Shown here one piece after another: positions 1 to 64,000 of a DNA stretch of 64,000 nucleotides. Source of the stretch: Candidatus Promineifilum breve (lineage in GTDB: Bacteria; Chloroflexota; Anaerolineae; Promineifilales; Promineifilaceae); assembly GCF_900066015.1 (NCBI RefSeq), contig NZ_LN890655.1:1342726-1406725 (forward strand), read 5' to 3'. The first letter of the stretch is position 1. Each line of letters begins with the position of its first letter. The notes beneath the pieces were generated by a model that searched no databases, had not been told where the DNA came from, and saw only the letters and a list, made by a program, of their open reading frames with translations. Position numbers and translations under genes: made by a program.

Positions 1-44
1 TAACCACCAGCCAGGGCTTTTCCAAAGTCGGGCTAAGGAGGAAC

Positions 45-144
45 GAACACAGAGTCCACAGAGCGCAGACACAGAGCACACAGAGAAAACAGAGCCTACC
101 GTCCTCTGCGCTCTCTGTGTCTGCTCTCCGTGCGCTCTGTGTTC
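45..144. repeat. Inverted intergenic repeat, CACAGAG-rich
   Basis: Left arm rich in CACAGAG, right arm rich in CTCTGTG, together able to form a long imperfect hairpin. The same family recurs at 58560-58653, including a border resembling AGGGCTTTTC. It lies directly after the stop of the MoaD-like gene on the minus strand. Confidence 0.75.
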
Positions 145-145
145 T

Positions 146-403
146 TTAGCCCTGCCCACCAGCCGATGGCGGAAACAAAGCGACGCGATCGCCATCGGCC
201 AGGGGGGCGGTCACTTCCACCGCCTCGTCATTGATCGCGGCGGCGCTGATCAGGCCATCGGGCAGACTCAGGGCGCGGCCGAGCGTTTCGACCGTGGCCC
301 CCGGCGGCAGGACGGCGACAAACGGCTGGTGGGGCGCGCCGCCGGCGTCGCTTGGCCGGTAGCGCCGCAATGAGCCGTATAACCGCACGGTGACGCTCAC
401 CAT
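146..403 (-). CDS. MoaD/ThiS-family sulfur carrier-like protein
   Basis: An 85-residue beta-grasp (ubiquitin-like) protein. It resembles MoaD/ThiS in size and pattern: an early RLYGSLRR segment, a PPGATVETL helix start, a conserved N-D-E-A segment near residue 60 and a closing VALFPP-x-x-GG. Family members carry sulfur as a thiocarboxylate on a C-terminal Gly-Gly, made by an E1-like adenylyltransferase, for molybdopterin, thiamine or other sulfur transfer. Here the GG is followed by Q-G before the TAA, so the tail is not free; it would need trimming or the protein does another job. ATG start. It is the last gene of a minus-strand run with two unknown proteins upstream; no MoaE or E1 gene is visible nearby, so the pathway is unassigned. 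Confidence 0.72.
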   Translation of the reverse strand: MVSVTVRLYGSLRRYRPSDAGGAPHQPFVAVLPPGATVETLGRALSLPDGLISAAAINDEAVEVTAPLADGDRVALFPPSAGGQG

Positions 404-435
404 GTCTTGATCAACCCCGTGGCCGCAAACAAAAA

Positions 436-485
436 GGACACGGATGGTGCGGAAAGGGCTAATTCAATCCGTTTCATCCGTGTCC
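436..485. repeat. Inverted repeat GGACACGGATG/CATCCGTGTCC
   Basis: An 11-bp perfect inverted pair (436-446 and 475-485) in the 132-bp gap between the MoaD-like gene and the gene upstream of it. It shares the CACGGAT/ATCCGTG core with the larger repeats at 35450, 45501 and 52537. No T-run follows, so it is not a classical terminator. Confidence 0.6.
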
Positions 486-535
486 CGACTGTGGTTCGTT
501 CGTTGGTGAGCAAAATCAGGCCGCCGGGCGGGCGG

Positions 536-985
536 TTAGTCATCATCGAAAAGCGGCCGAATGCCATGATAGACCGTGGAGCCGCCAAAGGTCTTGATCA
601 GCAGATCGGCCGGCCGGTGGACGCGCTCGGCGATCTCGGCCGCGGTCATCGGCTCGTTGCCGTTGGCCAGCAACACGCTGAACACGGCATCGACCAGCGC
701 CCCCTGGATCGCCAATTCGTTGTCGTGGCGGTTGAAGTGCTCGCGCACCAGATATTGGAAGGCGTCCACCTGGCGCACCTCGCCGGTCTTGGAATCGATC
801 AGATCGATCCGATCGGCGGGCAACTCCGCGCCCAGCTCACCGCCCACCGACAGGCGGGTCAGCAGGTAGGTGCGCAGATCGAGATGGCTCTCGTCCCACC
901 AACTGTAGTCGATATAGAACCTGGTCTCGGCCGTGAGCAGCCGCAAGTGGGCTGATTTAATTGTTGGCCGTGTATTTGTGGGCAA
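536..985 (-). CDS. Conserved hypothetical protein, 149 aa
   Basis: I do not recognise this protein. It is soluble-looking, 149 residues, with a WWDESHLDLRTYL segment near residue 30, and a C-terminal half (about 95-140) reminiscent of a helix-turn-helix: MTAAEIAERVHRPADLLI. It ends in an acidic FDDD tail. The start is TTG, chosen because AGGAGG sits 9 nt upstream (about 995-1000) and no ATG occurs in the N-terminal half. It follows the 522-residue gene by 26 bp and probably shares its mRNA. A DNA-binding or adaptor role is only a guess from the helical C-terminus. Confidence 0.6.
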   Translation of the reverse strand: MPTNTRPTIKSAHLRLLTAETRFYIDYSWWDESHLDLRTYLLTRLSVGGELGAELPADRIDLIDSKTGEVRQVDAFQYLVREHFNRHDNELAIQGALVDAVFSVLLANGNEPMTAAEIAERVHRPADLLIKTFGGSTVYHGIRPLFDDD

Positions 986-1011
986 AAGAGGGTGCCTCCT
1001 GTGGCGCGGCG

Positions 1012-2580
1012 CTAGGCGGCGCTCTCATACTGCCAGTAATGATCGCCGACCGCCTTGAAGGCCGGATTACGCATGAGTTCCGCGAATATCGGCCCCGGCG
1101 GCACACGCCGCAGCATATTGACGGCGCTATAGAGCGTCTTGGCATGAACCGTATTCTGCGGCGTCAGGCCGGCCAACGACGGAAACACTTCCATCAAGTG
1201 GGCCGCCAGCGACATCTGCAGCGACGCCGCCCGCCGCGCGTGGGAATCGACGGCCGTCACCACGTCCGTGCCGACGATCAGCAGGTCATCATAGCCGCAA
1301 GGAATATCGCGGCGCGTCAGTTCGAATTGCAGCCGATTGTCCTTGACCACCGCCAGCCGCACCCACTCGCGTTGCCGCCGCCGCCGGTCGTAGCCCAGCA
1401 TCAGCACGCCCGGCTCCGGCCCCGGCGACAGATGGATAAAGCCGCCCACGGGGATCGAATTCTCCTTGTACCAGTCGCCCAGGCCATAGATATAGCGGTC
1501 CTCGGCCACCACCCATCCGACGATCTGCGCGTTGGTCTGATCGTCCACCAGGATGATACGCTGGCGCGGCGACCGGCCGAGCGCGAAAAACGGGCGCGTC
1601 TTGGCGTTGAGCGGCAGCGTGCCCGCCCAGCGATGGGGATAAGCCAGGGTCAGCACGGCCGTCCCGGCGCTGGGCGCGGGCGGCAAGTCCGACCATTCAT
1701 CGTCCAGTTCCTGCTCCAGCAGAAGTTGTTGCGGCGTCAGCAGGGCACGGTCGTAGGGGATGGGCTTGTAGGGCAGCCGCTCCGGCGTCGTCTGCACGCC
1801 TTCCGGTTCCATGCGCCGCAAGTACCACGTCGCCGGGCCGGACGGCGATACCTCGTCGAAGCGCCCGTCGAGCAACATCTGCTGGGTCAGCGAGAACTCC
1901 TGCACCTGCGGATCGATGCCGGGGTCAAGTTCCAGTTGCGGCGCGATCTCGGCCATCGTCAACGGCCCGCCATTGGCGACTTCCAGGATCGCTTCGGTCA
2001 AATGCAGATGGCCGATATTGATGTCGGCCATCAACGATTTAACAAACCATTGATCGCCAAGATGGACGAAGTCGTCGCGCCCGGCCAGGGCCGCTTCGAT
2101 CTTGGCCGTCACCGCCGGGCCATAGGCGTGTTGAATGGCCTCGGCGTCGCCGGCCATCTGGGCCGTCAACTCCGTGCCATTGCTTACGTTCAGGGGGTGT
2201 TGCTTCTTGAAATCGGCGGCGAACTCGCGTGATTTGCCTTTGATTTCCACGGTGATAACGCTGAAATCGCCATATTCGGGATTGAAGCCGCTGCGAACGG
2301 CCGTCACCTTGCCCTGCGCCAGCTTGAGGGCCGGAAAGACCAGCTCCTCGCCCACGGCGTAGGCGCGTTGCGGCTGGTAAACCGTGCGGCCGGCCATGAC
2401 CCGCCGCAATTCGTTCGCCTGTTCTCGGACGCGGTGCTTGATGATGAGATCGGCCAGCGCGCCCACTGTCTGGGGTTTTTCTGTTTCGAGTAGATAGTTG
2501 TATATTTGCTCGAGGTCAGAGTCGGAGAGTGAGAAATAGGATTCCCAATACTCCGCCGTCTGTATCTGGGTCTGATTCAC
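1012..2580 (-). CDS. Conserved hypothetical protein, 522 aa
   Basis: Large soluble protein of unknown function, with no signal peptide or membrane segment visible. Residues about 20-65 look like a small helical domain (LEQIYNYLLE...ALADLIIKHR) followed by a short beta segment (YAVGEELVFPAL). A second helical, possibly winged-helix stretch is near 190-235 (TEAILEVANGGPLTMAEIA). The C-terminal half (300-480) is beta-rich with GWVVAEDRYIYGLGDWY and many aromatics. GTG start with AGGAG 7 nt upstream. First gene of a run with the 149-residue protein and the MoaD-like carrier. The wHTH-like pieces suggest nucleic-acid or regulatory contact, but I would not assign a function. Confidence 0.65.
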   Translation of the reverse strand: MNQTQIQTAEYWESYFSLSDSDLEQIYNYLLETEKPQTVGALADLIIKHRVREQANELRRVMAGRTVYQPQRAYAVGEELVFPALKLAQGKVTAVRSGFNPEYGDFSVITVEIKGKSREFAADFKKQHPLNVSNGTELTAQMAGDAEAIQHAYGPAVTAKIEAALAGRDDFVHLGDQWFVKSLMADINIGHLHLTEAILEVANGGPLTMAEIAPQLELDPGIDPQVQEFSLTQQMLLDGRFDEVSPSGPATWYLRRMEPEGVQTTPERLPYKPIPYDRALLTPQQLLLEQELDDEWSDLPPAPSAGTAVLTLAYPHRWAGTLPLNAKTRPFFALGRSPRQRIILVDDQTNAQIVGWVVAEDRYIYGLGDWYKENSIPVGGFIHLSPGPEPGVLMLGYDRRRRQREWVRLAVVKDNRLQFELTRRDIPCGYDDLLIVGTDVVTAVDSHARRAASLQMSLAAHLMEVFPSLAGLTPQNTVHAKTLYSAVNMLRRVPPGPIFAELMRNPAFKAVGDHYWQYESAA

Positions 2581-2665
2581 CGCAAACTCCTGTCGCCGGG
2601 GGCCATGCCTACCGGAGAATTCCTAAACCGGTGTATTGTACCAGCCGGATGGGAGCTTGCCAATC

Positions 2666-4204
2666 TTAAGGAAACACCGTCTGCGTCCAGCGCGCCGGAT
2701 CGACGGGCGTATTCAGGATGCGCACGTCCCAATGCAGGTGGGAGCCGCTGGAAAGGCCGGTCGAACCGACTCGTGCGATGGGCTGGCCGGCCGTCACCGT
2801 CTGACCCACCGTCACCAACGATTCGAGCAAATGGTAATAGCCGGTCATCACGCCCAGGCCGTGGTCGATGATGATGACATTGCCGCGCAACTCGGTCGTA
2901 TCACTGAAGACGACCGTGCCGGCGGCCGGCGCCAGGACCGTTGTGCCCTCAGCCGCGGCGTAATCGATGCCCGTGTGGTAGATCTCAATCGGCCCGCCGT
3001 TATAGGAGCGCCGCCCACCATAGGCGGCCGAGACGACCGTGGTGGTCAGTGGCGTGGTGAAAACGCCCGTCCAGCGCTGCTCAGCGGTGAATTGATCGTA
3101 GATGGTGCGCAGAAACTCATCTTCGGTGGCCCGCACGGCCGGGTCGAGCAGCCCATCGAGCGCTTCGCCGACCTCGACGTATTGCGTATCGTAGGCCGTC
3201 TCGGCCACGCGCAGCCGGGCGCGCAGCGGCGCCCACAGCCCGCGCTCATCGCCGCCGCTGATCTCCAGATCATACAGGCCCGGTTCGGCGAAAGCGTCGA
3301 TGCCGGTGAAGGCCACGTAGCCGTCGCCGCTGGGCGCGAATTGCAGCGGCTGGTCGCCCAGACGGCCGGCGGGCGTGCCCGGCAGCAGGTTGGCGACGTA
3401 GACGGCCAGCGTTTCGCCCTGGGCCGTGGCCGCCGCGTTGAGGCGCAGGTCAAGCCAGCCCTCCGGCAAGTGGCGATAGACGGCCGTCTCGTCGGGGATG
3501 CGCAGCCGTTGCCCGGCGAACAGGTAGGTCTGGGGGGCCAGGTCGTTGGCCGCGGCCACTGCCTCGGGCGTCAGACCAAAGCGGGCGGCCACCTGGAGCA
3601 GCGTATCGCCCGCGGCGACCAGGTACGGCCGGCCCGTTGCCGGACGGCTAGTCGCGGAACCGTTGCGGCTGATGACCGATAGCGCCTGGCCGACGATCAG
3701 CGGCGGGTCGGCCGTAATCAGGCGATTGGTGGCGATGACGTCGGCCAATGTCGTGTTGAAGCCGGCGGCCACGCCGGCCGGGGTGTCGCCGGGGGTGATG
3801 GTGTAGGCCGTAGCGATGGCCTCGCCGCTGCCGCCGGGGATGATTAGCTCCTGGCCGACCTGCAACAGGTCGCCGTTCGCCAGATTGTTGACGGCCAGGA
3901 TTTCATCGACCGTCACGCCGAAGTTGGTGGCGATGATGGTCAGGTTCTCGCCGTCCTGCACGACGTGGACGCGCGGAATGGGCGGCGCGGCCGGGTCGGG
4001 CGTGGGGCCGGCTGGGGCCGTCGCGCCGGGCGTGGCCGTCGGGCCGGATGCGGGCGTTGTGGGCGGCGCGCCGGGGGCGGCCAGCGTGGGCGTGGGCTGC
4101 AACGTCTGCGCCGGCGTCTGCGCCGCCACATGAAACGGCCAGGCCAGCGCCATCAGGGCCAGCGCGGCCAGCAGGAAGGGCGGGAGTAATCGTCGATAGC
4201 TCAT
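2666..4204 (-). CDS. Secreted LysM/M23 peptidoglycan endopeptidase
   Basis: A 512-residue exported cell-wall enzyme. Residues 1-28 are a signal peptide (MSYRRLLPPFLLAALALM...AAQ), then a Pro/Thr/Ala-rich linker to about 75. Three LysM modules follow at about 80-125, 131-178 and 191-236, each with the GD/GQ-x-L-x-IP pattern, which would bind glycan strands. A beta-rich spacer leads to a C-terminal M23 (lysostaphin-type) domain at about 400-500, with the zinc-ligand motifs HTGIDYA and GSHLHWDV both intact. I chose the ATG at 4204 over a GTG at 4252, since it begins the signal peptide and has GGGG upstream. Likely role: cleaving peptide cross-links during growth or division. Close downstream partner of the HD-domain gene. 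Confidence 0.9.
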   Translation of the reverse strand: MSYRRLLPPFLLAALALMALAWPFHVAAQTPAQTLQPTPTLAAPGAPPTTPASGPTATPGATAPAGPTPDPAAPPIPRVHVVQDGENLTIIATNFGVTVDEILAVNNLANGDLLQVGQELIIPGGSGEAIATAYTITPGDTPAGVAAGFNTTLADVIATNRLITADPPLIVGQALSVISRNGSATSRPATGRPYLVAAGDTLLQVAARFGLTPEAVAAANDLAPQTYLFAGQRLRIPDETAVYRHLPEGWLDLRLNAAATAQGETLAVYVANLLPGTPAGRLGDQPLQFAPSGDGYVAFTGIDAFAEPGLYDLEISGGDERGLWAPLRARLRVAETAYDTQYVEVGEALDGLLDPAVRATEDEFLRTIYDQFTAEQRWTGVFTTPLTTTVVSAAYGGRRSYNGGPIEIYHTGIDYAAAEGTTVLAPAAGTVVFSDTTELRGNVIIIDHGLGVMTGYYHLLESLVTVGQTVTAGQPIARVGSTGLSSGSHLHWDVRILNTPVDPARWTQTVFP

Positions 4205-4252
4205 ATCCAGCCCCGTATTTTGCCGGAAGCGGCCGCGCTTGCCAAGCGGCAC

Positions 4253-4825
4253 TCAGGCGGCGGTCATCAACGCGGCGCGCGCCCGGCGCAATTCGTCATA
4301 GACGGCCTGGGCCGGGGCCAGATGGAAGCGCGGGGCCACCCGCCAGAACTCGGCCAGTTGGCGGTTGCCGGTGTGCCGCTCATAGATGTAGGCTTGCAGG
4401 TATTGATCGAGCTTGTCGGCATCATGCACCAGTTGGGCCGCGGCCGTCTCGTTGCGGCGGTACTCCTCCCACCAGGCCACCCATTGCGGCCCGAAGGCGG
4501 CGTCGCCGACGATTTCGGCCAACGCCTGCCGCTCGGCCGTCTCCTTGGCCCCGACCGGCAAAAAGCGCCAGGCGGGCACGGGGATGTCGGTCGTCAGCCC
4601 CTCGGGCAGGTCGTGGAGCGTCGCCATCGCCAGCACCGCGCCGCGATCGAGCGTCGGGTCGGCGGCCAATTCCAGCAGCAGCAGGGCCGTGTAGATGACG
4701 CCGAAGCTGTGGGCGGCCACGTCCTCGGGGGCGGCCACGCCGCGCTGAGCCCAGCCGGTGCGCGCCGTCCGCTTGAGTTGATTGCCGTGCATGAGTAGTT
4801 CCAGGAGTTGCTCGGCGGCTATCAT
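4253..4825 (-). CDS. HD-domain phosphohydrolase, YfbR/HDDC2-like
   Basis: A 190-residue HD-superfamily protein. The metal-binding pattern is visible: H in VAAHSFGV (about residue 39), the HDLPE motif near 72, and the distal D in HDADKLDQ near 133. This arrangement and length fit the YfbR/HDDC2 group, whose members remove the phosphate from 5'-deoxynucleotides, so nucleotide clean-up is the probable role. ATG start with an AGAGGA ribosome site. It lies upstream of the LysM/M23 gene on the same strand and both may be cotranscribed. The substrate cannot be read from sequence. Confidence 0.82.
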   Translation of the reverse strand: MIAAEQLLELLMHGNQLKRTARTGWAQRGVAAPEDVAAHSFGVIYTALLLLELAADPTLDRGAVLAMATLHDLPEGLTTDIPVPAWRFLPVGAKETAERQALAEIVGDAAFGPQWVAWWEEYRRNETAAAQLVHDADKLDQYLQAYIYERHTGNRQLAEFWRVAPRFHLAPAQAVYDELRRARAALMTAA

Positions 4826-4841
4826 CTGTCCTCTTGTCTTG

Positions 4842-4935
4842 GAAACCGAGTTTTTTCTTGAAAACTCGGTTTCTGGCTTTTCTCTTCTCTTCTAGTTCTT
4901 TTAGAAACCGAGTTTTCAAGAAAAAACTCGGTTTC
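4842..4935. repeat. Exact inverted pair of 32-bp palindromes
   Basis: Units at 4842-4873 and 4904-4935 are exact reverse complements, and each is itself near-palindromic (GAAACCGAGTTTT ... AAAACTCGGTTTC). They are separated by 30 bp of pyrimidine-rich DNA. The unit lies between the divergent HD and GT2 genes, so it is not a simple terminator. Confidence 0.85.
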
Positions 4936-4990
4936 GGGAGGGCCAAGCAACGAAACCGGCCATCAAGTGTTCATTAAGCTAGATAGTAAC

Positions 4991-5959
4991 ATGAAGGTAT
5001 CGATTATCGCCACCGTCAAAAACGAAGGGGAGGCGCTGCGGCCGTTGCTCGATTCGATCATCGATCAGACCCGCCCGCCCGACGAGGTTGTCATCTGCGA
5101 CGGCGGATCGACCGACCACACGCCGGCCGTGCTGGACGAATATCGCCAGTGGTTGCCGTTACAGGTCATCTCGGCCCCCAATAGCAACATCAGCCAGGGA
5201 CGCAACCGGGCCATCGCCGCCACCACGGGCGACATCATCGCCGGGACGGATGCCGGCGTCATCCTCGCCCCCACCTGGTTGGAAGACCTGGCCGCGCCTT
5301 TCGCCGACCCGGCAGTGCAGGTCGTTAGCGGCTGGTTCGAGGCCGACCCCTACACCGATTTCGAAGTCGTCATGGGCGCGACGGTGTTGCCGGCCCGCGC
5401 CGACATCGATCCGGCCACGTTTCTGCCGTCCAGCCGGTCGGTGGCCTTTCGCAAGAGCGCCTGGGCCGCGGTGGGCGGCTATCCGGAGTGGCTGGAGCAT
5501 GGCGAGGATTTGGTCTTCGACCGGGCACTGCGCGAGCGGTACGGCCCGTTTGCCTTCGCGCCTGACGCCGTGGCCTACTTTCGGCCGCGCTCCTCGTTGC
5601 GCTCCTTCTATCGCCAGTATTACGCCTACGCTCGCGGCGACGGCAAAGCCAATCTGTGGCCCAAACGCCACGCCGTGCGCTACGCCACGTATCTGCTGGC
5701 CCTGCCTCTCCTGCTGCGCTGGGCGTGGCGCGAGCGGTGGCTGGGCTGGGCTTTGCTGGCCTGCGGCGTGGGCACTTATTCGCGCCGCCCGGCCGAGCGC
5801 TTGTGGGCCAATACCTGGGGCTGGCGACCACCGGCCCGCGCCCGTGCCTTTGCCCTCATCCCCGTCATTCGCCTCGTGGGCGACGTCGCCAAGATGTTGG
5901 GCTATCCGGTTGGGGTACTGTGGCGGCTGCGCAATGGCCCGCCGGCGGCCGATCGCTGA
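4991..5959 (+). CDS. Family 2 glycosyltransferase, membrane-associated
   Basis: A 322-residue GT2 (GT-A fold) enzyme that moves a sugar from a nucleotide-sugar to an unknown acceptor at the membrane. Residues 1-110 hold the nucleotide-binding half: start MKVSIIATVKNE, DGGSTDHT near 35-42, RNRAIAATTGDIIAGTDAG with the metal-binding D-x-D-like site. An acidic ED motif (HGEDLVFDRAL) follows near 175. The C-terminal third has a hydrophobic stretch (ATYLLALPLLLRW...LGWALLACGV) that probably anchors it. The ATG at 4991 starts the Rossmann strand directly; an upstream GTG at 4967 is in frame but adds no conserved sequence. Stands alone, not in a polysaccharide cluster. Confidence 0.88.
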   Translation: MKVSIIATVKNEGEALRPLLDSIIDQTRPPDEVVICDGGSTDHTPAVLDEYRQWLPLQVISAPNSNISQGRNRAIAATTGDIIAGTDAGVILAPTWLEDLAAPFADPAVQVVSGWFEADPYTDFEVVMGATVLPARADIDPATFLPSSRSVAFRKSAWAAVGGYPEWLEHGEDLVFDRALRERYGPFAFAPDAVAYFRPRSSLRSFYRQYYAYARGDGKANLWPKRHAVRYATYLLALPLLLRWAWRERWLGWALLACGVGTYSRRPAERLWANTWGWRPPARARAFALIPVIRLVGDVAKMLGYPVGVLWRLRNGPPAADR

Positions 5960-5964
5960 GGAAG

Positions 5965-6060
5965 GTAGCGGGTGGCAAGTAGCGAGTGGCAGTTTCGTAG
6001 CCACCCGCCACCCGCCACCCGCCACCCGCCACCCGCCACCCGCCACCCGCCACTCGCCAC
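5965..6060. repeat. Heptad hairpin repeat (GTRGCRR / GCCACCC)
   Basis: Four 7-bp units of the type GTAGCGG/GTGGCAA are followed by a short loop and about eight inverted units, mostly GCCACCC. The unit length is exactly 7. It can fold into a strong hairpin between the GT2 gene and the TPR gene. Confidence 0.85.
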
Positions 6061-6134
6061 CCCCCCACCCTTAACCCACCCTGAGCACCTTTGCCGCCCT
6101 GGGGCGGTGTTGTTATGATGCGGGGTGAGCAACC

Positions 6135-7352
6135 ATGATAATCAACCGCAAACCACCTCGTTACCCGCGCCGCGGCCCGTCTTGCCTGCTGGTGATCTTC
6201 ATTACCTTCGGCATCGCCGTCAGCCTCTACGTCATCCAGAATGCCGAAGAGGTGCGCACGGCGATCATGCCCACGGCCACGTCGGAGCCGACGCGCTCGG
6301 CCACCGAATTGGCCGTGCTGGCCGAAATGAGCCGCCGCGACGGAGCCAATACCGAGGCCATCGCCTTCTATGACCAGGCCGTCGAACTCGACCCGATGAA
6401 CGTTGAGTTCTACATCCGTGCCGTCGAACTGCTGGTGCGCGAGGGGCAATCGGAGCGGGCGGTGGAGCGGGCCGAGCAGGCGACGATTTTGGCCCCGGAG
6501 AACGACGCGGTGTGGACGGCGGCGGCCTCGGCCTATCTGGCCGAAGGCAACCGCCTGGGCGATCTGGGCGACCAGAACGCGGCCAACCTGCAATACGCCA
6601 ACGCCGCCCAGGCCGCGCGGCAGGCGATCAACATCAACCCCAACAACGCCGCGGCGCTGGCCTATGCCGCCGGCGGCACGATTTTGCAGGGCGACCCGGA
6701 GAAGTATGAGCAGGCGCAGCTCTTCGCCGACGATGCCGTGCGCCTGGCACCCGACAGCCCCATTGCCCGCTATTACATGGCGACCGTGTTCACCTATCAA
6801 GGCCGCTATACCGAGGCGATGGAACAGTACCAACTGGGGCTGGAAGCCGACCCGACCGATCCCAACCTCCACATCGGCCTGGCCTATAACTATTACGGCA
6901 CGGGCAGTATCCCCGATGCGCTGTTGAGTTTCGAGGACGCCATCACCGTTGATCCCGATAATGCCGAGGCGTTCGACGGCCGGGCCTATATGTACCTGCA
7001 ACTGGGCGATGATTCGCTGGCCGAGCAGAACGCGCTGGAGGCCGTGCGGATCAATCCCAACATGGCCCGCGCCCAGGGCCGCTTGGGCGAAGCCTTCTTC
7101 CGGCAAAACAACTATCTGGAAGCCATCGAGGCGCTGGAGAAGGCCGTCGGCATGTATGGCCGGGCCACCGATCTGAACGCGCGCTTCTTCAACATGCTGG
7201 CCGCGGCCTACATTCGCGCCGATCTGAACAACTGCACGCTGGCCGTGCCCCTCTTCGAGCAAGTGCTCGACGCCACGGCCAATGAACTGCTCGTCCAGGC
7301 CGCCGATGAGGGGCTGGTAGAGTGCCGCCGCGCTTCCTTGGGAGCGCCGTAA
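6135..7352 (+). CDS. Membrane-anchored TPR repeat protein
   Basis: A 405-residue protein with one N-terminal transmembrane segment (about 14-35, CLLVIFITFGIAVSLYVI) and an extracytoplasmic array of tetratricopeptide repeats from about residue 60 to 380. Typical TPR signatures recur: A-x-x-x-Y-x-x-A-x-x-LDP, for example FYDQAVELDP, FEDAITVDP, LEAVRINP and ALEKAVGMY. TPRs are protein-protein scaffolds; no enzymatic motif is present. ATG start with GGGGTGAG upstream. It lies before groES with a promoter between, so it is not part of that operon. Partner unknown. Confidence 0.85.
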   Translation: MIINRKPPRYPRRGPSCLLVIFITFGIAVSLYVIQNAEEVRTAIMPTATSEPTRSATELAVLAEMSRRDGANTEAIAFYDQAVELDPMNVEFYIRAVELLVREGQSERAVERAEQATILAPENDAVWTAAASAYLAEGNRLGDLGDQNAANLQYANAAQAARQAININPNNAAALAYAAGGTILQGDPEKYEQAQLFADDAVRLAPDSPIARYYMATVFTYQGRYTEAMEQYQLGLEADPTDPNLHIGLAYNYYGTGSIPDALLSFEDAITVDPDNAEAFDGRAYMYLQLGDDSLAEQNALEAVRINPNMARAQGRLGEAFFRQNNYLEAIEALEKAVGMYGRATDLNARFFNMLAAAYIRADLNNCTLAVPLFEQVLDATANELLVQAADEGLVECRRASLGAP

Positions 7353-7371
7353 GAAAACGCAAAGACAAGAA

Positions 7372-7440
7372 CCCTCTCCTAACCTCTCCCACAGGGAGAG
7401 GAACCTGCACCCCTGCTCCCCCGCCCCCCTGCTCCCCAGC
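7372..7440. repeat. CCCTCTCC and octad GCCCCCCT repeat
   Basis: A short CCCTCTCC/GGGAGAGG palindrome is followed by about four 8-bp units of the type GCACCCCT/GCTCCCCC/GCCCCCCT. The octad type recurs inside the aconitase X gene at 19820-19910. Confidence 0.65.
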
Positions 7441-7481
7441 GCTTCCCCTAGCACTCCCCACCCCAGACTGCTAAAATCCCC

Positions 7482-7510
7482 TTGACATCTCCCCACGCTG
7501 CTGCTAAAAT
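7482..7510 (+). promoter_or_regulatory. Sigma-70-type promoter of groES-groEL
   Basis: TTGACA (7482-7487), 17-bp spacer, TAAAAT (7505-7510). Transcription should begin around 7517, just before the CIRCE operator, giving a leader of about 100 nt before groES. Confidence 0.85.
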
Positions 7511-7522
7511 GCAAACCGTTAC

Positions 7523-7549
7523 TTAGCAATCGACATGCGCGAGTGCTAA
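7523..7549. promoter_or_regulatory. CIRCE operator (HrcA binding site)
   Basis: TTAGCAATC (7523-7531), 9-nt spacer, GAGTGCTAA (7541-7549): one mismatch from the CIRCE consensus TTAGCACTC-N9-GAGTGCTAA. Located just downstream of the -10 box, as expected for repression of chaperonin genes by HrcA until heat stress. HrcA itself is not in the window. Confidence 0.93.
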
Positions 7550-7620
7550 CACTTTTGGGACTCCCATCGTTTAGAACCTGACAATCTAATCCGCTTGGAT
7601 GAAAAGGAGATAGTGTACAC

Positions 7621-7914
7621 ATGGCTATGAATCTCAAGCCGCTTGGTGACCGCCTGGTTGTGGAACCACGCGAGCGCGAATCGATGACCGCGTCCGGCCT
7701 CGTCTTGCCGGAAACGGCCAAAGAGAAGCCGCAGGAAGGCGAAGTGATCGCCGTCGGCCCCGGCCGCCGCGACGATGACGGCAAGCGCATCGACATGGAC
7801 GTAAAAGTCGGCGACATCGTGCTCTATGCCAAGTATGGCGGCACGGAAGTCAAGATCGATGACAAGAAGCTCTTAATTCTCAAGGAATCCGACGTTCTGG
7901 CGATCGTTGGCTAA
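7621..7914 (+). CDS. groES: Co-chaperonin GroES
   Basis: Full-length 97-residue GroES, the heptameric lid of the GroEL folding chamber. Family signatures are present: [10 protein letters not shown] near the start, the mobile loop (about 17-35, [18 protein letters not shown]), and the [17 protein letters not shown] beta-barrel segment, ending in [13 protein letters not shown] start with AAGGAGA 9-10 nt upstream. It is the first gene of the groES-groEL operon, 26 bp before groEL, under the TTGACA/TAAAAT promoter and CIRCE operator. Cytoplasmic and heat-inducible by inference from the operator. Confidence 0.98.
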
Positions 7915-7940
7915 TACGTTTAGGACGGAGAAAAATCACA

Positions 7941-9587
7941 ATGTCGAAGCAACTCGTTTTTTCAGATGACGCTCGCCGCAAGCTCAAGCGCGGCATCGAC
8001 ACGGTCGCCACGGCCGTATCCACCACCCTCGGCCCCAAGGGGCGCAACGTCGCCCTCGATAAGAAGTTCGGCGCGCCGACCATCACCCACGACGGCGTGA
8101 CGGTGGCCAAGGAAATCGAACTGGAAGACCCCTACGAGAACATGGGCGCCCAGCTCTTCAAGGAAGCGGCGATCAAGACCAACGACATCGCCGGCGACGG
8201 CACCACCACCGCCACCGTTCTGGCCCAGCACATGGTGCACGAGGGTCTGAAGAACGTGGCCGCCGGCGCCAACCCGATGCTGCTGAAGCAGGGCATCGAG
8301 ATCGGCACCCAGGCCCTGGCCAACAAGATCCGCAGCATGGCTATCTCCATCGACAGCCACGACGAAATCGCCTCGGTGGCCTCCATCTCGGCCCAGGACC
8401 CGGAGATCGGCAAGCTGATCGCCACGGTCATGGACAAGGTCGGCAACAATGGCGTCGTCACCGTGGAAGAGTCGAAGCTGCTGGAGTTCGAGACGGAGTA
8501 CGTCGAAGGTATGCAGTTCGACCGCGGCTACATCAGCCCCTACTTCGTCACCGACGCCGAGCACATGGAAGCGGTCATCGAGGATGCCTACATTCTCATC
8601 CACGACAAGAAGATCAGCAGCGCCCAGGACATCATCCCCGTGCTGGAGAAGCTGGTGCAGATCGGCCGCAAGAATCTGGTCATCATCGCCGAGGACGTGG
8701 ACGGCGAAGCGCTGGCGACGCTGGTGCTCAACAAGCTGCGCGGCATGATCAACGCCCTGGCCATCAAGGCCCCCGGCTTTGGCGACCGCCGCAAGGCCAT
8801 GCTCCACGACATCGCCACCCTGACCGGCGGCCAGTTGATCACCGAAGAGATGGGCCGCAAGCTGGAGAGCGTTCAGATCGGCGATCTGGGTCGCGCCGGC
8901 AAGGTTGTCAGCTCCAAGGATGACACCACCATCGTTGACGGCAAGGGCGATGAGAAGCAGATCGCCGGCCGCGTCGAGCAGATCAAGGTCGAGATCAACA
9001 ACAGCACCTCCGACTATGACAAGGAGAAGCTGCAAGAGCGCCTGGCCAAGCTGTCCGGCGGCGTAGCGATTATCCGCGTGGGCGCGGCGACCGAGGTCGA
9101 GCTGAAGGAAAAGAAACACCGGGTCGAGGACGCGCTGAGCGCGACGCGTGCCGCCGTGGAAGAGGGTATCGTGCCCGGTGGCGGTGTTGCGCTGCTCAAT
9201 GCGCTGCCGGCCCTGGACGACGTGAAGACCCCCGCGGGCGACATCACCACCGGCGTCAACATCCTGCGCGTGGCTCTCGAAGCGCCGATGCGCAAGATCG
9301 CCGAGAACGCCGGCATGAACGGCGACGTCATCATCCAGAACGTCCGCCGCCTGCAAGAAGAGAAGGGCGACCCGCAACTGGGCTACAACGTGATGACCGG
9401 CGAATACCTGAACATGGTCAAGGCCGGCATCATCGACCCGGCCAAGGTAACCCGCGGCGCGCTGGAGAACGCGGCCAGCATCGCGGCCATGATCCTGACC
9501 ACCGAAGCCCTGATCACCGACCTGCCCGAAGACAAGAAGTCCCCGTCCATGCCGCCCGGTGGTGGTATGGGGGATATGGACTTTTAG
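7941..9587 (+). CDS. groEL: Chaperonin GroEL
   Basis: Full-length 548-residue type I chaperonin that folds proteins in an ATP-driven double ring with GroES. Visible landmarks: TLGPKGRNV and [11 protein letters not shown] in the equatorial ATP site, apical domain around 190-375, [18 protein letters not shown], the signature [16 protein letters not shown], and a short Gly/Met tail (GGGMGDMDF). ATG start with GGACGGAG upstream. Second gene of the operon; an intrinsic terminator follows at 9627-9661. It is the only chaperonin gene in the window; no truncation or odd residue seen. Confidence 0.99.
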
Positions 9588-9626
9588 TCCTCATCAGTCC
9601 AGCTTCTAACAAGAAACGCTGATAAA

Positions 9627-9661
9627 AAAAGCGCTCTATCGAAATCGATAGAGCGCTTTTT
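9627..9661 (+). terminator. Intrinsic terminator of groES-groEL
   Basis: Perfect stem GCGCTCTATCGA/TCGATAGAGCGC flanked by A-run and T-run, 40 bp after the groEL stop. The A/T flanks make it able to work in both directions. Confidence 0.93.
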
Positions 9662-9712
9662 GTTGCCGCCGGTTCCAGGGTAAAATTCTCTCAAACAACA
9701 TCACTTTCGGTT

Positions 9713-9780
9713 TCCTCTCTCCTTGTGGGAGAGGAATCTGGTTCCCTCTCCCCTTGGGAGAGGGTTAGGGAGAGGGTCTT
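9713..9780. repeat. CCCTCTCC/GGGAGAGG palindromic repeat
   Basis: Palindromic arms CCCTCTCCCC-TT-GGGAGAGGG plus GGGAGAGG variants directly before the DUF559 gene; the ATG of that gene follows the repeat by a single base. It is the same family as the tandem array downstream of the gene. Confidence 0.8.
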
Positions 9781-10155
9781 ATGCCACCAACCAACAAACC
9801 CCAAACCGATCCCACCATCCTCCAACACGCCCGCGCCAACCGCCACCTCCACACCCCAGCCGAAACCAAACTCTGGCGACTCCTCCGCAACCACAACCTC
9901 GATGGATACAAGTTTCGACGCCAACACCCAATCGGCCACTACATCGTCGATTTCTATTGCCACGAAACGAAGCTTGTGGTCGAGTTGGATGGCCGCTCGC
10001 ATGATGAGCAAATGGAATATGATGCCGAGCGGACCGCCTGGCTGGAAAGTCAGGGGTATCGGGTGATTCGCTTTGCCAATGAGCGGGTCATGCAGGATGT
10101 GGTGATGGTGGCTGAGGCGATTTTGGCGGCTTGTCGGGAAGAACCCTCTCCCTAA
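9781..10155 (+). CDS. DUF559 endonuclease-like protein
   Basis: A 124-residue DUF559 protein, a small family with the restriction-endonuclease-like fold also seen in Vsr mismatch endonucleases. Visible: AETKLWRLLRN near 28-38, KFRRQHPIGHYIVDFYC near 45-60 with the catalytic-type D, LVVELDGRSHDE (E-x-D core) near 65-76, and W-L-x-x-x-GYRVIRFAN near 90-103. Nuclease activity is predicted from the fold; the biological role of the family is unknown. It is enclosed by CCCTCTCC palindromes: the ATG follows one copy and the TAA stop lies inside the next. Start chosen as the only ATG before the domain. Confidence 0.85.
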   Translation: MPPTNKPQTDPTILQHARANRHLHTPAETKLWRLLRNHNLDGYKFRRQHPIGHYIVDFYCHETKLVVELDGRSHDEQMEYDAERTAWLESQGYRVIRFANERVMQDVVMVAEAILAACREEPSP

Positions 10156-10513
10156 CCCTCTCCCAGGGGGAGAGGGGACAAGAACGCCGCCTCTGGTTCC
10201 CTCTCCCTTTGGGAGAGGGTTAGGGAGAGGGTTCTTCCCATCAGCGATAACCCCGCCCATAATATGGAGAGGGGACAAGAATGCCCTCTCCCTAACCCTC
10301 TCCCAGGGGGAGAGGGGACAAGAACGCCGCCTCCGGTTCCCTCTCCCTTTGGGAGAGGGTTAGGGAGAGGGTTCTTCCCATCAGCAATAACCCCGCCCAT
10401 AATATGGAGAGGGGACAAGAATACCCTCTCCCTAACCCTCTCCCAGGGGGAGAGGGGACAAGAACGCCGCCTCTGGTTCCCTCTCCCTTTGGGAGAGGGT
10501 TAGGGAGAGGGTC
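10144..10513. repeat. 140-bp tandem repeat array (2.6 copies)
   Basis: Copies begin at 10144, 10284 and 10424 (partial), period exactly 140 bp, differing by only a few bases (for example CTCTGG/CTCCGG). Each unit holds the CCCTCTCC/GGGAGAGG palindromes and an ATAATATGGAGAGG segment. Open frames on both strands are products of the repeat, not genes. This fills the 376-bp gap between the DUF559 and LLM genes. Confidence 0.9.
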
Positions 10514-10518
10514 TGCGC

Positions 10519-10524
10519 TATAAT
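10519..10524 (+). promoter_or_regulatory. Perfect -10 box, leaderless start predicted
   Basis: TATAAT ends 7 nt before the ATG of the LLM oxidoreductase, so transcription should begin at or next to the A of ATG. No Shine-Dalgarno sequence fits between. Confidence 0.6.
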
Positions 10525-10531
10525 CCATCCC

Positions 10532-11392
10532 ATGAAATACGGCTTTGTTCTACCAAACGGCGACGCCCGCGTCGCCGCTGATCTGGCCCGCGCCGCCGAA
10601 GATGCCGGCTGGGACGGCTTCTTCGTCTGGGAGCCGGTGTGGGGCGTCGATGCCTGGGTGAGCCTGACGGCGGCGGCGATGGTGACGCGGCGCATCCGGC
10701 TGGGCACATTGCTAAGCCCCATTTCGCGTATGCGGCCGTGGAAGCTGGCGAGCGAGACGGCCACGCTCGACAACCTATCCGGCGGCCGGGTCATCCTGTC
10801 CGTGGGCCTGGGCGCGACCGACACCGGCTTCGCGGCCTTCGGCGAGGTGACCGACCGCCGGACGCGCGCCGAACTGCTGGATGAGGGGCTGGACATCCTG
10901 ACCGGGCTATGGCGCGGCCAGCCATTTTCTTATGAGGGCACTCACTACAAAATCCAGCCGACCGATTTTATGGTGCCGCCGCCGCCGATCCAGCAGCCGC
11001 GCATCCCTATCTGGGTCGTCGGCGCGTGGCAGCGGCCGAAGTCGATGGCTCGCGTATTGCGCTACGACGGCATCCTGCCCAACACGTTGACGGCCGAGGG
11101 CGGCCACCGACCACTGACCACGGACGATGTTCGCGAGATCAAAGCCTATATCGACACCAACCGGACAGAGACCATGCCGTTCGATATCGTGGCCGAGGGC
11201 ACGACGCCCGGCGACCGCCCCGACGAAGCGGCCGAGATCGTCCGCGGTTGGGCCGACGCGGGAGCCACCTGGTGGATCGAAGCCATGTGGAGCATCTTCG
11301 ATCAACCCGACATAGCCGACAGCGTCCGGCGGCGGGTGGAACAAGGACCGCCAAGAATCGACGACAGACCACAGACTACAGACCACGGATAG
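10532..11392 (+). CDS. LLM-class flavin-dependent oxidoreductase
   Basis: A 286-residue luciferase-like monooxygenase-family TIM-barrel protein using F420 or FMN. N-terminal MKYGFVLPNGD, then AEDAGWDGFFVWEP (about 25-38), RIRLGTLLSPISRMRPWKLASE (50-71), LSGGRVILSVGLG (85-97) and RTRAELLDEGLDIL (110-125) are typical of the family. Substrate unknown. It begins right after the 140-bp array with a -10 box 7 nt from ATG. The last nine residues (DRPQTTDHG) are encoded by heptad repeat DNA, so the native C-terminus was probably shorter. Cytoplasmic. Confidence 0.88.
   Translation: MKYGFVLPNGDARVAADLARAAEDAGWDGFFVWEPVWGVDAWVSLTAAAMVTRRIRLGTLLSPISRMRPWKLASETATLDNLSGGRVILSVGLGATDTGFAAFGEVTDRRTRAELLDEGLDILTGLWRGQPFSYEGTHYKIQPTDFMVPPPPIQQPRIPIWVVGAWQRPKSMARVLRYDGILPNTLTAEGGHRPLTTDDVREIKAYIDTNRTETMPFDIVAEGTTPGDRPDEAAEIVRGWADAGATWWIEAMWSIFDQPDIADSVRRRVEQGPPRIDDRPQTTDHG
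11363..11388. repeat. Heptad repeat (AGACCAC units) at gene end
   Basis: Three to four 7-bp units AGACCAC/AGACTAC inside the end of the LLM gene. They are inverted relative to the perfect GTGGTCT array at 11887-11942, so the two enclose the four-helix-bundle gene. Confidence 0.75.
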
Positions 11393-11433
11393 TTTTCAGC
11401 AATCGGTTTAGGCGTGACGGAGGGAAATAAACC

Positions 11434-11847
11434 ATGGCGTTCAAATTCGAGCGACTTGAAGTTTGGCAGTTGGCTTTAAACTACGTCGATTTAATTTACG
11501 ATCTGTCCGCCATGCTGCCTCATAGCGAAGACTACAATCTAAAATCGCAGATTAGGCGGGCAGCAACCAGCATATCATTGAATATCGCCGAGGGATCTAT
11601 TGGCTTGACGGACGCTGAACAACGTCGCTTCATAAGTATCGCTATTCGCTCTCTAGTTGAGACTATCGCCTGTCTTCATTTGATTCACCGACGTAAATAT
11701 CTTGAAGACCTGGCAATACTCCGTCAAGCGTATCGTGATGGCGAGACCCTCTTTAAGAGGCTCAAAGCCTTTCAAAATGCATTGGACACAAGTGCTATTC
11801 GTGAAGATTCACCCACCTATGAATATGATGAGCCATCCCCTTTCTAA
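11434..11847 (+). CDS. Four-helix-bundle protein (23S rRNA IVP-like)
   Basis: A 137-residue all-helical protein of the group first seen inside intervening sequences of spirochaete 23S rRNA genes. Signature pieces: FERLEVWQLA at residues 5-14, Q-IRRAATSISLNIAEGS near 40-55, F-x-x-IAIRSLVETIACL near 68-82. Function is unknown; structures are pentameric four-helix bundles. Its GC content is clearly lower than that of its neighbours, and heptad repeats in opposite orientation flank it, which suggests a mobile cassette. ATG with GGAGGG upstream. Not located in an rRNA gene here. Confidence 0.85.
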   Translation: MAFKFERLEVWQLALNYVDLIYDLSAMLPHSEDYNLKSQIRRAATSISLNIAEGSIGLTDAEQRRFISIAIRSLVETIACLHLIHRRKYLEDLAILRQAYRDGETLFKRLKAFQNALDTSAIREDSPTYEYDEPSPF

Positions 11848-11886
11848 ACCCTTGTAATCATGCCAGTACAAGTGCAGAATTCTCCC

Positions 11887-11942
11887 GTGGTCTGTGGTCT
11901 GTGGTCTGTGGTCTGTGGTCTGTGGTCTGTGGTCTGTGGTCT
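11887..11942 (+). repeat. Perfect 8x tandem heptad GTGGTCT
   Basis: Eight exact copies of GTGGTCT (56 bp) end 7 bp before the ATG of the uracil-DNA glycosylase gene. Such a perfect array is prone to slippage and could vary in length between strains. Confidence 0.95.
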
Positions 11943-11949
11943 ATAAGGA

Positions 11950-12651
11950 ATGTCTTCCATTAACGAACTAACCACTCTCCAGGCCGAAATACGCACCTGC
12001 CGCCGCTGCCTGGAGGAAGGCTACTGGATCGCGCCGGGGCCGGTGCTGAGCGGCGGGCCGGCGGCGCGGGTGATGCTCATCGGCCAGGCCCCCGGCATCA
12101 CCGAGGCCCAGGTGAAGCGGCCGTTCAACGCCGGCAGCGGCCGCCGCCTGTTCCAATGGCTGGGCCAGGCCGGCTGGGACGAGACCGACTTCCGCGCCCG
12201 CGCCTATATGACCGCCGTCACCAAATGCTACCCCGGCCGGAGCAATAGCGGCCAGGGCGACCGCGTGGCGACACCATTCGAGCAGGCGCTTTGCCGCCCG
12301 TGGCTGGAGCAGGAGCTAAAGCTGATCGAGCCGCGCCTGCTCATCCTCGTCGGCGGGCTGGCGATTAAGCTGCTCTACCCGCCGGCCGCGCGCCTTAATG
12401 AGATCATCGGCACGGCGGCCTACTTTCCGCTCGAAGCACTTAATGACCCGCTCAATTTCGATCTCTCCCAAGCCACAATCGTGACGAGCGAACAGGGGGT
12501 TCTCACTGGTCACTCGCCCGCTGGCCGTTATATCGTGCCCCTGCCCCATCCTTCCGGGGCCAGCCTATGGCCCAACAAGCCGGAGAACAAGGGATTGATC
12601 GATCAAGCTCTGGGTTTATTAGCCCACATTCGGACAGTAAACGAGCTTTAA
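11950..12651 (+). CDS. Uracil-DNA glycosylase, family 4-like
   Basis: A 233-residue UDG-superfamily protein that would excise uracil from DNA to start base-excision repair. Motif A is GQAPGITEAQ (about 45-54), motif C is the HPSG segment near 200. Four cysteines match the iron-sulfur ligands of family 4: C17-x2-C20 and a pair near 93 and 115. RPFNAGSGRRLFQWL is the conserved loop after motif A. An extra insertion around 150-185 precedes the HPSG motif. ATG with AAGGA directly upstream; the perfect heptad array ends only 7 bp before the start and may influence expression. Confidence 0.87.
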   Translation: MSSINELTTLQAEIRTCRRCLEEGYWIAPGPVLSGGPAARVMLIGQAPGITEAQVKRPFNAGSGRRLFQWLGQAGWDETDFRARAYMTAVTKCYPGRSNSGQGDRVATPFEQALCRPWLEQELKLIEPRLLILVGGLAIKLLYPPAARLNEIIGTAAYFPLEALNDPLNFDLSQATIVTSEQGVLTGHSPAGRYIVPLPHPSGASLWPNKPENKGLIDQALGLLAHIRTVNEL

Positions 12652-12741
12652 TTTGGTTTTGTGTCGATGTGGCTGAAGTCGACGGGTGAGCAGATTAATC
12701 GCGAGGATGCGAAGTGGGGAAGACGTTATGTTTGTTTACCT

Positions 12742-13131
12742 CTACCAAATAACGTTTGCAAGAGCAGAACTGGTAATTCGCAGATCGTTCGTCAGAATAG
12801 CCACTTCGTCACTATATAGATCCTGAACACGTAATGCAGTGGCTACTATCAATCCGTCATGGATGTCCAGGTTATCAGGTAAGAGGCTTATCGTCGGTGT
12901 ATCGAGCGGTGCTATTGTGTAGTTAGGCGATAAGGTCACAGCATCCAAAATCTGGGCATAGGGAATTGTTACTCGCTTACGGTCTGCAATGTATTTTGAC
13001 TCCGCCAATACGATTGCCGGGATGACCAAATTTGCTTGAGGGTCTTGTATTGTTGTCTTTACTCGCTCGCTTAGGCGATTATCCTTCATTAGGAACCATA
13101 TGAGGGCATGTGTATCGAGTACATACCTCAT
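12742..13131 (-). CDS. PIN-domain ribonuclease toxin, VapC family
   Basis: A 129-residue PIN domain, the fold of VapC toxins that cleave tRNA or rRNA. Acidic metal ligands are visible: D6 in MRYVLDTHALIW, E in VLAESKYIAD (about 43), D in LDIHDGLIVATAL (about 92) and D in LTNDLRI (about 114). Its ATG overlaps the stop of the upstream small gene as ATGA, the usual translational coupling of a toxin behind its antitoxin. GC content is below that of the neighbours, consistent with transfer. RNA target unknown. Confidence 0.88.
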   Translation of the reverse strand: MRYVLDTHALIWFLMKDNRLSERVKTTIQDPQANLVIPAIVLAESKYIADRKRVTIPYAQILDAVTLSPNYTIAPLDTPTISLLPDNLDIHDGLIVATALRVQDLYSDEVAILTNDLRITSSALANVIW

Positions 13132-13367
13132 CGTAAACTCTCAGGTAATTTTATGCGAGCATCCTCAATGTCCTGGTCTGAAATTTCAGTCTCAGCCCAA
13201 GCACCAAAGAGTGACGCGAATGTTCGCGGTGGTTGATCAGCCACGGTCTCTGCCTCTAATACGCGGCGGAGCGCGATCATCTCCTGTTGTAACCAGTTTA
13301 TTTGAAGCTGCAAGAGGCTAACCCGTTCCCGAATCTCGTCTTTGTCCCACAGCGTATTGACTTGCAT
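13128..13367 (-). CDS. Putative antitoxin of the VapC pair
   Basis: A 79-residue protein upstream of and overlapping the PIN toxin by 4 bp. Residues 8-42 form a strong predicted coiled helix (EIRERVSLLQLQINWLQQEM...RRVLEAE), and the C-terminal part (50-79, FASLFGAWAETEISDQDIEDARIKLPESL) resembles the toxin-wrapping tail of VapB-type antitoxins. I see no clear AbrB or ribbon-helix-helix DNA-binding domain, so autoregulation is unproven. ATG with GGAGAAAGG upstream and a TATAAT box at 13408-13413. Confidence 0.75.
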   Translation of the reverse strand: MQVNTLWDKDEIRERVSLLQLQINWLQQEMIALRRVLEAETVADQPPRTFASLFGAWAETEISDQDIEDARIKLPESLR

Positions 13368-13407
13368 TGCCTTTCTCCATCACTGGAAACTAGTCGAATC
13401 CAAGAAC

Positions 13408-13413
13408 ATTATA
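13408..13413 (-). promoter_or_regulatory. -10 box of the toxin-antitoxin pair
   Basis: TATAAT on the minus strand, about 40 nt upstream of the antitoxin ATG. No convincing -35 box is visible, so this is a tentative promoter. Confidence 0.5.
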
Positions 13414-13438
13414 CCGTAGACCGCTTGGATATCACCAC

Positions 13439-14905
13439 TCAGTTGGTGGGCGGCGGGAACTGTGCCGCATCAAGCGGCGCTTGCCGCGGCGGCGCGGGCG
13501 CGCTGAAATAGCTATCCAGGCTGAGAGCGGTCATGTTGCCGATTAGATCGCGCGCCTGGGTGTTGAGGGCGGGAAAAATATCCTCCAGCCGGCCCAGATT
13601 CCAGATGGCCGCGCCCAGCACCTGGGGATAGGCCCCATAGAGCCGCGCCGCCCAGGTCACGTCCTCCATCGCCAGCGGCTCGGCCGGAATCTCGTTGTAG
13701 GCCCAGCCCCATTCGGTGATGAGCACCGTCGGCCGGGGAATGCCGTGGGCGTCGGCCACGCGGAACAACTCCAGGAAGCGGCCGACCTTGAAGGGGTAAT
13801 CGTGGCCGATGTCGTCGGTGGTGTAGCTATATTCGTGCAGGGCAATCGCCAGCCGGTCGGGGTTCTCGCCAATCAGTCGTAGTAATTCCAGCATGGCCGG
13901 CGACTCCCAATCGGCCGGCTCCGGCTCGCCTGAGGCCCAGCCGAAGGCCGCCCAGCGCTGGCCGTCGCGCAATGCCAGTTGGGCCGTGCGCAGGGCGAAT
14001 TGGGCCAGCCACTCCGAGCGCTCCTTGTCCAGCTCGTTCATCGTCTCTAACCAGACCAAATCCGGGTCGAGTTCCGGCGGCCAGATGGCTTTTTCCAGTT
14101 CCCAATACGTCTCGGCGGCCAGGACGGGATCCATGTCGTAATCGGGCACATCATACTTCGTCGAGCGATAGACGAGCGTATGGGGCACGCCGCTGACTTT
14201 CATTAGCTCCTGAGCGCGATAGAGCGGCTCGGCATTATCGACGCTCTTCAGGAAAAAGGGCACGCCCTCGGCATCCAGGCGTTCCGTGTAGCCGTCCAAC
14301 TGGTCGCGATCCTCCAGGAAGGTGACGTGGAAGCCGATCTTGTTGTAGGCCAACTGTTGCCCCTGCGCGGCCAGGTCGGCGGCGGCGGCGGCAAAATCGA
14401 CTACGGCGATCGGCGTCGGCTGGGCGGCCGAGACGGCGGCCGTGGTCGACGGCGCGGGCGTGGGCGCAATCGTCGCCGTGGCCGGGGGCAACGCCGTGGG
14501 CGCGATGGCGGCGATGCTCTCAGCCGTGGCCGCCGGCCCCTCGCCAATGAAGGGCAGTAAGACCGGGCTGGTGGCGACCGGAGCCGTCTGGGCCGTTTCG
14601 CTCGCCCGCGCGGTCGTCCCCGGCTCCGGGGTGGCAACGGCCGGATAAGCGCCGGCGCTGGGGGTGGCCCCTGCCTCGCCGGGGGCGGGATAGGCCGTCG
14701 CCGGCGGCGGGTAGGCATTCATGGCCGGGCCTGTCGTGGCCGCGGCCGTTGGCGCGGGCGGCAGCGTCTGGGTTGCCTCGGCTATGGGTTGCGCTGTCCC
14801 GCAACCGGCCAGGGAGAGAGTGATGAGCGTGATAAGTAGAGCCGGTAGGAGAAAGCGGATCAATCGGGGATCAGTTCTAACGATATTGGTCATGGGCATT
14901 AGCAT
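13439..14905 (-). CDS. Lipoprotein with glycoside hydrolase-like domain
   Basis: A 488-residue lipoprotein. The signal peptide ends in the lipobox LSLAGC (Cys at about 35). A Pro/Ala/Thr-rich low-complexity linker runs to about 165, followed by a (beta/alpha)8-like domain. Two acidic motifs resemble clan GH-A glycosidases: TMNELDKE near 290 (acid/base N-E) and LITEWGWAYNE near 398 (nucleophile E). That hints at an endo-acting glycan hydrolase on the cell surface; substrate unknown, and an inactive carbohydrate-binding protein is possible. Three closely spaced ATGs (14905, 14899, 14893) could serve as start; no clear ribosome site separates them. Confidence 0.75.
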   Translation of the reverse strand: MLMPMTNIVRTDPRLIRFLLPALLITLITLSLAGCGTAQPIAEATQTLPPAPTAAATTGPAMNAYPPPATAYPAPGEAGATPSAGAYPAVATPEPGTTARASETAQTAPVATSPVLLPFIGEGPAATAESIAAIAPTALPPATATIAPTPAPSTTAAVSAAQPTPIAVVDFAAAAADLAAQGQQLAYNKIGFHVTFLEDRDQLDGYTERLDAEGVPFFLKSVDNAEPLYRAQELMKVSGVPHTLVYRSTKYDVPDYDMDPVLAAETYWELEKAIWPPELDPDLVWLETMNELDKERSEWLAQFALRTAQLALRDGQRWAAFGWASGEPEPADWESPAMLELLRLIGENPDRLAIALHEYSYTTDDIGHDYPFKVGRFLELFRVADAHGIPRPTVLITEWGWAYNEIPAEPLAMEDVTWAARLYGAYPQVLGAAIWNLGRLEDIFPALNTQARDLIGNMTALSLDSYFSAPAPPRQAPLDAAQFPPPTN

Positions 14906-14939
14906 TCATTCGTCTCGATCAGGAGACGCCGGATGCATC

Positions 14940-15812
14940 TTAATGGTTCCTGCCGCCGCGTGGGGCATCCCTCACCAGGGCCTCATCTTGGCCCAACAGG
15001 AAGCGCAGGGGAATATGCACCCGTTCGTGCCAATCGGCCTCGCAATGGCCCGCGCCGGGATAGACGCGGCTGAGCCAGTTCATGCCCGCCGTATAGCCGG
15101 CAGCGACCATTGCCTCGTCGACCAACGATTGCGCCGGCCGATAGAGATTGTCGATGGTAACCGTGCCCTGATCGAAATACAGCCGGTGGGTCGCCGGGTC
15201 GGGCAGCCGGTCGCGCAGGTAGGGGGTGATGACCCCCTCGACGGCCGGCCAATGCGTGGACACACAGGCCGCGCCGCCAAATACGTCGGGGTATTCGCAC
15301 AAGGCGTAAAGGGAGATCAGCCCGCCCATGCTGGAACCCATTGTGAACGTGTGGGCGCGGCCGGGCCGCGTACGGCAGCGTGCATCGATCAACGGCTTGA
15401 GTTCATCCACGATGAAGGCCAGATAGCCGTCGGCGCGCGGCGGGCCGCCCATCCCGGCCAGCACCCGCGCCCGCGCCCCGGCCGACAGATAGCTAAATGG
15501 CCGCGCCGGACGATAATCCACCAGCCGCCATTGGTCGATGCTCCAGATGCCGACGATGATCGCCGGCTGGGTCTGACCCGCCGCGATCATCTGCGCCAGA
15601 ACGTTTTGCACCTGCCAGGCCACGCCGAAGCCGGCATCTTCGTCGACAAAACAGTTCTGCCCGTCGTGCATATAGAGAACGGGGTAGCGTCTGTCCGGCT
15701 CGGATTCGTAGCCGGGCGGCAGCCAGATATCCACGTGGCGGGGCGCGACGTGGCGGGAAGGAAAGTTTTCTAATCGGATCATACGACTCGTTTCATCAGT
15801 GGTGGTCAGCAT
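14940..15812 (-). CDS. Alpha/beta-hydrolase esterase, esterase D/Fes-like
   Basis: A 290-residue alpha/beta-hydrolase. The nucleophile elbow is GSSMGG (about 165), preceded by YPVLYMHDGQN near 43-53, which is typical of the putative-esterase group (esterase D, Fes/IroE, YbbA). The catalytic His is likely in GAGHCEADWHERV near 255-265. No signal peptide, so probably cytoplasmic. The ATG at 15812 is used; an in-frame ATG at 15782 (MIRLENFPSR) would remove ten non-conserved residues and is equally plausible. Substrate unknown. Divergent from the thiolase gene. Confidence 0.85.
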   Translation of the reverse strand: MLTTTDETSRMIRLENFPSRHVAPRHVDIWLPPGYESEPDRRYPVLYMHDGQNCFVDEDAGFGVAWQVQNVLAQMIAAGQTQPAIIVGIWSIDQWRLVDYRPARPFSYLSAGARARVLAGMGGPPRADGYLAFIVDELKPLIDARCRTRPGRAHTFTMGSSMGGLISLYALCEYPDVFGGAACVSTHWPAVEGVITPYLRDRLPDPATHRLYFDQGTVTIDNLYRPAQSLVDEAMVAAGYTAGMNWLSRVYPGAGHCEADWHERVHIPLRFLLGQDEALVRDAPRGGRNH

Positions 15813-15931
15813 AAATTATGGGATAATTGTAACTGAATCGTCCCATCCGCCTTTTAGAATTCATCCCGTGCTAGGAAACCGGACATGCCGGCGCGGGCGG
15901 GCGGGGCACTGATCGCTTTGAGGGGTGCACT

Positions 15932-17191
15932 ATGAAAAAACTCAATCGCGGCGTCGCCGTCGTCGGCGCGGGGATGAGCCGGTTCGGCTCGTTCCCGGAG
16001 AAGTCCACGCGCGACCTGTTCGTCGAAGCCTACCGGGAAATGCGCACGGCCGTCGACAAGGATTTCGACCCGGCCGACATCGAGGCCGTCTACATCGGCA
16101 ACTACAGCAGTGACCTGTTCGAGGGGCAGGGCCACACCGCGCCGATCATGGCCGACTGGGTGGGGCTGGCCCCGCGCGCGGCCACACGCATCGAGGACGC
16201 CTGTGCCAGCAGCGGCGTCGCCCTGCGCCAGGGCATCCTGGCCGTGGCCTCCGGGGCCTATGACGTGGTGCTCGTCGGCGGCATCGAGAAGATGAGTAAC
16301 CTGCCCATCAGCGGCGTCACCGACGCGCTGGCGACGGCCGGCGACGTGCTGTTCGAGATACCGGCCGGCTTCACCTTTCCCGGCTTCTATGCCGCCATCG
16401 CCACGGCCTATATGCACCGCTATGGCGCGTCGGCCGATGCCCTGCTGCGGGTGGGCATCAAGAACCACGAGAACGGCAAACTGAACCCCAAGGCCCAGTT
16501 CCAGGCGCGCATCGCCGACCTGATGGCCGGGCGCATCGCCAAGGCCCAACAGAAGGGGCTGCCCGTGCCCAGTTGGCAGACGGAGATGGACTTCCTCCAC
16601 GACGATGGAGCCAACCCGTATATCGCCTGGCCGCTGCGCCTGTTCGACTGCTCGCCGGTGACCGACGGCGCGTCGGCCGTGTTGCTCGTCGGCGAGGAAT
16701 TGGCCCGCCGCTTCAGCGATGACCCGCTGTACGTCATCGGCAGTGGCCAGGCCAGCGACGCCGCCGCCCTCCACGACCGGGCCGAGATGACCACGCTGCG
16801 CGCCGCGCGCGTGGCCGCCCAACAGGCTTACGAGATGGCCGGCGTGACGCCCGCCGACGTGAAGATCGCCGAAGTCCACGACTGCTTCACCATCGCCGAG
16901 ATCGTCGCCACCGAGGATTTGGGCTTCTTCGCGCCGGGCACGGGCCACGAGGCGGCCGAAGAGGGCCTCACCGCCCGCCACGGCCCCAAGCCGATCAACA
17001 CCTCCGGCGGCCTCAAGTCGAAGGGCCATCCCGTCGGCGCGTCGGGCGCGGGCCAGGCCGTCGAAGTCTGGAAGCAGATGCGCGGCCAGGCCGGCGAGCG
17101 GCAGGTGGAGCGCGACGTCGATATCGCCCTGACCCACAACGTCGGCGGCACGGGCCAGACGGCGGTGGTGCATATTTTTGAGCGGCGTTGA
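15932..17191 (+). CDS. Thiolase-family acyltransferase (SCP-x type)
   Basis: A 419-residue thiolase-fold enzyme. Catalytic Cys near 90 lies in DACASSG; the HDCFTIAE motif near 315 and KGHPVGASG near 365 supply the other active-site His and Gly-rich loop. This order is that of the SCP-x/acetyl-CoA acetyltransferase branch found in fatty-acid, sterol or archaeal-mevalonate pathways, where it pairs with a DUF35 OB-fold protein, as here (next gene, 80 bp downstream). It would cleave or form a beta-ketoacyl-CoA. ATG with GAGGGGTG upstream. No HMG-CoA synthase is in the window, so the pathway is open. Confidence 0.9.
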   Translation: MKKLNRGVAVVGAGMSRFGSFPEKSTRDLFVEAYREMRTAVDKDFDPADIEAVYIGNYSSDLFEGQGHTAPIMADWVGLAPRAATRIEDACASSGVALRQGILAVASGAYDVVLVGGIEKMSNLPISGVTDALATAGDVLFEIPAGFTFPGFYAAIATAYMHRYGASADALLRVGIKNHENGKLNPKAQFQARIADLMAGRIAKAQQKGLPVPSWQTEMDFLHDDGANPYIAWPLRLFDCSPVTDGASAVLLVGEELARRFSDDPLYVIGSGQASDAAALHDRAEMTTLRAARVAAQQAYEMAGVTPADVKIAEVHDCFTIAEIVATEDLGFFAPGTGHEAAEEGLTARHGPKPINTSGGLKSKGHPVGASGAGQAVEVWKQMRGQAGERQVERDVDIALTHNVGGTGQTAVVHIFERR

Positions 17192-17210
17192 TAGGGTAGT
17201 GTGCCGCAAC

Positions 17211-17256
17211 CAGTGGCCAGTGGCCAGTGGTCAGTGGTCTGTGGTCAGTGGTCAGT
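17211..17256 (+). repeat. Tandem heptad CAGTGGY array
   Basis: About six and a half 7-bp units (CAGTGGC, CAGTGGT, CTGTGGT) in the 80-bp gap between the thiolase and OB-fold genes. There is no inverted arm at this locus. Confidence 0.85.
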
Positions 17257-17271
17257 AAAGAGGGTTAAAAC

Positions 17272-17712
17272 ATGGCGGAGCAAATCCAGGCAGCCGAACG
17301 GCCATTCACGGCGGCGGCGTTTCAGACGTATATGAACGAGGGGCGGCTGATGGGGTCGCGCAACAAGGCCACGGGCGCGGTGTTTGTGCCGCCGCGGCCG
17401 ATCGATCCGGCCACCGGCGGCGAGGAGATGGAGTGGATGGCGCTATCCGGCCGGGGGACGCTGGCCGCCTTCACCTCGGTCTACATCGGCACGTCGGCCA
17501 TGATCGAAGCCGGCTACGACCGCCACAAGCCCTACGTGGCCGGGATTGTGGAACTGGCGGAAGGGCCGCGCATCAGCGCCCAGATCACCGGCGTGGACGG
17601 CACGCAGCCCGATCTGGCCTGGATCGGCCGGCCGGTGCGGGCGTCGTTCATCGAGCGCGGCGAGGGGGAGAAGCGGCGGGCTTATTTGGCGTTTGAATTT
17701 GAAAGCGCCTAG
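17272..17712 (+). CDS. DUF35 OB-fold protein lacking zinc-ribbon Cys
   Basis: A 146-residue partner of the thiolase. DUF35 proteins have an N-terminal rubredoxin-like zinc ribbon and a C-terminal OB fold and hold thiolases and acyl-CoA handling enzymes together. The OB part is clear (GRGTLAAFTSVYIG and KPYVAGIVELAEGPRI). Where the zinc ribbon should have C-x2-C pairs, the sequence is VPPRPIDPATGG with no Cys at all, so zinc is not bound. The TAG stop lies in the CTAG target site of the insertion sequence and was kept by target duplication. ATG start after the heptad array. Confidence 0.82.
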   Translation: MAEQIQAAERPFTAAAFQTYMNEGRLMGSRNKATGAVFVPPRPIDPATGGEEMEWMALSGRGTLAAFTSVYIGTSAMIEAGYDRHKPYVAGIVELAEGPRISAQITGVDGTQPDLAWIGRPVRASFIERGEGEKRRAYLAFEFESA

Positions 17713-18567
17713 AGCCTGTTATGAACTATAGGACACCAGAGTAACGACGCGATGAAGCATCAGGATAACAAAGGCCAGGTAATGCAGACCAGCCAGCGTA
17801 TCAGGCAGTCGTTCGTAGTCTCGGGCCAGACGACGGAAGCGAGCCGCCCAGCCGAAACTGCGTTCGACCACCCAGCGGCGCGGCAGCAGGACGAAGCCTT
17901 TCTTGGCTTCCGGCAGCTTAACGACCTCCAGGCGAATACCGTGGGCCAGGGCCACCTCAGCCGGCTCGTCACCGGTGTAACCCTGGTCGACAAAGACAAG
18001 CTCAACGGACTCCTCGGTGATAGCCTGAATCTGCTGTGCCAGTTGACCGACCTGGTCGCGGTCTTGTTGGTTGGCCGGGGTGACGTGCAAGGTCAACAGG
18101 TGTCCGAGCGTGTCCACCGCCATGTGAACCTTGCTGCCCTTGCGCCGTTTGGCCCCATCATAGCCGGCGCGTGCGCCACTCTCCGGCGTCGATTGCAACG
18201 TCCGACTATCCATAATCGCCGCCGTCGGCTGGCTCTTCCGGCCATCGGCCAGTCGCAGCAAAGCCCGCAGGTCATGGGCCATGCTCTCGAATACCCCGGC
18301 CTTCAACCAGCGCTGCGTTTGCTGGTAGACCACGGCCCACGGCGGCAGGTCGTTGGGCATCATGCGCCACGGCGCGCCGGCCCGGATGAGCCAACGCAGC
18401 CCATTGAAGACTTCCCGCAGGGCGTACTCGCGTTGCGGCGCGTCTTCGGTCATCAATGTCAGATACCCCACGGTAAAAGCCCACTCTTCATCGCTGACAT
18501 CACTGGGATATGCTTTCCGTGCCATTCGCCCAGCATATCCCAGCCTTACAAAAGTTCATAACAGGCT
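17713..18567. mobile_element. IS5-family insertion sequence, complete
   Basis: An 855-bp element with perfect 15-bp terminal inverted repeats (AGCCTGTTATGAACT at 17713-17727 and its complement at 18553-18567). A 4-bp CTAG duplication flanks it (17709-17712 and 18568-18571), matching the YTAR targets of IS5-type elements. One intact transposase gene fills it on the minus strand. Both ends and the frame are intact, so it looks recent and potentially active. Confidence 0.95.
17719..18525 (-). CDS. IS5-family DDE transposase
   Basis: A 268-residue single-frame transposase. The N-terminal DUF4096-type domain is at 1-85 (SDEEWAFTVGYL...LREVFNGLRWLIRAGAPWRMMP). DDE acidic residues sit in IMDSRTLQST (about 105), VFVDQGYTGD (about 190) and the C-terminal RRWVVERSFGW (E about 220). 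Length and the W-VERSFGW signature fit the IS1031/IS427 branch of IS5. Cut-and-paste of the flanking element is the expected role. ATG start, 42 bp inside the right end. Confidence 0.95.
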   Translation of the reverse strand: MARKAYPSDVSDEEWAFTVGYLTLMTEDAPQREYALREVFNGLRWLIRAGAPWRMMPNDLPPWAVVYQQTQRWLKAGVFESMAHDLRALLRLADGRKSQPTAAIMDSRTLQSTPESGARAGYDGAKRRKGSKVHMAVDTLGHLLTLHVTPANQQDRDQVGQLAQQIQAITEESVELVFVDQGYTGDEPAEVALAHGIRLEVVKLPEAKKGFVLLPRRWVVERSFGWAARFRRLARDYERLPDTLAGLHYLAFVILMLHRVVTLVSYSS

Positions 18568-18855
18568 CTAGGGGATCGAGACGATCTCCGCTTCCCATTC
18601 TACCTGCTCGACGATACGAACATGGCGCCGCATCTGCACATAAACCCGTTCACTCTGCGTGGGCAGGGGTGACGCGGCAGCCATCTCTTTATTCGCCTCG
18701 TTGAACTCCTGATCTTCGGCATCCAGAAAGACAAGGACAGCCTTGTCCGGCAGGTTGTCCAGAATCTCAGGATGGTCAAACACAAACTGGTTGAACTGCT
18801 CGCTGAGTTCCAATACTTTATCGGCGACTTCGGTGGGGGTTAAATTCGCTTCCAT
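18568..18855 (-). CDS. DUF5647-like small protein
   Basis: A 95-residue protein resembling the DUF5647 family: LSEQFNQFVFDHPEILDNLPDKAVLVFLDAEDQEFNEAN followed by YVQMRR, as far as I can judge by eye. Function unknown; members are small and often lie beside another small gene. It overlaps the upstream 96-residue gene by 16 bp, suggesting coupled translation. Its TAG stop is the CTA of the duplicated CTAG target, so the insertion sequence landed exactly at its end without damaging it. A toxin-antitoxin-like role is possible but unsupported by any catalytic motif. Confidence 0.65.
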   Translation of the reverse strand: MEANLTPTEVADKVLELSEQFNQFVFDHPEILDNLPDKAVLVFLDAEDQEFNEANKEMAAASPLPTQSERVYVQMRRHVRIVEQVEWEAEIVSIP

Positions 18856-19130
18856 TGTCTATACCGCTCTATGTAGAAACTATAGTTGACGCGCAAATCT
18901 CGAAGTGCGAAGTTGAAGGCATCTTCGTTGGATGCAAAGGCCATCGGCGGCGTCTTGATTTGGGTGCCATCGGGCCGAATGTCATCGCGATGGACAAACC
19001 GATGGGCATTGTCATAGCGTGTGACGGGCGTCCAAATATCCTCGAGATACACCTCTAGCTGGACGACAAAACGAAGGATGCGACCGCGCTCCTTCACATA
19101 CCGCACCCTTAAGGCAGCTTTATCAGGCAA
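18840..19130 (-). CDS. Small protein, DUF7718-like, paired with DUF5647
   Basis: A 96-residue basic protein: LRFVVQLEVYLEDIWTPVTRYDNAHRFVHRD, then a KTPPMAF loop and an amphipathic C-terminal helix (FNFALRDLRVNYSFYIERYRQW). It resembles the DUF7718 family, often found next to DUF5647 genes; this is recognised by pattern only. The beta-hairpin plus helix pattern recalls RelE-like folds but I see no catalytic set. Overlaps the following gene by 16 bp. ATG start, no strong ribosome site seen. Confidence 0.6.
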   Translation of the reverse strand: MPDKAALRVRYVKERGRILRFVVQLEVYLEDIWTPVTRYDNAHRFVHRDDIRPDGTQIKTPPMAFASNEDAFNFALRDLRVNYSFYIERYRQWKRI

Positions 19131-19344
19131 AGAGATGAATTATTCGCGCTGCTCCATTACGCAATCATACTAGCATGGTTCGCGGTTGTGTCAAAGAGGT
19201 AAATCAAAAAGCTACCGGCTTGTTGGAAGGCGCAATCATTCGCCAGTCGCTCAACTCTCACCTAAGCACGACAACCCAGCGGCCACACGATCTTTCCGCC
19301 TGGAAACTAGAAGACATCTATAACCGTTGACTATATTTTCGAGC

Positions 19345-21171
19345 CTAATACTCTCGTTCAGATAGTTGAACCTCTCCATCCGTGACAATAATATTCATCC
19401 CATTCCCAACACGAGCATAGGTATCGGCCGCCAACACAATAACCGGCGGCGCAACCCCATACATCTCCCGCGCCACGGCCGACCCCAACGCCAATATGGC
19501 GTCCGGCTCGGCCAGCAGGATGGCCGCCGGGGCCTTGCCCAGCCGCGCCGCCTCCAGCAGGATGCTACTGGCGCTGCTGCTGCCCTTGCCCACCGGCATG
19601 ACCAACACTTTGCCGGTCACGTTGGCCCCCCATTGCGGATGGCGCTGGTCGATGATGTCGCCCGTCGTTGGCTCCAGCCCGCCCCACAGGCTCAGCGGCG
19701 CGTCGAGCACCAGCGCGGGGCCGGTGGCATGACCAGACACGAGTGAGCGGGTGGCGAGTGGCGGGTGGCGAGTGGCGAGTTCGGAGCCGGTTTCCGATTG
19801 AACCACTGAATACGGCCCACTCTCCCCTGCCCCCCTGCCCCTCTGCTCCCCTGCCCCCCTGCCCCCCTGCTCCCCTGCTCCCTCACCCCCCTGCTCCCCT
19901 GCCCACAAAGAACCATCCCGCCACACCACCCCCGCCGCCCCCGACCGCACACACTCCTCCAGGCTGCCATAGACGACTTGCAAGCCGATGTTGCCGGGCG
20001 AATAGTGGGCGAATTTGCCGGAATTGGTCATCAGTACGCCGTCGCGGGCGCGCACGATGGGGGTGACGACGACGCAGGTATCGACGATGACCTGCGCCCC
20101 GGCCGCCCGCAGCCGCGCCAGCCAGCCGCGCTGCTGCAACGCCGCCAGCGCCAGCCGGTGGGTGCAGACAATGAACTCAACTTCCGGCCGCGGCGGGTAC
20201 TGCTCGATCAGCGGCAGCAGCCGGGCGAATTCATCCAGCGAGAAATGGGGGCTGCCCAACGCCACCACGTCGATCGGGCCGTCGGGCACGGTGGAGAGCA
20301 CGCCCAGCGTTGCCCGCAGATCGTCAAGGCTCACATCAATGATCGCTTCCGGGGCGCGCCCCTGAAACGCGGCATCGAGCGTCGGCGCTTCGGGCGTCAC
20401 GCCGGCGGCGTGGAACAACGCCACCCCGCCCGACGAGGCCGCCGCCGCGCCCAGCGCCTTGAGTTGATCCTCGGTCGTGTCCGGCCGCAGCCCTTGAATG
20501 ACCGGTATCTTCGTCCCCGTCCGCGCCCCCAGCCAATAGCCGAGCACCGGGAACAGGACGTCCTCGCCCAACAGGCGCTCAGGGATGTCGTGCAGGCGAA
20601 AGAGCAGTTGCCCGGCGCGGTTCTCGGCCCGGTGCAGGCCCACGTCCGGGGCGCGGCCGGTGATGGCGCAACAGATGTCGATGAAGTCGCCATAGCGGTT
20701 GGTGCGCGCCCCCAGCACGGAGTTGGCGAAGACGATCGCGTTGCTCTCGGCCCAGGCGATCTGCGCCCCCAGCGGCGGCCGGTGCAGGGCCTGATAGGGC
20801 GCGCAGGTGAACGTCGGCCGGCAGCCCATCGCCTCGTAGGCGCGCATCATGCGTGTCGCCCATTGGCCGACCTGCGCCGTGCCGCGAAACACCTCCGGGT
20901 GCAGCAGGTCCATCGCCCCCACGTTGAGCGTCGTGGGCACGGCCACCCGCCCCCCGCCGCCCGCCAGCCGCTCGGCGAACTCCAGCCCGGAGTAGCCATG
21001 ATAGAGGCAGCCGTCGATGTGGGCCGATTCGATGTCGAGCAGCCGTTCCGCGCCGTAGACGCCGGCCATCGTCACCAGAATGCGCATCGCCATCTGCGTC
21101 GCCGGCCCCATGTCGCCGGCCAGCATGGCCGCGTCGCGCTCGGTCAGTTGTAAGGTGGTTTGATTTGTCAT
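19345..21171 (-). CDS. Aconitase X (large+small domain fusion)
   Basis: A 608-residue AcnX. The catalytic large domain (1-415) begins LTERDAAMLAGDMGPA and has the conserved SAHIDGCLYHG, TCAPYQ, WAESNAIVFANSVLGARTNRYGD and TNSGKFAHY segments; the swivelling small domain (478-608) holds the PLSLWGGLEPTTGDIIDQ and MPVGKGSSSAS signatures. Characterised relatives dehydrate cis-3-hydroxy-L-proline (bacterial) or mevalonate 5-phosphate (archaeal); which applies here is not decided. The linker (about 418-477) is encoded by octad and heptad repeat DNA (AGEQGGRG repeats, then LATRHPP). Start ATG at 21171 overlaps the pentapeptide gene stop as ATGA, so translation is coupled. Confidence 0.9.
   Translation of the reverse strand: MTNQTTLQLTERDAAMLAGDMGPATQMAMRILVTMAGVYGAERLLDIESAHIDGCLYHGYSGLEFAERLAGGGGRVAVPTTLNVGAMDLLHPEVFRGTAQVGQWATRMMRAYEAMGCRPTFTCAPYQALHRPPLGAQIAWAESNAIVFANSVLGARTNRYGDFIDICCAITGRAPDVGLHRAENRAGQLLFRLHDIPERLLGEDVLFPVLGYWLGARTGTKIPVIQGLRPDTTEDQLKALGAAAASSGGVALFHAAGVTPEAPTLDAAFQGRAPEAIIDVSLDDLRATLGVLSTVPDGPIDVVALGSPHFSLDEFARLLPLIEQYPPRPEVEFIVCTHRLALAALQQRGWLARLRAAGAQVIVDTCVVVTPIVRARDGVLMTNSGKFAHYSPGNIGLQVVYGSLEECVRSGAAGVVWRDGSLWAGEQGGEGAGEQGGRGAGEQRGRGAGESGPYSVVQSETGSELATRHPPLATRSLVSGHATGPALVLDAPLSLWGGLEPTTGDIIDQRHPQWGANVTGKVLVMPVGKGSSSASSILLEAARLGKAPAAILLAEPDAILALGSAVAREMYGVAPPVIVLAADTYARVGNGMNIIVTDGEVQLSEREY
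19741..19910. repeat. Heptad and octad repeats inside aconitase X
   Basis: Heptads GAGTGGC/GGGTGGC at about 19749-19780 and octads GCCCCCCT/GCTCCCCT at about 19823-19910 lie in frame in the linker of the gene. They match the intergenic repeats at 5965, 32241, 55930 (heptads) and 7413 (octads). Confidence 0.88.
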
Positions 21172-21968
21172 GGGTGATGCCGCCGTCCCAGCCCGCGCAA
21201 CAGGCGCACCCGCAGCGAATGATCGGCCGGCAGTTGCGCCCCGGCCAGTGACCCGGCGTTTGCCAGTTGCTCGCTGGTGATGGTCGTCTGCCGGAGATCG
21301 ACGTTGCTGAAATCGGCATAGTGGACGTTGGCCCCGGTCAGGTCGGCCTCCCACAGGATGGCCCCGGCGCATTTGGCGCGGCTCAGGTCGGCGCCGACGA
21401 GATTGGCTTCCTGGAGGATGGCCTTCTCAAGGTTAGTGCCCCACAGCAGCGCCTCGCTCAGATTGGCATTGCTGAGGACGGCACGGCGGAAATCGGCATC
21501 GCTGAGGCGCGCGCCGCGCAGGTCGGCCTCGGTCAGGTTCGCCAGTCGCAGGTCGGCCGAGCGCATGTCCACCCACAGCAGCATGGCCCGGCGCATATCG
21601 GCCTCGCGCAGTATGGCCCGCTCCAGCCGGGCCTGACGCAGATCGGCGGCGGTCAGATTGGCCCCGTTCAGGCAGGCGCGGGTCAGATTGACGCCGGGCA
21701 TGACCGCCCGGTTCAGGTTGGCCCCACTGAGATCGACGTCGGCCAGGTTCGCGCCGCGCAGCACGACGCCCGCCAGGTCGAAACCGACCAGCGACAGGCC
21801 CGACAGATTCAGATTGGAGAGGTCCTTGCTCCGGCCCAAAAGCTCGAGAACTTCCGCGCGCGTCAAGCGACCTCCGTCCCCTTCCCGGTTCGCCTCCACG
21901 ATGCTTCCCGCGGCCGGCGCGTCCCCATGACCAGACAGACACGGATGGATGGCGCTGGCCTGGGGCAA
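21168..21968 (-). CDS. Pentapeptide-repeat protein
   Basis: A 266-residue protein whose middle (about 50-235) is a run of roughly thirty A(D/N)LxX pentapeptides (for example LRGANLADVDLSGANL and ADLRLANLTEADLRGA). These form a right-handed quadrilateral beta-helix. Function of most members is unknown; some shield DNA gyrase. No signal peptide. A basic tail (RVRLLRGLGRRHHP) follows. The TTG at 21968 gives the longest frame; a GTG at 21899 with GGGA upstream may be the real start, since residues 1-23 lack conservation. Overlaps aconitase X by 4 bp. Confidence 0.85.
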   Translation of the reverse strand: MPQASAIHPCLSGHGDAPAAGSIVEANREGDGGRLTRAEVLELLGRSKDLSNLNLSGLSLVGFDLAGVVLRGANLADVDLSGANLNRAVMPGVNLTRACLNGANLTAADLRQARLERAILREADMRRAMLLWVDMRSADLRLANLTEADLRGARLSDADFRRAVLSNANLSEALLWGTNLEKAILQEANLVGADLSRAKCAGAILWEADLTGANVHYADFSNVDLRQTTITSEQLANAGSLAGAQLPADHSLRVRLLRGLGRRHHP

Positions 21969-22016
21969 GAATAGCTTATTTTGCCGGGGTTGTCATTGTT
22001 AAGGAGGGAAAGGCCA

Positions 22017-23462
22017 CTAGAAGCGCCCCTTCAGCGCGGCCCGCGCCGCGTAATAGCCGCACATGCCGTGCACGCCGCCGCCGGGCGGGGTGGCCGCCGA
22101 GCAGATGAACAGGCGCGGGTTGGGCGTGGTGTAGGGGTTGATCCGGGCCACGGGCCGGGTGAAAAGCTGCCGCCAATCCTGCACGCCGCTGTTGATGTCG
22201 CCGCCGGGGTAATTGGGGTTATAAGCCTGGTACTCGACGGCGTTGATCGTGTGGCGGCCGATGATGCAATCGCCGAAACCGGACGCGTGGCGCTCGATCT
22301 GGGCCTCAATGGCCGCGGTCATATCGACTGTCGAACCGTTGGGCACGTGGCAATAGGCCCAGGCCACGTGGCCCGGCAGACCGGGGCCCGCCTGCCCCTG
22401 TGGCGCGCGTTCCGGGTCGAACACGCTGGGCTGGGCGAACAAAATGTAGGGCGGGTTGGCAACCCGCCCGTCCCAAATAGCCCGTTCGCCGGCCGCGATT
22501 TCCGCCAACGTCCCGCCGATGTGAAGTGTCCCCGCCCGCCGCGCCAGCGGGTCGCGCCAGGGAACCGGCTCCGACAAAGCCCAATCGACCTTGAAGACGC
22601 CCTGACCATAGCGGTAGCCGGCCAGCCGGTTGCGGTAGCCGCCGGGCAGTTCGTCGCCGGCAATAGTCAGTAGATCGCGCACGGTCACGTCGAACAGGAC
22701 GGCCCGCGCCGGGGGGATGTCGCTCATCGAACGCACCCAGACGCCGGTCTGAATCTCGCCGCCCAGCGCGCGCAGATAGGCGGCCAGCGCCGTGGCGATA
22801 CTCTGCGAGCCACCACGAGCGAACGGCCAGCCGATGGCATGGGCCAACATGCCCAGCATCAGGCCGCCGGCGGCCGTGGTCACCTTCTCCAGCGGGATGG
22901 TGATGTGGGCGGCCATGCCGGCGAAGAGCGCCCGCGCCTCTTCGGTCTCAAACGTGCCCCTGGCCAGCCTGGTCGCCGGCTGGATGGCCCGCAGGCCAAA
23001 GCGGGCCATGAGCAGCGGCCGGCGCGGCAGCCCCAGCGGCCCCAGAAATTCGTCCAGCAGCCCGCGCCACTCTTTGACAATCGGCGCGAAGAGGCGGCGG
23101 TAGGCGTCGCCGTCGCGCCCCAGCCCGGCGGCCGTCTCGTCGATGGATTGATGCAGGGCCACGCCGCGGTCGTCCATCATATGCACCAGCGGCAAATCGG
23201 GAAACACCCACTGCAACCCATGATCGCGCAACGGTATATCGCGGAAGAAGGGGGAGCCGACGCCCAGCGGATGGACGGCCGAACACACGTCGTGGCGATA
23301 ACCGGGCAGCGTGTACTCCAGCGTGCGCATCCCGCCGCCGATGGTGTCCTTGCCCTCCAGCACCAGCACCGACCGCCCGGCCTGGGCCAGCGTGACCGCC
23401 GCCGCCAGCCCATTGGGGCCTGAGCCAACAATTACCGCGTCATACTGCGTCGTTTTGCTCAT
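22017..23462 (-). CDS. CrtI/phytoene dehydrogenase-like FAD oxidoreductase
   Basis: A 481-residue flavoprotein of the phytoene-desaturase-like branch. The N-terminal dinucleotide fold is YDAVIVGSGPNGLAAAVTLAQAG (about 8-30) with LVLEGKDTIGGGMRT after it; the C-terminal FAD motif GGGVHGMCGYYAAR is at about 460. Central RAVLFDVTVRDLL and the family's RAPQGQ segment are present. Substrate unknown, since no carotenoid genes lie nearby. The ATG at 23462 begins just before the FAD motif; an upstream in-frame start adds unrelated residues. Codons for GRVANPPYI (about 328-340) coincide with a palindromic intergenic-type repeat. Confidence 0.88.
   Translation of the reverse strand: MSKTTQYDAVIVGSGPNGLAAAVTLAQAGRSVLVLEGKDTIGGGMRTLEYTLPGYRHDVCSAVHPLGVGSPFFRDIPLRDHGLQWVFPDLPLVHMMDDRGVALHQSIDETAAGLGRDGDAYRRLFAPIVKEWRGLLDEFLGPLGLPRRPLLMARFGLRAIQPATRLARGTFETEEARALFAGMAAHITIPLEKVTTAAGGLMLGMLAHAIGWPFARGGSQSIATALAAYLRALGGEIQTGVWVRSMSDIPPARAVLFDVTVRDLLTIAGDELPGGYRNRLAGYRYGQGVFKVDWALSEPVPWRDPLARRAGTLHIGGTLAEIAAGERAIWDGRVANPPYILFAQPSVFDPERAPQGQAGPGLPGHVAWAYCHVPNGSTVDMTAAIEAQIERHASGFGDCIIGRHTINAVEYQAYNPNYPGGDINSGVQDWRQLFTRPVARINPYTTPNPRLFICSAATPPGGGVHGMCGYYAARAALKGRF
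22443..22478. repeat. GGGCGGGTTGCCAACCCGCCC palindrome within a gene
   Basis: On the minus strand this segment matches the 45-bp tandem units at 33003-33117 over 28 consecutive bases. The core is a 10-bp stem around one base. It is read in frame as part of the CrtI-like enzyme. Confidence 0.88.
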
Positions 23463-23478
23463 CGGCGTCAACGTTCTC

Positions 23479-24207
23479 TCATTTGCCCAGCAAACGGCGC
23501 AGGGCATGGATGGGTAAATAGAGTGTCGTGCGGATGGCCGAGTTGTGCCAGACGTTGCCCGCCGCCGACCAGCGCATCCGCCGGTCGACCAGCACGCTTT
23601 CCAGTTCGACCGGCTGCCCCACGACGCCGAAATCGGCCGCCAGATTGGTCAGCGTCTTTTGCCAGAATTCGTCTTCCTGGCGGTGGATAACGCCCAGGCG
23701 CGCCCCGATCTCGAACAAGGGGTCGCCGGCGCGAATCAGCGACACGATCTGCACCACCGTCGCCTCGGCCGCGTCCCGCCCGCCGCGAAAGGCGCTGAAG
23801 TGGATCGTCCCGGCGAAGATGTGGCCCTGGGGCGTGACGAAGACGAAGGAGTGATCGTCGGCGTGGACGACGGCCACGCCGGTGGCGATGGGCGCGCCAG
23901 CCGGGCCTTCCAGATTGATGACCGCCACCTCGCCCGCTTCAATGCGCGGCCGCGAGCCGTAGAAATCGCTGCCTTCCGGCCAATAGTTGGAGAAGTTGGT
24001 TTTCCAGCGCCGGATGACCTCTTGCGGCGTGGCGCTGGAGCCACGAAGACTGATGCGGTACGTCTTGCGCCAGAGCTGGCCGAAGCCCCGTTCGGGGCCG
24101 GCCAGTTCCTTACCGCTTACGTTTAGGTTGATCGCGTCCGGCGGGGTGTCGGTGTCGGGTAGTTTACCGTCCGCAGTCGATGGTGTATCGGCTGTGGGGT
24201 CACTCAT
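23479..24207 (-). CDS. Conserved hypothetical protein, 242 aa
   Basis: Unrecognised protein, with a beta-rich core (about 45-200): FGQLWRKTYRISLRG, ATPQEVIRRWKTNFSNYWPEGSDFYGS, VAVVHADDHSFVFVTPQGHIFAGTIHFSAF. The last part recalls DUF1990-like domains, but only loosely. The C-terminus (VLVDRRMRWSAAGNVWHNSAIRT) is conserved-looking. A disordered acidic N-terminus (about 1-35) is rich in Asp, Thr and Pro. The ATG at 24207 is preferred, as the upstream extension overlaps the next gene. Sits between two flavoprotein genes on the same strand. Confidence 0.6.
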   Translation of the reverse strand: MSDPTADTPSTADGKLPDTDTPPDAINLNVSGKELAGPERGFGQLWRKTYRISLRGSSATPQEVIRRWKTNFSNYWPEGSDFYGSRPRIEAGEVAVINLEGPAGAPIATGVAVVHADDHSFVFVTPQGHIFAGTIHFSAFRGGRDAAEATVVQIVSLIRAGDPLFEIGARLGVIHRQEDEFWQKTLTNLAADFGVVGQPVELESVLVDRRMRWSAAGNVWHNSAIRTTLYLPIHALRRLLGK

Positions 24208-24265
24208 AGGCCGATCATAGCAAAATATTGTGGTTAGCCTAGCAAATTCATTGCGAATAATGCGG

Positions 24266-25738
24266 TCATCCCGCGTCCCGGCGTTCCCACTCGGCGGCAT
24301 AGAACTGCCCCATCTCGTGCCACTCCGGGGCCAGTTGCATCAGCCCCAGATTCAGCACGGCGCGGCGGGCAGCCAGACCGACGATGGACACGTAGGTCGG
24401 GTAAGCCAGCTCCAGATCGGCCAGGATTTCCACGGTGGCCCCGGCGGCCATATTGGCGGCCACAAGATGGACGATCTCCACCGCCTGCTCGCCGACGACG
24501 TGGGCCCCCAGCACCTTGCTGGTTTTGCGGTCCACGACAAGCTTGCAGAATCCCTCGGTATTGCCGTCGATGACCGCCCGGTCGAGGTTGACCATCGAGG
24601 CCAGGGCGACCACAACGTCGTGGCCGGCTTCGCGCGCCCCTTTCTCGGTCAGGCCGACGCTGCCGTACTCGGGGTCGGTGAAGCCGCCGTGGGGGACGAC
24701 TGACGGCCGGTGGGGGCGCGCCTCGCCCCCGTTCAGTTCGGCCACGGCGTTCTCGGCGGCCACGCGGGCCTCGACCCCGGCGCTCTGCACCAGCATCAGG
24801 CGGCCGTCGATGTCGCCGGCGGCGAAAATATGGGGCACGCTGGTGCGCAGATACTCATCGGAGACGACGTAGCTCTTCTCGGTCTTGATGCCGGCCGCGT
24901 CGGGATTGAGAGCCTCGACGTTGCCCGGCCAGCCGACGGCCACCACGAGGGCATCGACAGTGATTTCCTCTTCGGCGTCGTCGCGCTTGTAGACCAGGCG
25001 CAGGCCATCGGCCGTTTTCTCCACCCGCGCCACGCCGCTCATGCCGCTGACGATTTGGATGCCGCGCTGGGTGAAGGCGTTGGTCAGGGCCTCGGTCACG
25101 GCGGCGTCCTCGGCCGGCAGGATGTGGGGGGCCACGTCCAGCAGCGTCACCCGCGCGCCGAAGGTGTTCATAATCGATGCCAGTTGGCAGCCGGTGGCCG
25201 CCGCGCCGATGACCGCCAGCCGGCGGGGCAGCTTGCTCATTCGCCACAGATCGTCGTGGGTCAGGGCATGTTCCGCGCCGGGAAAGGGCAGCCGCCGGGC
25301 ATGGCCGCCGGCGCAGAGGATGAAGCTCCGGGCGGCCAGCTTTTGGCCGCCGTCGCCCAGCTCAATAGTGTGGTCATCGACGAACCGCGCCGGGCCGACG
25401 CCCTCGTAGACGGTGACGCCGGAGCTTTCCAGGTGCTTCAGCAGTTGCTTCTTTTCGTGGACGGCATAGACCACATCCTGAGTGCGGGCGATGAGGCGGC
25501 CGAAATCCAGTTCCGGGCGGCTGCCCAGCAGGCCATACTGTTCGTGCTGGGCCGTCTCGCGCAACAGCCGGGCGGCGTGAGCCAGCACGCGGGTGGGCAC
25601 ACAGCCGTCATTGGTGCACGTACCGCCCAGCCGGTCGCGCTCCACCAGAGCCACTGACGCGCCCAATTCGCGGGCGCGCAAGGCGGCCGTCACCCCCGCC
25701 GGGCCGCCGCCGATTACGATTACGTCATGTTTGTTCAT
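24266..25738 (-). CDS. Pyridine nucleotide-disulfide oxidoreductase
   Basis: A 490-residue class I flavoprotein disulfide reductase, similar to dihydrolipoamide dehydrogenase and mercuric reductase. FAD-binding HDVIVIGGGPAGVTAALRA starts at residue 4; the redox-active pair is in GGTCTNDGCVPTR (about 42-54), with the four-residue spacing of the family. The NAD(P)-binding motif is RLAVIGAAATGCQLASI near 180, the second FAD motif HIFAAGDIDG near 310, dimer-interface domain from 355. The C-terminal His-Glu pair typical of the class (HxxxxE) appears only as PEWHEMGQF. Substrate unknown. ATG at 25738 chosen over 25759. Confidence 0.9.
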   Translation of the reverse strand: MNKHDVIVIGGGPAGVTAALRARELGASVALVERDRLGGTCTNDGCVPTRVLAHAARLLRETAQHEQYGLLGSRPELDFGRLIARTQDVVYAVHEKKQLLKHLESSGVTVYEGVGPARFVDDHTIELGDGGQKLAARSFILCAGGHARRLPFPGAEHALTHDDLWRMSKLPRRLAVIGAAATGCQLASIMNTFGARVTLLDVAPHILPAEDAAVTEALTNAFTQRGIQIVSGMSGVARVEKTADGLRLVYKRDDAEEEITVDALVVAVGWPGNVEALNPDAAGIKTEKSYVVSDEYLRTSVPHIFAAGDIDGRLMLVQSAGVEARVAAENAVAELNGGEARPHRPSVVPHGGFTDPEYGSVGLTEKGAREAGHDVVVALASMVNLDRAVIDGNTEGFCKLVVDRKTSKVLGAHVVGEQAVEIVHLVAANMAAGATVEILADLELAYPTYVSIVGLAARRAVLNLGLMQLAPEWHEMGQFYAAEWERRDAG

Positions 25739-25815
25739 AAGCGGACAAAAATAGCGCAAAGGCAGTCAGACGCCAAGAACGCATATGAATAGTAGGTAAT
25801 TAGGTTAACAAAATA

Positions 25816-25821
25816 TATAAT
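25816..25821 (+). promoter_or_regulatory. -10 box 6 nt before ATG (leaderless candidate)
   Basis: TATAAT ends 6 nt before the DUF4258 ATG in an AT-rich stretch. No good -35 box and no ribosome-binding site are visible. Confidence 0.6.
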
Positions 25822-25827
25822 TGCTGT

Positions 25828-26136
25828 ATGGCTCGAATTGATGACATCCGATCGAAGGTAATTCGCGATGAATTCGAGTTTACGAGACATGCCCTTGATC
25901 GAACCATCCTACGCCGCATACATGTTTCAGAAATACGCGAAGCCATTGACACTGGGCAAATCATTGAAGATTATCCAGAAGACAAGTATGGCCCAAGTTG
26001 CCTAATCTTGGGCTTTACACAGGCAGGGCGGCCTCTTCATCTCCAGTTGACATATCCGTTACAATCGTTGATAAAGTTGATAACTGTTTATGAACCCGAT
26101 CCAGATGAATGGGTGGATTTCCGGATAAGGAGATAA
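25828..26136 (+). CDS. DUF4258 protein, probable RelE-like toxin
   Basis: A 102-residue DUF4258 protein: an N-terminal helix pair (FTRHALDRTILRRIHVSEIREAI), then IEDYPEDKYGPSCLILGFTQAGRPLHLQLTY and a final VYEPDPDEWVDF. This is the typical family sequence. DUF4258 has a RelE/ParE-like small alpha/beta fold, and genes of this kind commonly stand before a YgiT/MqsA-like antitoxin, as here (5 bp gap). mRNA interferase activity is therefore inferred, not shown. AT-rich relative to the neighbourhood, suggesting acquisition. Confidence 0.85.
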   Translation: MARIDDIRSKVIRDEFEFTRHALDRTILRRIHVSEIREAIDTGQIIEDYPEDKYGPSCLILGFTQAGRPLHLQLTYPLQSLIKLITVYEPDPDEWVDFRIRR

Positions 26137-26141
26137 GTAAC

Positions 26142-26369
26142 ATGACTGCGCCAGAAAACGCTCAAGAGCTTGAGAAGGTTCAAATCACTTATACGCTTCT
26201 CTATGATGATAATTTGATAGTAATCGAAAATGTTCCCGCTCGCGTTGACCTGGAAACGGGGGAACAATTCTTCTCGCCCGAAACAGTGGAACAGCTTCAA
26301 TCTATTGTGTGGGGCGGGCGAAGGCCCAAGCGCACGATCCGCACGCCGGTCTACGAGTTTGCCGGGTAA
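26142..26369 (+). CDS. YgiT/MqsA-N-like antitoxin without zinc cysteines
   Basis: A 75-residue protein. The pattern ITYTLLYDDNLIVIENVPARVDLETGEQFFSPETVEQLQSI and the RTPVYEFA end are those of YgiT-type zinc-finger antitoxins. The usual C-x2-C pairs are missing: the second is replaced by VDLETGEQFF where V-C-x2-C-G-E-x-Y/F is normal, and the N-terminal pair is absent too. ATG at 26142 has a strong AAGGAGA site, so the longer in-frame start at 26109 is rejected. Likely neutralises the DUF4258 protein upstream; DNA binding without zinc is uncertain. Confidence 0.8.
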   Translation: MTAPENAQELEKVQITYTLLYDDNLIVIENVPARVDLETGEQFFSPETVEQLQSIVWGGRRPKRTIRTPVYEFAG

Positions 26370-26587
26370 ATGGGGCGCGAACCAATCAGGCGCATGACTC
26401 TTCGCCTCTACTTATCAGGGTCGCCGCATATCGAACGCGCGTGTCGCGCCTAAGACACTGACAACTACATGGCTGTCACCCTGCTGTCCCATGTGGCGGC
26501 CAGCGGCGCATAATACAAGACCCGCAACACGCCGCCCGCCCTGCTCTGGTCAGGTGTGAGCGGCTAGCCCGCCCGATCCGTCCGCTG

Positions 26588-27049
26588 TTACTGCCGCTGC
26601 TCAATCACCAACGGCTGCCCATTGCGGTCGGTCGTGGTACGCAACGTGTAGCCGCCATAGACGCAATCGCCCTGGAACACCTGCCCCACCCGGCCCTCGA
26701 CGGTCAGGTTGTGGGTCGTGTTGGGCAGCAGGGTGATCTCGATCTCCTTGGGGAATTCGTCGAACGGCGCGGTGAAGACACCTGATTCGGTCGTGATGGT
26801 GATCGCCTCGCCCAACCCCAGATCGACAGTGATGATCTGGCTCAGTTGGTCGGTGGGCGACGTGACCGGCTCGACGGTGAAGAACTCCGGCGTGGCCTGC
26901 GGGCATTGGGTGGCGGCGTTATCGTTGCCGGTCGTTGGTTCCGCGTCCGGCGAAGCCACCTGGCGCGGATTCAGCAGCCACCACAGCAGCAGCAGGGCCA
27001 GCACCCCGATGCCAACCACCAAAAGAATGCGAACGGTAGATCGATTCAT
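26588..27049 (-). CDS. Single-pass membrane protein, hypothetical
   Basis: A 153-residue protein with one N-terminal membrane segment (about 7-26, ILLVVGIGVLALLLLWWLL) and an external beta-rich domain. I do not recognise it. The outer part has a Cys near 49 and a second in QGDCVYGGYTLRT near 133, possibly forming a disulfide. ATG with GAGGAGA 9 nt upstream decides the start; a longer in-frame version is unlikely. It follows the 336-residue unknown gene by 16 bp and is probably in one operon with it and the aminotransferase. Confidence 0.68.
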   Translation of the reverse strand: MNRSTVRILLVVGIGVLALLLLWWLLNPRQVASPDAEPTTGNDNAATQCPQATPEFFTVEPVTSPTDQLSQIITVDLGLGEAITITTESGVFTAPFDEFPKEIEITLLPNTTHNLTVEGRVGQVFQGDCVYGGYTLRTTTDRNGQPLVIEQRQ

Positions 27050-27065
27050 CGCGCCATTCTCCTCA

Positions 27066-28076
27066 TCAACGCACTGTGTTCGGATCGACGATATATTTCC
27101 ACCAGTTATAGGCGATGCCGTCGGCCGCCCCGCCAATCTTGGGCAGTAGCTCGAACCACCATTTGTGATGCAGCCGGATGTCGCCGTTGCCCCAGTCGGC
27201 GCAATCAACCTGCTCCGCCTCGCCGTCAAGATTGGGGAAGTTGCGCCACGTGCGCCAGCGGCTCGACACCCGGCGTTTGTTGCCCCAATCGTAGTCGCGC
27301 TCGCTGTTGGGCGCGTAGTGCATCCAGCCCACCTCGGCCTGGCCGGGGTTCTTGTGCTCGTGGCGGAAGAAGCGCTCCCAGAGATTATCGTCGCCGCGCT
27401 TGTTGCGATAGACGTGTTTCATAATCGACTCGGCGCGATGGCCGAAGTTTTCCAGCATCTCGCCCACGCCGCGCTGATAGTTGAAGCCCATGATGACGAA
27501 GCGGCGGTTGGCGTGGGCCGTCTGGGTCAGCGGCGGCGCGTTGCACCAGAACGCCCCCGGGCCGCCCATGATCGACTCGTAATACCCGGCGTAAGGGAAG
27601 GCGAACAGCCAGAACTCGTCTATCGTCCCTTCGTCGACTTTCTTGATCATGTCGAATTCGTCCAGCAGGGCGTCGTAATCGACGGCATCGGGGTTGTGGA
27701 ACCCTTTCCGCGTGCGCCAGGCATCGACGAACGCATCGGCCTGATAGACAAAGCCATCGGCCTTGCGCGGGAAGCGGTCGACGGTCACGTCCTCCACGAT
27801 GTCGTAGGTGACGTAGCCGCCGCTGCACTCATGCAGGTCCTGGATGTAGCCCTTCACCAGTTGCTGGGGGTCGTTCCATTGCAGCACCTTGTTCAGCCGC
27901 TGATTACCCTCGCCGGGCACGCGCGGGTTATGGATGATCAGCGACACACGGCGCGTCACCGGCTCCGGCTTACCCCCGGCCGGCTCATCCGCCTCCTGCC
28001 CGATCAACCCCTTTAGCCCGTCCTCCAGAAAATCGCCCAGGCTCTCCAGAAATCCACCGCTCTTGCGTTTGGTCAT
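27066..28076 (-). CDS. Conserved hypothetical protein, 336 aa
   Basis: No signal peptide; possibly an N-terminal amphipathic helix (GGFLESLGDFLEDGLKGLIG). The main domain (about 45-335) has very many Trp and His residues and distinctive motifs: FAFPYAGYYESIMGGPGAFWCN, FVIMGFNYQRGVGEMLENFGHRAESIM and a closing HHKWWFELLPK...NWWKYI. I have a sense of similar proteins in other environmental bacteria but know no function. The Cys and His content could bind metal. It overlaps the upstream aminotransferase by 4 bp (ATGA), so the two are translationally coupled. Confidence 0.68.
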   Translation of the reverse strand: MTKRKSGGFLESLGDFLEDGLKGLIGQEADEPAGGKPEPVTRRVSLIIHNPRVPGEGNQRLNKVLQWNDPQQLVKGYIQDLHECSGGYVTYDIVEDVTVDRFPRKADGFVYQADAFVDAWRTRKGFHNPDAVDYDALLDEFDMIKKVDEGTIDEFWLFAFPYAGYYESIMGGPGAFWCNAPPLTQTAHANRRFVIMGFNYQRGVGEMLENFGHRAESIMKHVYRNKRGDDNLWERFFRHEHKNPGQAEVGWMHYAPNSERDYDWGNKRRVSSRWRTWRNFPNLDGEAEQVDCADWGNGDIRLHHKWWFELLPKIGGAADGIAYNWWKYIVDPNTVR

Positions 28077-29293
28077 ATTGCTCTCCTCTCTGTCCGCGCT
28101 GCGGGCGCGTTAGCGCCAACGGCCGGCGGCAACAGCCCGGCCAGCGCGGCCAGCAAGGCATCGACGTCTGCCGGCGTATTATAGCCCTGAATCGAAATAC
28201 GGATGAATTGCCGCTCGCCCCACTGGACGCAGGGAATCTCCACCCGGTAGTCGTCGTAGAGGCGCTGTTTGAAGGCCGGCAGATCGGCGATGGGCGGCAG
28301 CGCGGCGGCGGCCATCTGCCCGTAGAAGTCGCCGGGCGGCTGGGGATAGAGCGACGGCAGCCCGGTCAGCGCCTCGATGCGGCCGATGGCCTCGGCCGTC
28401 AGCGCGTGGCATCGGGCGCGCACCGCCGGCCAGTCATGTTGCGCCTGGAATTCAATCGCCGCCGGCACGGCCAGATAGGCGGCATAATCCTTCGTGCCCG
28501 GATACTGGAGAAAGTCGAGGAAGTCGGAGCCGAAGGTGAAGCCCGGCGCGGCGGGCACGTCATTCCAGCCCCAGCCGACGATGAGCGGCTCGATCAGATG
28601 TTGCACGTCGGGCCGGGCATAGAGAAAGCCCGCTCCCTTCGGCGCGCAGAGCCACTTGTGGCAGTTGCCGGCGTAGAAATCGGCTCCCACGGCGGTCAGA
28701 TCGAGGGGGATCTGCCCCGGCGCGTGGGCTCCATCGATGACGGTCAGGATGCCGGCGGCGCGGGCGCGGGCACAGACGGCGGCCACCGGAAAACGTACGG
28801 CCGTGGGCGAGGTGATGTGGCTCAGGAAGATGATCCGCGTGCGCGGCGTGACGCCCGCCCACAACGCTTCAACGATGGCTTCGTCCGTGGTCAGGGGCAG
28901 CGGGATGGCCCGGCTGACCACACTGAAGCCGCGCTCACGGCTCATATAGCGCCAGGCCCGCTCGCACGCGCCGTACTCATGGTCGGTCGTCAGCACCTCG
29001 TCGCCCGGCCCCAGCCGCAACGAGCGAGCCACGACGTTGACGCCGAACGTCGCGTTGGGCACGTAGACCAGGTCAGCGGCGGCGGCGTTAAGGTAGTCGC
29101 CCAACGCCCGGCGGGCCTCGGCCAGATAGCCGCCGATGTCGCTGCCCAGGAACTGCACCGGCTGCCACTCCAGGCGGCGCTGCCACTGCTGATAAACGTC
29201 GAAGACCGGCCGCGGCGTGGCGCCGAAGGAGCCGTGATTCAGAAACACAACGTCGGGATCGAGTAGAAAGTGGTTGCGCAGGGATTCAATCAT
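28073..29293 (-). CDS. Class V aminotransferase, isopenicillin-N-epimerase-like
   Basis: A 406-residue PLP enzyme of fold type I. The CefD-like signature FLNHGSFGATPR is at 17-28; the PLP-stacking region YVPNATFGVN is near 78, D in VIDGAHAPGQIPLD near 190, and the Schiff-base Lys in AGNCHKWLCAPKG near 215. Relatives include isopenicillin N epimerase, cysteine desulfurase-like and egtE-type lyases; substrate cannot be told apart by sequence. ATG start. First gene of a coupled run with an unknown protein; divergent from the SAM riboswitch and metY. Confidence 0.87.
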   Translation of the reverse strand: MIESLRNHFLLDPDVVFLNHGSFGATPRPVFDVYQQWQRRLEWQPVQFLGSDIGGYLAEARRALGDYLNAAAADLVYVPNATFGVNVVARSLRLGPGDEVLTTDHEYGACERAWRYMSRERGFSVVSRAIPLPLTTDEAIVEALWAGVTPRTRIIFLSHITSPTAVRFPVAAVCARARAAGILTVIDGAHAPGQIPLDLTAVGADFYAGNCHKWLCAPKGAGFLYARPDVQHLIEPLIVGWGWNDVPAAPGFTFGSDFLDFLQYPGTKDYAAYLAVPAAIEFQAQHDWPAVRARCHALTAEAIGRIEALTGLPSLYPQPPGDFYGQMAAAALPPIADLPAFKQRLYDDYRVEIPCVQWGERQFIRISIQGYNTPADVDALLAALAGLLPPAVGANAPAARTERRAI

Positions 29294-29395
29294 AAGAAGG
29301 CTGAATTGTCCCCCCTTGGCGGTTGGCCGGCAAGCTCGACCCGCCTATGAAAGAGACACAACGCCCGCCCCCCTTCTATTGGACAATATTCCCTC

Positions 29396-29424
29396 TTGAC
29401 AACCCCCGCGCCGTTCGCTATAGT
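29396..29424 (+). promoter_or_regulatory. Promoter of the met operon
   Basis: TTGACA (29396-29401), 17-bp spacer, TATAGT (29419-29424). Start of transcription is expected near 29431, about 20 nt before the riboswitch. Confidence 0.85.
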
Positions 29425-29450
29425 TCCCGCCAACAACTGCATAGATGTCA

Positions 29451-29571
29451 CTTTTATCCAGAGAGGTGGAGGGACCGGCCCTATGAAACCTCGGCAACCC
29501 GGATTGGACGGCAGGGATTGCGTCCAATCGACAAGGTGCCAACTCCGGCAGACGATTCTGGAAGATGAGAG
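29451..29571 (+). promoter_or_regulatory. SAM-I (S-box) riboswitch aptamer
   Basis: The conserved core is unmistakable: AGAGAGGTGGAGGGACCGG, then CCCTATGAAACC, CGGCAACC, AAGGTGCCAACTCC and the closing GATGAGAG. Helix P1 pairs CTTTTATC with GATGAGAG. SAM binding should favour the terminator that follows, shutting metY-metX-metW when SAM is plentiful. Confidence 0.96.
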
Positions 29572-29627
29572 CGACAGGGACCCGCGCAATCCCGCCACGC
29601 TGACAATCAACCAAATCAACTACCACC

Positions 29628-29660
29628 GGACCCTCTGGACTTTACGCCGAGGGTCTTTTT
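29628..29660 (+). terminator. Riboswitch-controlled terminator
   Basis: Stem GACCCTC/GAGGGTC followed by TTTTT, about 57 nt after the aptamer and 50 nt before the metY ATG: the expression platform of the S-box. Confidence 0.9.
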
Positions 29661-29662
29661 GA

Positions 29663-31000
<1,338 letters not shown>

Positions 31001-31076
31001 TGACGAGTGACGAATGACGAATGACGAATGAAGAACTCTCTTCCATTCGTCATTCGTCATTCGTAATTCGTAATTT
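31001..31076. repeat. Heptad hairpin repeat TGACGAA / CATTCGT
   Basis: Five TGACGAA-type heptads, a short loop, then CATTCGT/AATTCGT heptads in inverse orientation, filling the metY-metX gap. Lies within the presumed operon, so the RNA would carry a strong hairpin. Confidence 0.9.
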
Positions 31077-31081
31077 TCCCC

Positions 31082-32233
31082 ATGACTTCTTCCCTCGGCC
31101 TCGTCACGCCCCACACCTTCACCTTCGGTGAGGCTGAGCCGTTCGTGCTGGAGAGCGGGGCCACGCTGGGGCCGGTGACGCTGGCCTACGAGACGTATGG
31201 CCGCCTGAACGCCGCGCGCAGCAACGCCATCCTCATCCTCCACGCCCTGAGCGGCAGCGCCCACGCCGCCGGCACTCATGCCGCCGACGACGCCCACCCG
31301 GGCTGGTGGGATGAGTGCATCGGGCCGGGCAAGGCGTTCGACACGGAGCGCTACTTCGTCATCTGTAGCAACGTGTTGGGCAGTTGCTACGGCTCCAGCG
31401 GTCCGACGGCCGAAAACCCGCAAACCGGGCGGCCGTATGGACTGGCCTTCCCGGTGGTCACCGTGGGCGACATGGTGCGCGCCCAGGAGCGGCTGCTCGA
31501 TCACCTGGGCATCGAGCGCCTGCTGTGCGCCGCCGGCGGCTCGATGGGCGGGATGCAGGTGCTGGAATGGGCCGCCCACCATCCGGGCCGGCTGCGGGCG
31601 GCCATCCCCCTGGCGACGACCGCCCGCCACAGCCCGATGCTCATCGCCCTGAGCGAGGTCGGCCGGCAGGCCATCTACGCCGACCCGGCCTGGAACAATG
31701 GCGACTACTACGCCAACGGCCACAAGCCCGACGCCGGGCTGGCCGTGGCCCGCATGGTCGGCCACATCACCTACCTCAGCGACGCCTCCATGAATCAGAA
31801 GTTCGGCCGCCGCCTGCAAACCCGCGAGCAGTACGGCTACGAATTCCAGACCGAGTTCGCCGTGGAGAGCTACCTGAAATACAACGGCAACAACTTCACC
31901 CGCCGCTTCGACGCCAACAGCTATCTCTACGTGACCAAGGCGATGGATTACTTCGACCTGACTCAGCCGACGGGGTCGCTGGCGGCGGCCCTGGCCGGGG
32001 CGTCGGCGATCAAGTTCCTGGTGGTCAGCTTCACCAGCGATTGGCTCTATCCTTCCTACCACAGCAAGGACCTGGTGCGCGCCCTCCACACCGTGGGGGC
32101 CGACGTGACCTATCTCGACATCGAAAGCACCTGGGGCCACGATGCCTTCCTGCTGGAGGTGGACACCATGACCCGACTGCTGGGCAGCTTCCTTGACCGA
32201 TTGGCCCAGGAAGAAGGTGTTGCCCGGCCGTAA
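31082..32233 (+). CDS. metX: Homoserine O-acetyltransferase MetX
   Basis: A 383-residue alpha/beta-hydrolase-fold transferase that acylates homoserine from acetyl-CoA, the first committed step of methionine synthesis. The triad is visible: Ser in AAGGSMGGMQVLEW (about 154), Asp in FTSDWLYP (about 320), His in STWGHDAFLLE (about 352). LAYETYGRLNAARSNAIL and NVLGSCYGSSGP are typical. Some MetX homologues use succinyl-CoA; sequence by eye does not settle this, but the neighbouring MetY favours acetyl. Middle gene of metY-metX-metW. ATG directly after the heptad hairpin. Confidence 0.95.
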   Translation: MTSSLGLVTPHTFTFGEAEPFVLESGATLGPVTLAYETYGRLNAARSNAILILHALSGSAHAAGTHAADDAHPGWWDECIGPGKAFDTERYFVICSNVLGSCYGSSGPTAENPQTGRPYGLAFPVVTVGDMVRAQERLLDHLGIERLLCAAGGSMGGMQVLEWAAHHPGRLRAAIPLATTARHSPMLIALSEVGRQAIYADPAWNNGDYYANGHKPDAGLAVARMVGHITYLSDASMNQKFGRRLQTREQYGYEFQTEFAVESYLKYNGNNFTRRFDANSYLYVTKAMDYFDLTQPTGSLAAALAGASAIKFLVVSFTSDWLYPSYHSKDLVRALHTVGADVTYLDIESTWGHDAFLLEVDTMTRLLGSFLDRLAQEEGVARP

Positions 32234-32240
32234 GAAAAAT

Positions 32241-32324
32241 GTAGCGGGTAGCGAGTGGCGAGTGGCGAGTCGCTCTGAACTCGCCACCCGCCACTCGCCA
32301 CCCGCCACCCGCCACTCGCCACTC
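32241..32324. repeat. Heptad hairpin repeat (GTGGCGA / GCCACTC)
   Basis: Four units GTAGCGG/GTGGCGA, a loop, and six inverted units GCCACCC/GCCACTC between metX and metW. Same unit family as 5965 and 55930. Confidence 0.9.
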
Positions 32325-32337
32325 TTGAAATGAGCTA

Positions 32338-32949
32338 ATGAATACACAATCACAGCCCTCCCTCACCCTCCGCCCCGATTTGCGGGCCGTGGCCGCGCTG
32401 GCGCCGGTGGGCGCGCGGGCGCTCGATCTGGGCTGCGGCGACGGCGCGCTGCTCGATTATCTGAAGCGCGAGAAGGGGGTGAACGGCCGCGGCATCGAGA
32501 TGAGCGAGGCGGGGGTGCTGGCCTGCGTGCGGCGCGGCCTCAGCGTCCGCCAGGGCAATCTACAGGAGGGGCTGGCCGATTATCCCGATGGGAGCTTCGA
32601 CGTAGTGATCCTCAGCCAGACGCTGCAATTTCTGGATGATCCGGGGATGATCCTGGGCGAGATGCTGCGCGTCGGCCGCCTGGCGGTGGTCAGCTTCCCC
32701 AACTGGGGCAACTGGCGCTGCCGGCTGGAGTTATTGCGGCGCGGCAGCATCCCGGCCGCGCCTGACTATCCCCAACCGTGGTATCACACCCCCCGCCAGC
32801 AGCCATTGACGGCGGCCGATTTTGCCGCCCTGTGTCGCGAGCAAACCATCGACGTGCGCCGGGTGATCTATCTGTCCGGCCAGCGAAACGTCCGGCTGCT
32901 GCCCAATCTGACCGCCCGCACGGCTATCTTCGCCCTGGAACGGTTGTAG
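32338..32949 (+). CDS. metW: MetW, methionine biosynthesis methyltransferase-like
   Basis: A 203-residue class I SAM-binding-fold protein of the MetW family. Motif I is ALDLGCGDGALLDYL (about 28-42), followed by GRGIEMSEAGVLACVRRGL, and VVILSQTLQFLDDP near 88. MetW is normally encoded next to metX and is needed for full homoserine acyltransferase activity in several bacteria; direct methyl transfer has not been needed for that role. The metX-metW order here fits. ATG at 32338. Last gene of the SAM-riboswitch operon. Confidence 0.93.
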   Translation: MNTQSQPSLTLRPDLRAVAALAPVGARALDLGCGDGALLDYLKREKGVNGRGIEMSEAGVLACVRRGLSVRQGNLQEGLADYPDGSFDVVILSQTLQFLDDPGMILGEMLRVGRLAVVSFPNWGNWRCRLELLRRGSIPAAPDYPQPWYHTPRQQPLTAADFAALCREQTIDVRRVIYLSGQRNVRLLPNLTARTAIFALERL

Positions 32950-33117
32950 GGCGGGATGGTATCCCGCCCCTCCCGGCCCGTTGTGGGTTGTGGGCCGGGA
33001 GGGGCGGGTTGCCAACCCGCCCTACATTTGCTTGGCGGCCGGGAGGGGGTGGGTTGCCAACCCGCCCTACATTTGCTTGGCGGCCGGGAAGGGGCGGGTT
33101 GCCAACCCGCCCTACAT
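32946..33117. repeat. 45-bp tandem repeat with GGGCGGGTTGCC palindrome
   Basis: The GTTGCCAACCC core recurs at 33008, 33053 and 33098, period exactly 45. Units contain GCCCTACATTTGCTTGG and GCGGCCGGGA spacers. A variant GGGCGGGATGGTATCCCGCCC precedes them. Fills the gap between the convergent metW and holin-like genes and could act as a bidirectional terminator, though no T-run is present. Confidence 0.88.
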
Positions 33118-33119
33118 GG

Positions 33120-33491
33120 TTACCGATTCTCCCGGTCGTCCTTGATCAGCGCCGTCGCCACGCCACTGATGATACTCAGCACGATGGCCCCGATGATCAG
33201 GTTCCAGAAGAATTCCGGCATACAGGTGAAACCGATCCCTATCGCCCGCGACAGCCAGATGGTCACCCACAGCATCAGGCCATTGATGACCACCAGGAAC
33301 AGGCCCAAAGTCAGGATAACCAACGGACAGGTCAGAATGGTGACCAGCGGCCGGATGAGCGCGTTGACGAAGCCGAAGATCAGGGCGATGATCAGCAACG
33401 GCAATAGCTGCCCGTCCCAGCACAGATCGACCAGCCAGAACGTCAGGCCCAGGGCCACGGCATTGATAAGAACTCGAATCAGAAAACGCAT
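33120..33491 (-). CDS. Phage holin 4-like (DUF) membrane protein
   Basis: A 123-residue four-helix membrane protein of the phage_holin_4_2 family, a chromosomal family with no shown holin activity. Segments: FLIRVLINAVALGLTFWLVD, LLPLLIIALIFGFVNALIRPLV (with the family's NALIRP motif), LVILTLGLFLVVINGLMLWV and the last WNLIIGAIVLSIISGVA. ATG at 33491 has a near-perfect AAGGAGGT 4-6 nt upstream; a much longer in-frame start is rejected for that reason. Function unknown. Confidence 0.87.
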   Translation of the reverse strand: MRFLIRVLINAVALGLTFWLVDLCWDGQLLPLLIIALIFGFVNALIRPLVTILTCPLVILTLGLFLVVINGLMLWVTIWLSRAIGIGFTCMPEFFWNLIIGAIVLSIISGVATALIKDDRENR

Positions 33492-33602
33492 GACAACCTC
33501 CTTGTCTTTGTGATGAGCGGCTGAATGGTCGCCTATACAATGATACCGCGACCTTCTCACAATACTATACGTGGAATTCGCCGCGCGGTTCGCATTTTCC
33601 CA

Positions 33603-33635
33603 GACCCGGCAGGTTGGTGGCAAACCTGTCAGGTC
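33603..33635. repeat. GGCAGGTT ... AACCTGTC palindrome
   Basis: Short inverted repeat with a ten-base centre just upstream of the dynamin-like gene promoter. Could be another dispersed repeat or an operator. Confidence 0.45.
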
Positions 33636-33653
33636 TAATCGAAGGTTTCAGGG

Positions 33654-33659
33654 TATAAT
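33654..33659 (+). promoter_or_regulatory. -10 box of the dynamin-like gene
   Basis: TATAAT 41 nt upstream of the ATG at 33701; start of transcription near 33666. No clear -35. Confidence 0.55.
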
Positions 33660-33700
33660 TGCGCAGTGTCGAGCACCCTATCCACCTCGACAGGAAGGCA

Positions 33701-35434
33701 ATGGAAGCGATCCTGACCACAGCGCAGGAAGCCCTGCTGAAACAAACGCGCCACACACTCGGCCGGTTGCGCGACGCGCTGCCCGCCGGGGCGGTCGAGC
33801 CGGCCGGCCGCGCGGCCCTCATCGAATCGATCCGCCAACTGGACGAGCTATTCCTGCTGGTCATTGCCGGCGAGTTCAACTCCGGTAAATCGGCCTTCAT
33901 CAACGCCCTGCTGGGCCGCAAGCTCCAGCCGGAAGGCGTGACGCCGACCACCGACCAGATTTACCTGCTGCGCTATGGCGAGGCCGAGCACCGCTTCCCC
34001 GGCGAAAACGGCATCTGGATTCAGACCGCGCCGATCGATCTGCTCAGCAAGCTGACCGTGGTCGATACGCCGGGCACCAACGCCATCGTCCGCGAGCACG
34101 AAGCGCTGACCTCGGAGTTCATCCCCCGCAGCGATCTGGTGCTGTTCGTCACCTCGGCCGACCGCCCCTTCACCGAGAGCGAACGCGCCTTCCTGGAGCA
34201 GATTCGCAACTGGGGTAAGAAGATCGTCCTGGTCATCAACAAGATCGACATCCTGAGCAACGAGGCCGACCTGGCGCAGGTGGTCAACTTCGTGACCGAG
34301 GCGGCCAGCGATCTGGTGGGCGACGTGGCCGCCGTCTTCCCCGTGTCGGCCCGGCTGGCCCAGGCGGCCAAGAGCGGCCGGCCCGACCAGTGGATGCCCA
34401 GCCGCTTCGAGGCGCTGGAGACCTACATCCGCGAGACGCTCGACGACGCCGGCCGCTTCCGGCTGAAGCTGCTGAACCCGCTGGGCGTCGGCGCGCGCCT
34501 CATCCGCGAGCAGTTGACCCACGTCAACGCCGATCTGGCCGTATTGGGCGAGGACAGCAAGCTGCTCGACGACATCCGCGGCCAGACCGTCTACTACGAC
34601 GAGGACATGCAGCGCAATTTCAAGGCGCGCATCGGCGAGATCGACGGCCTGCTGCTGGCGATGGAGAAGCGCGGCAACCAGTTCTTCGACGACCGGCTGC
34701 GCCTGGGCCGCGTGCCCGATCTGCTGCGCTCCAAGCAACTGGAGGCGGACTTCCAGAGCGAGGTCGTGGCCGACACGCCGCGCCAGATCGAGGATCGGGT
34801 CAACGAACTGGTCGACTGGATGGTGCAGCAGGATTTGCGCCAATGGACGGCCGTGGCCGACCATCTGGGCCGGCAGCGCGATGCCCACCCCGGCCGCATC
34901 GTCGGCGAGGCCCCGCGCGAGGGCACACTGGCCTATGACCGGCAGCGGCTCATCGACTCCATCGGCCGCTCCACCCGCCAGGCCGTCGCCAGCTTCGACC
35001 AGACCCGCGAGGCGGCCGAACTGGCCGACGCCGCCCGCGCCGCCGTGGTCAACGCCGGGCTGGCCGGCGTGGGGGCCAGCATCGGCGTCATCATCGCCGT
35101 GGTGGCCCACGCCGCTTTCCTCGACTTCACCGGCATCTTCGCCGGGGTGGCCGCCGCCGCGCTGGGGCTGCTCATCCTGCCCGCCCGCAAGCGCAAGACC
35201 AAGGCCGAATTCAGCGCCAAGCTGGCCGATTTGCGCACGCGGCTGGTGGGCAATCTGGAGCAGCAATTCGCGCGCGAGATGCGCCGTAGCGCGCAGCGCG
35301 TCGAGGACACCGTGGCCCCCTTCGACCGCTTCGTGCGCGCCGAGCGCGACCGGTTGACGGCGCAGCAGACCACGCTCCAGGAGCTGGCCGCCTCTGTCGG
35401 CGAACTGACCCGCCAACTGGAACCCGGATATTAG
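33701..35434 (+). CDS. Bacterial dynamin-like GTPase
   Basis: A 577-residue large GTPase. The G1 P-loop GEFNSGKS is at 57-64, G2 likely TPTTDQI near 86, G3 DTPG near 121, G4 NKID near 180. A long helical stalk follows (about 215-450), then a hydrophobic hairpin (about 457-497, GASIGVIIAVVAHAAF...GVAAAALGLLILPA) that would insert into membrane, then a final helix returning to the head. That order is typical of bacterial dynamin-like proteins, which remodel or repair membranes, often under phage or antibiotic attack. ATG at 33701 has AGGAAGG upstream. It stands alone rather than as the usual tandem pair. Confidence 0.88.
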   Translation: MEAILTTAQEALLKQTRHTLGRLRDALPAGAVEPAGRAALIESIRQLDELFLLVIAGEFNSGKSAFINALLGRKLQPEGVTPTTDQIYLLRYGEAEHRFPGENGIWIQTAPIDLLSKLTVVDTPGTNAIVREHEALTSEFIPRSDLVLFVTSADRPFTESERAFLEQIRNWGKKIVLVINKIDILSNEADLAQVVNFVTEAASDLVGDVAAVFPVSARLAQAAKSGRPDQWMPSRFEALETYIRETLDDAGRFRLKLLNPLGVGARLIREQLTHVNADLAVLGEDSKLLDDIRGQTVYYDEDMQRNFKARIGEIDGLLLAMEKRGNQFFDDRLRLGRVPDLLRSKQLEADFQSEVVADTPRQIEDRVNELVDWMVQQDLRQWTAVADHLGRQRDAHPGRIVGEAPREGTLAYDRQRLIDSIGRSTRQAVASFDQTREAAELADAARAAVVNAGLAGVGASIGVIIAVVAHAAFLDFTGIFAGVAAAALGLLILPARKRKTKAEFSAKLADLRTRLVGNLEQQFAREMRRSAQRVEDTVAPFDRFVRAERDRLTAQQTTLQELAASVGELTRQLEPGY

Positions 35435-35449
35435 AAGATCGATGAATTA

Positions 35450-35538
35450 GCCACGGATGAACACGGATAAGACGGATAAAGACGGATAGATTACCTCTTA
35501 TCCGTGTTCATCCGTTAAATCCGTGTCATCCGTGTTCT
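35450..35538. repeat. Inverted repeat CACGGATAA / TTATCCGTG
   Basis: Left arm of CACGGAT/GACGGATAAA units, right arm TTATCCGTGTTCATCCGT; the period is about 9-10, not 7. Same family as 45501-45593 and 52537-52619. Confidence 0.85.
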
Positions 35539-35552
35539 ATTATTTTCTTCCC

Positions 35553-36023
35553 ATGAGCGACCCCACCTTCGATTTCACCGTCTACAAGCTGGATCATACC
35601 GGCCATGAGGTGTGGCAATATCCGGCCCGTGTGCTCGAACGCGGTCTAAACCACGTCCGGCTGGAGGCGTATTTCAATCGCGACGACATGGATTTGGGCT
35701 ATACCGTCTTCAAGCGCGGTGACCGCTTCATCGAGACGTTTTACGCCGAGCGCTGGTACAACGTCTTCGCCGTCCATGACCGCGACGACGGCGCGCTGAA
35801 GGGCTGGTATTGCAATGTCTGTCGCCCGGCGGAGATCAGCGAGGCGGCCGTGCGCTGCGACGATCTGGCACTGGACGTGTGGGTTTCGCCGGCCGGGGAA
35901 GTGACGGTGCTGGACGAGGACGAATTCGCCGCCCTGCCGCTGGCCGAGCATGAACGCCGGCCGGCGCTTGAGGCGCTACAGTCGTTGCTGGCCGATGCCA
36001 ACAGCGGCCGGCTGCCGCGTTAG
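35553..36023 (+). CDS. DUF402 protein (FomD-like phosphatase family)
   Basis: A 156-residue DUF402 protein. The family's barrel motifs are visible: YPARVLERGLNHVRLEAYF, DLGYTVFKRGDRFIETFYAERWYNVF, and the metal-site GWYCNVCRPAEI, followed by LDVWVSPAGEVTVLDEDEF. Characterised members are nucleoside di/triphosphatases (Ntdp) or FomD, which hydrolyses a CMP-phosphonate. The exact substrate here is unknown. ATG at 35553 begins the conserved region; the repeat ends just upstream, so an earlier in-frame ATG at 35523 within the repeat is rejected. Confidence 0.83.
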   Translation: MSDPTFDFTVYKLDHTGHEVWQYPARVLERGLNHVRLEAYFNRDDMDLGYTVFKRGDRFIETFYAERWYNVFAVHDRDDGALKGWYCNVCRPAEISEAAVRCDDLALDVWVSPAGEVTVLDEDEFAALPLAEHERRPALEALQSLLADANSGRLPR

Positions 36024-36061
36024 ACCGGCTCCCATCCCCCCACCCCAGGCTTTACGTTCGG

Positions 36062-36640
36062 CTAAGCGAGCATCTTACGCCGCCGCCAGCGCCGCATCAG
36101 CACGATCACCAAGATTAGGAACGCCCCCATCAGCAGCGCGGCGATGATTGGCAGCACAATCGCCAACAACGACACCACCAACGCCACCACGTCCTCGATG
36201 ATACTGACGATGGGATTGCCGACGCCGGCCGTGGTGACCGTGACCACCGGCCGCGCGGCCGTCTTCGTCGCGTGAACCCCGCCGGCCACCAGCAACCCCG
36301 CCCCCAGCGCCAGGATCGGGTGAATGTCGGTGATGACGTTGGCGCTGCCGGCGAACAGGATGGCGCCGGCCGCGGGCCGCACGATGGTATTGATGCCGTC
36401 GTTGACCGTATCAACCGCCGGAATCTTGTCGGCCACCATTTCGACCACCAGCAACACCGCCAGCAGGCCGATGGCCCACCAACTGCCGATTAAATCGTAG
36501 GGCGCCTGCAACTCGACCAGCGGATCGCTCATGGGAAACCGCGCCGCCAGGGCCACCAACAATAAAGGGATATAAGCGTTGAGGCCCGCGCTACCCGACA
36601 GGCCAAAGGCGGCGCTCAGGCCACTGATCGCTTCAATCAT
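36062..36640 (-). CDS. DUF4126 integral membrane protein
   Basis: A 192-residue membrane protein of the DUF4126 family. N-terminal ISGLSAAFGLSGSAGLNAYIPLLLVALAARF matches the family's opening; further helices at about 52-70 (WAIGLLAVLLVVEMVADKIP), 88-120 (RPAAGAILFAGSANV...LALGAGLLVAGGVH) and 145-182. A VDTVNDGINTIVRP motif is conserved. Function unknown. Ends in a basic RRWRRRK tail. ATG start. Convergent with the DUF402 gene, divergent from the FAD-binding gene. Confidence 0.85.
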   Translation of the reverse strand: MIEAISGLSAAFGLSGSAGLNAYIPLLLVALAARFPMSDPLVELQAPYDLIGSWWAIGLLAVLLVVEMVADKIPAVDTVNDGINTIVRPAAGAILFAGSANVITDIHPILALGAGLLVAGGVHATKTAARPVVTVTTAGVGNPIVSIIEDVVALVVSLLAIVLPIIAALLMGAFLILVIVLMRRWRRRKMLA

Positions 36641-36856
36641 AACTCATTACTCCTGCCCACCCACGGGCACAACAATTATAACGACAATAACCCCGTGTGA
36701 AGATGATAGTTATCCTCGCCATACTCTGTACGTATCAAGCACCGGCCGGGTTGCCGGGCGCGGTGGCAAGGCTACGTTGCGCCACCGCTTGCGCCACGCC
36801 CCTACCCGCGCTAAGATGACGGTATCGACGCTTTTCCACCTGGGGAACGAATCACC

Positions 36857-37669
36857 ATGCCACAAAAACCAACCGAGTATTACCGGCCTACCAATCTGGA
36901 TGAGGCCCTGCGACTTTTGCGCCGCCCCAACACCGTCCCGTTGGCCGGCGGCACCGCCCTGCTGGCGACCGAGGCGGGCATCACCGCCGCTGTCGTCGAT
37001 CTGCAAAACACCGGCCTCGACCGGCTGGCCTGGGCCGACGACGGCCGCCTGCTGCGTGTCGGCGCGATGGCGCGGCTGGCCGACCTGGACGACTGGCTGG
37101 CCCCGCTGGCCGAGCTCCAAGGGGCGGCGGCGCTGCTGCGCGACGCCATCCGCCGCGCCGGGCCGAACACCTACCGCAACACGGCCACCGTGGGCGGCAT
37201 CATCGCCTCGCGCCTGCCCGCTAGCGAGTTCCTGGCCGCCCTGCTGGCCCTCGACGCCACCATCAGCCTGCGCCTGCCCGCCGCCGAGACGATCACCCTG
37301 GCCGCCTATCTGGCCGACGACGAGCGGCTGCCGGGCCTGATCACCGAGATTCTGGTCTATTGGCCGGGCGGCGCGGGCGCGGCCGACCGCGTGGCCCGCA
37401 CCCCGGCCGATCAGCCCATCGTCGCCGTGGTCGGCTGGCGGCCCAATGGCGGCGCGCCACGCCTGGCGGTCACCGGCATCGGCCCGCGGCCGGCGCGCCT
37501 GACAACCGCCGAGTCGCTCGTGGCCGCCGGGCAGGATGAAGACGCGATCACCGCCGCGGCCGACGCCGCCCGCGCCGCCGCCAGCCATCCCGGCGACTTC
37601 CGCGGCGACGCCGCCTATCGAGCCGAGATGGCCGCCGTGCTGACCCGCCGCGTGGTGCAATCCCTGTAG
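36857..37669 (+). CDS. FAD-binding subunit, xanthine dehydrogenase type
   Basis: A 270-residue protein like the medium (FAD) subunit of xanthine or CO dehydrogenases (CoxM). FAD-phosphate loops are PLAGGTALLA (31-40) and NTYRNTATVGGIIAS (about 105-120), and a CO_deh_flav_C-like domain (GITGIGPRPARLTTAE pattern) follows from 180. The enzyme class passes electrons from a molybdenum subunit through 2Fe-2S to FAD. Neither a molybdenum nor an iron-sulfur subunit gene is adjacent, so it is an orphan or serves a distant operon. ATG with GGGGAACG upstream. Confidence 0.85.
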   Translation: MPQKPTEYYRPTNLDEALRLLRRPNTVPLAGGTALLATEAGITAAVVDLQNTGLDRLAWADDGRLLRVGAMARLADLDDWLAPLAELQGAAALLRDAIRRAGPNTYRNTATVGGIIASRLPASEFLAALLALDATISLRLPAAETITLAAYLADDERLPGLITEILVYWPGGAGAADRVARTPADQPIVAVVGWRPNGGAPRLAVTGIGPRPARLTTAESLVAAGQDEDAITAAADAARAAASHPGDFRGDAAYRAEMAAVLTRRVVQSL

Positions 37670-37728
37670 AGACGTTCCGCTGGAACGTCTTAGACTCAGA
37701 CGTTCCGGCGGAACGTCTCTACCACGAC
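37670..37728. repeat. GAGACGTTCCGCTGGAACGTC palindromes
   Basis: Two nested palindromes of the type GACGTTCC-GC/GG-GGAACGTC in a single 59-bp block, the whole also an inverted repeat (GTAGAGACG ... CGTCTCTAC). Between the FAD-binding and GT4 genes. Confidence 0.85.
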
Positions 37729-37729
37729 C

Positions 37730-38854
37730 ATGATCTACCTCGACGTCTCGGCCGCCGTCCACAGCAAGGCCGGTCTCGGCCGCTATAGCGAACGGCTGGC
37801 CGCGGCGCTCATCGCCCATGAACCGGGCCGCTACGGGCTGTTCTACAATCGCGGCGGCGCGGGCCGTTTCCCCGACGGGCTGCCTGCCGCCACACCACAA
37901 CGCGCCGTGAATCTGGGCTACAAGCCGTGGCGCATGGCCGTGCTGCTGGGCCATCTCGGCCGCCTGCCCTTCAACCGCCTCGTGCCTGATGCGGAGTTGT
38001 TCCACAGCACCGAGCATCTGCTGTTGCCGTTGCGCGGCGTGCCCACGGTGCTGACCGTCCACGACCTGATCTTCAAGCAGTTCCCCGACTACCACAAGCG
38101 GCTCAACTACTGGTATCTGAACCAGGCCATGCCCCTCTACTGCGCCCGGGCCACGGCCATCATCGCCGTATCGGAGGCGAGCAAGCGCGATCTCGTCCAG
38201 TATTACGGCGTCGATCCGGCTAAAGTGACGGTTGTGTATGAGGCCGCCGCTGCCCACTTCACCCCCCCCACCCCGGCCGGGATCGACCACGTTCGCCGCC
38301 AGTACAACCTGCCCCTGCGCTTCCTCCTGCACCTGGGCACCATCGAGCCGCGCAAGAACCTCCTGCGCCTGCTCGACGCCTTCCAGATTGTCCGCCGTTC
38401 CTGGCCGGATTTGCACCTCCTCCTGGCTGGGGGGCGGGGCTGGTTGTTCGACGACTTCTTCGCCCGCATCGAGGCCGAGGGGCTGGGCGATGTGGTGCGC
38501 CCGCTGGGCTGGGTGGCCGATGAAGACCTGCCGGGGATCATCGGCGCGGCGGCGTTGGCCGTGCAGCCCAGTCTCTATGAGGGCTTCGGCCTGCCCATCC
38601 TGGAGCACATGGCCTGCGGCCAGGTCGTGGCCGCCAGCGACGCCGGCAGCCACCCCGAGGTCGGCGGCGCGGCGGCGGCCTACTTCGACCCGATGGACGT
38701 GGCGGGCATGGCCGGCACGATTGCCCGGCTGCTCACCGACCGCGACGAGTATGCCCAGCGCCGCGCGTTGGGATTGGAACAGGCGGCCCGCTTCAGTTGG
38801 GCGCGGGCCGCGGCCGAGACGACGGCCATCTATGACCGCCTGCTCGGCAGGTGA
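37730..38854 (+). CDS. Family 4 glycosyltransferase
   Basis: A 374-residue GT-B-fold GT4 enzyme. N-terminal acceptor domain with VSAAVHSKAGLGRYSERLAAAL (about 6-27) and VLTVHDLIFKQFPDYHKR; C-terminal nucleotide-sugar domain with LHLGTIEPRKNLLRLLDAF (about 205) and the E-x7-E motif in PSLYEGFGLPILEHMACG (about 285). Cytoplasmic; transfers a sugar to a glycan or lipid at the membrane. No polysaccharide locus adjoins. ATG immediately after the palindrome block, with no clear ribosome site. Confidence 0.9.
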   Translation: MIYLDVSAAVHSKAGLGRYSERLAAALIAHEPGRYGLFYNRGGAGRFPDGLPAATPQRAVNLGYKPWRMAVLLGHLGRLPFNRLVPDAELFHSTEHLLLPLRGVPTVLTVHDLIFKQFPDYHKRLNYWYLNQAMPLYCARATAIIAVSEASKRDLVQYYGVDPAKVTVVYEAAAAHFTPPTPAGIDHVRRQYNLPLRFLLHLGTIEPRKNLLRLLDAFQIVRRSWPDLHLLLAGGRGWLFDDFFARIEAEGLGDVVRPLGWVADEDLPGIIGAAALAVQPSLYEGFGLPILEHMACGQVVAASDAGSHPEVGGAAAAYFDPMDVAGMAGTIARLLTDRDEYAQRRALGLEQAARFSWARAAAETTAIYDRLLGR

Positions 38855-38877
38855 AAGTGGGGTGAGGGATAGCTGCC

Positions 38878-40671
38878 ATGCCACCGTTTTCACGCCATAC
38901 TTCGCTGATGCTCAAGACGTTTTTAGCCTTCTCACTCGTCCTGTTGCTGGCCGCCGCCCGCGCCATGTCGTCGGCAGCCATGCCCGACGCCGCCGATCAG
39001 ACCAGTTGGCCGGAGGTCGCCCTGCCCGCCGCGCTGAGTTTAGAGGCCGTGGAACCGGTGACGCCCGCCCATCCCAAGCTCGACGCCGCGCTGGCCGAAC
39101 TGGCGACGGCGCGCGACCGCTCGGCCGCGGCCACCGCCGCCGGGCTGCGCTATGAGGACGGCCGGGTGCAGGCCCATCTCATCGTCCGGCCGGGCGACGA
39201 GGCCGCCGCGCGCGTGGCCGTGGTCGCCGCCGGGGGCGCGGTCAGCGGCGCCTATGGCGATACGTTACAGGTCTGGCTACCGCCGGCAGCAGTGACGGAA
39301 CTAGCCGCCCTAGCCGTGGTTGATGCCATTCGCGCCCCCGATCTGGCCGTTTTGGCCGAGGATGAGGCCCTGGCGGCCGTCAGCGAGGGGGTGGCCGCCG
39401 CCAACGCCGACACCTGGCACACGGCCGGCTGGCGCGGCCAGGGCGTGCGCGTGGCCGTCATCGATGGCGGCTTCCAGGGCTACCCGGCCCGCCTCGGCAG
39501 CGATTTGCCGGCCCAGATTACGGTCAAGAACTTCGTCGACGGCCAGCCCGACTCCGAAGTGAACGCCACCACAGCCCACGGCACGGCCTGCGCCGAGATC
39601 GTCCACGACATGGCCCCCCAAGCCGAACTATTTTTGCTGAAGATCAGCACCAACGTTGACCTGAGCGAGGCGGTCGATTACGCCATCAGCCAGGGGGTGG
39701 ACGTGATCTCCACGTCGCTGACCTTCACCAATGCCTCGCCCGGCGACGGCACGGGCCAGTTTGCGACGATGGCTCAGGAAGCGCGCAATGCCGGCATTTT
39801 GTGGGTCACGGCCGCCGGCAATTACCGCGAGACCCACTGGAGCGGCGGCTTCGTCGATAGCGACGGCGACGGCCTGCATGAATACGCGCCCGATGTGGAG
39901 GTCAACGTCTTCGGTCCGGGCAACGGCAACGCCTATCTCATCCCGGCCGGCGTGGCCCTGACGCCGTCGATTCGCTGGAACGATTGGACGGAGGTCGATC
40001 AGGACTTGCGCTTGCTGTTATTTCGCTACAATGGCTCAATATTCGAGATCGTCGGCAGCAGCAACAGCCCGCAAACCGGCCTGCCCAGCCAGCGGCCGAC
40101 CGAGCGCATCAGCTACGTCACCGGCGGCGCGGCGGCCATCTATGGCGTCGCCATCCAGCGCATCAGCGGCAGCCGGGCTCTCCATCTGCATCTGCTGACG
40201 CCCAACCGCGAGTTGGACCGCCGCGTCCCGGCCATGAGCCTGGGCGGTCTGGCCGACGTGGCGGCGGTGATGACCACGGCCGCCGTTGACGTGGACGTGC
40301 CCTTCGTGCGCGAGGAGTACAGCTCCGAGGGGCCGATCAATGGGCCGGGCGGCGCGCCCAATGGCGGCGCGCGCAAGCCCGACATCACCGCCTTCGCCAA
40401 TGTCTCCACCGCCAGCTACGGCGCGCGGGGCTTCAACGGCACGTCGGCGGCCACGCCCCACGTGGCCGGGGCGGCGGCGCAACTGCTGAGCGCCTACGCG
40501 ATGCCCGCGCCGGGCGAGGTGCAGGATTACCTGCAAAGCAACGCCGTCGATCAGGGCACGACCGGGCCGGACACCCAATACGGCTACGGCCGGTTGTTGC
40601 TGGGCGTGCCGCCCGGCCCGGCGAACTACGACTACCACTCGTTTATCCCTTCGGTGCTCGTCCAGCCCTAA
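38878..40671 (+). CDS. Secreted subtilisin-family serine protease
   Basis: A 597-residue S8 peptidase. Signal peptide about 11-32 (MLKTFLAFSLVLLLAAARA). The catalytic Asp lies in VAVIDGGFQGY (about 195), the His in TTAHGTACAEIVHDMAP (about 234), the oxyanion Asn region in WVTAAGNYRE (about 315), and Ser in FNGTSAATPHVAGAAAQLL (about 522). An N-terminal pro-region fills 35-180. All triad residues are present, so it should be active outside the cell. ATG at 38878 has GGGTGAGGG upstream; ATG 38908 is an alternative beginning closer to the signal peptide. Precedes the DUF2723 gene by 3 bp, likely cotranscribed. Confidence 0.9.
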   Translation: MPPFSRHTSLMLKTFLAFSLVLLLAAARAMSSAAMPDAADQTSWPEVALPAALSLEAVEPVTPAHPKLDAALAELATARDRSAAATAAGLRYEDGRVQAHLIVRPGDEAAARVAVVAAGGAVSGAYGDTLQVWLPPAAVTELAALAVVDAIRAPDLAVLAEDEALAAVSEGVAAANADTWHTAGWRGQGVRVAVIDGGFQGYPARLGSDLPAQITVKNFVDGQPDSEVNATTAHGTACAEIVHDMAPQAELFLLKISTNVDLSEAVDYAISQGVDVISTSLTFTNASPGDGTGQFATMAQEARNAGILWVTAAGNYRETHWSGGFVDSDGDGLHEYAPDVEVNVFGPGNGNAYLIPAGVALTPSIRWNDWTEVDQDLRLLLFRYNGSIFEIVGSSNSPQTGLPSQRPTERISYVTGGAAAIYGVAIQRISGSRALHLHLLTPNRELDRRVPAMSLGGLADVAAVMTTAAVDVDVPFVREEYSSEGPINGPGGAPNGGARKPDITAFANVSTASYGARGFNGTSAATPHVAGAAAQLLSAYAMPAPGEVQDYLQSNAVDQGTTGPDTQYGYGRLLLGVPPGPANYDYHSFIPSVLVQP

Positions 40672-40674
40672 TCA

Positions 40675-43110
40675 ATGCGCAAGCGGATTGGCCCGGCGCG
40701 CCTGGCGCTTCTCTTGTTGCTGCTCATCCCGGTTGCCTATGGGTTGACGCTGGCGCGGTCGGTCGTCTACGGCGATCCGACGGAGTACACCTTCGTCGCC
40801 CACATGCTGGGCATCGCCCACCCGCCGGGCTATGCCTTCTTTACGCTGCTGGGCAAGCTGTTCCAGACGCTGGTGCCCATCGGCGAGGTGGCCGGGCGAA
40901 TGCACCTGCTGGCGGCCACGGCGGCCACGGTCGCGGCCCTGTTCGCCGGCGGCACGGTGCGCGAGGTGTCGCGCACGCTGTTCAATCCGCCTGTCGGCGC
41001 GGGTACAGACGGCGCGCCTCGGCCGCAGCCCACCCCAACAACCCCAATGCCCTGGGGGACGGTCGCCGGCATCTTCGCCGCGCTGACGGTGGCCTTCGGC
41101 GTCAACTTCTGGCAGCACGCCATTCACGCCAACCCCCACATCGTCACCGCCGCCTTCCTGGCCGCCAACCTCTATTGCCTGACCCGCTGGGCGGCGGGCG
41201 GCGCGGCCGACCGGCGTTGGCTGTTCGCTTTCGCTTTCGCCGCCGGGCTGGGCATCACCCACCATCCGCTGACGGTCATGTCCTTCCCGGCCTATGCCGT
41301 CTTCATCCTGCTGGCCCGGCCGCGTATCCTGCGCGAGGGGCGCACCCTGCTGGGCCTGATCGCCTGCGCGCTGCTGGGGCTGGCCGTGTGGCTCTACTTT
41401 CCGCTACGCAGCGCCATGCAGCCCGCTTTCGGCCCGGCGACGATGAACACGCTGAGCGGTTTCCTCGACCACGTGCTGGCCCGCGGCCTCAGCGAAAGCC
41501 TGCCCTTCTTCGGCGCGGCCGACATCCCGGCGCGGGCGCTCGTCTTCTGGACCATCCTGCGCCTGCAATACGCCCTGCCGGTCATCTTTCTGGCGCTGTT
41601 GGGGCTGTTGTGGCCGGCGGCCGAGCGGCGGCTGATGCCCGGCGCGGCCCGCCATCCCGTCCCGGCCTGGAAGTTTGCCCTGCTCTACGCGCTGGCCTTC
41701 CTGGGCAACTACGCCTTCGTGATGAGCCTGCGGGCGCAGGACATCATGGCCTACCTGCTGGGGCCGCTGCTCATCGTCGGCTTGCTGGCCGGTATCGGTC
41801 TATATGGCTTGCTGACGTTGACCGGGGCGCGGCTGCGGCTACCGGCGACAGCCGTGGCGGGGCTGGCGGCGGCCCTGTTCCTGCTCGGCCCCGGCCTGCA
41901 ATTGGCCCGCAACGGCCCGCGCGTTTCGCTGCGTCATTACACCGAGGCGGCCGATTACGCCGCCGCCGTCTTCGACCGCTTCACCAGCACGGGCGAGGGG
42001 GCCACGCTGCTCAACGATTGGGAGCACATGACCCCGCTGTGGTACGCCCAATTTGTCGAGGAACGCTGGCCGGACGCGGCCGACGTGCGGCCGGTGCTCG
42101 TCTCCACCGCCCAACCGTGGCTGGAGAGCGTCTTTGCCACGTTGCCGGGCGGGCCGGTCTATCTGAGCAACTACCGGCGCGAAATCGTCGATGCCGGTTT
42201 CCGCCTGCGGCCCGCCGGCCCGTTCTATCAGGTGGTCGAGCCGGGGGACAAGAGCCTGCCCGACGGCCTGACCCTGATCGAGGGCGAAAGCGGCGCGGCG
42301 GTAGAGATCGTGGCCTACGACCTGCCCCAGCGCGACGTGGCCGCCGGTGAGTTCGTGCCCCTGACGCTGGCCCTGCGCGCCCCGGCGGGCACGGCCGACT
42401 TCTACGTGCCCTTCATTCGCGTCGGCGACCTCAGCTTCGAGCCGACGACCGACAGCCACTTGACTAGCCCCACCTGGCTGCCGGGCGAGATCATCGTGGA
42501 GCGCTTCGATTTCGCCCTGCCCCATGACCTGGCCGATGGCGTCTATCCGGTGGCGGTCGGTCTGAAGAATCTGAGCGCCAACACGGTCGGCGAAACATTT
42601 TTCCCGCTGGGCGATTTGAATGTGACCGGCCGGGCAACGCCGCCGGCCTACGATTTCCTGCTGGCGAACTTCCGCCAGCGCGTGGGGCTGGTGTCGGCCA
42701 CGGCGCGGGTGGGGCGCGAGCGGCGCGCGGCGTTGTGGGACGAGCCGCTGCCCGCCCGGCCGGGCGACACGGTGCATTTGCTATTGCAATGGCAGGCTCT
42801 GGCGCGGGCCGAGGAGAGCTACACCGTCTTCGTCCACCTCATCGACGCCGGCAATGCGCCGCTGGTGGCGCTCGATTACACGCCGCTGGGCGGCTCCGCG
42901 CCGACGCATCTGTGGATTCCCAAATGGCTGCCCGGCCAGCGCTTGCTCGACCCATACCGGATGAAACTGCCGGACGATCTGGCCCCCGGCACCTACTACA
43001 TCGAGGTCGGCCTCTACGATATGGTCGGCCGTCGCCGCCTGCACATGGCCGACGACGTGGGCAATACCATCGGCGACCGGTTGATTTTGGGGGCGGTAGT
43101 GGTGGATTGA
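40675..43110 (+). CDS. DUF2723 membrane protein, glycosyltransferase-like
   Basis: An 811-residue protein with about 11-12 membrane helices in the first 430 residues and a large external C-terminal region of two beta-rich domains. The N-terminus has the DUF2723 signature: SVVYGDPTEYTFVAHMLGIAHPPGYAFFTLLGKLF, with the acidic D/E pair typical of GT-C glycosyltransferases using lipid-linked sugars. It may glycosylate exported proteins or lipids; unproven. The beta domains (about 520-810) are repeated, with VYPVAVGLKNL and TYYIEVGLYD motifs. ATG 3 bp after the protease stop. Confidence 0.87.
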   Translation: MRKRIGPARLALLLLLLIPVAYGLTLARSVVYGDPTEYTFVAHMLGIAHPPGYAFFTLLGKLFQTLVPIGEVAGRMHLLAATAATVAALFAGGTVREVSRTLFNPPVGAGTDGAPRPQPTPTTPMPWGTVAGIFAALTVAFGVNFWQHAIHANPHIVTAAFLAANLYCLTRWAAGGAADRRWLFAFAFAAGLGITHHPLTVMSFPAYAVFILLARPRILREGRTLLGLIACALLGLAVWLYFPLRSAMQPAFGPATMNTLSGFLDHVLARGLSESLPFFGAADIPARALVFWTILRLQYALPVIFLALLGLLWPAAERRLMPGAARHPVPAWKFALLYALAFLGNYAFVMSLRAQDIMAYLLGPLLIVGLLAGIGLYGLLTLTGARLRLPATAVAGLAAALFLLGPGLQLARNGPRVSLRHYTEAADYAAAVFDRFTSTGEGATLLNDWEHMTPLWYAQFVEERWPDAADVRPVLVSTAQPWLESVFATLPGGPVYLSNYRREIVDAGFRLRPAGPFYQVVEPGDKSLPDGLTLIEGESGAAVEIVAYDLPQRDVAAGEFVPLTLALRAPAGTADFYVPFIRVGDLSFEPTTDSHLTSPTWLPGEIIVERFDFALPHDLADGVYPVAVGLKNLSANTVGETFFPLGDLNVTGRATPPAYDFLLANFRQRVGLVSATARVGRERRAALWDEPLPARPGDTVHLLLQWQALARAEESYTVFVHLIDAGNAPLVALDYTPLGGSAPTHLWIPKWLPGQRLLDPYRMKLPDDLAPGTYYIEVGLYDMVGRRRLHMADDVGNTIGDRLILGAVVVD

Positions 43111-43189
43111 GCGACCGCGGACGACAGACCACAGACCGCGGGCGAAAGACTACCCACCACGACTGACCATTATTTAGGAAGGAGAACCA

Positions 43190-44176
43190 ATGGCAAACTG
43201 GACTAAACGCAAACGACTGGAAGCGACCATCGCCGGCGAGGCGGTCGACCGGCCGCCGGTGGCGCTGTGGCGGCATTGGCCGGGCGACGACCAGGACGCT
43301 GCCGCGCTGGCCGCCGCCCATCTGCAATGGCAGGCCAATTATGATTGGGATGTGGTCAAGGTCGGCCCGGCCAGCAGCTACTCGGTGGCCGATTGGGGCG
43401 TGGAAGACCGCTGGGAAGGGCACATCGAGGGCACGCGCCACACGACCCGCTATCCGGTAGCCTCGCCGAGCGATTGGGCGGCGTTACAACCGCTCGACCC
43501 CGGCCGGGGGATGCTGGCCGTGCAGATCGACGCCCTGCGCCACGTCGGCGAAGGGCTGCGCGGCGAGACGCCGTTCATCGCCACCATCTTCTCGCCCCTG
43601 TCGATGGCCAAACATCTGGCCGGTAACGAGACGATGCTCAGCCACATGCGCCACAGCCCCGACGCCTTTCATGCCGGGCTGGCGACACTGACGGAGAGTA
43701 TCGTCCGCTTCGTGGACGCCGCCCGCGCCGTGGGCATCAGCGGCATCTACTACGCCGTGCAGCACGCCGCCTATCCCCTGCTCAGCCGCGACGAGTTCGA
43801 TACCTTCGGCCGCCCCTACGACTTACGCATTCTGGAGAGCGCCGCCGACCTGTGGTGCAACGTCGTCCACCTGCACGGCTCGGCGGTCATGTTCGACCGC
43901 GTGGCCGACTATCCGACGGCGTTCCTTAACTGGCACGACCGCGACGCCGGTATCTCGCTGGCCGAGGGGCTGGCCCAGACGCGGGCCGCGGCCAGCGGCG
44001 GCGTGTCGCAGTGGACGATCCACCAGGACGGCCCGGCCAACACATTGACCGAGGCGGCCGACGCCCGCGCCCAGACCGGCGACCGGCGGCTGCTGCTCTC
44101 CACCGGCTGCGTCATTATGACCACCACGCCGCTACGCAACATCCGCGCCCTGCGCGCGGCGGTTGAGAAGAGTTAA
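43190..44176 (+). CDS. Uroporphyrinogen decarboxylase-family protein
   Basis: A 328-residue URO-D-superfamily TIM barrel. N-terminal RKRLEATIAGEAVDRPPVALWRHW is the usual opening; GISGIYYAVQHAAYPLLSRDEF and LHLHGSAV-type metal/substrate loop (VVHLHGSAVMFD) follow, and LSTGCVIMTTTPLRNIRAL is near the end. True HemE has conserved Asp/Arg substrate residues that I do not see; the match is closer to the corrinoid methyltransferase branch (MtaA/CmuA). No corrinoid protein gene lies near. ATG with GGAAGGAGA upstream. Substrate unknown. Confidence 0.83.
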   Translation: MANWTKRKRLEATIAGEAVDRPPVALWRHWPGDDQDAAALAAAHLQWQANYDWDVVKVGPASSYSVADWGVEDRWEGHIEGTRHTTRYPVASPSDWAALQPLDPGRGMLAVQIDALRHVGEGLRGETPFIATIFSPLSMAKHLAGNETMLSHMRHSPDAFHAGLATLTESIVRFVDAARAVGISGIYYAVQHAAYPLLSRDEFDTFGRPYDLRILESAADLWCNVVHLHGSAVMFDRVADYPTAFLNWHDRDAGISLAEGLAQTRAAASGGVSQWTIHQDGPANTLTEAADARAQTGDRRLLLSTGCVIMTTTPLRNIRALRAAVEKS

Positions 44177-44284
44177 CGCAAAGAGTAGCAGGTGGCGGGT
44201 GGCGGGTGGCAAGTGGCAAGTGGCGAGTTCAGTGCGACTTGCTACTCGCTACTCGCTACTCGCCACCCGTTGCGCCTTTGCGTT
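44175..44284. repeat. Heptad hairpin repeat between convergent genes
   Basis: AACGCAAAG / CTTTGCGTT outer arms, then GGGTGGC/AAGTGGC heptads and inverted CGCTACT/CGCCACC heptads. Both flanking genes end in TAA inside the outer arms (44174-44176 and 44283-44285), so the hairpin spans the whole gap and probably ends transcription from both sides. Confidence 0.9.
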
Positions 44285-45440
44285 AAAAATCTTCGCCCTT
44301 GATTTCTCGCCGCACGGCTTCACTATCTTCACTGGCGAGGGCCGCGGCCAGGGCGGCGTGGGCCGGTTCGCCGCCAATGCGGCGCAAGGCCCAGGCGGCG
44401 TGGCCGCGCACCAGGGGCGAGCCGTCGGCCAGCAGCGCGACCAGCGGCGGCACGGCCGCCAAGCTCCCCCAATTGCCCGCGGCCACACAGGCGTTGCGCA
44501 CCAGCCGGTCGCGCTTGATGCGGCGGATGGGGCTATCGGTAAAGCGCCGGGCGAATGATTCTTCGTCTAAAGCGAGCAGTTCCAGCAGCGGCGGCGCGGC
44601 GGCGTCCAGGGCGACCGGGTAGAATGCCGGTTCGCCGGTCGGCCGGGCAAAGCGGTTGAACGGGCACACCGCCTGGCAGACGTCGCAGCCGTAGACCCAG
44701 TTGCCCAGGAGCGGGCGCAGTTCCAGCGGAATCCAGCTCTTCAGTTCGATGGTCAGATAGGAGATGCAGCGCCGCGCGTCGAGCACGTAGGGCGCGGGGA
44801 AGGCCGCCGTGGGGCAGGCCGACAGGCAGCGCGTACAACGGCCGCAGCCGGGCAGCGGCGGGCGCTCGGCCGGTGGCGGGTCATAGGCCAGCACTTGCGT
44901 CGTCAGCAACACGCCCAGGAAGAACCACGAGCCGCGCCGGGGATTGATGAGCAACGTGTTCTTGCCGGTGAAGCCCAGCCCGGCCGTCTCGCCGTGGTCG
45001 CGCTCCAGGATGGCCCCGGTATCGACGTAGACGCGGCTGCTGACATCGCCCGCGCCGGGCTGCCGCCGCAGCCAATCGGCTAATGCTTCCAGCCGCGGGG
45101 TCATGATCTCGTGGTAATCGACGCCCCAGGCGTAGTTGGAGATACGGCCGCGCGACGGGTCGGCAGCGACGTCCGGCGGCAAGTCGGCGGTATGGTAATC
45201 CAGCCCCACGACCACGACCGAGCGCACGCCGGGCAGGATGAGGCCGGGGTCGTGGCGGCGGGCCAGGCGATCCGGCCGGGCCATGTAGCCCATCTCGCCG
45301 TGCTGGCCGGCGGCGACCCAGCGCAGATAGGCGTCGAGGCGGCGGGCCGGGCCGGCGGGAATGACACCGGCGCGGTTGAAGCCTAATGCCCGCGTCTGTT
45401 CCTTGAGTGCGGCCGTCAGGCTTTCAGGCGACGATTCCAT
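44283..45440 (-). CDS. queG: Epoxyqueuosine reductase QueG
   Basis: A 385-residue cobalamin- and iron-sulfur-dependent reductase that makes queuosine from epoxyqueuosine in tRNA anticodons. Two 4Fe-4S sets: CGRCTRCLSACPTAAF (about 197) and CDVCQAVCPFN (about 250). The N-terminal substrate/cobalamin domain shows VVVVGLDYH and ISNYAWGVDYHEI, and GFTGKNTLLINPRRGSWFFLG is a strong family marker. A C-terminal HEAT-like module is near 315-375. ATG at 45440 chosen: an extended -10 (TGATATTAT) ends 7 nt upstream, predicting a leaderless mRNA. No other queuosine genes in the window. Confidence 0.95.
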   Translation of the reverse strand: MESSPESLTAALKEQTRALGFNRAGVIPAGPARRLDAYLRWVAAGQHGEMGYMARPDRLARRHDPGLILPGVRSVVVVGLDYHTADLPPDVAADPSRGRISNYAWGVDYHEIMTPRLEALADWLRRQPGAGDVSSRVYVDTGAILERDHGETAGLGFTGKNTLLINPRRGSWFFLGVLLTTQVLAYDPPPAERPPLPGCGRCTRCLSACPTAAFPAPYVLDARRCISYLTIELKSWIPLELRPLLGNWVYGCDVCQAVCPFNRFARPTGEPAFYPVALDAAAPPLLELLALDEESFARRFTDSPIRRIKRDRLVRNACVAAGNWGSLAAVPPLVALLADGSPLVRGHAAWALRRIGGEPAHAALAAALASEDSEAVRREIKGEDF

Positions 45441-45447
45441 GATGAAA

Positions 45448-45456
45448 ATAATATCA
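45448..45456 (-). promoter_or_regulatory. Extended -10 box of queG (leaderless candidate)
   Basis: TGATATTAT on the minus strand; the hexamer TATTAT ends 7 nt before the ATG at 45440. Confidence 0.55.
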
Positions 45457-45500
45457 CGGCCGTGGGCAATTGACGCTTCCCCCTTCCTAAAAAGGATCAT

Positions 45501-45593
45501 AGAACGCGGATGACACGGATTCTCGCGGATTTACACGGTAGGAACGTATTCCGATCCGCGTTTATCCGTGTCAATCCGCGTTATCCGCGTTCT
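45501..45593. repeat. Inverted repeat AGAACGCGGAT / ATCCGCGTTCT
   Basis: Arms AGAACGCGGATGACACGGAT and its near-complement ending ATCCGCGTTCT. Same family as 52537-52619 and 35450-35538. Confidence 0.88.
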
Positions 45594-45624
45594 ATCATTC
45601 TTGTATGCGGTTGCTCTAATCCTA

Positions 45625-45633
45625 TGCTATAAT
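45625..45633 (+). promoter_or_regulatory. Extended -10 promoter of the partner-switching operon
   Basis: TGCTATAAT: an extended TGn plus perfect TATAAT. Leader of about 40 nt to the STAS gene ATG at 45679. Confidence 0.7.
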
Positions 45634-45678
45634 GCGCCTGCTATTCACGGAACCACTATCGACAGGAGGAAGGTGAAC

Positions 45679-46023
45679 ATGGCCGAATCAATCGTCAATA
45701 TCGAAGTCGAAGATCTGAAGCGTGTGGAGTTGGTGAAGGTCAATGGCCGCATCGACAGCAGCAACGCCGCCGAGTTCGACAACGTGCTGAAGGAAGTCGT
45801 CGGGCGCAAGCACAACGTGGTGCTGGAGATGAGCGGCGTCGATTACATCAGCAGCGCCGGGTTGCGGGCCATGATCGCCTTGCTGCGCGAGTGCAAGAAG
45901 CACAAGGGCAACGTGCGGCTGGCGAACCCGTCGGAGCGCGTCGTCGAGGTGCTGGCCCTGGCCGGTCTGGACTCGTTGTTCGACGTTTACGATAGCGAGG
46001 CCGCCGCCGTCGGCAGCTTCTAG
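45679..46023 (+). CDS. STAS-domain anti-sigma factor antagonist
   Basis: A 114-residue SpoIIAA/RsbV-like STAS protein. The conserved strand VKVNGRIDSSNAAEFDNVL and the phosphorylation-site region VDYISSAGLRAMIAL (Ser about 54-55) are intact. Unphosphorylated, such proteins bind their anti-sigma kinase and free its partner. ATG with AGGAGGA upstream; a longer in-frame frame through the promoter is rejected. First of four genes: STAS, kinase, STAS, phosphatase. Confidence 0.92.
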   Translation: MAESIVNIEVEDLKRVELVKVNGRIDSSNAAEFDNVLKEVVGRKHNVVLEMSGVDYISSAGLRAMIALLRECKKHKGNVRLANPSERVVEVLALAGLDSLFDVYDSEAAAVGSF

Positions 46024-46101
46024 CGTTGGTTTCCATTTCGACCTATCCGCGCCGTGGGCGAATCATTACGCCCGCGCTGTGCCGTTGCCGGCGTCTTTAA
46101 C

Positions 46102-46551
46102 ATGGGCAAAGAACACGTACTGACCGTTCCCGGACGCTATAAAGAGATCAAGCGGATCTGCGAGTTCATCGCCGCCGGGGCCGCCAAGGCCGGGTTCGAC
46201 GAAGCGACGATCTTCCACATGGAGTTGTGCTGCGACGAAGCCTCGACCAACATCATCGAACATGCCTACGGCCAGGAAGGCGCCGGCGACATCGTCATCA
46301 GCTACTCCGTCAGTAGCGACGACTTCACCATTGTCATGCGCGACAACGGCGAGGCGTTTGATCCCGGCGCGGTGCCGCCGCCGCCGGCCTTTGCCCATAA
46401 CACCGCCTCGGCCGATGAACTGACCAGCAAGTTGCGTATCGGCGGCCTGGGATTGCACTTTATCCGCAATCTCATGGATGAGGTTCATTTCACGTCCGAT
46501 CAGCGGCAGGGTAACCGGCTGACCATGGTCAAGAAACTCAACGCGCAGTGA
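46102..46551 (+). CDS. RsbW-like anti-sigma serine kinase
   Basis: A 149-residue GHKL ATPase like RsbW/SpoIIAB. N box MELCCDEASTNIIEHAYG (about 42-59), G1 box VMRDNGEAFDP (about 86-96) and G2 box GGLGLHFIRNLMDEV (about 115-130) are present. It should phosphorylate a STAS antagonist and hold another partner when that antagonist is phosphorylated. ATG at 46102 is preferred (begins the conserved strand); an earlier in-frame ATG at 46054 adds 16 residues. Followed by a second STAS gene. Confidence 0.9.
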   Translation: MGKEHVLTVPGRYKEIKRICEFIAAGAAKAGFDEATIFHMELCCDEASTNIIEHAYGQEGAGDIVISYSVSSDDFTIVMRDNGEAFDPGAVPPPPAFAHNTASADELTSKLRIGGLGLHFIRNLMDEVHFTSDQRQGNRLTMVKKLNAQ

Positions 46552-46565
46552 ATGAAGGAAGAGCT

Positions 46566-46919
46566 ATGAGTGTGTGGCAGGAGAAACTCCCCCATGACGT
46601 CTGGATGATCGGCGTCAGCGGCCGGCTCGATCAGACGCTCAACCCCAAGCTGGAAGAGACGCTCGACGCGTTACTCGAGGACGGCCACTACCATCTCGTC
46701 GTCGATCTGAGCGAGACCACCTACATCAATAGCGGCGGCCTGCGCTGCCTGGTCAGCGCCTGGCGGCGGGCCAAGGCCAATGAGGGATCATTGGCCCTGT
46801 GCGGCCTCAATGACCGGCTGCAAGAGATATTTGCCATGGTCGGCTTCGATAAGGTCTTCCAAATTCACACCGATTGCGCCGAGGCACGCACCCGCGTCCG
46901 CCCCCAGCCGCGCCCGTAG
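46566..46919 (+). CDS. Second STAS-domain antagonist
   Basis: A 117-residue STAS protein: IGVSGRLDQTLNPKLEETLDALL, then LVVDLSETTYINSGGLRCLVSAW with the likely phosphoserine in INSGGL (about 58). It differs from the first copy, so the two may be switched by different inputs. A Pro/Arg-rich tail (RTRVRPQPRP) is unusual. ATG at 46566 with GGAAGAG upstream; a GTG at 46548 overlapping the kinase stop is in frame but lacks a site. Confidence 0.9.
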   Translation: MSVWQEKLPHDVWMIGVSGRLDQTLNPKLEETLDALLEDGHYHLVVDLSETTYINSGGLRCLVSAWRRAKANEGSLALCGLNDRLQEIFAMVGFDKVFQIHTDCAEARTRVRPQPRP

Positions 46920-46967
46920 CGGCCCGCCCCCGTTGCCTTGAGCGCGCCGGTCGCTCAACTACCCTCC

Positions 46968-49900
46968 ATGTCGCCCCTTTTCTCCACCGACAACCGCGGT
47001 CTGCTCATCTTGCTGGTGGCCCTGGGCGGTCTGGCCGTGGGCGTCATCGTCACCGCCGCCATCTTCATGCGCCGCCGCCGCTCGCGCCGGCAGTTGGTGG
47101 AGCGCGTCGTCGAGCTGGAAGCGCTGATGTCCGCCGGCCGCGCCCTCGTCGCCGCCGAGATGGATCTGGATGCCCTGTGCGCCTTGATCGCCGAGCAAGC
47201 CGGTCAGGTGATCGACAACCGCACCTTTCAAGTGGGGTTATTCGAGGACGATTACTACGATATTCGCTACTGGACCATCGACGGGCAGCCCCAACCCGTG
47301 CCGCAATGCTTCGATCTGCGCGCCGACCCGGCCGAAATGGCCCACGCCGGCGGGTTGGTCGGCTGGGTGCGCGATCAACAGCAGCCGCTGCTCGTCGGCG
47401 ATTTCGCCCGCGAGATGGACAACCTGCCCGCCCGGCCCACCTACCACAGCGCCTCGCCGCCACGCTCGGCCCTGTTCCTGCCGCTCATCAGCGGCGGCCG
47501 GGCTTTGGGCATCGTCGCCGCCCAGAGCCAGCGCCCCAACCACTTTAGCGAGCAGGATTTGCGGCGACTGACCATCCTCGCCAATCAGGCGGCGGCGGCC
47601 ATCGCCAACGCCCAGCTCTTTGTGCAGGAGCGCACCCGCGCCGCCCATCTGGCCCTCGTCAGCCGCATCGCCCAACAGGTCAACGCCGCCGAGGATTTGG
47701 ACGAACTGCTGGAGCAGGTCGTCAACCTGACGTGCAGCACGTTCGGCTTTCATCCGGTCACCGTTTTCGGCATCGACCCGGTGACGGACGAGATCGTCGT
47801 CCAGGCTTGCTCCGTCGCCGAACTCGGCCCGCGAGCGGCGCCAACGGCCGGCAACGGCAACGGCCCGCTGCGCCTGCCCATCGGGCGGGGCATCGTCGGC
47901 AAGGCCGTGGCGACACGCCGCACGGTCATCGCCAATAGCCCCGAGGACGACCGCCTGTTGCACATCACCAGCGGCTTGCCGCCGGGCGTGTCGTTCAACT
48001 CCCAGTCCGAGATCGCCATCCCCCTCATCGTCAACAACGAACTGCTGGGCGTGCTGGACGTGCAGAGCGCGCAAATCGGCGCGTTCGGCGAGACGGAGCA
48101 GATCGTGCTGGAGGCGCTGGCCGCCGAAGTGGCCGGCGCGGTCTACAAGGGGCAGCAGTTGGCCCGCGAGCAGCAACAGGCGTGGGTGACCACGGCCGAG
48201 CTACAGGTGGCCGAGGCCATCGGCCGCCACGACGACCGGGATGAGATGCTGGCCGCCGTGGCCCGCCTGGCCCCCATCCTGGCCGGCGTCGATCTGTGCG
48301 GCTATCTGCTGTGGGATGAGAATGCCCAGGGCTACTACGGCGCGGCGCTGGTCAACGCCGCCGGTGACGAGGACGAGACGTTCGCCGACCTGGAACTGGC
48401 TATCGGCGACTGGGGCGCCCTCGATGCTGTCCACGTGGGGCGCGAGGCGTTGTCCACGGCCGTCGTGCCCGCCTGGCTGCGCCGGCCGAGACCCGGCTGT
48501 TTGCGCCTGTTGCCTTTGCTCGGCGGCCAGGGCCAGAACCTGGGCGTCATGTTCGTCGATCTGGGTTTCGACGCGACGTGCCCCGAAGGGCCAAGCGCCG
48601 GCCGCACCCACCACATCGCCGAGCGGCTGCGCGAGGAGTTGGTGCAGAACATCGCCCGCCAGTCGGCCCAGGCGCTGGAGAGCGCCTATCTGCGCACGGC
48701 CCAGCAGGAAGAGGCCTGGGTCAACACGGCCCTGTTGCAGGTGGCCGAGGCGGTCAACAGCCTGACCGATCTCAATGAAATCCTCGATACCATCGTGCGC
48801 CTCGTGCCGCTGCTGGTCGGCGTCGATTCGGTCTTTATCCTCGTCTGGGACGAGGATCGCCAAATCTTCCAGGCCGGGCCGAGCTATGGCGTCAGCGCAA
48901 TGGGGCGCGGGTTGGTGGAGACGCTGGAGATCGACCGCGATGAGTTCCTGAATATGTCGCCGCAATTGCTGTCCGATTTCAGTTTGCCGCGCCTGCCCAA
49001 CGCCGCTTACTACACCTTGCGCGTGCCCGCCTGGCTCGAGGCGGTGCTGAATACGGCCACGGCCCTCAGCTTTCCGCTGGTGGCCCGCGGCCGTCTGGTG
49101 GGGGCCAAGATCGTCGGGCTGCGGCGCGACCGGGCGGGGCAAGCGCCGTTTTCCGCGCGGCGCGTCAACATCCTCAACGGCATCGCCCAGCAAGCGGCCA
49201 CAGCCGTGGTGAACAACCAACTGTACAAGGAGTCGGCCGACCGGGCGCGCTTGCAGCAGGAGCTGGACGTGGCCCACACCATCCAGGCCAGCTTCCTGCC
49301 CGACGGCAGCCCCAACATCCCCGGCTGCTCCGTCGCCACCTATTGGCAGGCCGCGCGCCAGGTCGGCGGCGATTTCTACGACTTCCTGCCCCTCAACGAC
49401 GACAAATGGGGCGTGGTCATCGCCGACGTGGCCGACAAGGGCGTGCCCGCGGCCCTGTTCATGGCCCTCAGCCGCACCATCCTGCGCACGGTGGCCTTCA
49501 ACCGCGATGATCCGGCGCTGGTCCTGATGCGCACCAATGAGATCATCGCCCGCGAGGCGCGCTCCGACCTGTTCGTGACCGTGTTCTATGGCATCTGGGA
49601 CCCGGCCACCGAGCGGTTCACCTATGCCAATGCCGGGCACAACCCGCCGCTGCTGCTGCAACCCAACGGCACGTTCCAGCCGCTGCCGGGTCATGGCTTG
49701 GCCCTGGGCGTCTTGCCGGAAACGCATATGAAGAGCCAGTCGATGGCCCTGCGGCCGGGCGAGACGATCATCCTCTACACCGACGGCATCAGCGAGGCGC
49801 TGAACGAGGACTTCGATGAGTTCGGCCTGGAGCGGTTGCAGGTGGCGGCGCGCGCCGCCGCTCGCCGGCCGGCGGCCGAAATCGTGCGCCACATCACCGA

Positions 49901-49997
49901 CAACATCCGCGACCACACCGGCCAGACGCCGCAGTTCGACGACATGACGCTGATCGTCCTCAAGCGCCAGAGTCTGAAGCCGGGGGCACAAGGGTAA
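46968..49997 (+). CDS. GAF-array PP2C (SpoIIE/RsbU-type) phosphatase
   Basis: A 1009-residue signalling phosphatase. One N-terminal membrane segment (about 10-33, LLILLVALGGLAVGVIVTAAI), then four GAF or GAF-like modules (about 52-205, 235-395, 415-575 and 605-770), then a PP2C domain from 775 to 1000. PP2C metal motifs are visible: GGDFYDFLPL, VVIADVADKGVPAALFMAL, YANAGHNPPLLL, LYTDGISEALN and FDDMTLIVLK. It should dephosphorylate the STAS proteins upstream in response to ligands in the GAF modules. ATG at 46968 used; a TTG at 46938 is possible. Followed by a lipoprotein gene after 4 bp. Confidence 0.92.
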   Translation: MSPLFSTDNRGLLILLVALGGLAVGVIVTAAIFMRRRRSRRQLVERVVELEALMSAGRALVAAEMDLDALCALIAEQAGQVIDNRTFQVGLFEDDYYDIRYWTIDGQPQPVPQCFDLRADPAEMAHAGGLVGWVRDQQQPLLVGDFAREMDNLPARPTYHSASPPRSALFLPLISGGRALGIVAAQSQRPNHFSEQDLRRLTILANQAAAAIANAQLFVQERTRAAHLALVSRIAQQVNAAEDLDELLEQVVNLTCSTFGFHPVTVFGIDPVTDEIVVQACSVAELGPRAAPTAGNGNGPLRLPIGRGIVGKAVATRRTVIANSPEDDRLLHITSGLPPGVSFNSQSEIAIPLIVNNELLGVLDVQSAQIGAFGETEQIVLEALAAEVAGAVYKGQQLAREQQQAWVTTAELQVAEAIGRHDDRDEMLAAVARLAPILAGVDLCGYLLWDENAQGYYGAALVNAAGDEDETFADLELAIGDWGALDAVHVGREALSTAVVPAWLRRPRPGCLRLLPLLGGQGQNLGVMFVDLGFDATCPEGPSAGRTHHIAERLREELVQNIARQSAQALESAYLRTAQQEEAWVNTALLQVAEAVNSLTDLNEILDTIVRLVPLLVGVDSVFILVWDEDRQIFQAGPSYGVSAMGRGLVETLEIDRDEFLNMSPQLLSDFSLPRLPNAAYYTLRVPAWLEAVLNTATALSFPLVARGRLVGAKIVGLRRDRAGQAPFSARRVNILNGIAQQAATAVVNNQLYKESADRARLQQELDVAHTIQASFLPDGSPNIPGCSVATYWQAARQVGGDFYDFLPLNDDKWGVVIADVADKGVPAALFMALSRTILRTVAFNRDDPALVLMRTNEIIAREARSDLFVTVFYGIWDPATERFTYANAGHNPPLLLQPNGTFQPLPGHGLALGVLPETHMKSQSMALRPGETIILYTDGISEALNEDFDEFGLERLQVAARAAARRPAAEIVRHITDNIRDHTGQTPQFDDMTLIVLKRQSLKPGAQG

Positions 49998-50001
49998 TCG
50001 T

Positions 50002-51462
50002 TTGGCCGTTCGCGCCCGCCGCACAATCTCACGTTTCCTCCTGTTGCTCGGCCTGGTCATGGCACTGGGGGCTTGCCGCTCGCCGGCCGCGACGCCGGTA
50101 GCCACCTTGCCCGCGGCCGGATCATTTTCGACCGTCGCCCCGCCCCAAGTCGTCACCGCGCCCGCGGCCACTACGACGCCAATCGCGCCGACGCTGCCGG
50201 CGTCCACGCCCCTGGCGTCCACGCTCCCAGCGTCCACGCCGATCTACACCGGTCCGCTATCGCCCCCGTGCGGCCTGATCTTGCCCGCCCTGCCCGCCGC
50301 CACGCCCGCCGCGCCCCTCGACTGGGACGTATCCGACGCGGCGCGGGCCACGCTGCGGGCGCAGGCCCCGGCCGCCGCCTGGCCCGCGCTGCAACGGCTG
50401 CTCGACGCGCCCGCTACGGTGGGGCTGGTCGCCTTCCAGGCCGGGCAGCCAGAGCAGGGCCTCTATCTCAACGCCAACGCGCCCATGCCTCTGGCCTCGG
50501 TCGCCAAGATCATCACCCTGGTGGCCTACGCCGAAGCCGTGGCCGCCGGCGAACTGAACCCGCAGGAAGCCATCCCGTTGGCTGAACTGGATCGCTACTA
50601 CCTGCCCAACTTCGATCTGGGGGCGCACCGGCGGGCGGTGGCCGAGTTGCGCGCCGAAGGCCGCCTGTTGCCGCCCGAAGACGACCCGGCCGTCGCGCTG
50701 GCCGACGTGGCCTGGATGATGATCCGCCACAGTTCCAACGCCGCCGCCGACTATCTGCACCTGCGGCTGGGGCAGGAGCGCATCGAGCAGACGGCTGTGA
50801 CCCTGGGCCTGAACGAAACGCCGGGCAGCCATAGCGCGCCGTGTACCTTCCTGGGCCAATTCCTGATGATGGGCAACCACAGCCGCCAAACCGACGACTG
50901 GGCCGCGCTGGCCGCCCTGACCGCTGATCCGGCGGCGGCCGAACGGTATGGCCGCGAGGTAGCCCTGCTGGCCGACGCCTACCGTTTCCAGCCCGACTTT
51001 CGCGCCGGCGAGGTGGCCTGGCGCGAGCGCACACGGCGGCCGAGCACCGACACCCAGCGCTATTTTGCCGCCAACCTGGCCCCGCAGGGCACGGCCGGGG
51101 CCTATGCCGCCCTGATGCTGCGGCTGGCCCAGAACGGCCTGAGCAACGGCGACAGCAGCTTCCAGGCCCGGCGCGTCCTGGAATGGACAAATCAGTTCCC
51201 GGCCAATCAGGAGCTATTCAGCAACGTCGGCTATAAGAACGGCTCGCTGCCCGGCGTGCTGACGACCACTTATTACGCCTACCGCTGGGATGATGCCGCG
51301 CCGGTCGTCGTCGTGCTGTTCTATCGCGACCTGCCGCAGCAGACGTACCGCGAATGGCGCTTCGACCTGCCCCACGACGAGCTGGCCCGCTGGCTGCTGG
51401 CCGACCCGGCGGCGATTCCGGCGCTGGCCGCGGCCCTGCCGGCGACGACGACCGCGCCATGA
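50002..51462 (+). CDS. Beta-lactamase-fold serine hydrolase lipoprotein
   Basis: A 486-residue class A beta-lactamase/D-Ala-D-Ala-peptidase-like protein. Signal peptide with lipobox GLVMALGAC (Cys about 25), then a Thr/Pro-rich linker with repeated LPASTP units to about 85. Active-site motifs are all present: S-x-x-K in PLASVAKII (about 162), S-x-N in RHSSNAAADYL (about 245), K-x-G in VGYKNGSLPG (about 413). It may be a surface peptidase or esterase rather than a resistance enzyme. Start is TTG at 50002, the only start that keeps the signal peptide; no ribosome site seen. Confidence 0.82.
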   Translation: MAVRARRTISRFLLLLGLVMALGACRSPAATPVATLPAAGSFSTVAPPQVVTAPAATTTPIAPTLPASTPLASTLPASTPIYTGPLSPPCGLILPALPAATPAAPLDWDVSDAARATLRAQAPAAAWPALQRLLDAPATVGLVAFQAGQPEQGLYLNANAPMPLASVAKIITLVAYAEAVAAGELNPQEAIPLAELDRYYLPNFDLGAHRRAVAELRAEGRLLPPEDDPAVALADVAWMMIRHSSNAAADYLHLRLGQERIEQTAVTLGLNETPGSHSAPCTFLGQFLMMGNHSRQTDDWAALAALTADPAAAERYGREVALLADAYRFQPDFRAGEVAWRERTRRPSTDTQRYFAANLAPQGTAGAYAALMLRLAQNGLSNGDSSFQARRVLEWTNQFPANQELFSNVGYKNGSLPGVLTTTYYAYRWDDAAPVVVVLFYRDLPQQTYREWRFDLPHDELARWLLADPAAIPALAAALPATTTAP

Positions 51463-51550
51463 ACCGCGCCACTGATCGTTGGATGAGAAAATTCCCCGAT
51501 CGGCCCATCTTCAGGATAATCGTAAACGTTCCGGGTTATAAAGGGTGCTT

Positions 51551-52525
51551 ATGTCCGATGAAATGACCCCCATCTCCATCCAATCCGAGGAAACGTCCCC
51601 GCCCGCCGGCGCTCGGCCCGGTCTGGGCACGGTCCTCCTCGTTATTCTCTTGACCACGGCTCCGCTGTTGGGCCTGCTCTACCTGGGCGCGCAGTTCCTG
51701 AACCTGCCGTTCACCCCGTTCGACCTGTACGATTGGCCCATCCGCGCCGGCTTTGCGCCGTGGATTGGCCTGATCGACGCGCTGAACGGGGCGCAGACGG
51801 CCGACGGCGGCAACATCGCCCAGAGTGCGCCGCTGGTGCGCTGGCTGTTGTCGCTGGCCGTGTTCCTGCTCATCGCCTTCGCCTTCGGCCTGGCCTTCTA
51901 TGCCTTCGTCCTGCGCCGCGGCCGTGTGCCCGATCTGATCGACGGGCTGGCTATCGGGGCGCTCTTCGCCGCGCCGATGATCCTGGTCAGCCTGACCACC
52001 TCGCCCTCGACCCTGCCTGCGGCGCTGATCATCGTCTGGCTGGGAGCGCTGTTCGTGGTCTGGGGCGTCGTCCTCAGCTACGCCTTCGGCCGGCTCATGG
52101 ACGGCGCGGCGATCAGCGGCGGTGAACCGGCGGCGGGCGGCATCGACCGCCGCCAATTCCTGCTGCAATTCGGCGCCGGGGCGGCGGCCATCACGGCCAT
52201 CAGCGCCGCCGCCGGGGCCACGCTGGCCCCCGGTCGCCAGGCGGCCGAACTCCAGCGCACCCTGCCGATGATCTCGCCCGACTTCCTGGCCGCCCAGCAG
52301 GAGCTATTCGGCAACTTCCGCCGCTTCGTCATCGTGCGCGGCGGGGCCGAGTCGGCGGCCGATTCCAACGTGCTGGCCCTGGGCGCCGAATATCCCGACC
52401 GCAACTACGTCTCCATCTGGCTCGGCGGACGCAGCCCCATCGTCATCTACGAGAATCTGGAGACGGCGCTGGCCGCCTACTCGACCGAAGAGGCCGAGGC
52501 CGGTATTTTCTGGCTCGACGGGTAA
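51551..52525 (+). CDS. Membrane protein with internal twin-arginine motif
   Basis: A 324-residue protein I do not recognise. Four membrane helices lie at about 25-48, 95-120, 132-150 and 155-175. Then comes an internal Tat-like signal: D-R-R-Q-F-L-L followed by FGAGAAAITAISAAAG (about 198-222). A soluble C-terminus of about 100 residues follows (FRRFVIVRGGAESAADSNV...YVSIWLGGRSPIVIYENLE). The same four-TM-plus-Tat order is known in some molybdopterin and Rieske proteins, but no such domain follows here. ATG at 51551 after AAAGGGTG. Confidence 0.65.
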   Translation: MSDEMTPISIQSEETSPPAGARPGLGTVLLVILLTTAPLLGLLYLGAQFLNLPFTPFDLYDWPIRAGFAPWIGLIDALNGAQTADGGNIAQSAPLVRWLLSLAVFLLIAFAFGLAFYAFVLRRGRVPDLIDGLAIGALFAAPMILVSLTTSPSTLPAALIIVWLGALFVVWGVVLSYAFGRLMDGAAISGGEPAAGGIDRRQFLLQFGAGAAAITAISAAAGATLAPGRQAAELQRTLPMISPDFLAAQQELFGNFRRFVIVRGGAESAADSNVLALGAEYPDRNYVSIWLGGRSPIVIYENLETALAAYSTEEAEAGIFWLDG

Positions 52526-52536
52526 GAAGAGGATTG

Positions 52537-52619
52537 GAACGCGGATGACGCGGATTTGGCGGATTAACGCGGATCGGAATGATTTTCTTATCCGCGAAAA
52601 TCCGTGTCATCCGCGTTCT
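52537..52619. repeat. Inverted repeat GAACGCGGATGACGCGG / ATCCGCGTTC
   Basis: Arms GAACGCGGATGACGCGGATT and the complementary AATCCGTGTCATCCGCGTTC with a 40-bp centre. Near-identical arms to 45501-45593. Confidence 0.88.
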
Positions 52620-52731
52620 ATTTCCATATCCCGCAATTGCCGAGTTCAAGCGGTAGGCGTATCATTGGCGTTGTGGCGGCCCCGTAGTCGTGGCGTGTCC
52701 GCGCCCGGCCGCCCCAAGGAGTTAGACCCTC

Positions 52732-53169
52732 ATGGCAAACCAAACGAACGGCTTGCAATCGCCCATCAGTCCCGATCTGCTCGAAATCCTGCGCGACCCG
52801 CAGGCCATCCAGGAAAGCGCGCGCCACGGCGCCGACCCCGGCCGGCTGGAGCTGGTGCGCGGCGCGTGGCTGGTGTCGGCCGACACCGGCTATAAATATC
52901 CCATCCGCGACGGCATCCCGGTGATGCTGATCGAGGAAGGAGCGCGTTGGAAGGATACGCCGGTGGAGGCGCTGCCGGTGCCGCCGCCCGCCGCCGCGCC
53001 CGCGCCGGTCACGCGCGGTGACGAGGCCGCCATCGCCGCGCCCGCCGCCGGCCCCGACCCGCGCCTGCTCATCGCCGCCGCCGTGGCCTTCCTGGTGTTG
53101 GTGCTGGTCGTGGTCGGGTTGACCCGTCGCCAGGCGACCAGCGACAGCGAACAACCGCCGGCCGCATGA
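52732..53169 (+). CDS. Trm112/UPF0434-like protein with C-terminal TM
   Basis: A 145-residue protein. Residues 12-72 follow the Trm112 pattern: ISPDLLEILRDP, LELVRGAWLVSADTGYKYPIRDGIPVMLIEEG. True Trm112 zinc cysteines (CP-x-C near the start) are absent, so zinc binding is lost. A Pro/Ala linker leads to a single membrane helix (about 110-130, LLIAAAVAFLVLVLVVVGL), unusual for the family. Role unknown. ATG with AAGGAG upstream. Its stop overlaps the aceK ATG, so the genes are coupled. Confidence 0.75.
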   Translation: MANQTNGLQSPISPDLLEILRDPQAIQESARHGADPGRLELVRGAWLVSADTGYKYPIRDGIPVMLIEEGARWKDTPVEALPVPPPAAAPAPVTRGDEAAIAAPAAGPDPRLLIAAAVAFLVLVLVVVGLTRRQATSDSEQPPAA

Positions 53170-54911
53170 ACCAGCGTCTGTCGGGTAGCCGGCTGGCGAA
53201 CGTGGGGGCCAAGACGATCAGCACGGCCTATGCCACGCTGCACGCCCAACACCAGGCCATCACCGAGCGCGCCAGACACCGCTTCGACACGCAGGACTGG
53301 GCCGGCTTGCAGGCCGACACGGCCGAACGGCTGGGCCTCTACCGCCGCATCGTCGATCTGGTCGAGGCCGCCGTGCGCGACCTGCTGGGCGATCGCGTAG
53401 AGGACAAGATCATCTGGGCCAGCATGAAGGCCGTCTACTCCGGCCTCATCGCCGACCGCGACGATTGGGAGCTGGCCGAGACGTTCTTCAACTCGGCCAC
53501 GCGGCGCATCTTCACCACCGTCGGCGTCGATCACCACATGGAGTTCGTCGCCACCGATTTCGAGACGCCGCCCACCCGGCCGCGCGCGCCCGTCTATCGC
53601 GTCTATAACCGGGCGGCCACGACGGTCGATCTCATCGCCGCCATCCTGCGCGATTTCAGCTTCGCCACGCCCTACCGCCACGCCGACCAGGATGCCGGTC
53701 TGATCGCCGGGCGCATCACCGCCCAATTGGAAAAGCTGGGCGCGTTGCAGACGATCGACCGGGTGGAGATGATCCGCGCGCCCTTCTTCCGGGGCATGGG
53801 GGCCTATCTGGTCGGCCGCCTGTTCAGCGGTTCGCATCGCATCCCGCTGGCCCTGGCCCTGCTCCATTCGCCGGAGGGGATCGTCGTCGATGCTGTCCTG
53901 CTGGACGAGAACAGCGTCAGCATCCTTTTCAGCTTCGCCCACTCCTATTTCCACGTCGAGGTCGACCGCGTCTATGATCTGGTGCATTTCCTGAAGAGCA
54001 TGTTGCCGCGCAAGCGCACGGGCGAACTCTACATCTCGTTGGGCTATCACAAGCATGGCAAGACTGAACTCTATCGCGACCTGCTCGATCATCTGGCGTC
54101 CACCACCGACAAATTCGAGATCGCCCGCGGCCAGCGCGGCATGGTCATGCTGGTGTTCACCATGCCCGGCTATGACATGGTCTTCAAGGTCATCAAGGAT
54201 CACTTCAACTATCCCAAGGACTCGACGCGCAAGGAGGTCATGGGCAAGTATGATCTGGTCTATCGCCACGACCGCGCCGGGCGGCTGGTCGATGCCCAGG
54301 CGTTTGAATATCTGGAGTTCGGCCGCGACCTGTTTTCGGACGAGTTGCTGGCGATCCTGGCCGCCGATTGCGGCCAGTCGGTGTGCATCACCGAGGAGTC
54401 GGTGGTCATCGCCCATGCCTATTTCCAGCGGCGGGTCATCCCCCTGGACATCTACGTGCGCGAGGCGCGCGACCACGCCGCCCATCTGGCCGTCTGCGAC
54501 TACGGGCAGGCGATCAAGGACATGGCCTCGTGTAACATCTTCCCCGGCGACATGTTGCTGAAAAACTTCGGCGTCACCCGCCACGGTCGCGTCGTGTTCT
54601 ACGACTACGATGAGTTGTGTTTGCTGGAGGAGTGCAACTTCCGCCGCCTGCCACCGCGCGACCGCTACGAAGAGGAGTTGGCGGCCGAACCGTGGTTCCA
54701 CGTGAACCCCAACGACATCTTTCCCGAAGAGTTCCCCAACTTCCTGGGCCTGTCGGGCGCGTTGCGGGCCGCGTTTGAGGACTGCCACGCCGACCTCTAC
54801 ACCGCCGACTATTGGCGCGAGCAGCAGGCCGCCCTGCGCGCCGGCCGCCACGCCCATATCTTCCCCTACCAATCCGAACAACGTTTATATCAGGACATTT
54901 ACTCATTATGA
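53166..54911 (+). CDS. aceK: Isocitrate dehydrogenase kinase/phosphatase AceK
   Basis: A 581-residue protein matching AceK along its full length: the regulatory domain (about 1-310) with [19 protein letters not shown], and the kinase/phosphatase domain (about 315-575) with the ATP loop [37 protein letters not shown] and a [14 protein letters not shown] metal segment. AceK turns isocitrate dehydrogenase off when carbon is needed by the glyoxylate shunt. In enterobacteria it follows aceBA; here no isocitrate lyase or malate synthase is near. ATG overlaps the upstream stop by 4 bp, and its own stop overlaps the next gene likewise. Confidence 0.94.
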
Positions 54912-55912
54912 CTATGGAATATCGCCGTTTAGGTCAATCGGGCCTGCCCGTCAGCGTCCTGTCGTATGGCTCGTGGGTCACATTCAGTAACCAGTTGGCG
55001 GTCGATGCCGCCCTGGAGACCATGACCGCCGCCTACGACGCGGGGATCAACTTCTTCGACAACGCCGAAGTCTACGCGATGGGCCAATCGGAAACCATCA
55101 TGGGCCAGGCGCTGCAACGCGCCGGCTGGCCGCGTGATACGTATATCGTCTCCAGCAAGGTCTTCTGGGGGGCCGTGAACGACCCCAAGCCGACCCAGCG
55201 CGGCCTGCACCGCAAACACGTCTTCGAGGCCTGCCACGACGCCCTGCGCCGGCTCCAGCTTGATTATCTTGACCTCTACTTTTGCCATCGCCCCGACGTC
55301 AACACGCCGATCGAGGAGACCGTGCGCACGATGACCGACCTGGTGCGGCAGGGCAAGGTGCTCTATTGGGGCACGTCGGAATGGTCGGCCCAGCAAATCA
55401 CCGAGGCCCACGGCGCGGCCCGCCAGTACGGCCTCGTGCCGCCGACGATGGAACAGCCGGAATACAATATGTTCCACCGCGAGCGCGTCGAGAAAGAGTA
55501 CGCGCCGCTGTATGAAACGGTGGGGCTGGGCACGACGATCTGGTCGCCGCTGGCCGGCGGCATGCTGACCGGCAAATACAACGACGGCATCCCCGCCGAC
55601 TCGCGCGCCCAACTGCCGGGCTACGAATGGATGAGGGCGCAGGTCGAGAGCGAGGAAGGCCAACGGCGCATCGCCAAAGTGCGCGAATTGACCGGGATTG
55701 CCAACGGGCTAGGCTCCACCCCAACCCTTCTGGCGCTGGCCTGGTGCCTGAAGAACCCGCGCGTCAGCACGGTCATCCTCGGCGCGTCGCGCGTCGAGCA
55801 ACTGCGCGACAATCTCCAGGCGCTGGAATTGCTGCCGCAACTGACCGATGACGTCATGGCCGCCATCGAGGGCGTGCTGGGCAACAAGCCCGCCCCGCCG
55901 CCGGCATATTAG
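54908..55912 (+). CDS. Aldo/keto reductase, Kv-beta-like
   Basis: A 334-residue TIM-barrel NADPH-dependent reductase. Catalytic Asp-Tyr-Lys-His set: D in [12 protein letters not shown] (Asp 49/Tyr 54 region), K in [10 protein letters not shown] in DLYFCHRPD. Cofactor-binding part: [20 protein letters not shown] near the end (VSTVILGAS). The [10 protein letters not shown] loop and length are close to the voltage-gated potassium-channel beta-subunit group. Substrate unknown, probably aldehydes. The start ATG overlaps the aceK stop (ATGA). Last gene of the three-gene coupled run. Confidence 0.92.
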
Positions 55913-55928
55913 GTCGAGCGCGGGAAAA

Positions 55929-56027
55929 GTAGCGGGTAGCGAGTAGCAAGTAGCGAGTGGCAGGTGGCGTGTTCGGAGCGACTTGCTACCCGCTACCCGC
56001 CACCCGCTACTCGCCACCCGCCACCCT
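55929..56027. repeat. Heptad hairpin repeat (GTAGCGA / GCTACCC)
   Basis: Six heptads GTAGCGG/GTAGCAA/GTGGCAG, loop around GTTCGGAGC, six inverted heptads GCTACCC/GCCACCC. Same unit family as 5965, 32241 and 44175. Lies between the aldo/keto reductase and phosphorylase genes. Confidence 0.9.
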
Positions 56028-56055
56028 TTGCGACCTTGCGTTGATTGGAGCAACT

Positions 56056-56790
56056 ATGCCACTCACCGAACTGCCCATCACCGGCCTGCCCGTCGGCGGC
56101 GTCAGCCCGCGGGTCATTGTCTGTGGCGACCCGGCGCGGGCCGACCGCATCGCCGAACGGCTGGACGGCCCCGCCCCGCTGAGCCACCGGCGCGAATACC
56201 GGGCGCACCGCGGCGCCTATCGCGGCCTGCCCATCACCGTGTGCTCCCACGGCATCGGCGCGCCGGGCGCGGCCATCGCCTTCGAGGAGCTGATCGCCGC
56301 CGGGGCGCGGACAATCCTGCGCGTCGGCACGTGCGGCGGGATGCAGGCCGACATCCACGCCGGGCAACTGGTCATCGCCACCGCCGCCGTGGATAACACC
56401 GGCTACGGCCGCGAGACGGTTCCGGTCGGCTATCCGGCGGCGGCCGACCCGGCGCTGACACTGGCCCTGCTGCGGGCCGCGGGCGAAACGGCGCGGGCCG
56501 GCATCGTCCTGTCGCGCGATAGCTTCTACGCCGGGGTGGCCGTGGCCGGAGCGCCCGACTACCGCGCGCTGGCGCAGGCCCGCGTGCTGGCGGTGGAGAT
56601 GGAATGCGCGGCGCTATTCCTGGTGGGCAGCCTGCGCGGGGCGCGTACGGCGGCCATCCTGGTCGTTGACGGCAACGTGCTGGAAACGGCCGAGAGCATG
56701 GAGAGCTACCAGCCCGGCCGCGACGTCGTCCAGGCCGCGCTGGACACGGCCATCACCGCCGCCCTGGAAGCATTATGCAGCCCCGCCTGA
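56056..56790 (+). CDS. Nucleoside phosphorylase (Udp/DeoD-like)
   Basis: A 244-residue PNP/UDP-family enzyme that splits a nucleoside with phosphate into base and ribose 1-phosphate. Markers: VIVCGDPARADRIAERL (about 17-33, phosphate loop), VCSHGIGAPGAAIAFEEL (about 62), ILRVGTCGGMQ (about 92) and VEMECAALFLVGSLRGARTAAILVVDGN (about 182). Specificity for uridine or purine nucleosides is undecided; the closing motif resembles uridine phosphorylase. ATG at 56056 with TTGGAG upstream. Overlaps the GNAT gene start by 16 bp. Confidence 0.9.
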   Translation: MPLTELPITGLPVGGVSPRVIVCGDPARADRIAERLDGPAPLSHRREYRAHRGAYRGLPITVCSHGIGAPGAAIAFEELIAAGARTILRVGTCGGMQADIHAGQLVIATAAVDNTGYGRETVPVGYPAAADPALTLALLRAAGETARAGIVLSRDSFYAGVAVAGAPDYRALAQARVLAVEMECAALFLVGSLRGARTAAILVVDGNVLETAESMESYQPGRDVVQAALDTAITAALEALCSPA

Positions 56791-57548
56791 GCCAACTGGC
56801 CGCCCAACGGCGGGCCATCCGCCGCCTGCTGCGCGAACACGACCCGGCCGATGCCATGGCCGCCTACTACGCCTTCCATCACCCGGACGACCGGACGACG
56901 CTCGTCCTGGCCCCGGAGGACGTGGAGGCCGGATCGATTGGTCAGGCCGACGGCTACGTGGCATTGTCGCGCACGGGCATCGACCTGTTTCGACCGCTGG
57001 TCACCATGCGCCTGCCGACCGACCGCGACCCGGATAGCGCCCAGCTCGCCGTAGACCTCATCGGCCGCGCCCTGGCTCCCGGCCAGCCGGTCATCCTGAA
57101 CGTGCCCGCCCGCTATCACCCCCTCATCACCGCCCTGTTCGACGTGCAGGCCGAAGAAGAGTTGCGGCTGCTGGCCCTGGCCCCGGCGGATTACGAGCCG
57201 ATCATCAACGTGTTGGTGACGCGGAGCGAGGGGCCGGGCGGGCTGCCGCGCTATGCCATCCGCTCGTCGGCCGACGGTCGGGAGGAAGTGGTGGCCACGG
57301 CCTCGCTCAACTGGCAATCGCCCCATTACGGCGAGATCGCCGTCAATACGCGGCCGCAATACCGGCGTCAGGGCTGGGGCCGCAGCGTCGTGGCCGCCCT
57401 CAGCGGCCACCTCCTCGACAGCGGGCGCGCCCCGCTCTACGTCGTTTCCGAGGCCAATGGCGCGTCGGCGGCCCTGGCCGAGAGCGTCGGATTCACCGAT
57501 ACCGGCGCGCGTGAACTCCTCCTGCAAGCCGCCCTAAAAGAGCGTTGA
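56775..57548 (+). CDS. GNAT-family N-acetyltransferase
   Basis: A 257-residue protein with a C-terminal GNAT fold. The acetyl-CoA loop is RPQYRRQGWGRSVVAALSGHLL (about 195-216; Q/R-x-x-G-x-G/A), preceded by strand EIAVNTRP and followed by YVVSEANGASAALAESVGFTDTG. An N-terminal domain of about 120 residues (AYYAFHHPDDRTTLVL...) resembles the GCN5-like FR47 or two-domain types. Substrate unknown. ATG overlaps the phosphorylase gene, suggesting coupling, but a functional link is not apparent. Confidence 0.83.
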   Translation: MQPRLSQLAAQRRAIRRLLREHDPADAMAAYYAFHHPDDRTTLVLAPEDVEAGSIGQADGYVALSRTGIDLFRPLVTMRLPTDRDPDSAQLAVDLIGRALAPGQPVILNVPARYHPLITALFDVQAEEELRLLALAPADYEPIINVLVTRSEGPGGLPRYAIRSSADGREEVVATASLNWQSPHYGEIAVNTRPQYRRQGWGRSVVAALSGHLLDSGRAPLYVVSEANGASAALAESVGFTDTGARELLLQAALKER

Positions 57549-57586
57549 GACGCCGTGAAGATGGCGTGAAATAACGTTTACCCCCG

Positions 57587-57614
57587 TTGACCCCTATCCG
57601 GCTGGTATGATAAT
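57587..57614 (+). promoter_or_regulatory. Promoter of the cold-shock gene
   Basis: TTGACC (57587-57592) and overlapping -10 candidates TATGAT (57606-57611) or GATAAT (57609-57614, 16-bp spacer). Predicted start near 57620, giving a leader of roughly 160 nt. Confidence 0.7.
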
Positions 57615-57672
57615 CTGTCCGTAGCTACATTCGTATTGGAACATCACCGTACTCGTATTGGTAGTCGCTACG

Positions 57673-57713
57673 GATAAAGCACCATTTCCGTCCCTCCGGA
57701 ATGGTGCTTTATC
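57673..57713 (+). promoter_or_regulatory. Long hairpin in the cold-shock gene leader
   Basis: GATAAAGCACCATTTCCG pairs with CGGAATGGTGCTTTATC with one bulged T. No T-run follows, so it is more likely a leader structure than a terminator. It lies mid-way in a leader about as long as that of E. coli cspA (159 nt). Confidence 0.65.
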
Positions 57714-57782
57714 TGAAGCGTAATCCCATTAGTCAGATCAACAAATCGTATACGTAAGGTTGTATGTGGAGGTAATGGTAAC

Positions 57783-57998
57783 ATGTTTCGCGAGACAGGT
57801 ATTGTCAAATGGTTTAGCCGTTTGAAGGGTTACGGCTTTATCAATCCGGACCAGGGAGACAAGGAAGTATTCGTCCATTATTCCGCCATTCATGGCGACG
57901 GGTACAAGAACTTGTTTGAGGGGGACAAGGTCGAATATGACCTGATCGATCAGGGCAAAGGCCCTCAGGCGAAGAACGTGGAGCCACGCCACCAGTAA
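57783..57998 (+). CDS. Cold-shock domain protein (CspA family)
   Basis: A 71-residue single cold-shock domain that binds single-stranded RNA/DNA and melts RNA structure. RNP1 is KGYGFINPD (about 15-23), RNP2 VFVHYSAI (about 29-36); ETGIVKWF opens the barrel. ATG with GGAGGTAATGG upstream. Transcribed alone, from a long structured leader, with a strong terminator after it. Whether it is cold-induced or constitutive cannot be told from sequence. Confidence 0.96.
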
Positions 57999-58039
57999 AC
58001 GCCCCAGGGATTGGATAGTCCGTCAATACTGTATCGCTC

Positions 58040-58066
58040 AGCCCGCCGCCCGGCGGGCTTTTTTTT
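58040..58066 (+). terminator. Intrinsic terminator of the cold-shock gene
   Basis: GCCCGCC-GCCC-GGCGGGC stem followed by eight T residues, 42 bp after the stop. Confidence 0.95.
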
Positions 58067-58151
58067 CGTTTAGACCTGCCGTTTGCGGTGGCATAGCGCG
58101 GTGCAAGCCTGTACAATCCCATTACCTGGTACGCTTGCCCCAGCCGACGCT

Positions 58152-58535
58152 ATGAGTTACTCCTTGCTGATCGTAGACGACAACCTGTCACTGGCTAATC
58201 TATATCAGATCGTCTTTGAACGTCAGGCGTGGCGAGTGAGTCGCGTGTCCAGCGGCCAGGAAGCGTTGACCAGTCTGTCGGCCGCGGTGCCCGACGTCGT
58301 CCTGCTCGACGTGATGATGCCCGACATGAACGGCATCGAGGTCTGCCGCCGCATTCGCGACGCATACCCCACCCCGCCGCCCCGCATCGTCGTCTACACC
58401 GCCAACGCCCGCTCGGAGACGCGCGAGACGAGCCTGGCCGCCGGGGCCGATATATTCTTCACCAAGACGGTATCGGTCTTCGAGTTGCCGGCGCGCATCC
58501 TGGCCTATCTACAACAAACCGACCGCCCCGGCTGA
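58152..58535 (+). CDS. Single-domain response regulator (CheY-like)
   Basis: A 127-residue receiver domain with no output domain. Acidic pocket DD in LLIVDDN (8-9), phospho-Asp in VVLLDVMMPDMNG (about 53), switch Thr in VYTANARSE (about 83) and Lys in FFTKTVSVFEL (about 105). The MSYSLLIVDDN start at ATG 58152 fits the family; a longer frame from 58083 is rejected. No sensor kinase is adjacent. It would act by phosphorylation-dependent contact with an unknown partner. Confidence 0.93.
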   Translation: MSYSLLIVDDNLSLANLYQIVFERQAWRVSRVSSGQEALTSLSAAVPDVVLLDVMMPDMNGIEVCRRIRDAYPTPPPRIVVYTANARSETRETSLAAGADIFFTKTVSVFELPARILAYLQQTDRPG

Positions 58536-58559
58536 CATGGTTTTTCAGTTTTCAAAAGC

Positions 58560-58653
58560 GGACACAGAGCGCACGGAGGAGTCATAGAGGGCACGGAGCG
58601 AAGAAGGCGCTTTCTCTGTGAATCTCTGTGACTCCTCTGTGTACTCTGTGTCC
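58560..58653. repeat. Inverted repeat GACACAGAG / CTCTGTGTC
   Basis: Left arm GGACACAGAGCGCACGGAGG, right arm CTCTGTGTACTCTGTGTCC with a 40-bp centre. Same family as 45-144. Lies in the 165-bp gap between convergent genes. Confidence 0.82.
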
Positions 58654-58700
58654 CCAGGGTGACTACTGAAAAGCCCTGCCCCGGCTGAGTCGCCTCGGCT

Positions 58701-59879
58701 CTACAACTTGGATAGAAACGACTGAGCCACGCCGCCATGCCGGCCCATGTAGCGGATCAGGAAGTCCACCACCCTGGGATAGTTCAGCAACACCCGCTGG
58801 TAGAGGAAGGATTTGCGCATCTCCGGCCCCATCGCCTCGTCGCAGCGCTGTTCGTAGATCGCCAACCCTTCGCGCGTCGTGTTGTTGACGCGCAATGCCT
58901 CGTCGATTGTCTCGGCCGCCAGACAGCCGGAGATCAGCGCGTTGTGGATGCCGCCGCCGGTCAGGGGATTGATTAACCCGGCCGCGTCGCCGACCAGCAG
59001 CGCGCCGTCGTAGGCATGGCGCAGATGCTTCTGGGAACCGAAGTTGAGCTGCCACACAGCCACATCGCGCAAGGCGTGGCTGTTGGGCAGCCGGGCGCGC
59101 AAGTCCGGCATCGCCAGAAAATCCTGGAGCATTTTCTTCAAATTCCTCTTTAGGCCGCGAAACTTGTCCAGCCGCATCCCCAGGCCAATGTTAGCCACAT
59201 GGTCGCCGGCCGGGAAGATCCAGGCATAGCCGGGCAAAATCTCGTCGTAGAGGAAGAACTCCACTTCGTGGGGATAGATCTCCATGCCCTCGATGTAGGC
59301 CCGCAGGGCGACGGCGCGATGCTTATCGCTATGCTGCCCGCCCTCGGGGCGCAGGTGGCGCATGATGGTCGACGTCACGCCATCGGCGCCGACGACGACG
59401 CGCGACCGGTAAGCCTGCCATTCGCCATTGGCGCGGGCCACGACGCCGGCGACGCGGCCATCCTCCAGTAGCGGTTCCTTCACCTCGGCCTGCAAGAAGC
59501 CGGCCCCGCTCTCCACGGCCTGTTGCTGGATCAAGGCATCGAAATAGACGCGCGGCGAGACGTAGGATTCCACGCCGCCCGCGCCGTGCTGGAATTCGGA
59601 ATGCAGCACATGGCCCGACGGCCCCACCAGCCGCATCCCATCCAGCCGATGGAATTCGCCGCGCGCCACGGCGGCTTTCACTTTACCGGCCATGCCCAGA
59701 TCGTTCATAATCTGGATGCAGCCCTGCGAGATGGCGTCGCCGCAAACCTTGTCACGCGGGAACGTATGGCGGTCGATCAGCAGGACGTCGTGCCCGCGTT
59801 GCGCCAGAGCCGTCGCCGTGGTGGCCCCCCCCGGCCCCGCCCCCACAACAATGACATCATGTTCGCTCACCGTTTGCAT
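58701..59879 (-). CDS. Geranylgeranyl reductase-family flavoprotein
   Basis: A 392-residue FAD-dependent oxidoreductase. FAD loop HDVIVVGAGPGGATTATALAQRG (about 7-29), KVCGDAISQGC (about 45), YVSPRVYFDALI, VVVGADGVTSTIMRHL (about 160), and the second FAD motif GALLVGDAAGLINPLTGGGIHNALISG (about 290). These match the geranylgeranyl-reductase family that saturates prenyl chains of lipids, chlorophyll or quinones; the substrate here is unknown. ATG start. Convergent with the response regulator. Confidence 0.9.
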   Translation of the reverse strand: MQTVSEHDVIVVGAGPGGATTATALAQRGHDVLLIDRHTFPRDKVCGDAISQGCIQIMNDLGMAGKVKAAVARGEFHRLDGMRLVGPSGHVLHSEFQHGAGGVESYVSPRVYFDALIQQQAVESGAGFLQAEVKEPLLEDGRVAGVVARANGEWQAYRSRVVVGADGVTSTIMRHLRPEGGQHSDKHRAVALRAYIEGMEIYPHEVEFFLYDEILPGYAWIFPAGDHVANIGLGMRLDKFRGLKRNLKKMLQDFLAMPDLRARLPNSHALRDVAVWQLNFGSQKHLRHAYDGALLVGDAAGLINPLTGGGIHNALISGCLAAETIDEALRVNNTTREGLAIYEQRCDEAMGPEMRKSFLYQRVLLNYPRVVDFLIRYMGRHGGVAQSFLSKL

Positions 59880-59991
59880 ACGCGGATATTCTCCTCATGG
59901 ATCGTTTCGACGAGTCGTCGAGAACTCATTTCGGCGCGTAATTATATTGTGTCCGGCGGTTTATGACCGCCAATTGGGCGCGGAACCGTGC

Positions 59992-60459
59992 TTATAGGCG
60001 CTCGTCAGCCCGGACGGTGGTCAGCAGGCCGCGACAGCCATCCTCGACCAGGCGATAGACGTAATCGAAATTATCGCTGTAATAGGGGTCGGGCACGTCG
60101 TGGGTGTTGGCGTAGGTGGCAAAGTCGAGCAGGCGGTGGAGGCGCGGCACGTCGCCGAAGCGCCGGCGCAACTCCTCGACGTTTTCGCCATCCATGGCGA
60201 TGAAGTAGGTTGGGCCGTTAGCCAGATCGGCGGGCATAATCTGCCGGGCACGGCCGTCATAGGTGATGCCGTGATGGGTCAGCACCCGCCGCGTGCCGGG
60301 ATGAGACCGCTCGCCGACGTGGTAGGCGCTGGTGCCGGCCGAATCGACCTGAATCTGATCCGTCAGCCCGGCCTGATTGACCAGGCGCTGAAAAATAGCC
60401 TCGGCCATCGGCGAGCGACAGATATTCCCCAGACAAACAAACAACACGCGAACGGTCAA
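59992..60459 (-). CDS. Low-molecular-weight protein tyrosine phosphatase
   Basis: A 155-residue LMW-PTP. The active-site loop VCLGNICRSPMAE (Cys near 9) and the general acid Asp in DVPDPYYSD (about 125) are intact. TTG start at 60459 is supported by GGAGG six bases upstream and by the conserved strand VRVLFVCLGN starting right after; a longer frame to 60582 runs into the RNase P RNA region and is rejected. Downstream of rnpB on the same strand. Substrates may include tyrosine-phosphorylated proteins or arginine phosphates; unknown. Confidence 0.9.
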   Translation of the reverse strand: MTVRVLFVCLGNICRSPMAEAIFQRLVNQAGLTDQIQVDSAGTSAYHVGERSHPGTRRVLTHHGITYDGRARQIMPADLANGPTYFIAMDGENVEELRRRFGDVPRLHRLLDFATYANTHDVPDPYYSDNFDYVYRLVEDGCRGLLTTVRADERL

Positions 60460-60516
60460 TCCAGCCTCCGCATTATCCAACCAACATGAGCGGCAGCGCC
60501 CCTCATGAAACCACAT

Positions 60517-60921
60517 GGCAAGCCGGCCTATAAGCCGCATTCTGTGACGCCGCGCGGCGAACCGCACAGCGCCGGCGATCATCTATCTGGGATTGCCGTT
60601 ACCGGCAACCTCACGCAGCCTACCCGGACGTCAGACGGCACGAGCCACTCCGTAGGCGGACCCAACGGCCGCGCCTTTCGCCCTGCTTGGCCTTGCTCCT
60701 GGTGGGGTTTGCCTGGCCGGCGACATTGCTGCCGCCGCCGGTGGTCTCTTACACCACCGTTTCACCCTCGCCGAAAGAGTCGCCCCTTCCGGCAATGCAC
60801 TTCTCTGTTGCACTTGCCGTCGAGTTGCCCCGCCCGGCCGTTAGCCGGCACCACGCTCTGGGGAGTGCGGACTTTCCTCAGCCTCGGCGAACCGAGGCCG
60901 CGATCACCCGGCCAGCTTGCC
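60517..60921 (-). ncRNA. rnpB: RNase P RNA, bacterial type A
   Basis: About 405 nt. Near the 5' end is GAGGAAAGTCCGCACTCCCC, and near the 3' end ACAGAATGCGGCTTATAGGC, both universal. Helix P1 closes as GGCAAGCTGGCC with GGCCGGCTTGCC. This RNA matures tRNA 5' ends. The P-x-T/GGGGAGCAAGGCC-type inner parts suggest class A; no open frame over this region should be annotated. Confidence 0.96.
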
Positions 60922-60928
60922 ATTGCTA

Positions 60929-60957
60929 ATCATACCGAAAATGGGGCCTTGCGGCAA
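60929..60957 (-). promoter_or_regulatory. Promoter of rnpB
   Basis: On the minus strand: TTGCCG, 17-bp spacer, TATGAT. Transcription would start near 60921, matching the P1 helix end. Confidence 0.8.
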
Positions 60958-60972
60958 CCTCTGTCTGGTTGC

Positions 60973-61001
60973 TTGCCGGCCCGGCTGAATCAGATTATAA
61001 A
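60973..61001 (+). promoter_or_regulatory. Promoter of the fumarylacetoacetase gene
   Basis: TTGCCG (60973-60978), 17-bp spacer, TATAAA (60996-61001). The -10 ends 9 nt before the ATG, so the leader would be only about 2-3 nt. Divergent from the rnpB promoter. Confidence 0.65.
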
Positions 61002-61010
61002 GGCGCGCTC

Positions 61011-62261
61011 ATGGACTTGATTACTTCACCCGATGCTCCGTTCTCCCTCAACACCCTGCCCTACGGCGTGTTCCGCCCCGCGCCGGCGGCGGCGGCGCGT
61101 GTCGGCGTCGCCGTGGGCCAATGGGTGCTCGATTTGGCCGCGCTGGAGGCGGCCGGGGTATTCGACGACCCGGCCCTACGCGGCCGGAGCGTCTTCGCCC
61201 ACCCGGCGCTCAATGCGTTCATGGCCCTCGGCCGCGCGGCCTGGGACGAGACCCGCGCCACGCTCCAGCGCCTGCTGGCCGAGCGCCCTCTGTCGCCCAT
61301 CGTTGCCCGTTCCCTGTGGCCCCTGGCGGCCGTCCAGATGCAGTTGCCGGCCCACATCGGCGACTACACCGACTTCTACTCATCGCGCGAGCACGCCACC
61401 AACGTGGGGGCCATGTTTCGCCCGGCCGACGAGGCGTTGCTGCCCAACTGGCTCCATCTGCCGGTGGCCTATCACGGCCGGTCTAGTTCGATCATCGTCA
61501 GCGGCGACGACGTGCGCCGTCCGTGGGGCCAGACGCTGCCGCCCGGCGCGGCCATGCCTATCTTCCAGCCGTCCGGCGAACTGGATTTTGAGCTGGAAGT
61601 GGGCTTCTTCGTCGGCCCCGGCAACCAGCCGGGCGAGCCGATCCCCATCGCCGCCGCCGCCGACCACATCTTCGGCCTCGTCCTGGTCAACGACTGGAGC
61701 GCCCGCGACATCCAGCGCTGGGAATACCGGCCGCTCGGCCCGTTTCTGGGCAAGAACTTCGCCACGTCGATCTCCCCCTGGGTGGTGCCCTTGGCCGCGC
61801 TGGCGCCGTTTCGCTGCCCCGGCCCGCCTCAGGAGCCGCCGCCGCTGCCCTATCTGCAACACGATGCGGCGTGGGCCTACGACATCGAACTGACGGCCAC
61901 ACTGCAAAGCGCCGCCATGCAGGCCGCCGGACTACCGCCGCTGGCCCTGAGCCGCACCAACTTTCGGCATCTCTACTGGAGCATGGCCCAACAGTTGGCC
62001 CACCACACCGCCAACGGCTGCGCCCTGCGGCCGGGCGATCTGTTGGCCTCGGGCACGATCAGCGGCCCCACGCCCGATTCCCGCGGTTCGCTGCTGGAGT
62101 TGGCCTGGGGCGGGACGCGGCCGATCGCCCTGCCGACCGGCGAAACGCGCCGCTTCCTGGAGGACGGCGACCGCTTGACCATTGCCGGCCACTGCGGGGC
62201 GGGCGACGACCGGATCGACTTTGGCGACGTGACCGGCAGCGTGCAACCGGCCCATGCCTGA
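61011..62261 (+). CDS. fahA: Fumarylacetoacetase
   Basis: A 416-residue enzyme cleaving fumarylacetoacetate to fumarate and acetoacetate, the last step of tyrosine breakdown. Visible: N-terminal domain with YGVFRP and VLDLAALEA; HIGDYTDFYSSREHATNVGAMFR (Asp, His of the catalytic part, about 120-143), LPVAYHGRSSSIIVSG, E-x-E metal ligands in LDFELEVGFFVG (about 190-200), VNDWSARDIQRWEYRPLGPFLGKNF and RTNFRHLYWSMAQQLAHHT. Full length. ATG at 61011. No homogentisate or hydroxyphenylpyruvate dioxygenase genes adjoin. Confidence 0.95.
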   Translation: MDLITSPDAPFSLNTLPYGVFRPAPAAAARVGVAVGQWVLDLAALEAAGVFDDPALRGRSVFAHPALNAFMALGRAAWDETRATLQRLLAERPLSPIVARSLWPLAAVQMQLPAHIGDYTDFYSSREHATNVGAMFRPADEALLPNWLHLPVAYHGRSSSIIVSGDDVRRPWGQTLPPGAAMPIFQPSGELDFELEVGFFVGPGNQPGEPIPIAAAADHIFGLVLVNDWSARDIQRWEYRPLGPFLGKNFATSISPWVVPLAALAPFRCPGPPQEPPPLPYLQHDAAWAYDIELTATLQSAAMQAAGLPPLALSRTNFRHLYWSMAQQLAHHTANGCALRPGDLLASGTISGPTPDSRGSLLELAWGGTRPIALPTGETRRFLEDGDRLTIAGHCGAGDDRIDFGDVTGSVQPAHA

Positions 62262-62877
62262 GCGAGACCAACGCGCCGGGCGGCACTTGCGCCGGGGGGC
62301 AATCGTCCTCGCCGCCCTCGTTGTCCTGGCCGTCGTCCTGATCGCTGCCGGGACGTTCGACCCGCAACCGCTCGGCCCGCTTTGGCGCACCGACCGGCCC
62401 GGCCGCCACGAGCTACCGGGCGCGGGCGAGACCTTCATCCCCCAACCGGCCCCCTGGTCGCCGGAAGAAACGCCGCAACGGTTTTCCGTCCGGCTGACGG
62501 CGGCCAACGCCGGCGGGGAACCGGATAGCGGTTACGGCTTGGCTTTGGGCAACGGCGCGAACGGGTTGTTCGTCGCCGTTTCGCCGTTGGGGTACGCGGC
62601 CGTTTGGGAAGCGCAGCGCGACGGCGCGGCGGAGTATAGCCGCCCCTGGCAGGTATGGCCCCACGTTCGGCCGGGGCAGGAAGCCAACGAACTATGGCTG
62701 GACGTTGCCCAAACCCCCCGCGGCGCGGCGATCACGGTGCGCATCAACCGGGAGTTGTTTTGGCAAGGGGAGATCGCCACGTTGCCGGGACAGGTCGGGC
62801 TATGGGGGCAAAGCTTCGGCGGCCTCGTCGGCATCGATTTCCAGACGTTGGAATGGTTCGCCGCGCCTGATTCGTAA
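62254..62877 (+). CDS. Membrane-anchored hypothetical protein, 207 aa
   Basis: Unrecognised. One N-terminal membrane helix (about 13-33, RGAIVLAALVVLAVVLIAAG) and an external domain (about 50-205) of beta strands: DSGYGLALGNGANGLFVAVSPLGYAAVWE, NELWLDVAQTPRGAAITVRINRELFWQGEI, GQVGLWGQSFGGLVGIDFQTLEWF. The last part looks like a concanavalin/LamG-like jelly roll, as in sugar-binding surface domains, but this is by shape only. Overlaps the fumarylacetoacetase gene by 8 bp. Confidence 0.65.
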   Translation: MPERDQRAGRHLRRGAIVLAALVVLAVVLIAAGTFDPQPLGPLWRTDRPGRHELPGAGETFIPQPAPWSPEETPQRFSVRLTAANAGGEPDSGYGLALGNGANGLFVAVSPLGYAAVWEAQRDGAAEYSRPWQVWPHVRPGQEANELWLDVAQTPRGAAITVRINRELFWQGEIATLPGQVGLWGQSFGGLVGIDFQTLEWFAAPDS

Positions 62878-62916
62878 CAAGCCTCTGGCCCGACAACGGG
62901 GTCCGGCAACCGACGT

Positions 62917-64000
62917 CTATTCCTGGAACATAACCGGGATCAGCCGGAATTGCGTCGGCAATTGGAACCAGCTATAGAGCCGGTAATGAAAGTCCTCTGC
63001 CTGGGCGGGATAATCGGCGATAATGTTTTCACCTTCATAGAGAGAATTCGGCTCGACTTGATAGAGCACGTTTTCTTCGGGAACGCCGAAGGCCAGGATG
63101 TACTTCCTGTTGCCTTCCTTGATCGAGCGCAGATGGTATCTCGGGGCCACCCCATAACTGATAGACGTTGGGTTCACCTCGCCGTTCATCTCGGCATAGA
63201 TCGGCCGCTCGGCGATAGCGCCCGGCTCTTCCGTCAGCAAGGGTTTCAGACTGAGGCTATCCAACCCGTCCGGCACGGGCAGGTTAAGCAGGTCGAGCAC
63301 CGTCGGCATCAGGTCGGTGGTCATAACCGGCGTGTCACTCACCCGGCCGGCGGCCACGACGCCGGGATAACGAATGAGAAGGGGCACCCGCAAGACCTCC
63401 TCATAGAGAGAGTTGCCGTGCAACCACTTGCCGTGTTCGCCGAACATTTCGCCATGGTCGGAGGTAACCACCACCAGGGCGTTCTCCAGCAGCCCTTCGG
63501 CCGCCAGGCGATCCATCAACTGTTGAAAATGAATATCCCAGTAAGTGATCTCGCCATCGTAGAGGGCCAGCAAATACTCCACGTCGCGCGGTTCCAGGAC
63601 AAGCTCGCCGGCAATGACTGAGCGTCCGTGGCCGTACAACTCCGGTGTCAAGGAGCCGGTATAGGTAGAATCGTAGAGCGTATCGTAGGGCGCCGGCGGA
63701 TCATACCAGGAATGCGAATCATAATAATACATATACAGAAAGAGGGGTTGGCTCTCGCCCGCGTCCGGGTGCTCGGTGAGCCAGTCGAACGCCATTTGGT
63801 TGAGGTCCTCGGCCCGTTCCGAGCCGTTCAGCCGGTCATAATGATCAAAGCCCTGGTTCAGCCCAAACTTCGGCCAGAGAAAGTAGTTGGTGACAAAGCC
63901 GACGTTTTGGTAGCCGGCATCGTGGAGCAACTCCGCCAGCAGAGTGCGCTCGGCGGGCACGACGCCGGGCGGGCTGGCCCAGTCCTTCACGCCGATATGC
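62917..64000 (-). CDS. Sulfatase-family hydrolase, N-terminus cut off
   Basis: C-terminal part of an arylsulfatase/alkaline-phosphatase-superfamily protein; the gene continues past the window end, so the catalytic Cys/Ser motif (C/S-x-P-x-R) is not seen. The metal and substrate motifs present are VVVTSDHGEMFGEHGKWLHGNSLYEEVLRVPLLIRYPG, H-x-Y-D and DLMPTVLDLLNLP, all typical. HGVKDW-type sequence begins at the edge. Substrate may be a sulfate or phosphate ester, possibly phosphoglycerol-like. In-frame ATG at 63990 is an internal Met. Confidence 0.88.
   Translation of the reverse strand, partial: HIGVKDWASPPGVVPAERTLLAELLHDAGYQNVGFVTNYFLWPKFGLNQGFDHYDRLNGSERAEDLNQMAFDWLTEHPDAGESQPLFLYMYYYDSHSWYDPPAPYDTLYDSTYTGSLTPELYGHGRSVIAGELVLEPRDVEYLLALYDGEITYWDIHFQQLMDRLAAEGLLENALVVVTSDHGEMFGEHGKWLHGNSLYEEVLRVPLLIRYPGVVAAGRVSDTPVMTTDLMPTVLDLLNLPVPDGLDSLSLKPLLTEEPGAIAERPIYAEMNGEVNPTSISYGVAPRYHLRSIKEGNRKYILAFGVPEENVLYQVEPNSLYEGENIIADYPAQAEDFHYRLYSWFQLPTQFRLIPVMFQE

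Follow-up and report, generated by a model that had tools for sequence, protein, structure and literature searches.

The window analysed here, 64,000 nucleotides of the Candidatus Promineifilum breve genome, carries on its minus strand a frame (19345-21171) that is open throughout, from its initial methionine to its stop, and forms a single gene of 608 codons. The frame is also called by a self-trained gene finder (score 216). Pfam assigns the 608-residue product to the aconitase X (AcnX) family, with PF04412 at residues 8-410 (457 bits) and PF01989 at residues 494-568 (83 bits), both above cut-off, so the repeats of this gene lie between its two domains. TRF detects an 8-bp array of 10 copies, which scores 131 as 24-bp units, and a 7-bp array of 5.7 copies. 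The open frame, TRF and Pfam bear out the original prediction of a fused AcnX joined by 8-bp and then 7-bp units. The repeat linker it described is present, but spans 19741-19902 (54 codons) and not 19741-19910 (about 60 residues).

19345-21171, minus strand: fused aconitase X gene (large domain, repeat linker, swivel); open frame, Pfam, gene finder, AlphaFold2
19903-21171, minus strand: large domain (AcnX domains 1-3, PF04412), with conserved C-terminal ...WRDxxLW; Pfam, comparison with relatives
19741-19902, minus strand: linker of 54 codons, the former intergenic spacer; comparison with relatives, AlphaFold2
19822-19904, minus strand: octamer array (GCAGGGGA/GCAGGGGG in the sense direction), first base in the large domain's final Trp codon; TRF, anchored test
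19803-19813, minus strand: spacer with degenerate CAGTATTCAGTAGGT-type unit (GTATTCAGTGG); CAG-unit score
19740-19780, minus strand: heptamer array (ACTCGCC/ACCCGCC in the sense direction); TRF
19345-19740, minus strand: swivel (domain 4, PF01989), encoded on its own in relatives beyond the genus; Pfam, comparison

In gene order, the octamers of the linker precede a short spacer, in which a TTCAGTGG remnant survives, and the heptamers follow; the large domain's last Trp codon is 19903-19905. The arrays encode the peptides (W)AGEQGGEGAGEQGGRGAGEQRGRGAGE and ELATRHPPLATRS, with GAGESGPYSVVQSETGSELATR and HPPLATR as the expected tryptic products. A CAG-unit score as high as that of the spacer is found in 1 of 150 shuffles, and none of 150 reaches the heptamer score of the linker. 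None of the six frames of the octamer unit GCAGGGGA contains a stop codon, as can be read off its 24-nt cycle. The RNA fold of the linker is no more stable than that of shuffles (z -0.56), and we therefore claim no structural RNA role. Beside acnX, positions 15932-18525 of the window hold a thiolase-like gene, an adjacent small DUF35-sized ORF and, next to these, a transposase-like gene encoded on the opposite strand.

Predicted structure and AcnX class

The AlphaFold2 model of the 608-residue protein has a mean pLDDT of 85.6 and a pTM of 0.84. Residues 428-470 fall below a pLDDT of 50 and are flanked by two well-folded domains, and the linker is thus predicted to be a disordered tether. In Foldseek searches, the large domain hits 7CNP/7CNR (E down to 1e-41), and the hit of the swivel is the small subunit from Thermococcus. 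When aligned to 7cnp_A, the large domain retains the binding and cluster residues of AtAcnX (D53, N83, C123, E142, S143, N144, C366, K386 and Y390; residue list from PMC8184944), and the swivel Trp and general-base Ser are also conserved. The exceptions are Cys71 (Ser), Thr72 (Ser), Ile206 (Leu) and Cys510, which is absent as expected for Type-IIa. Only two cluster cysteines are therefore present, the first two of the Type-I trio Cys273, Cys508 and Cys510.

By its residues, the protein, a putative dehydratase of cis-3-hydroxy-L-proline (C3LHyp), best matches Type-IIa (C3LHyp dehydratase). Type-IIa enzymes have separate large and small chains, whereas all eight Promineifilum genomes encode a single open frame. 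The architecture is not that of Type-I either: the swivel aligns to AtAcnX 15-146 and the large domain to 167-569, which reverses the swivel-linker-large order and marks an independent fusion. A published artificial construct that joins Type-IIa subunits directly, with no linker, was active (PMC8184944), so being fused should in itself do no harm.

Fused and split acnX among relatives

The large domain and swivel form one open frame in 8/8 genomes of Promineifilum, which are sludge bacteria. The nine linkers from these eight genomes (G005 contributes two variants) are 93-165 nt long, and every length is a multiple of three. Outside the genus, the halves are split in all 20 family genomes in which they share a contig, as well as in approximately 44 loci from Rhizobiales and others, including Actinobacteria, in line with the expectation that the AcnX parts are separate in many organisms. 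In these split family relatives, a stop separates the halves in 20/20 and the halves lie in different frames in 15/20. The large-subunit stop mostly falls 0-4 codons past a conserved Leu-Trp, while one split ORF (L151) extends about 20 codons further past it. The relatives are mostly metagenome assemblies (completeness 68-98%).

In the tree, the fused rows form one clade (support 95/99) with split outgroups, and the fused or split state changes once, compared with 8.9 times in shuffles. Since the fused clade has split outgroups, the fusion is derived and single, and one event on the Promineifilum stem suffices. In one tree row (L034, from G003), an N gap puts part of the large domain in the wrong frame, and the long branch of this row is to be ignored; the G003 linker (L017) is unaffected. 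The comparison with close relatives proposed earlier thus separates the genus from its family, as other family genomes lack the fusion but all eight congeners share it.

A second AcnX paralog (~35% identical) is likewise fused, in the order large-swivel, in every family member that was examined (L002, L028-L032, L035-L038, L042 and L046). Its linkers hold species-specific repeats, such as CCGAAATC x3.6 in L029 and ATTGACA/ATTGGCA in L032, and in L029, L030 and L032, which represent several genera, the repeats joined a linker already present. In a Nitriliruptoraceae locus (L135), the AcnX swivel precedes the large domain at a short distance and shares its frame, which may reflect the opposite fusion or gene order.

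Repeats across the window and genome

Both repeat types recur elsewhere in the window, as originally noted.

5965-6070, no strand assigned: heptamer arrays of the same family as in acnX (GTAGCGAGTGGCAA/GCCACCC); TRF
7404-7437, no strand assigned: short octamer array (CCTGCTCC); TRF
32251-32324, no strand assigned: inverted heptamer-array pair (GCGAGTG ... CGCCACTCGCC); TRF
44183-44263, no strand assigned: inverted heptamer-array pair (GGTGGCG ... ACTCGCT); TRF
55928-56026, no strand assigned: inverted heptamer-array pair (AGTAGCG ... ACCCGCT); TRF

Larger tandem repeats occupy 10143-10512 (140-bp unit x2.6) and 32993-33117 (45-bp unit x2.8). Both octamers and heptamers are dispersed throughout the 5.03-Mb genome, where a 22-nt octamer pattern allowing up to two mismatches gives 429+362 = 791 matches (range 530-791). 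The same pattern read backwards gives none, placing the octamer count far from chance.

We surveyed array positions in a 1.24-Mb sample of the genome, taken as regions, with genes called by a self-trained model. The octamer arrays comprise 22 intergenic, 5 edge and 14 internal ones, and with ~91% of the sequence coding, octamers are far commoner between genes than the intergenic share of the genome predicts. Of the 150 heptamer-class arrays, those of recurrent unit families are intergenic or at gene edges, and these intergenic-type families are nearly absent inside genes. In 49 cases, an array of either kind has a stop codon no more than 10 nt away, approximately twice the 23.0 +- 3.8 obtained when arrays are re-placed at random within the same gaps (0 of 2000 runs reach the observed value). 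Near start codons, the sample shows no excess (16 observed, 16.4 random). The linker DNA matches many other sites of the genome, among them composite octamer-spacer-heptamer units directly 3′ of stop codons (L047 and L050); that of L047 reads ...GGGGGGCTAG GGC GCAGGGGAGCAGG....

Neighbouring octamer arrays follow the order GCAGGGG...CCCCTGC in 10/10 cases of the 1.24-Mb sample and thus form hairpins, whereas the acnX array has no octamer return arm. With dispersed copies both between genes and in frame within them, and with this inverted-repeat anatomy genome-wide, the octamers resemble MITE/RPE-like elements, and the tandem arrays of ~7-bp units between genes resemble the STRR/heptamer type. 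Arrays of both kinds vary in length and composition, and a fixed consensus of ~100-200 bp is not seen. The octamer pattern is almost absent outside Promineifilum, with array counts in fragmented genomes being lower bounds. The congener G003 has no octamer matches, and a 15-bp unit (CAGTATTCAGTAGGT) is amplified genome-wide instead (G003:C57:2499 and ~140 places), so sister species have different active repeat families.

Octamers in frame inside other genes

Octamer arrays lie in frame inside 11 genes of the 1.24-Mb sample. Besides AcnX, these encode two C-methyltransferases, three membrane proteins, a PaaB-domain protein, TrmH, adenine deaminase, MiaB and RecQ. In a MiaB-like methylthiotransferase (G000:C1:1317591-1319024; L229:17591-19024), a complete octamer hairpin is translated in frame between UPF0004 and radical SAM; four congeners lack it and G002 has a related stretch. 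A TrmH/SpoU rRNA methylase (G000:C1:1240841-1241740; L226:841-1740) carries in-frame octamers between its substrate-binding and catalytic domains that are absent in congeners. The octamers of adenine deaminase lie between its two Pfam domains, and those of RecQ between the dual-OB and helicase domains.

G000 C1:1509162-1512095, C1:1256347-1258194, C1:703078-705432 and C1:787088-789544: RecQ, adenine deaminase and membrane proteins with in-frame octamers in linkers or loops

In one gene of this last set, the insertion is an octamer plus heptamer. The MiaB, TrmH and RecQ insertions appear lineage-specific, as most congeners lack them. We considered these three genes as further repeat-made fusions and rejected all of them: the insertions in MiaB and TrmH entered existing linkers, and RecQ is joined to DuOB throughout the family even where octamers are lacking. 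A 187-residue protein with two PaaB-like halves (G000:C1:1067609-1068172; L217:7609-8172) has a linker of octamer plus CAG unit between them and could be another repeat-joined fusion or a duplication.

Origin of the fusion

The Promineifilum linkers share little sequence, even between close species, and the identical ancient linker that would have spoken against a repeat-made fusion is not seen. The octamer score of the linkers follows the genomic octamer count (Spearman 0.88, p 0.004). For the CAG unit, the corresponding correlation with genomic abundance is not significant (rho 0.40, p 0.33), and the CAG-unit-rich genome of G003 (140 matches) also has a CAG-rich linker. The linker diverged fast after fusion and, we infer, was overwritten by whichever repeat family was active. 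The comparisons support the acnX linker as a translated former spacer built of intergenic repeat types.

In a position-anchored test, the 21 nt directly downstream of the Leu-Trp codons were scored against the octamer consensus and compared with windows from the same locus. Eight of the nine Promineifilum linkers, from both subclades, fit the octamer, with equally good windows at frequencies of 0.0006-0.0037, and thus beat at least 99.6% of windows from their own locus. These include L009 (0.0007) and L017 (0.0031) of the second subclade, whose octamer-like starts are degenerate only; when their whole linkers are aligned to the octamer, 8-20 of 150 shuffles are as good, which is only suggestive. 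The fit is absent in L007 of G001 (0.08), and none of 15 split relatives fits the octamer at 0.05. In split sister genera, arrays of other kinds, particular to each, sit on or next to the large-subunit stop (TTGTGGAGATTGGAGATTGGAGATTAG in L155, and others in L149, L154 and L011).

These observations suggest a model for the fusion. Dispersed octamer and heptamer elements, often inverted hairpin pairs, tend to settle at the stop codons of genes. The stop-free octamer (GCAGGGGA) may have landed on the large-subunit stop and turned the spacer into coding sequence, giving one chain in which a linker predicted to be disordered tethers the swivel. The linker would later have been overwritten repeatedly by the repeat family active in each lineage, with changes in length retained only if in frame. 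We give a probability of roughly 0.6 to a repeat at the large-subunit stop as the cause of the fusion. The suggestion that a repeat removed the stop between the halves therefore stands in part: the fusion is single and derived, with octamer-like DNA at the former stop in both subclades, but L007 is fused without recognisable repeats and there is no before/after pair inside the genus, as every close relative is fused. No genome captures an intermediate, for example one inside the genus with the octamer inserted and the stop intact. As the octamer hardly occurs beyond Promineifilum, the case for it on the stem depends on the two degenerate matches of the second subclade.

A point change or small deletion may instead have removed the stop on the genus stem, leaving a plain linker to which repeats were added later and independently by lineage, since a disordered linker tolerates anything in frame. 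The fused paralog, which also counts against a repeat-caused fusion, illustrates this course, as repeats entered its existing linker in several genera and can thus be later decoration. The late additions to existing linkers in MiaB, TrmH and RecQ, the short linkers of L007 and L009 without clear arrays, and the tracking of current genomic repeat abundance by linker content point the same way. However, both subclades (the second through L009 and L017) have octamer-like DNA precisely where the stop used to lie, which would then require two hits at one position, and split sister genera already carry arrays on the large-subunit stop. We regard this order of events as a serious but somewhat doubtful alternative.

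Selection for a specific linker function, such as setting the length of the tether or binding a partner, with similar repeats recruited to it, would account for the moderate, in-frame lengths (93-165 nt) and for the AGE-type start retained in several species. Yet sequence and repeat family differ among close species, identical peptides occur in unrelated proteins, the linker is predicted to be disordered and a linker-less fusion works in a relative (PMC8184944), making such selection very improbable. Least credible of all is a sequencing or assembly error masking a stop or frameshift between two genes. The long C/G runs of the array are error-prone and some relatives are draft assemblies, but the eight congeners are open in the same frame in separate assemblies with different linkers, and split family relatives keep a stop between the halves (20/20) and mostly different frames (15/20). 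The error raised at the outset, which would restore two frames, is thus not seen.

The stop-free octamer hairpin of Promineifilum might tentatively be viewed as a general maker of disordered linkers, one that settles at stops, extends genes, enters dozens of genes between domains and has fused two subunit genes at least once, though its unit is not divisible by three. Gene fusions are usually seen long afterwards, with the joint erased, whereas the acnX joint is still legible through the octamer-like DNA at the old stop, the arrays of sister genera and the ongoing entry of repeats into the linkers of other genes. This legibility makes the idea that intergenic junk repeats become protein linkers directly testable. 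For annotation, AGEQGGRG or LATRHPP peptides in Promineifilum should be recognised as derived from repeat DNA. A literature search for Promineifilum/Promineofilum and repeats found no paper on octamer/heptamer linkers, and the combination of translated 7-8-bp units, a legible subunit-fusion joint and a reversed AcnX architecture is new.

Comparison with known systems

Cyanobacterial STRRs are abundant intergenic tandem arrays of ~7-bp units. The TAACTGA arrays of Beggiatoaceae are likewise abundant intergenic tandem heptamers, and intergenic heptamers occur in several phyla (PMC4679880). STRR and TAACTGA arrays differ from those of Promineifilum in unit sequence and phylum, and the Promineifilum arrays often form inverted pairs, favour stop codons and also lie within genes. 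The tandem repeats of Borgs evolve fast and create disordered protein regions, with unit lengths in ORFs divisible by three and virtually all repeats unique per genome (PMC9879509). In contrast, the Promineifilum units are 7 and 8 nt long and occur at hundreds of loci, and the reading frame is kept only by the insertion as a whole.

Rickettsia palindromic elements and other bacterial MITEs, as described in the excerpted text of PMC2229807, are dispersed hairpin repeats between genes that are also translated in frame inside conserved genes. There they are ~100-200 bp long with a fixed sequence, unlike the variable tandem arrays of 7-8-bp units in Promineifilum, and none of the cases in that excerpt joins two neighbouring subunit genes as in acnX.

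Type-IIa AcnX, like the Promineifilum protein, has only two cluster cysteines (PMC8184944), but it consists of two chains, where Promineifilum has one chain with a repeat-made linker. Type-I AcnX (LhpI; AtAcnX, PDB 7CNP) is a single chain that arose by fusing Type-IIa subunits (PMC8184944). It has three cluster cysteines and a linker of ~7 residues in the order swivel-linker-large (PMC8184944), whereas the Promineifilum protein has two cysteines and ~54 linker residues in the order large-linker-swivel, which makes it a fused AcnX of new architecture that inverts the known Type-I order.
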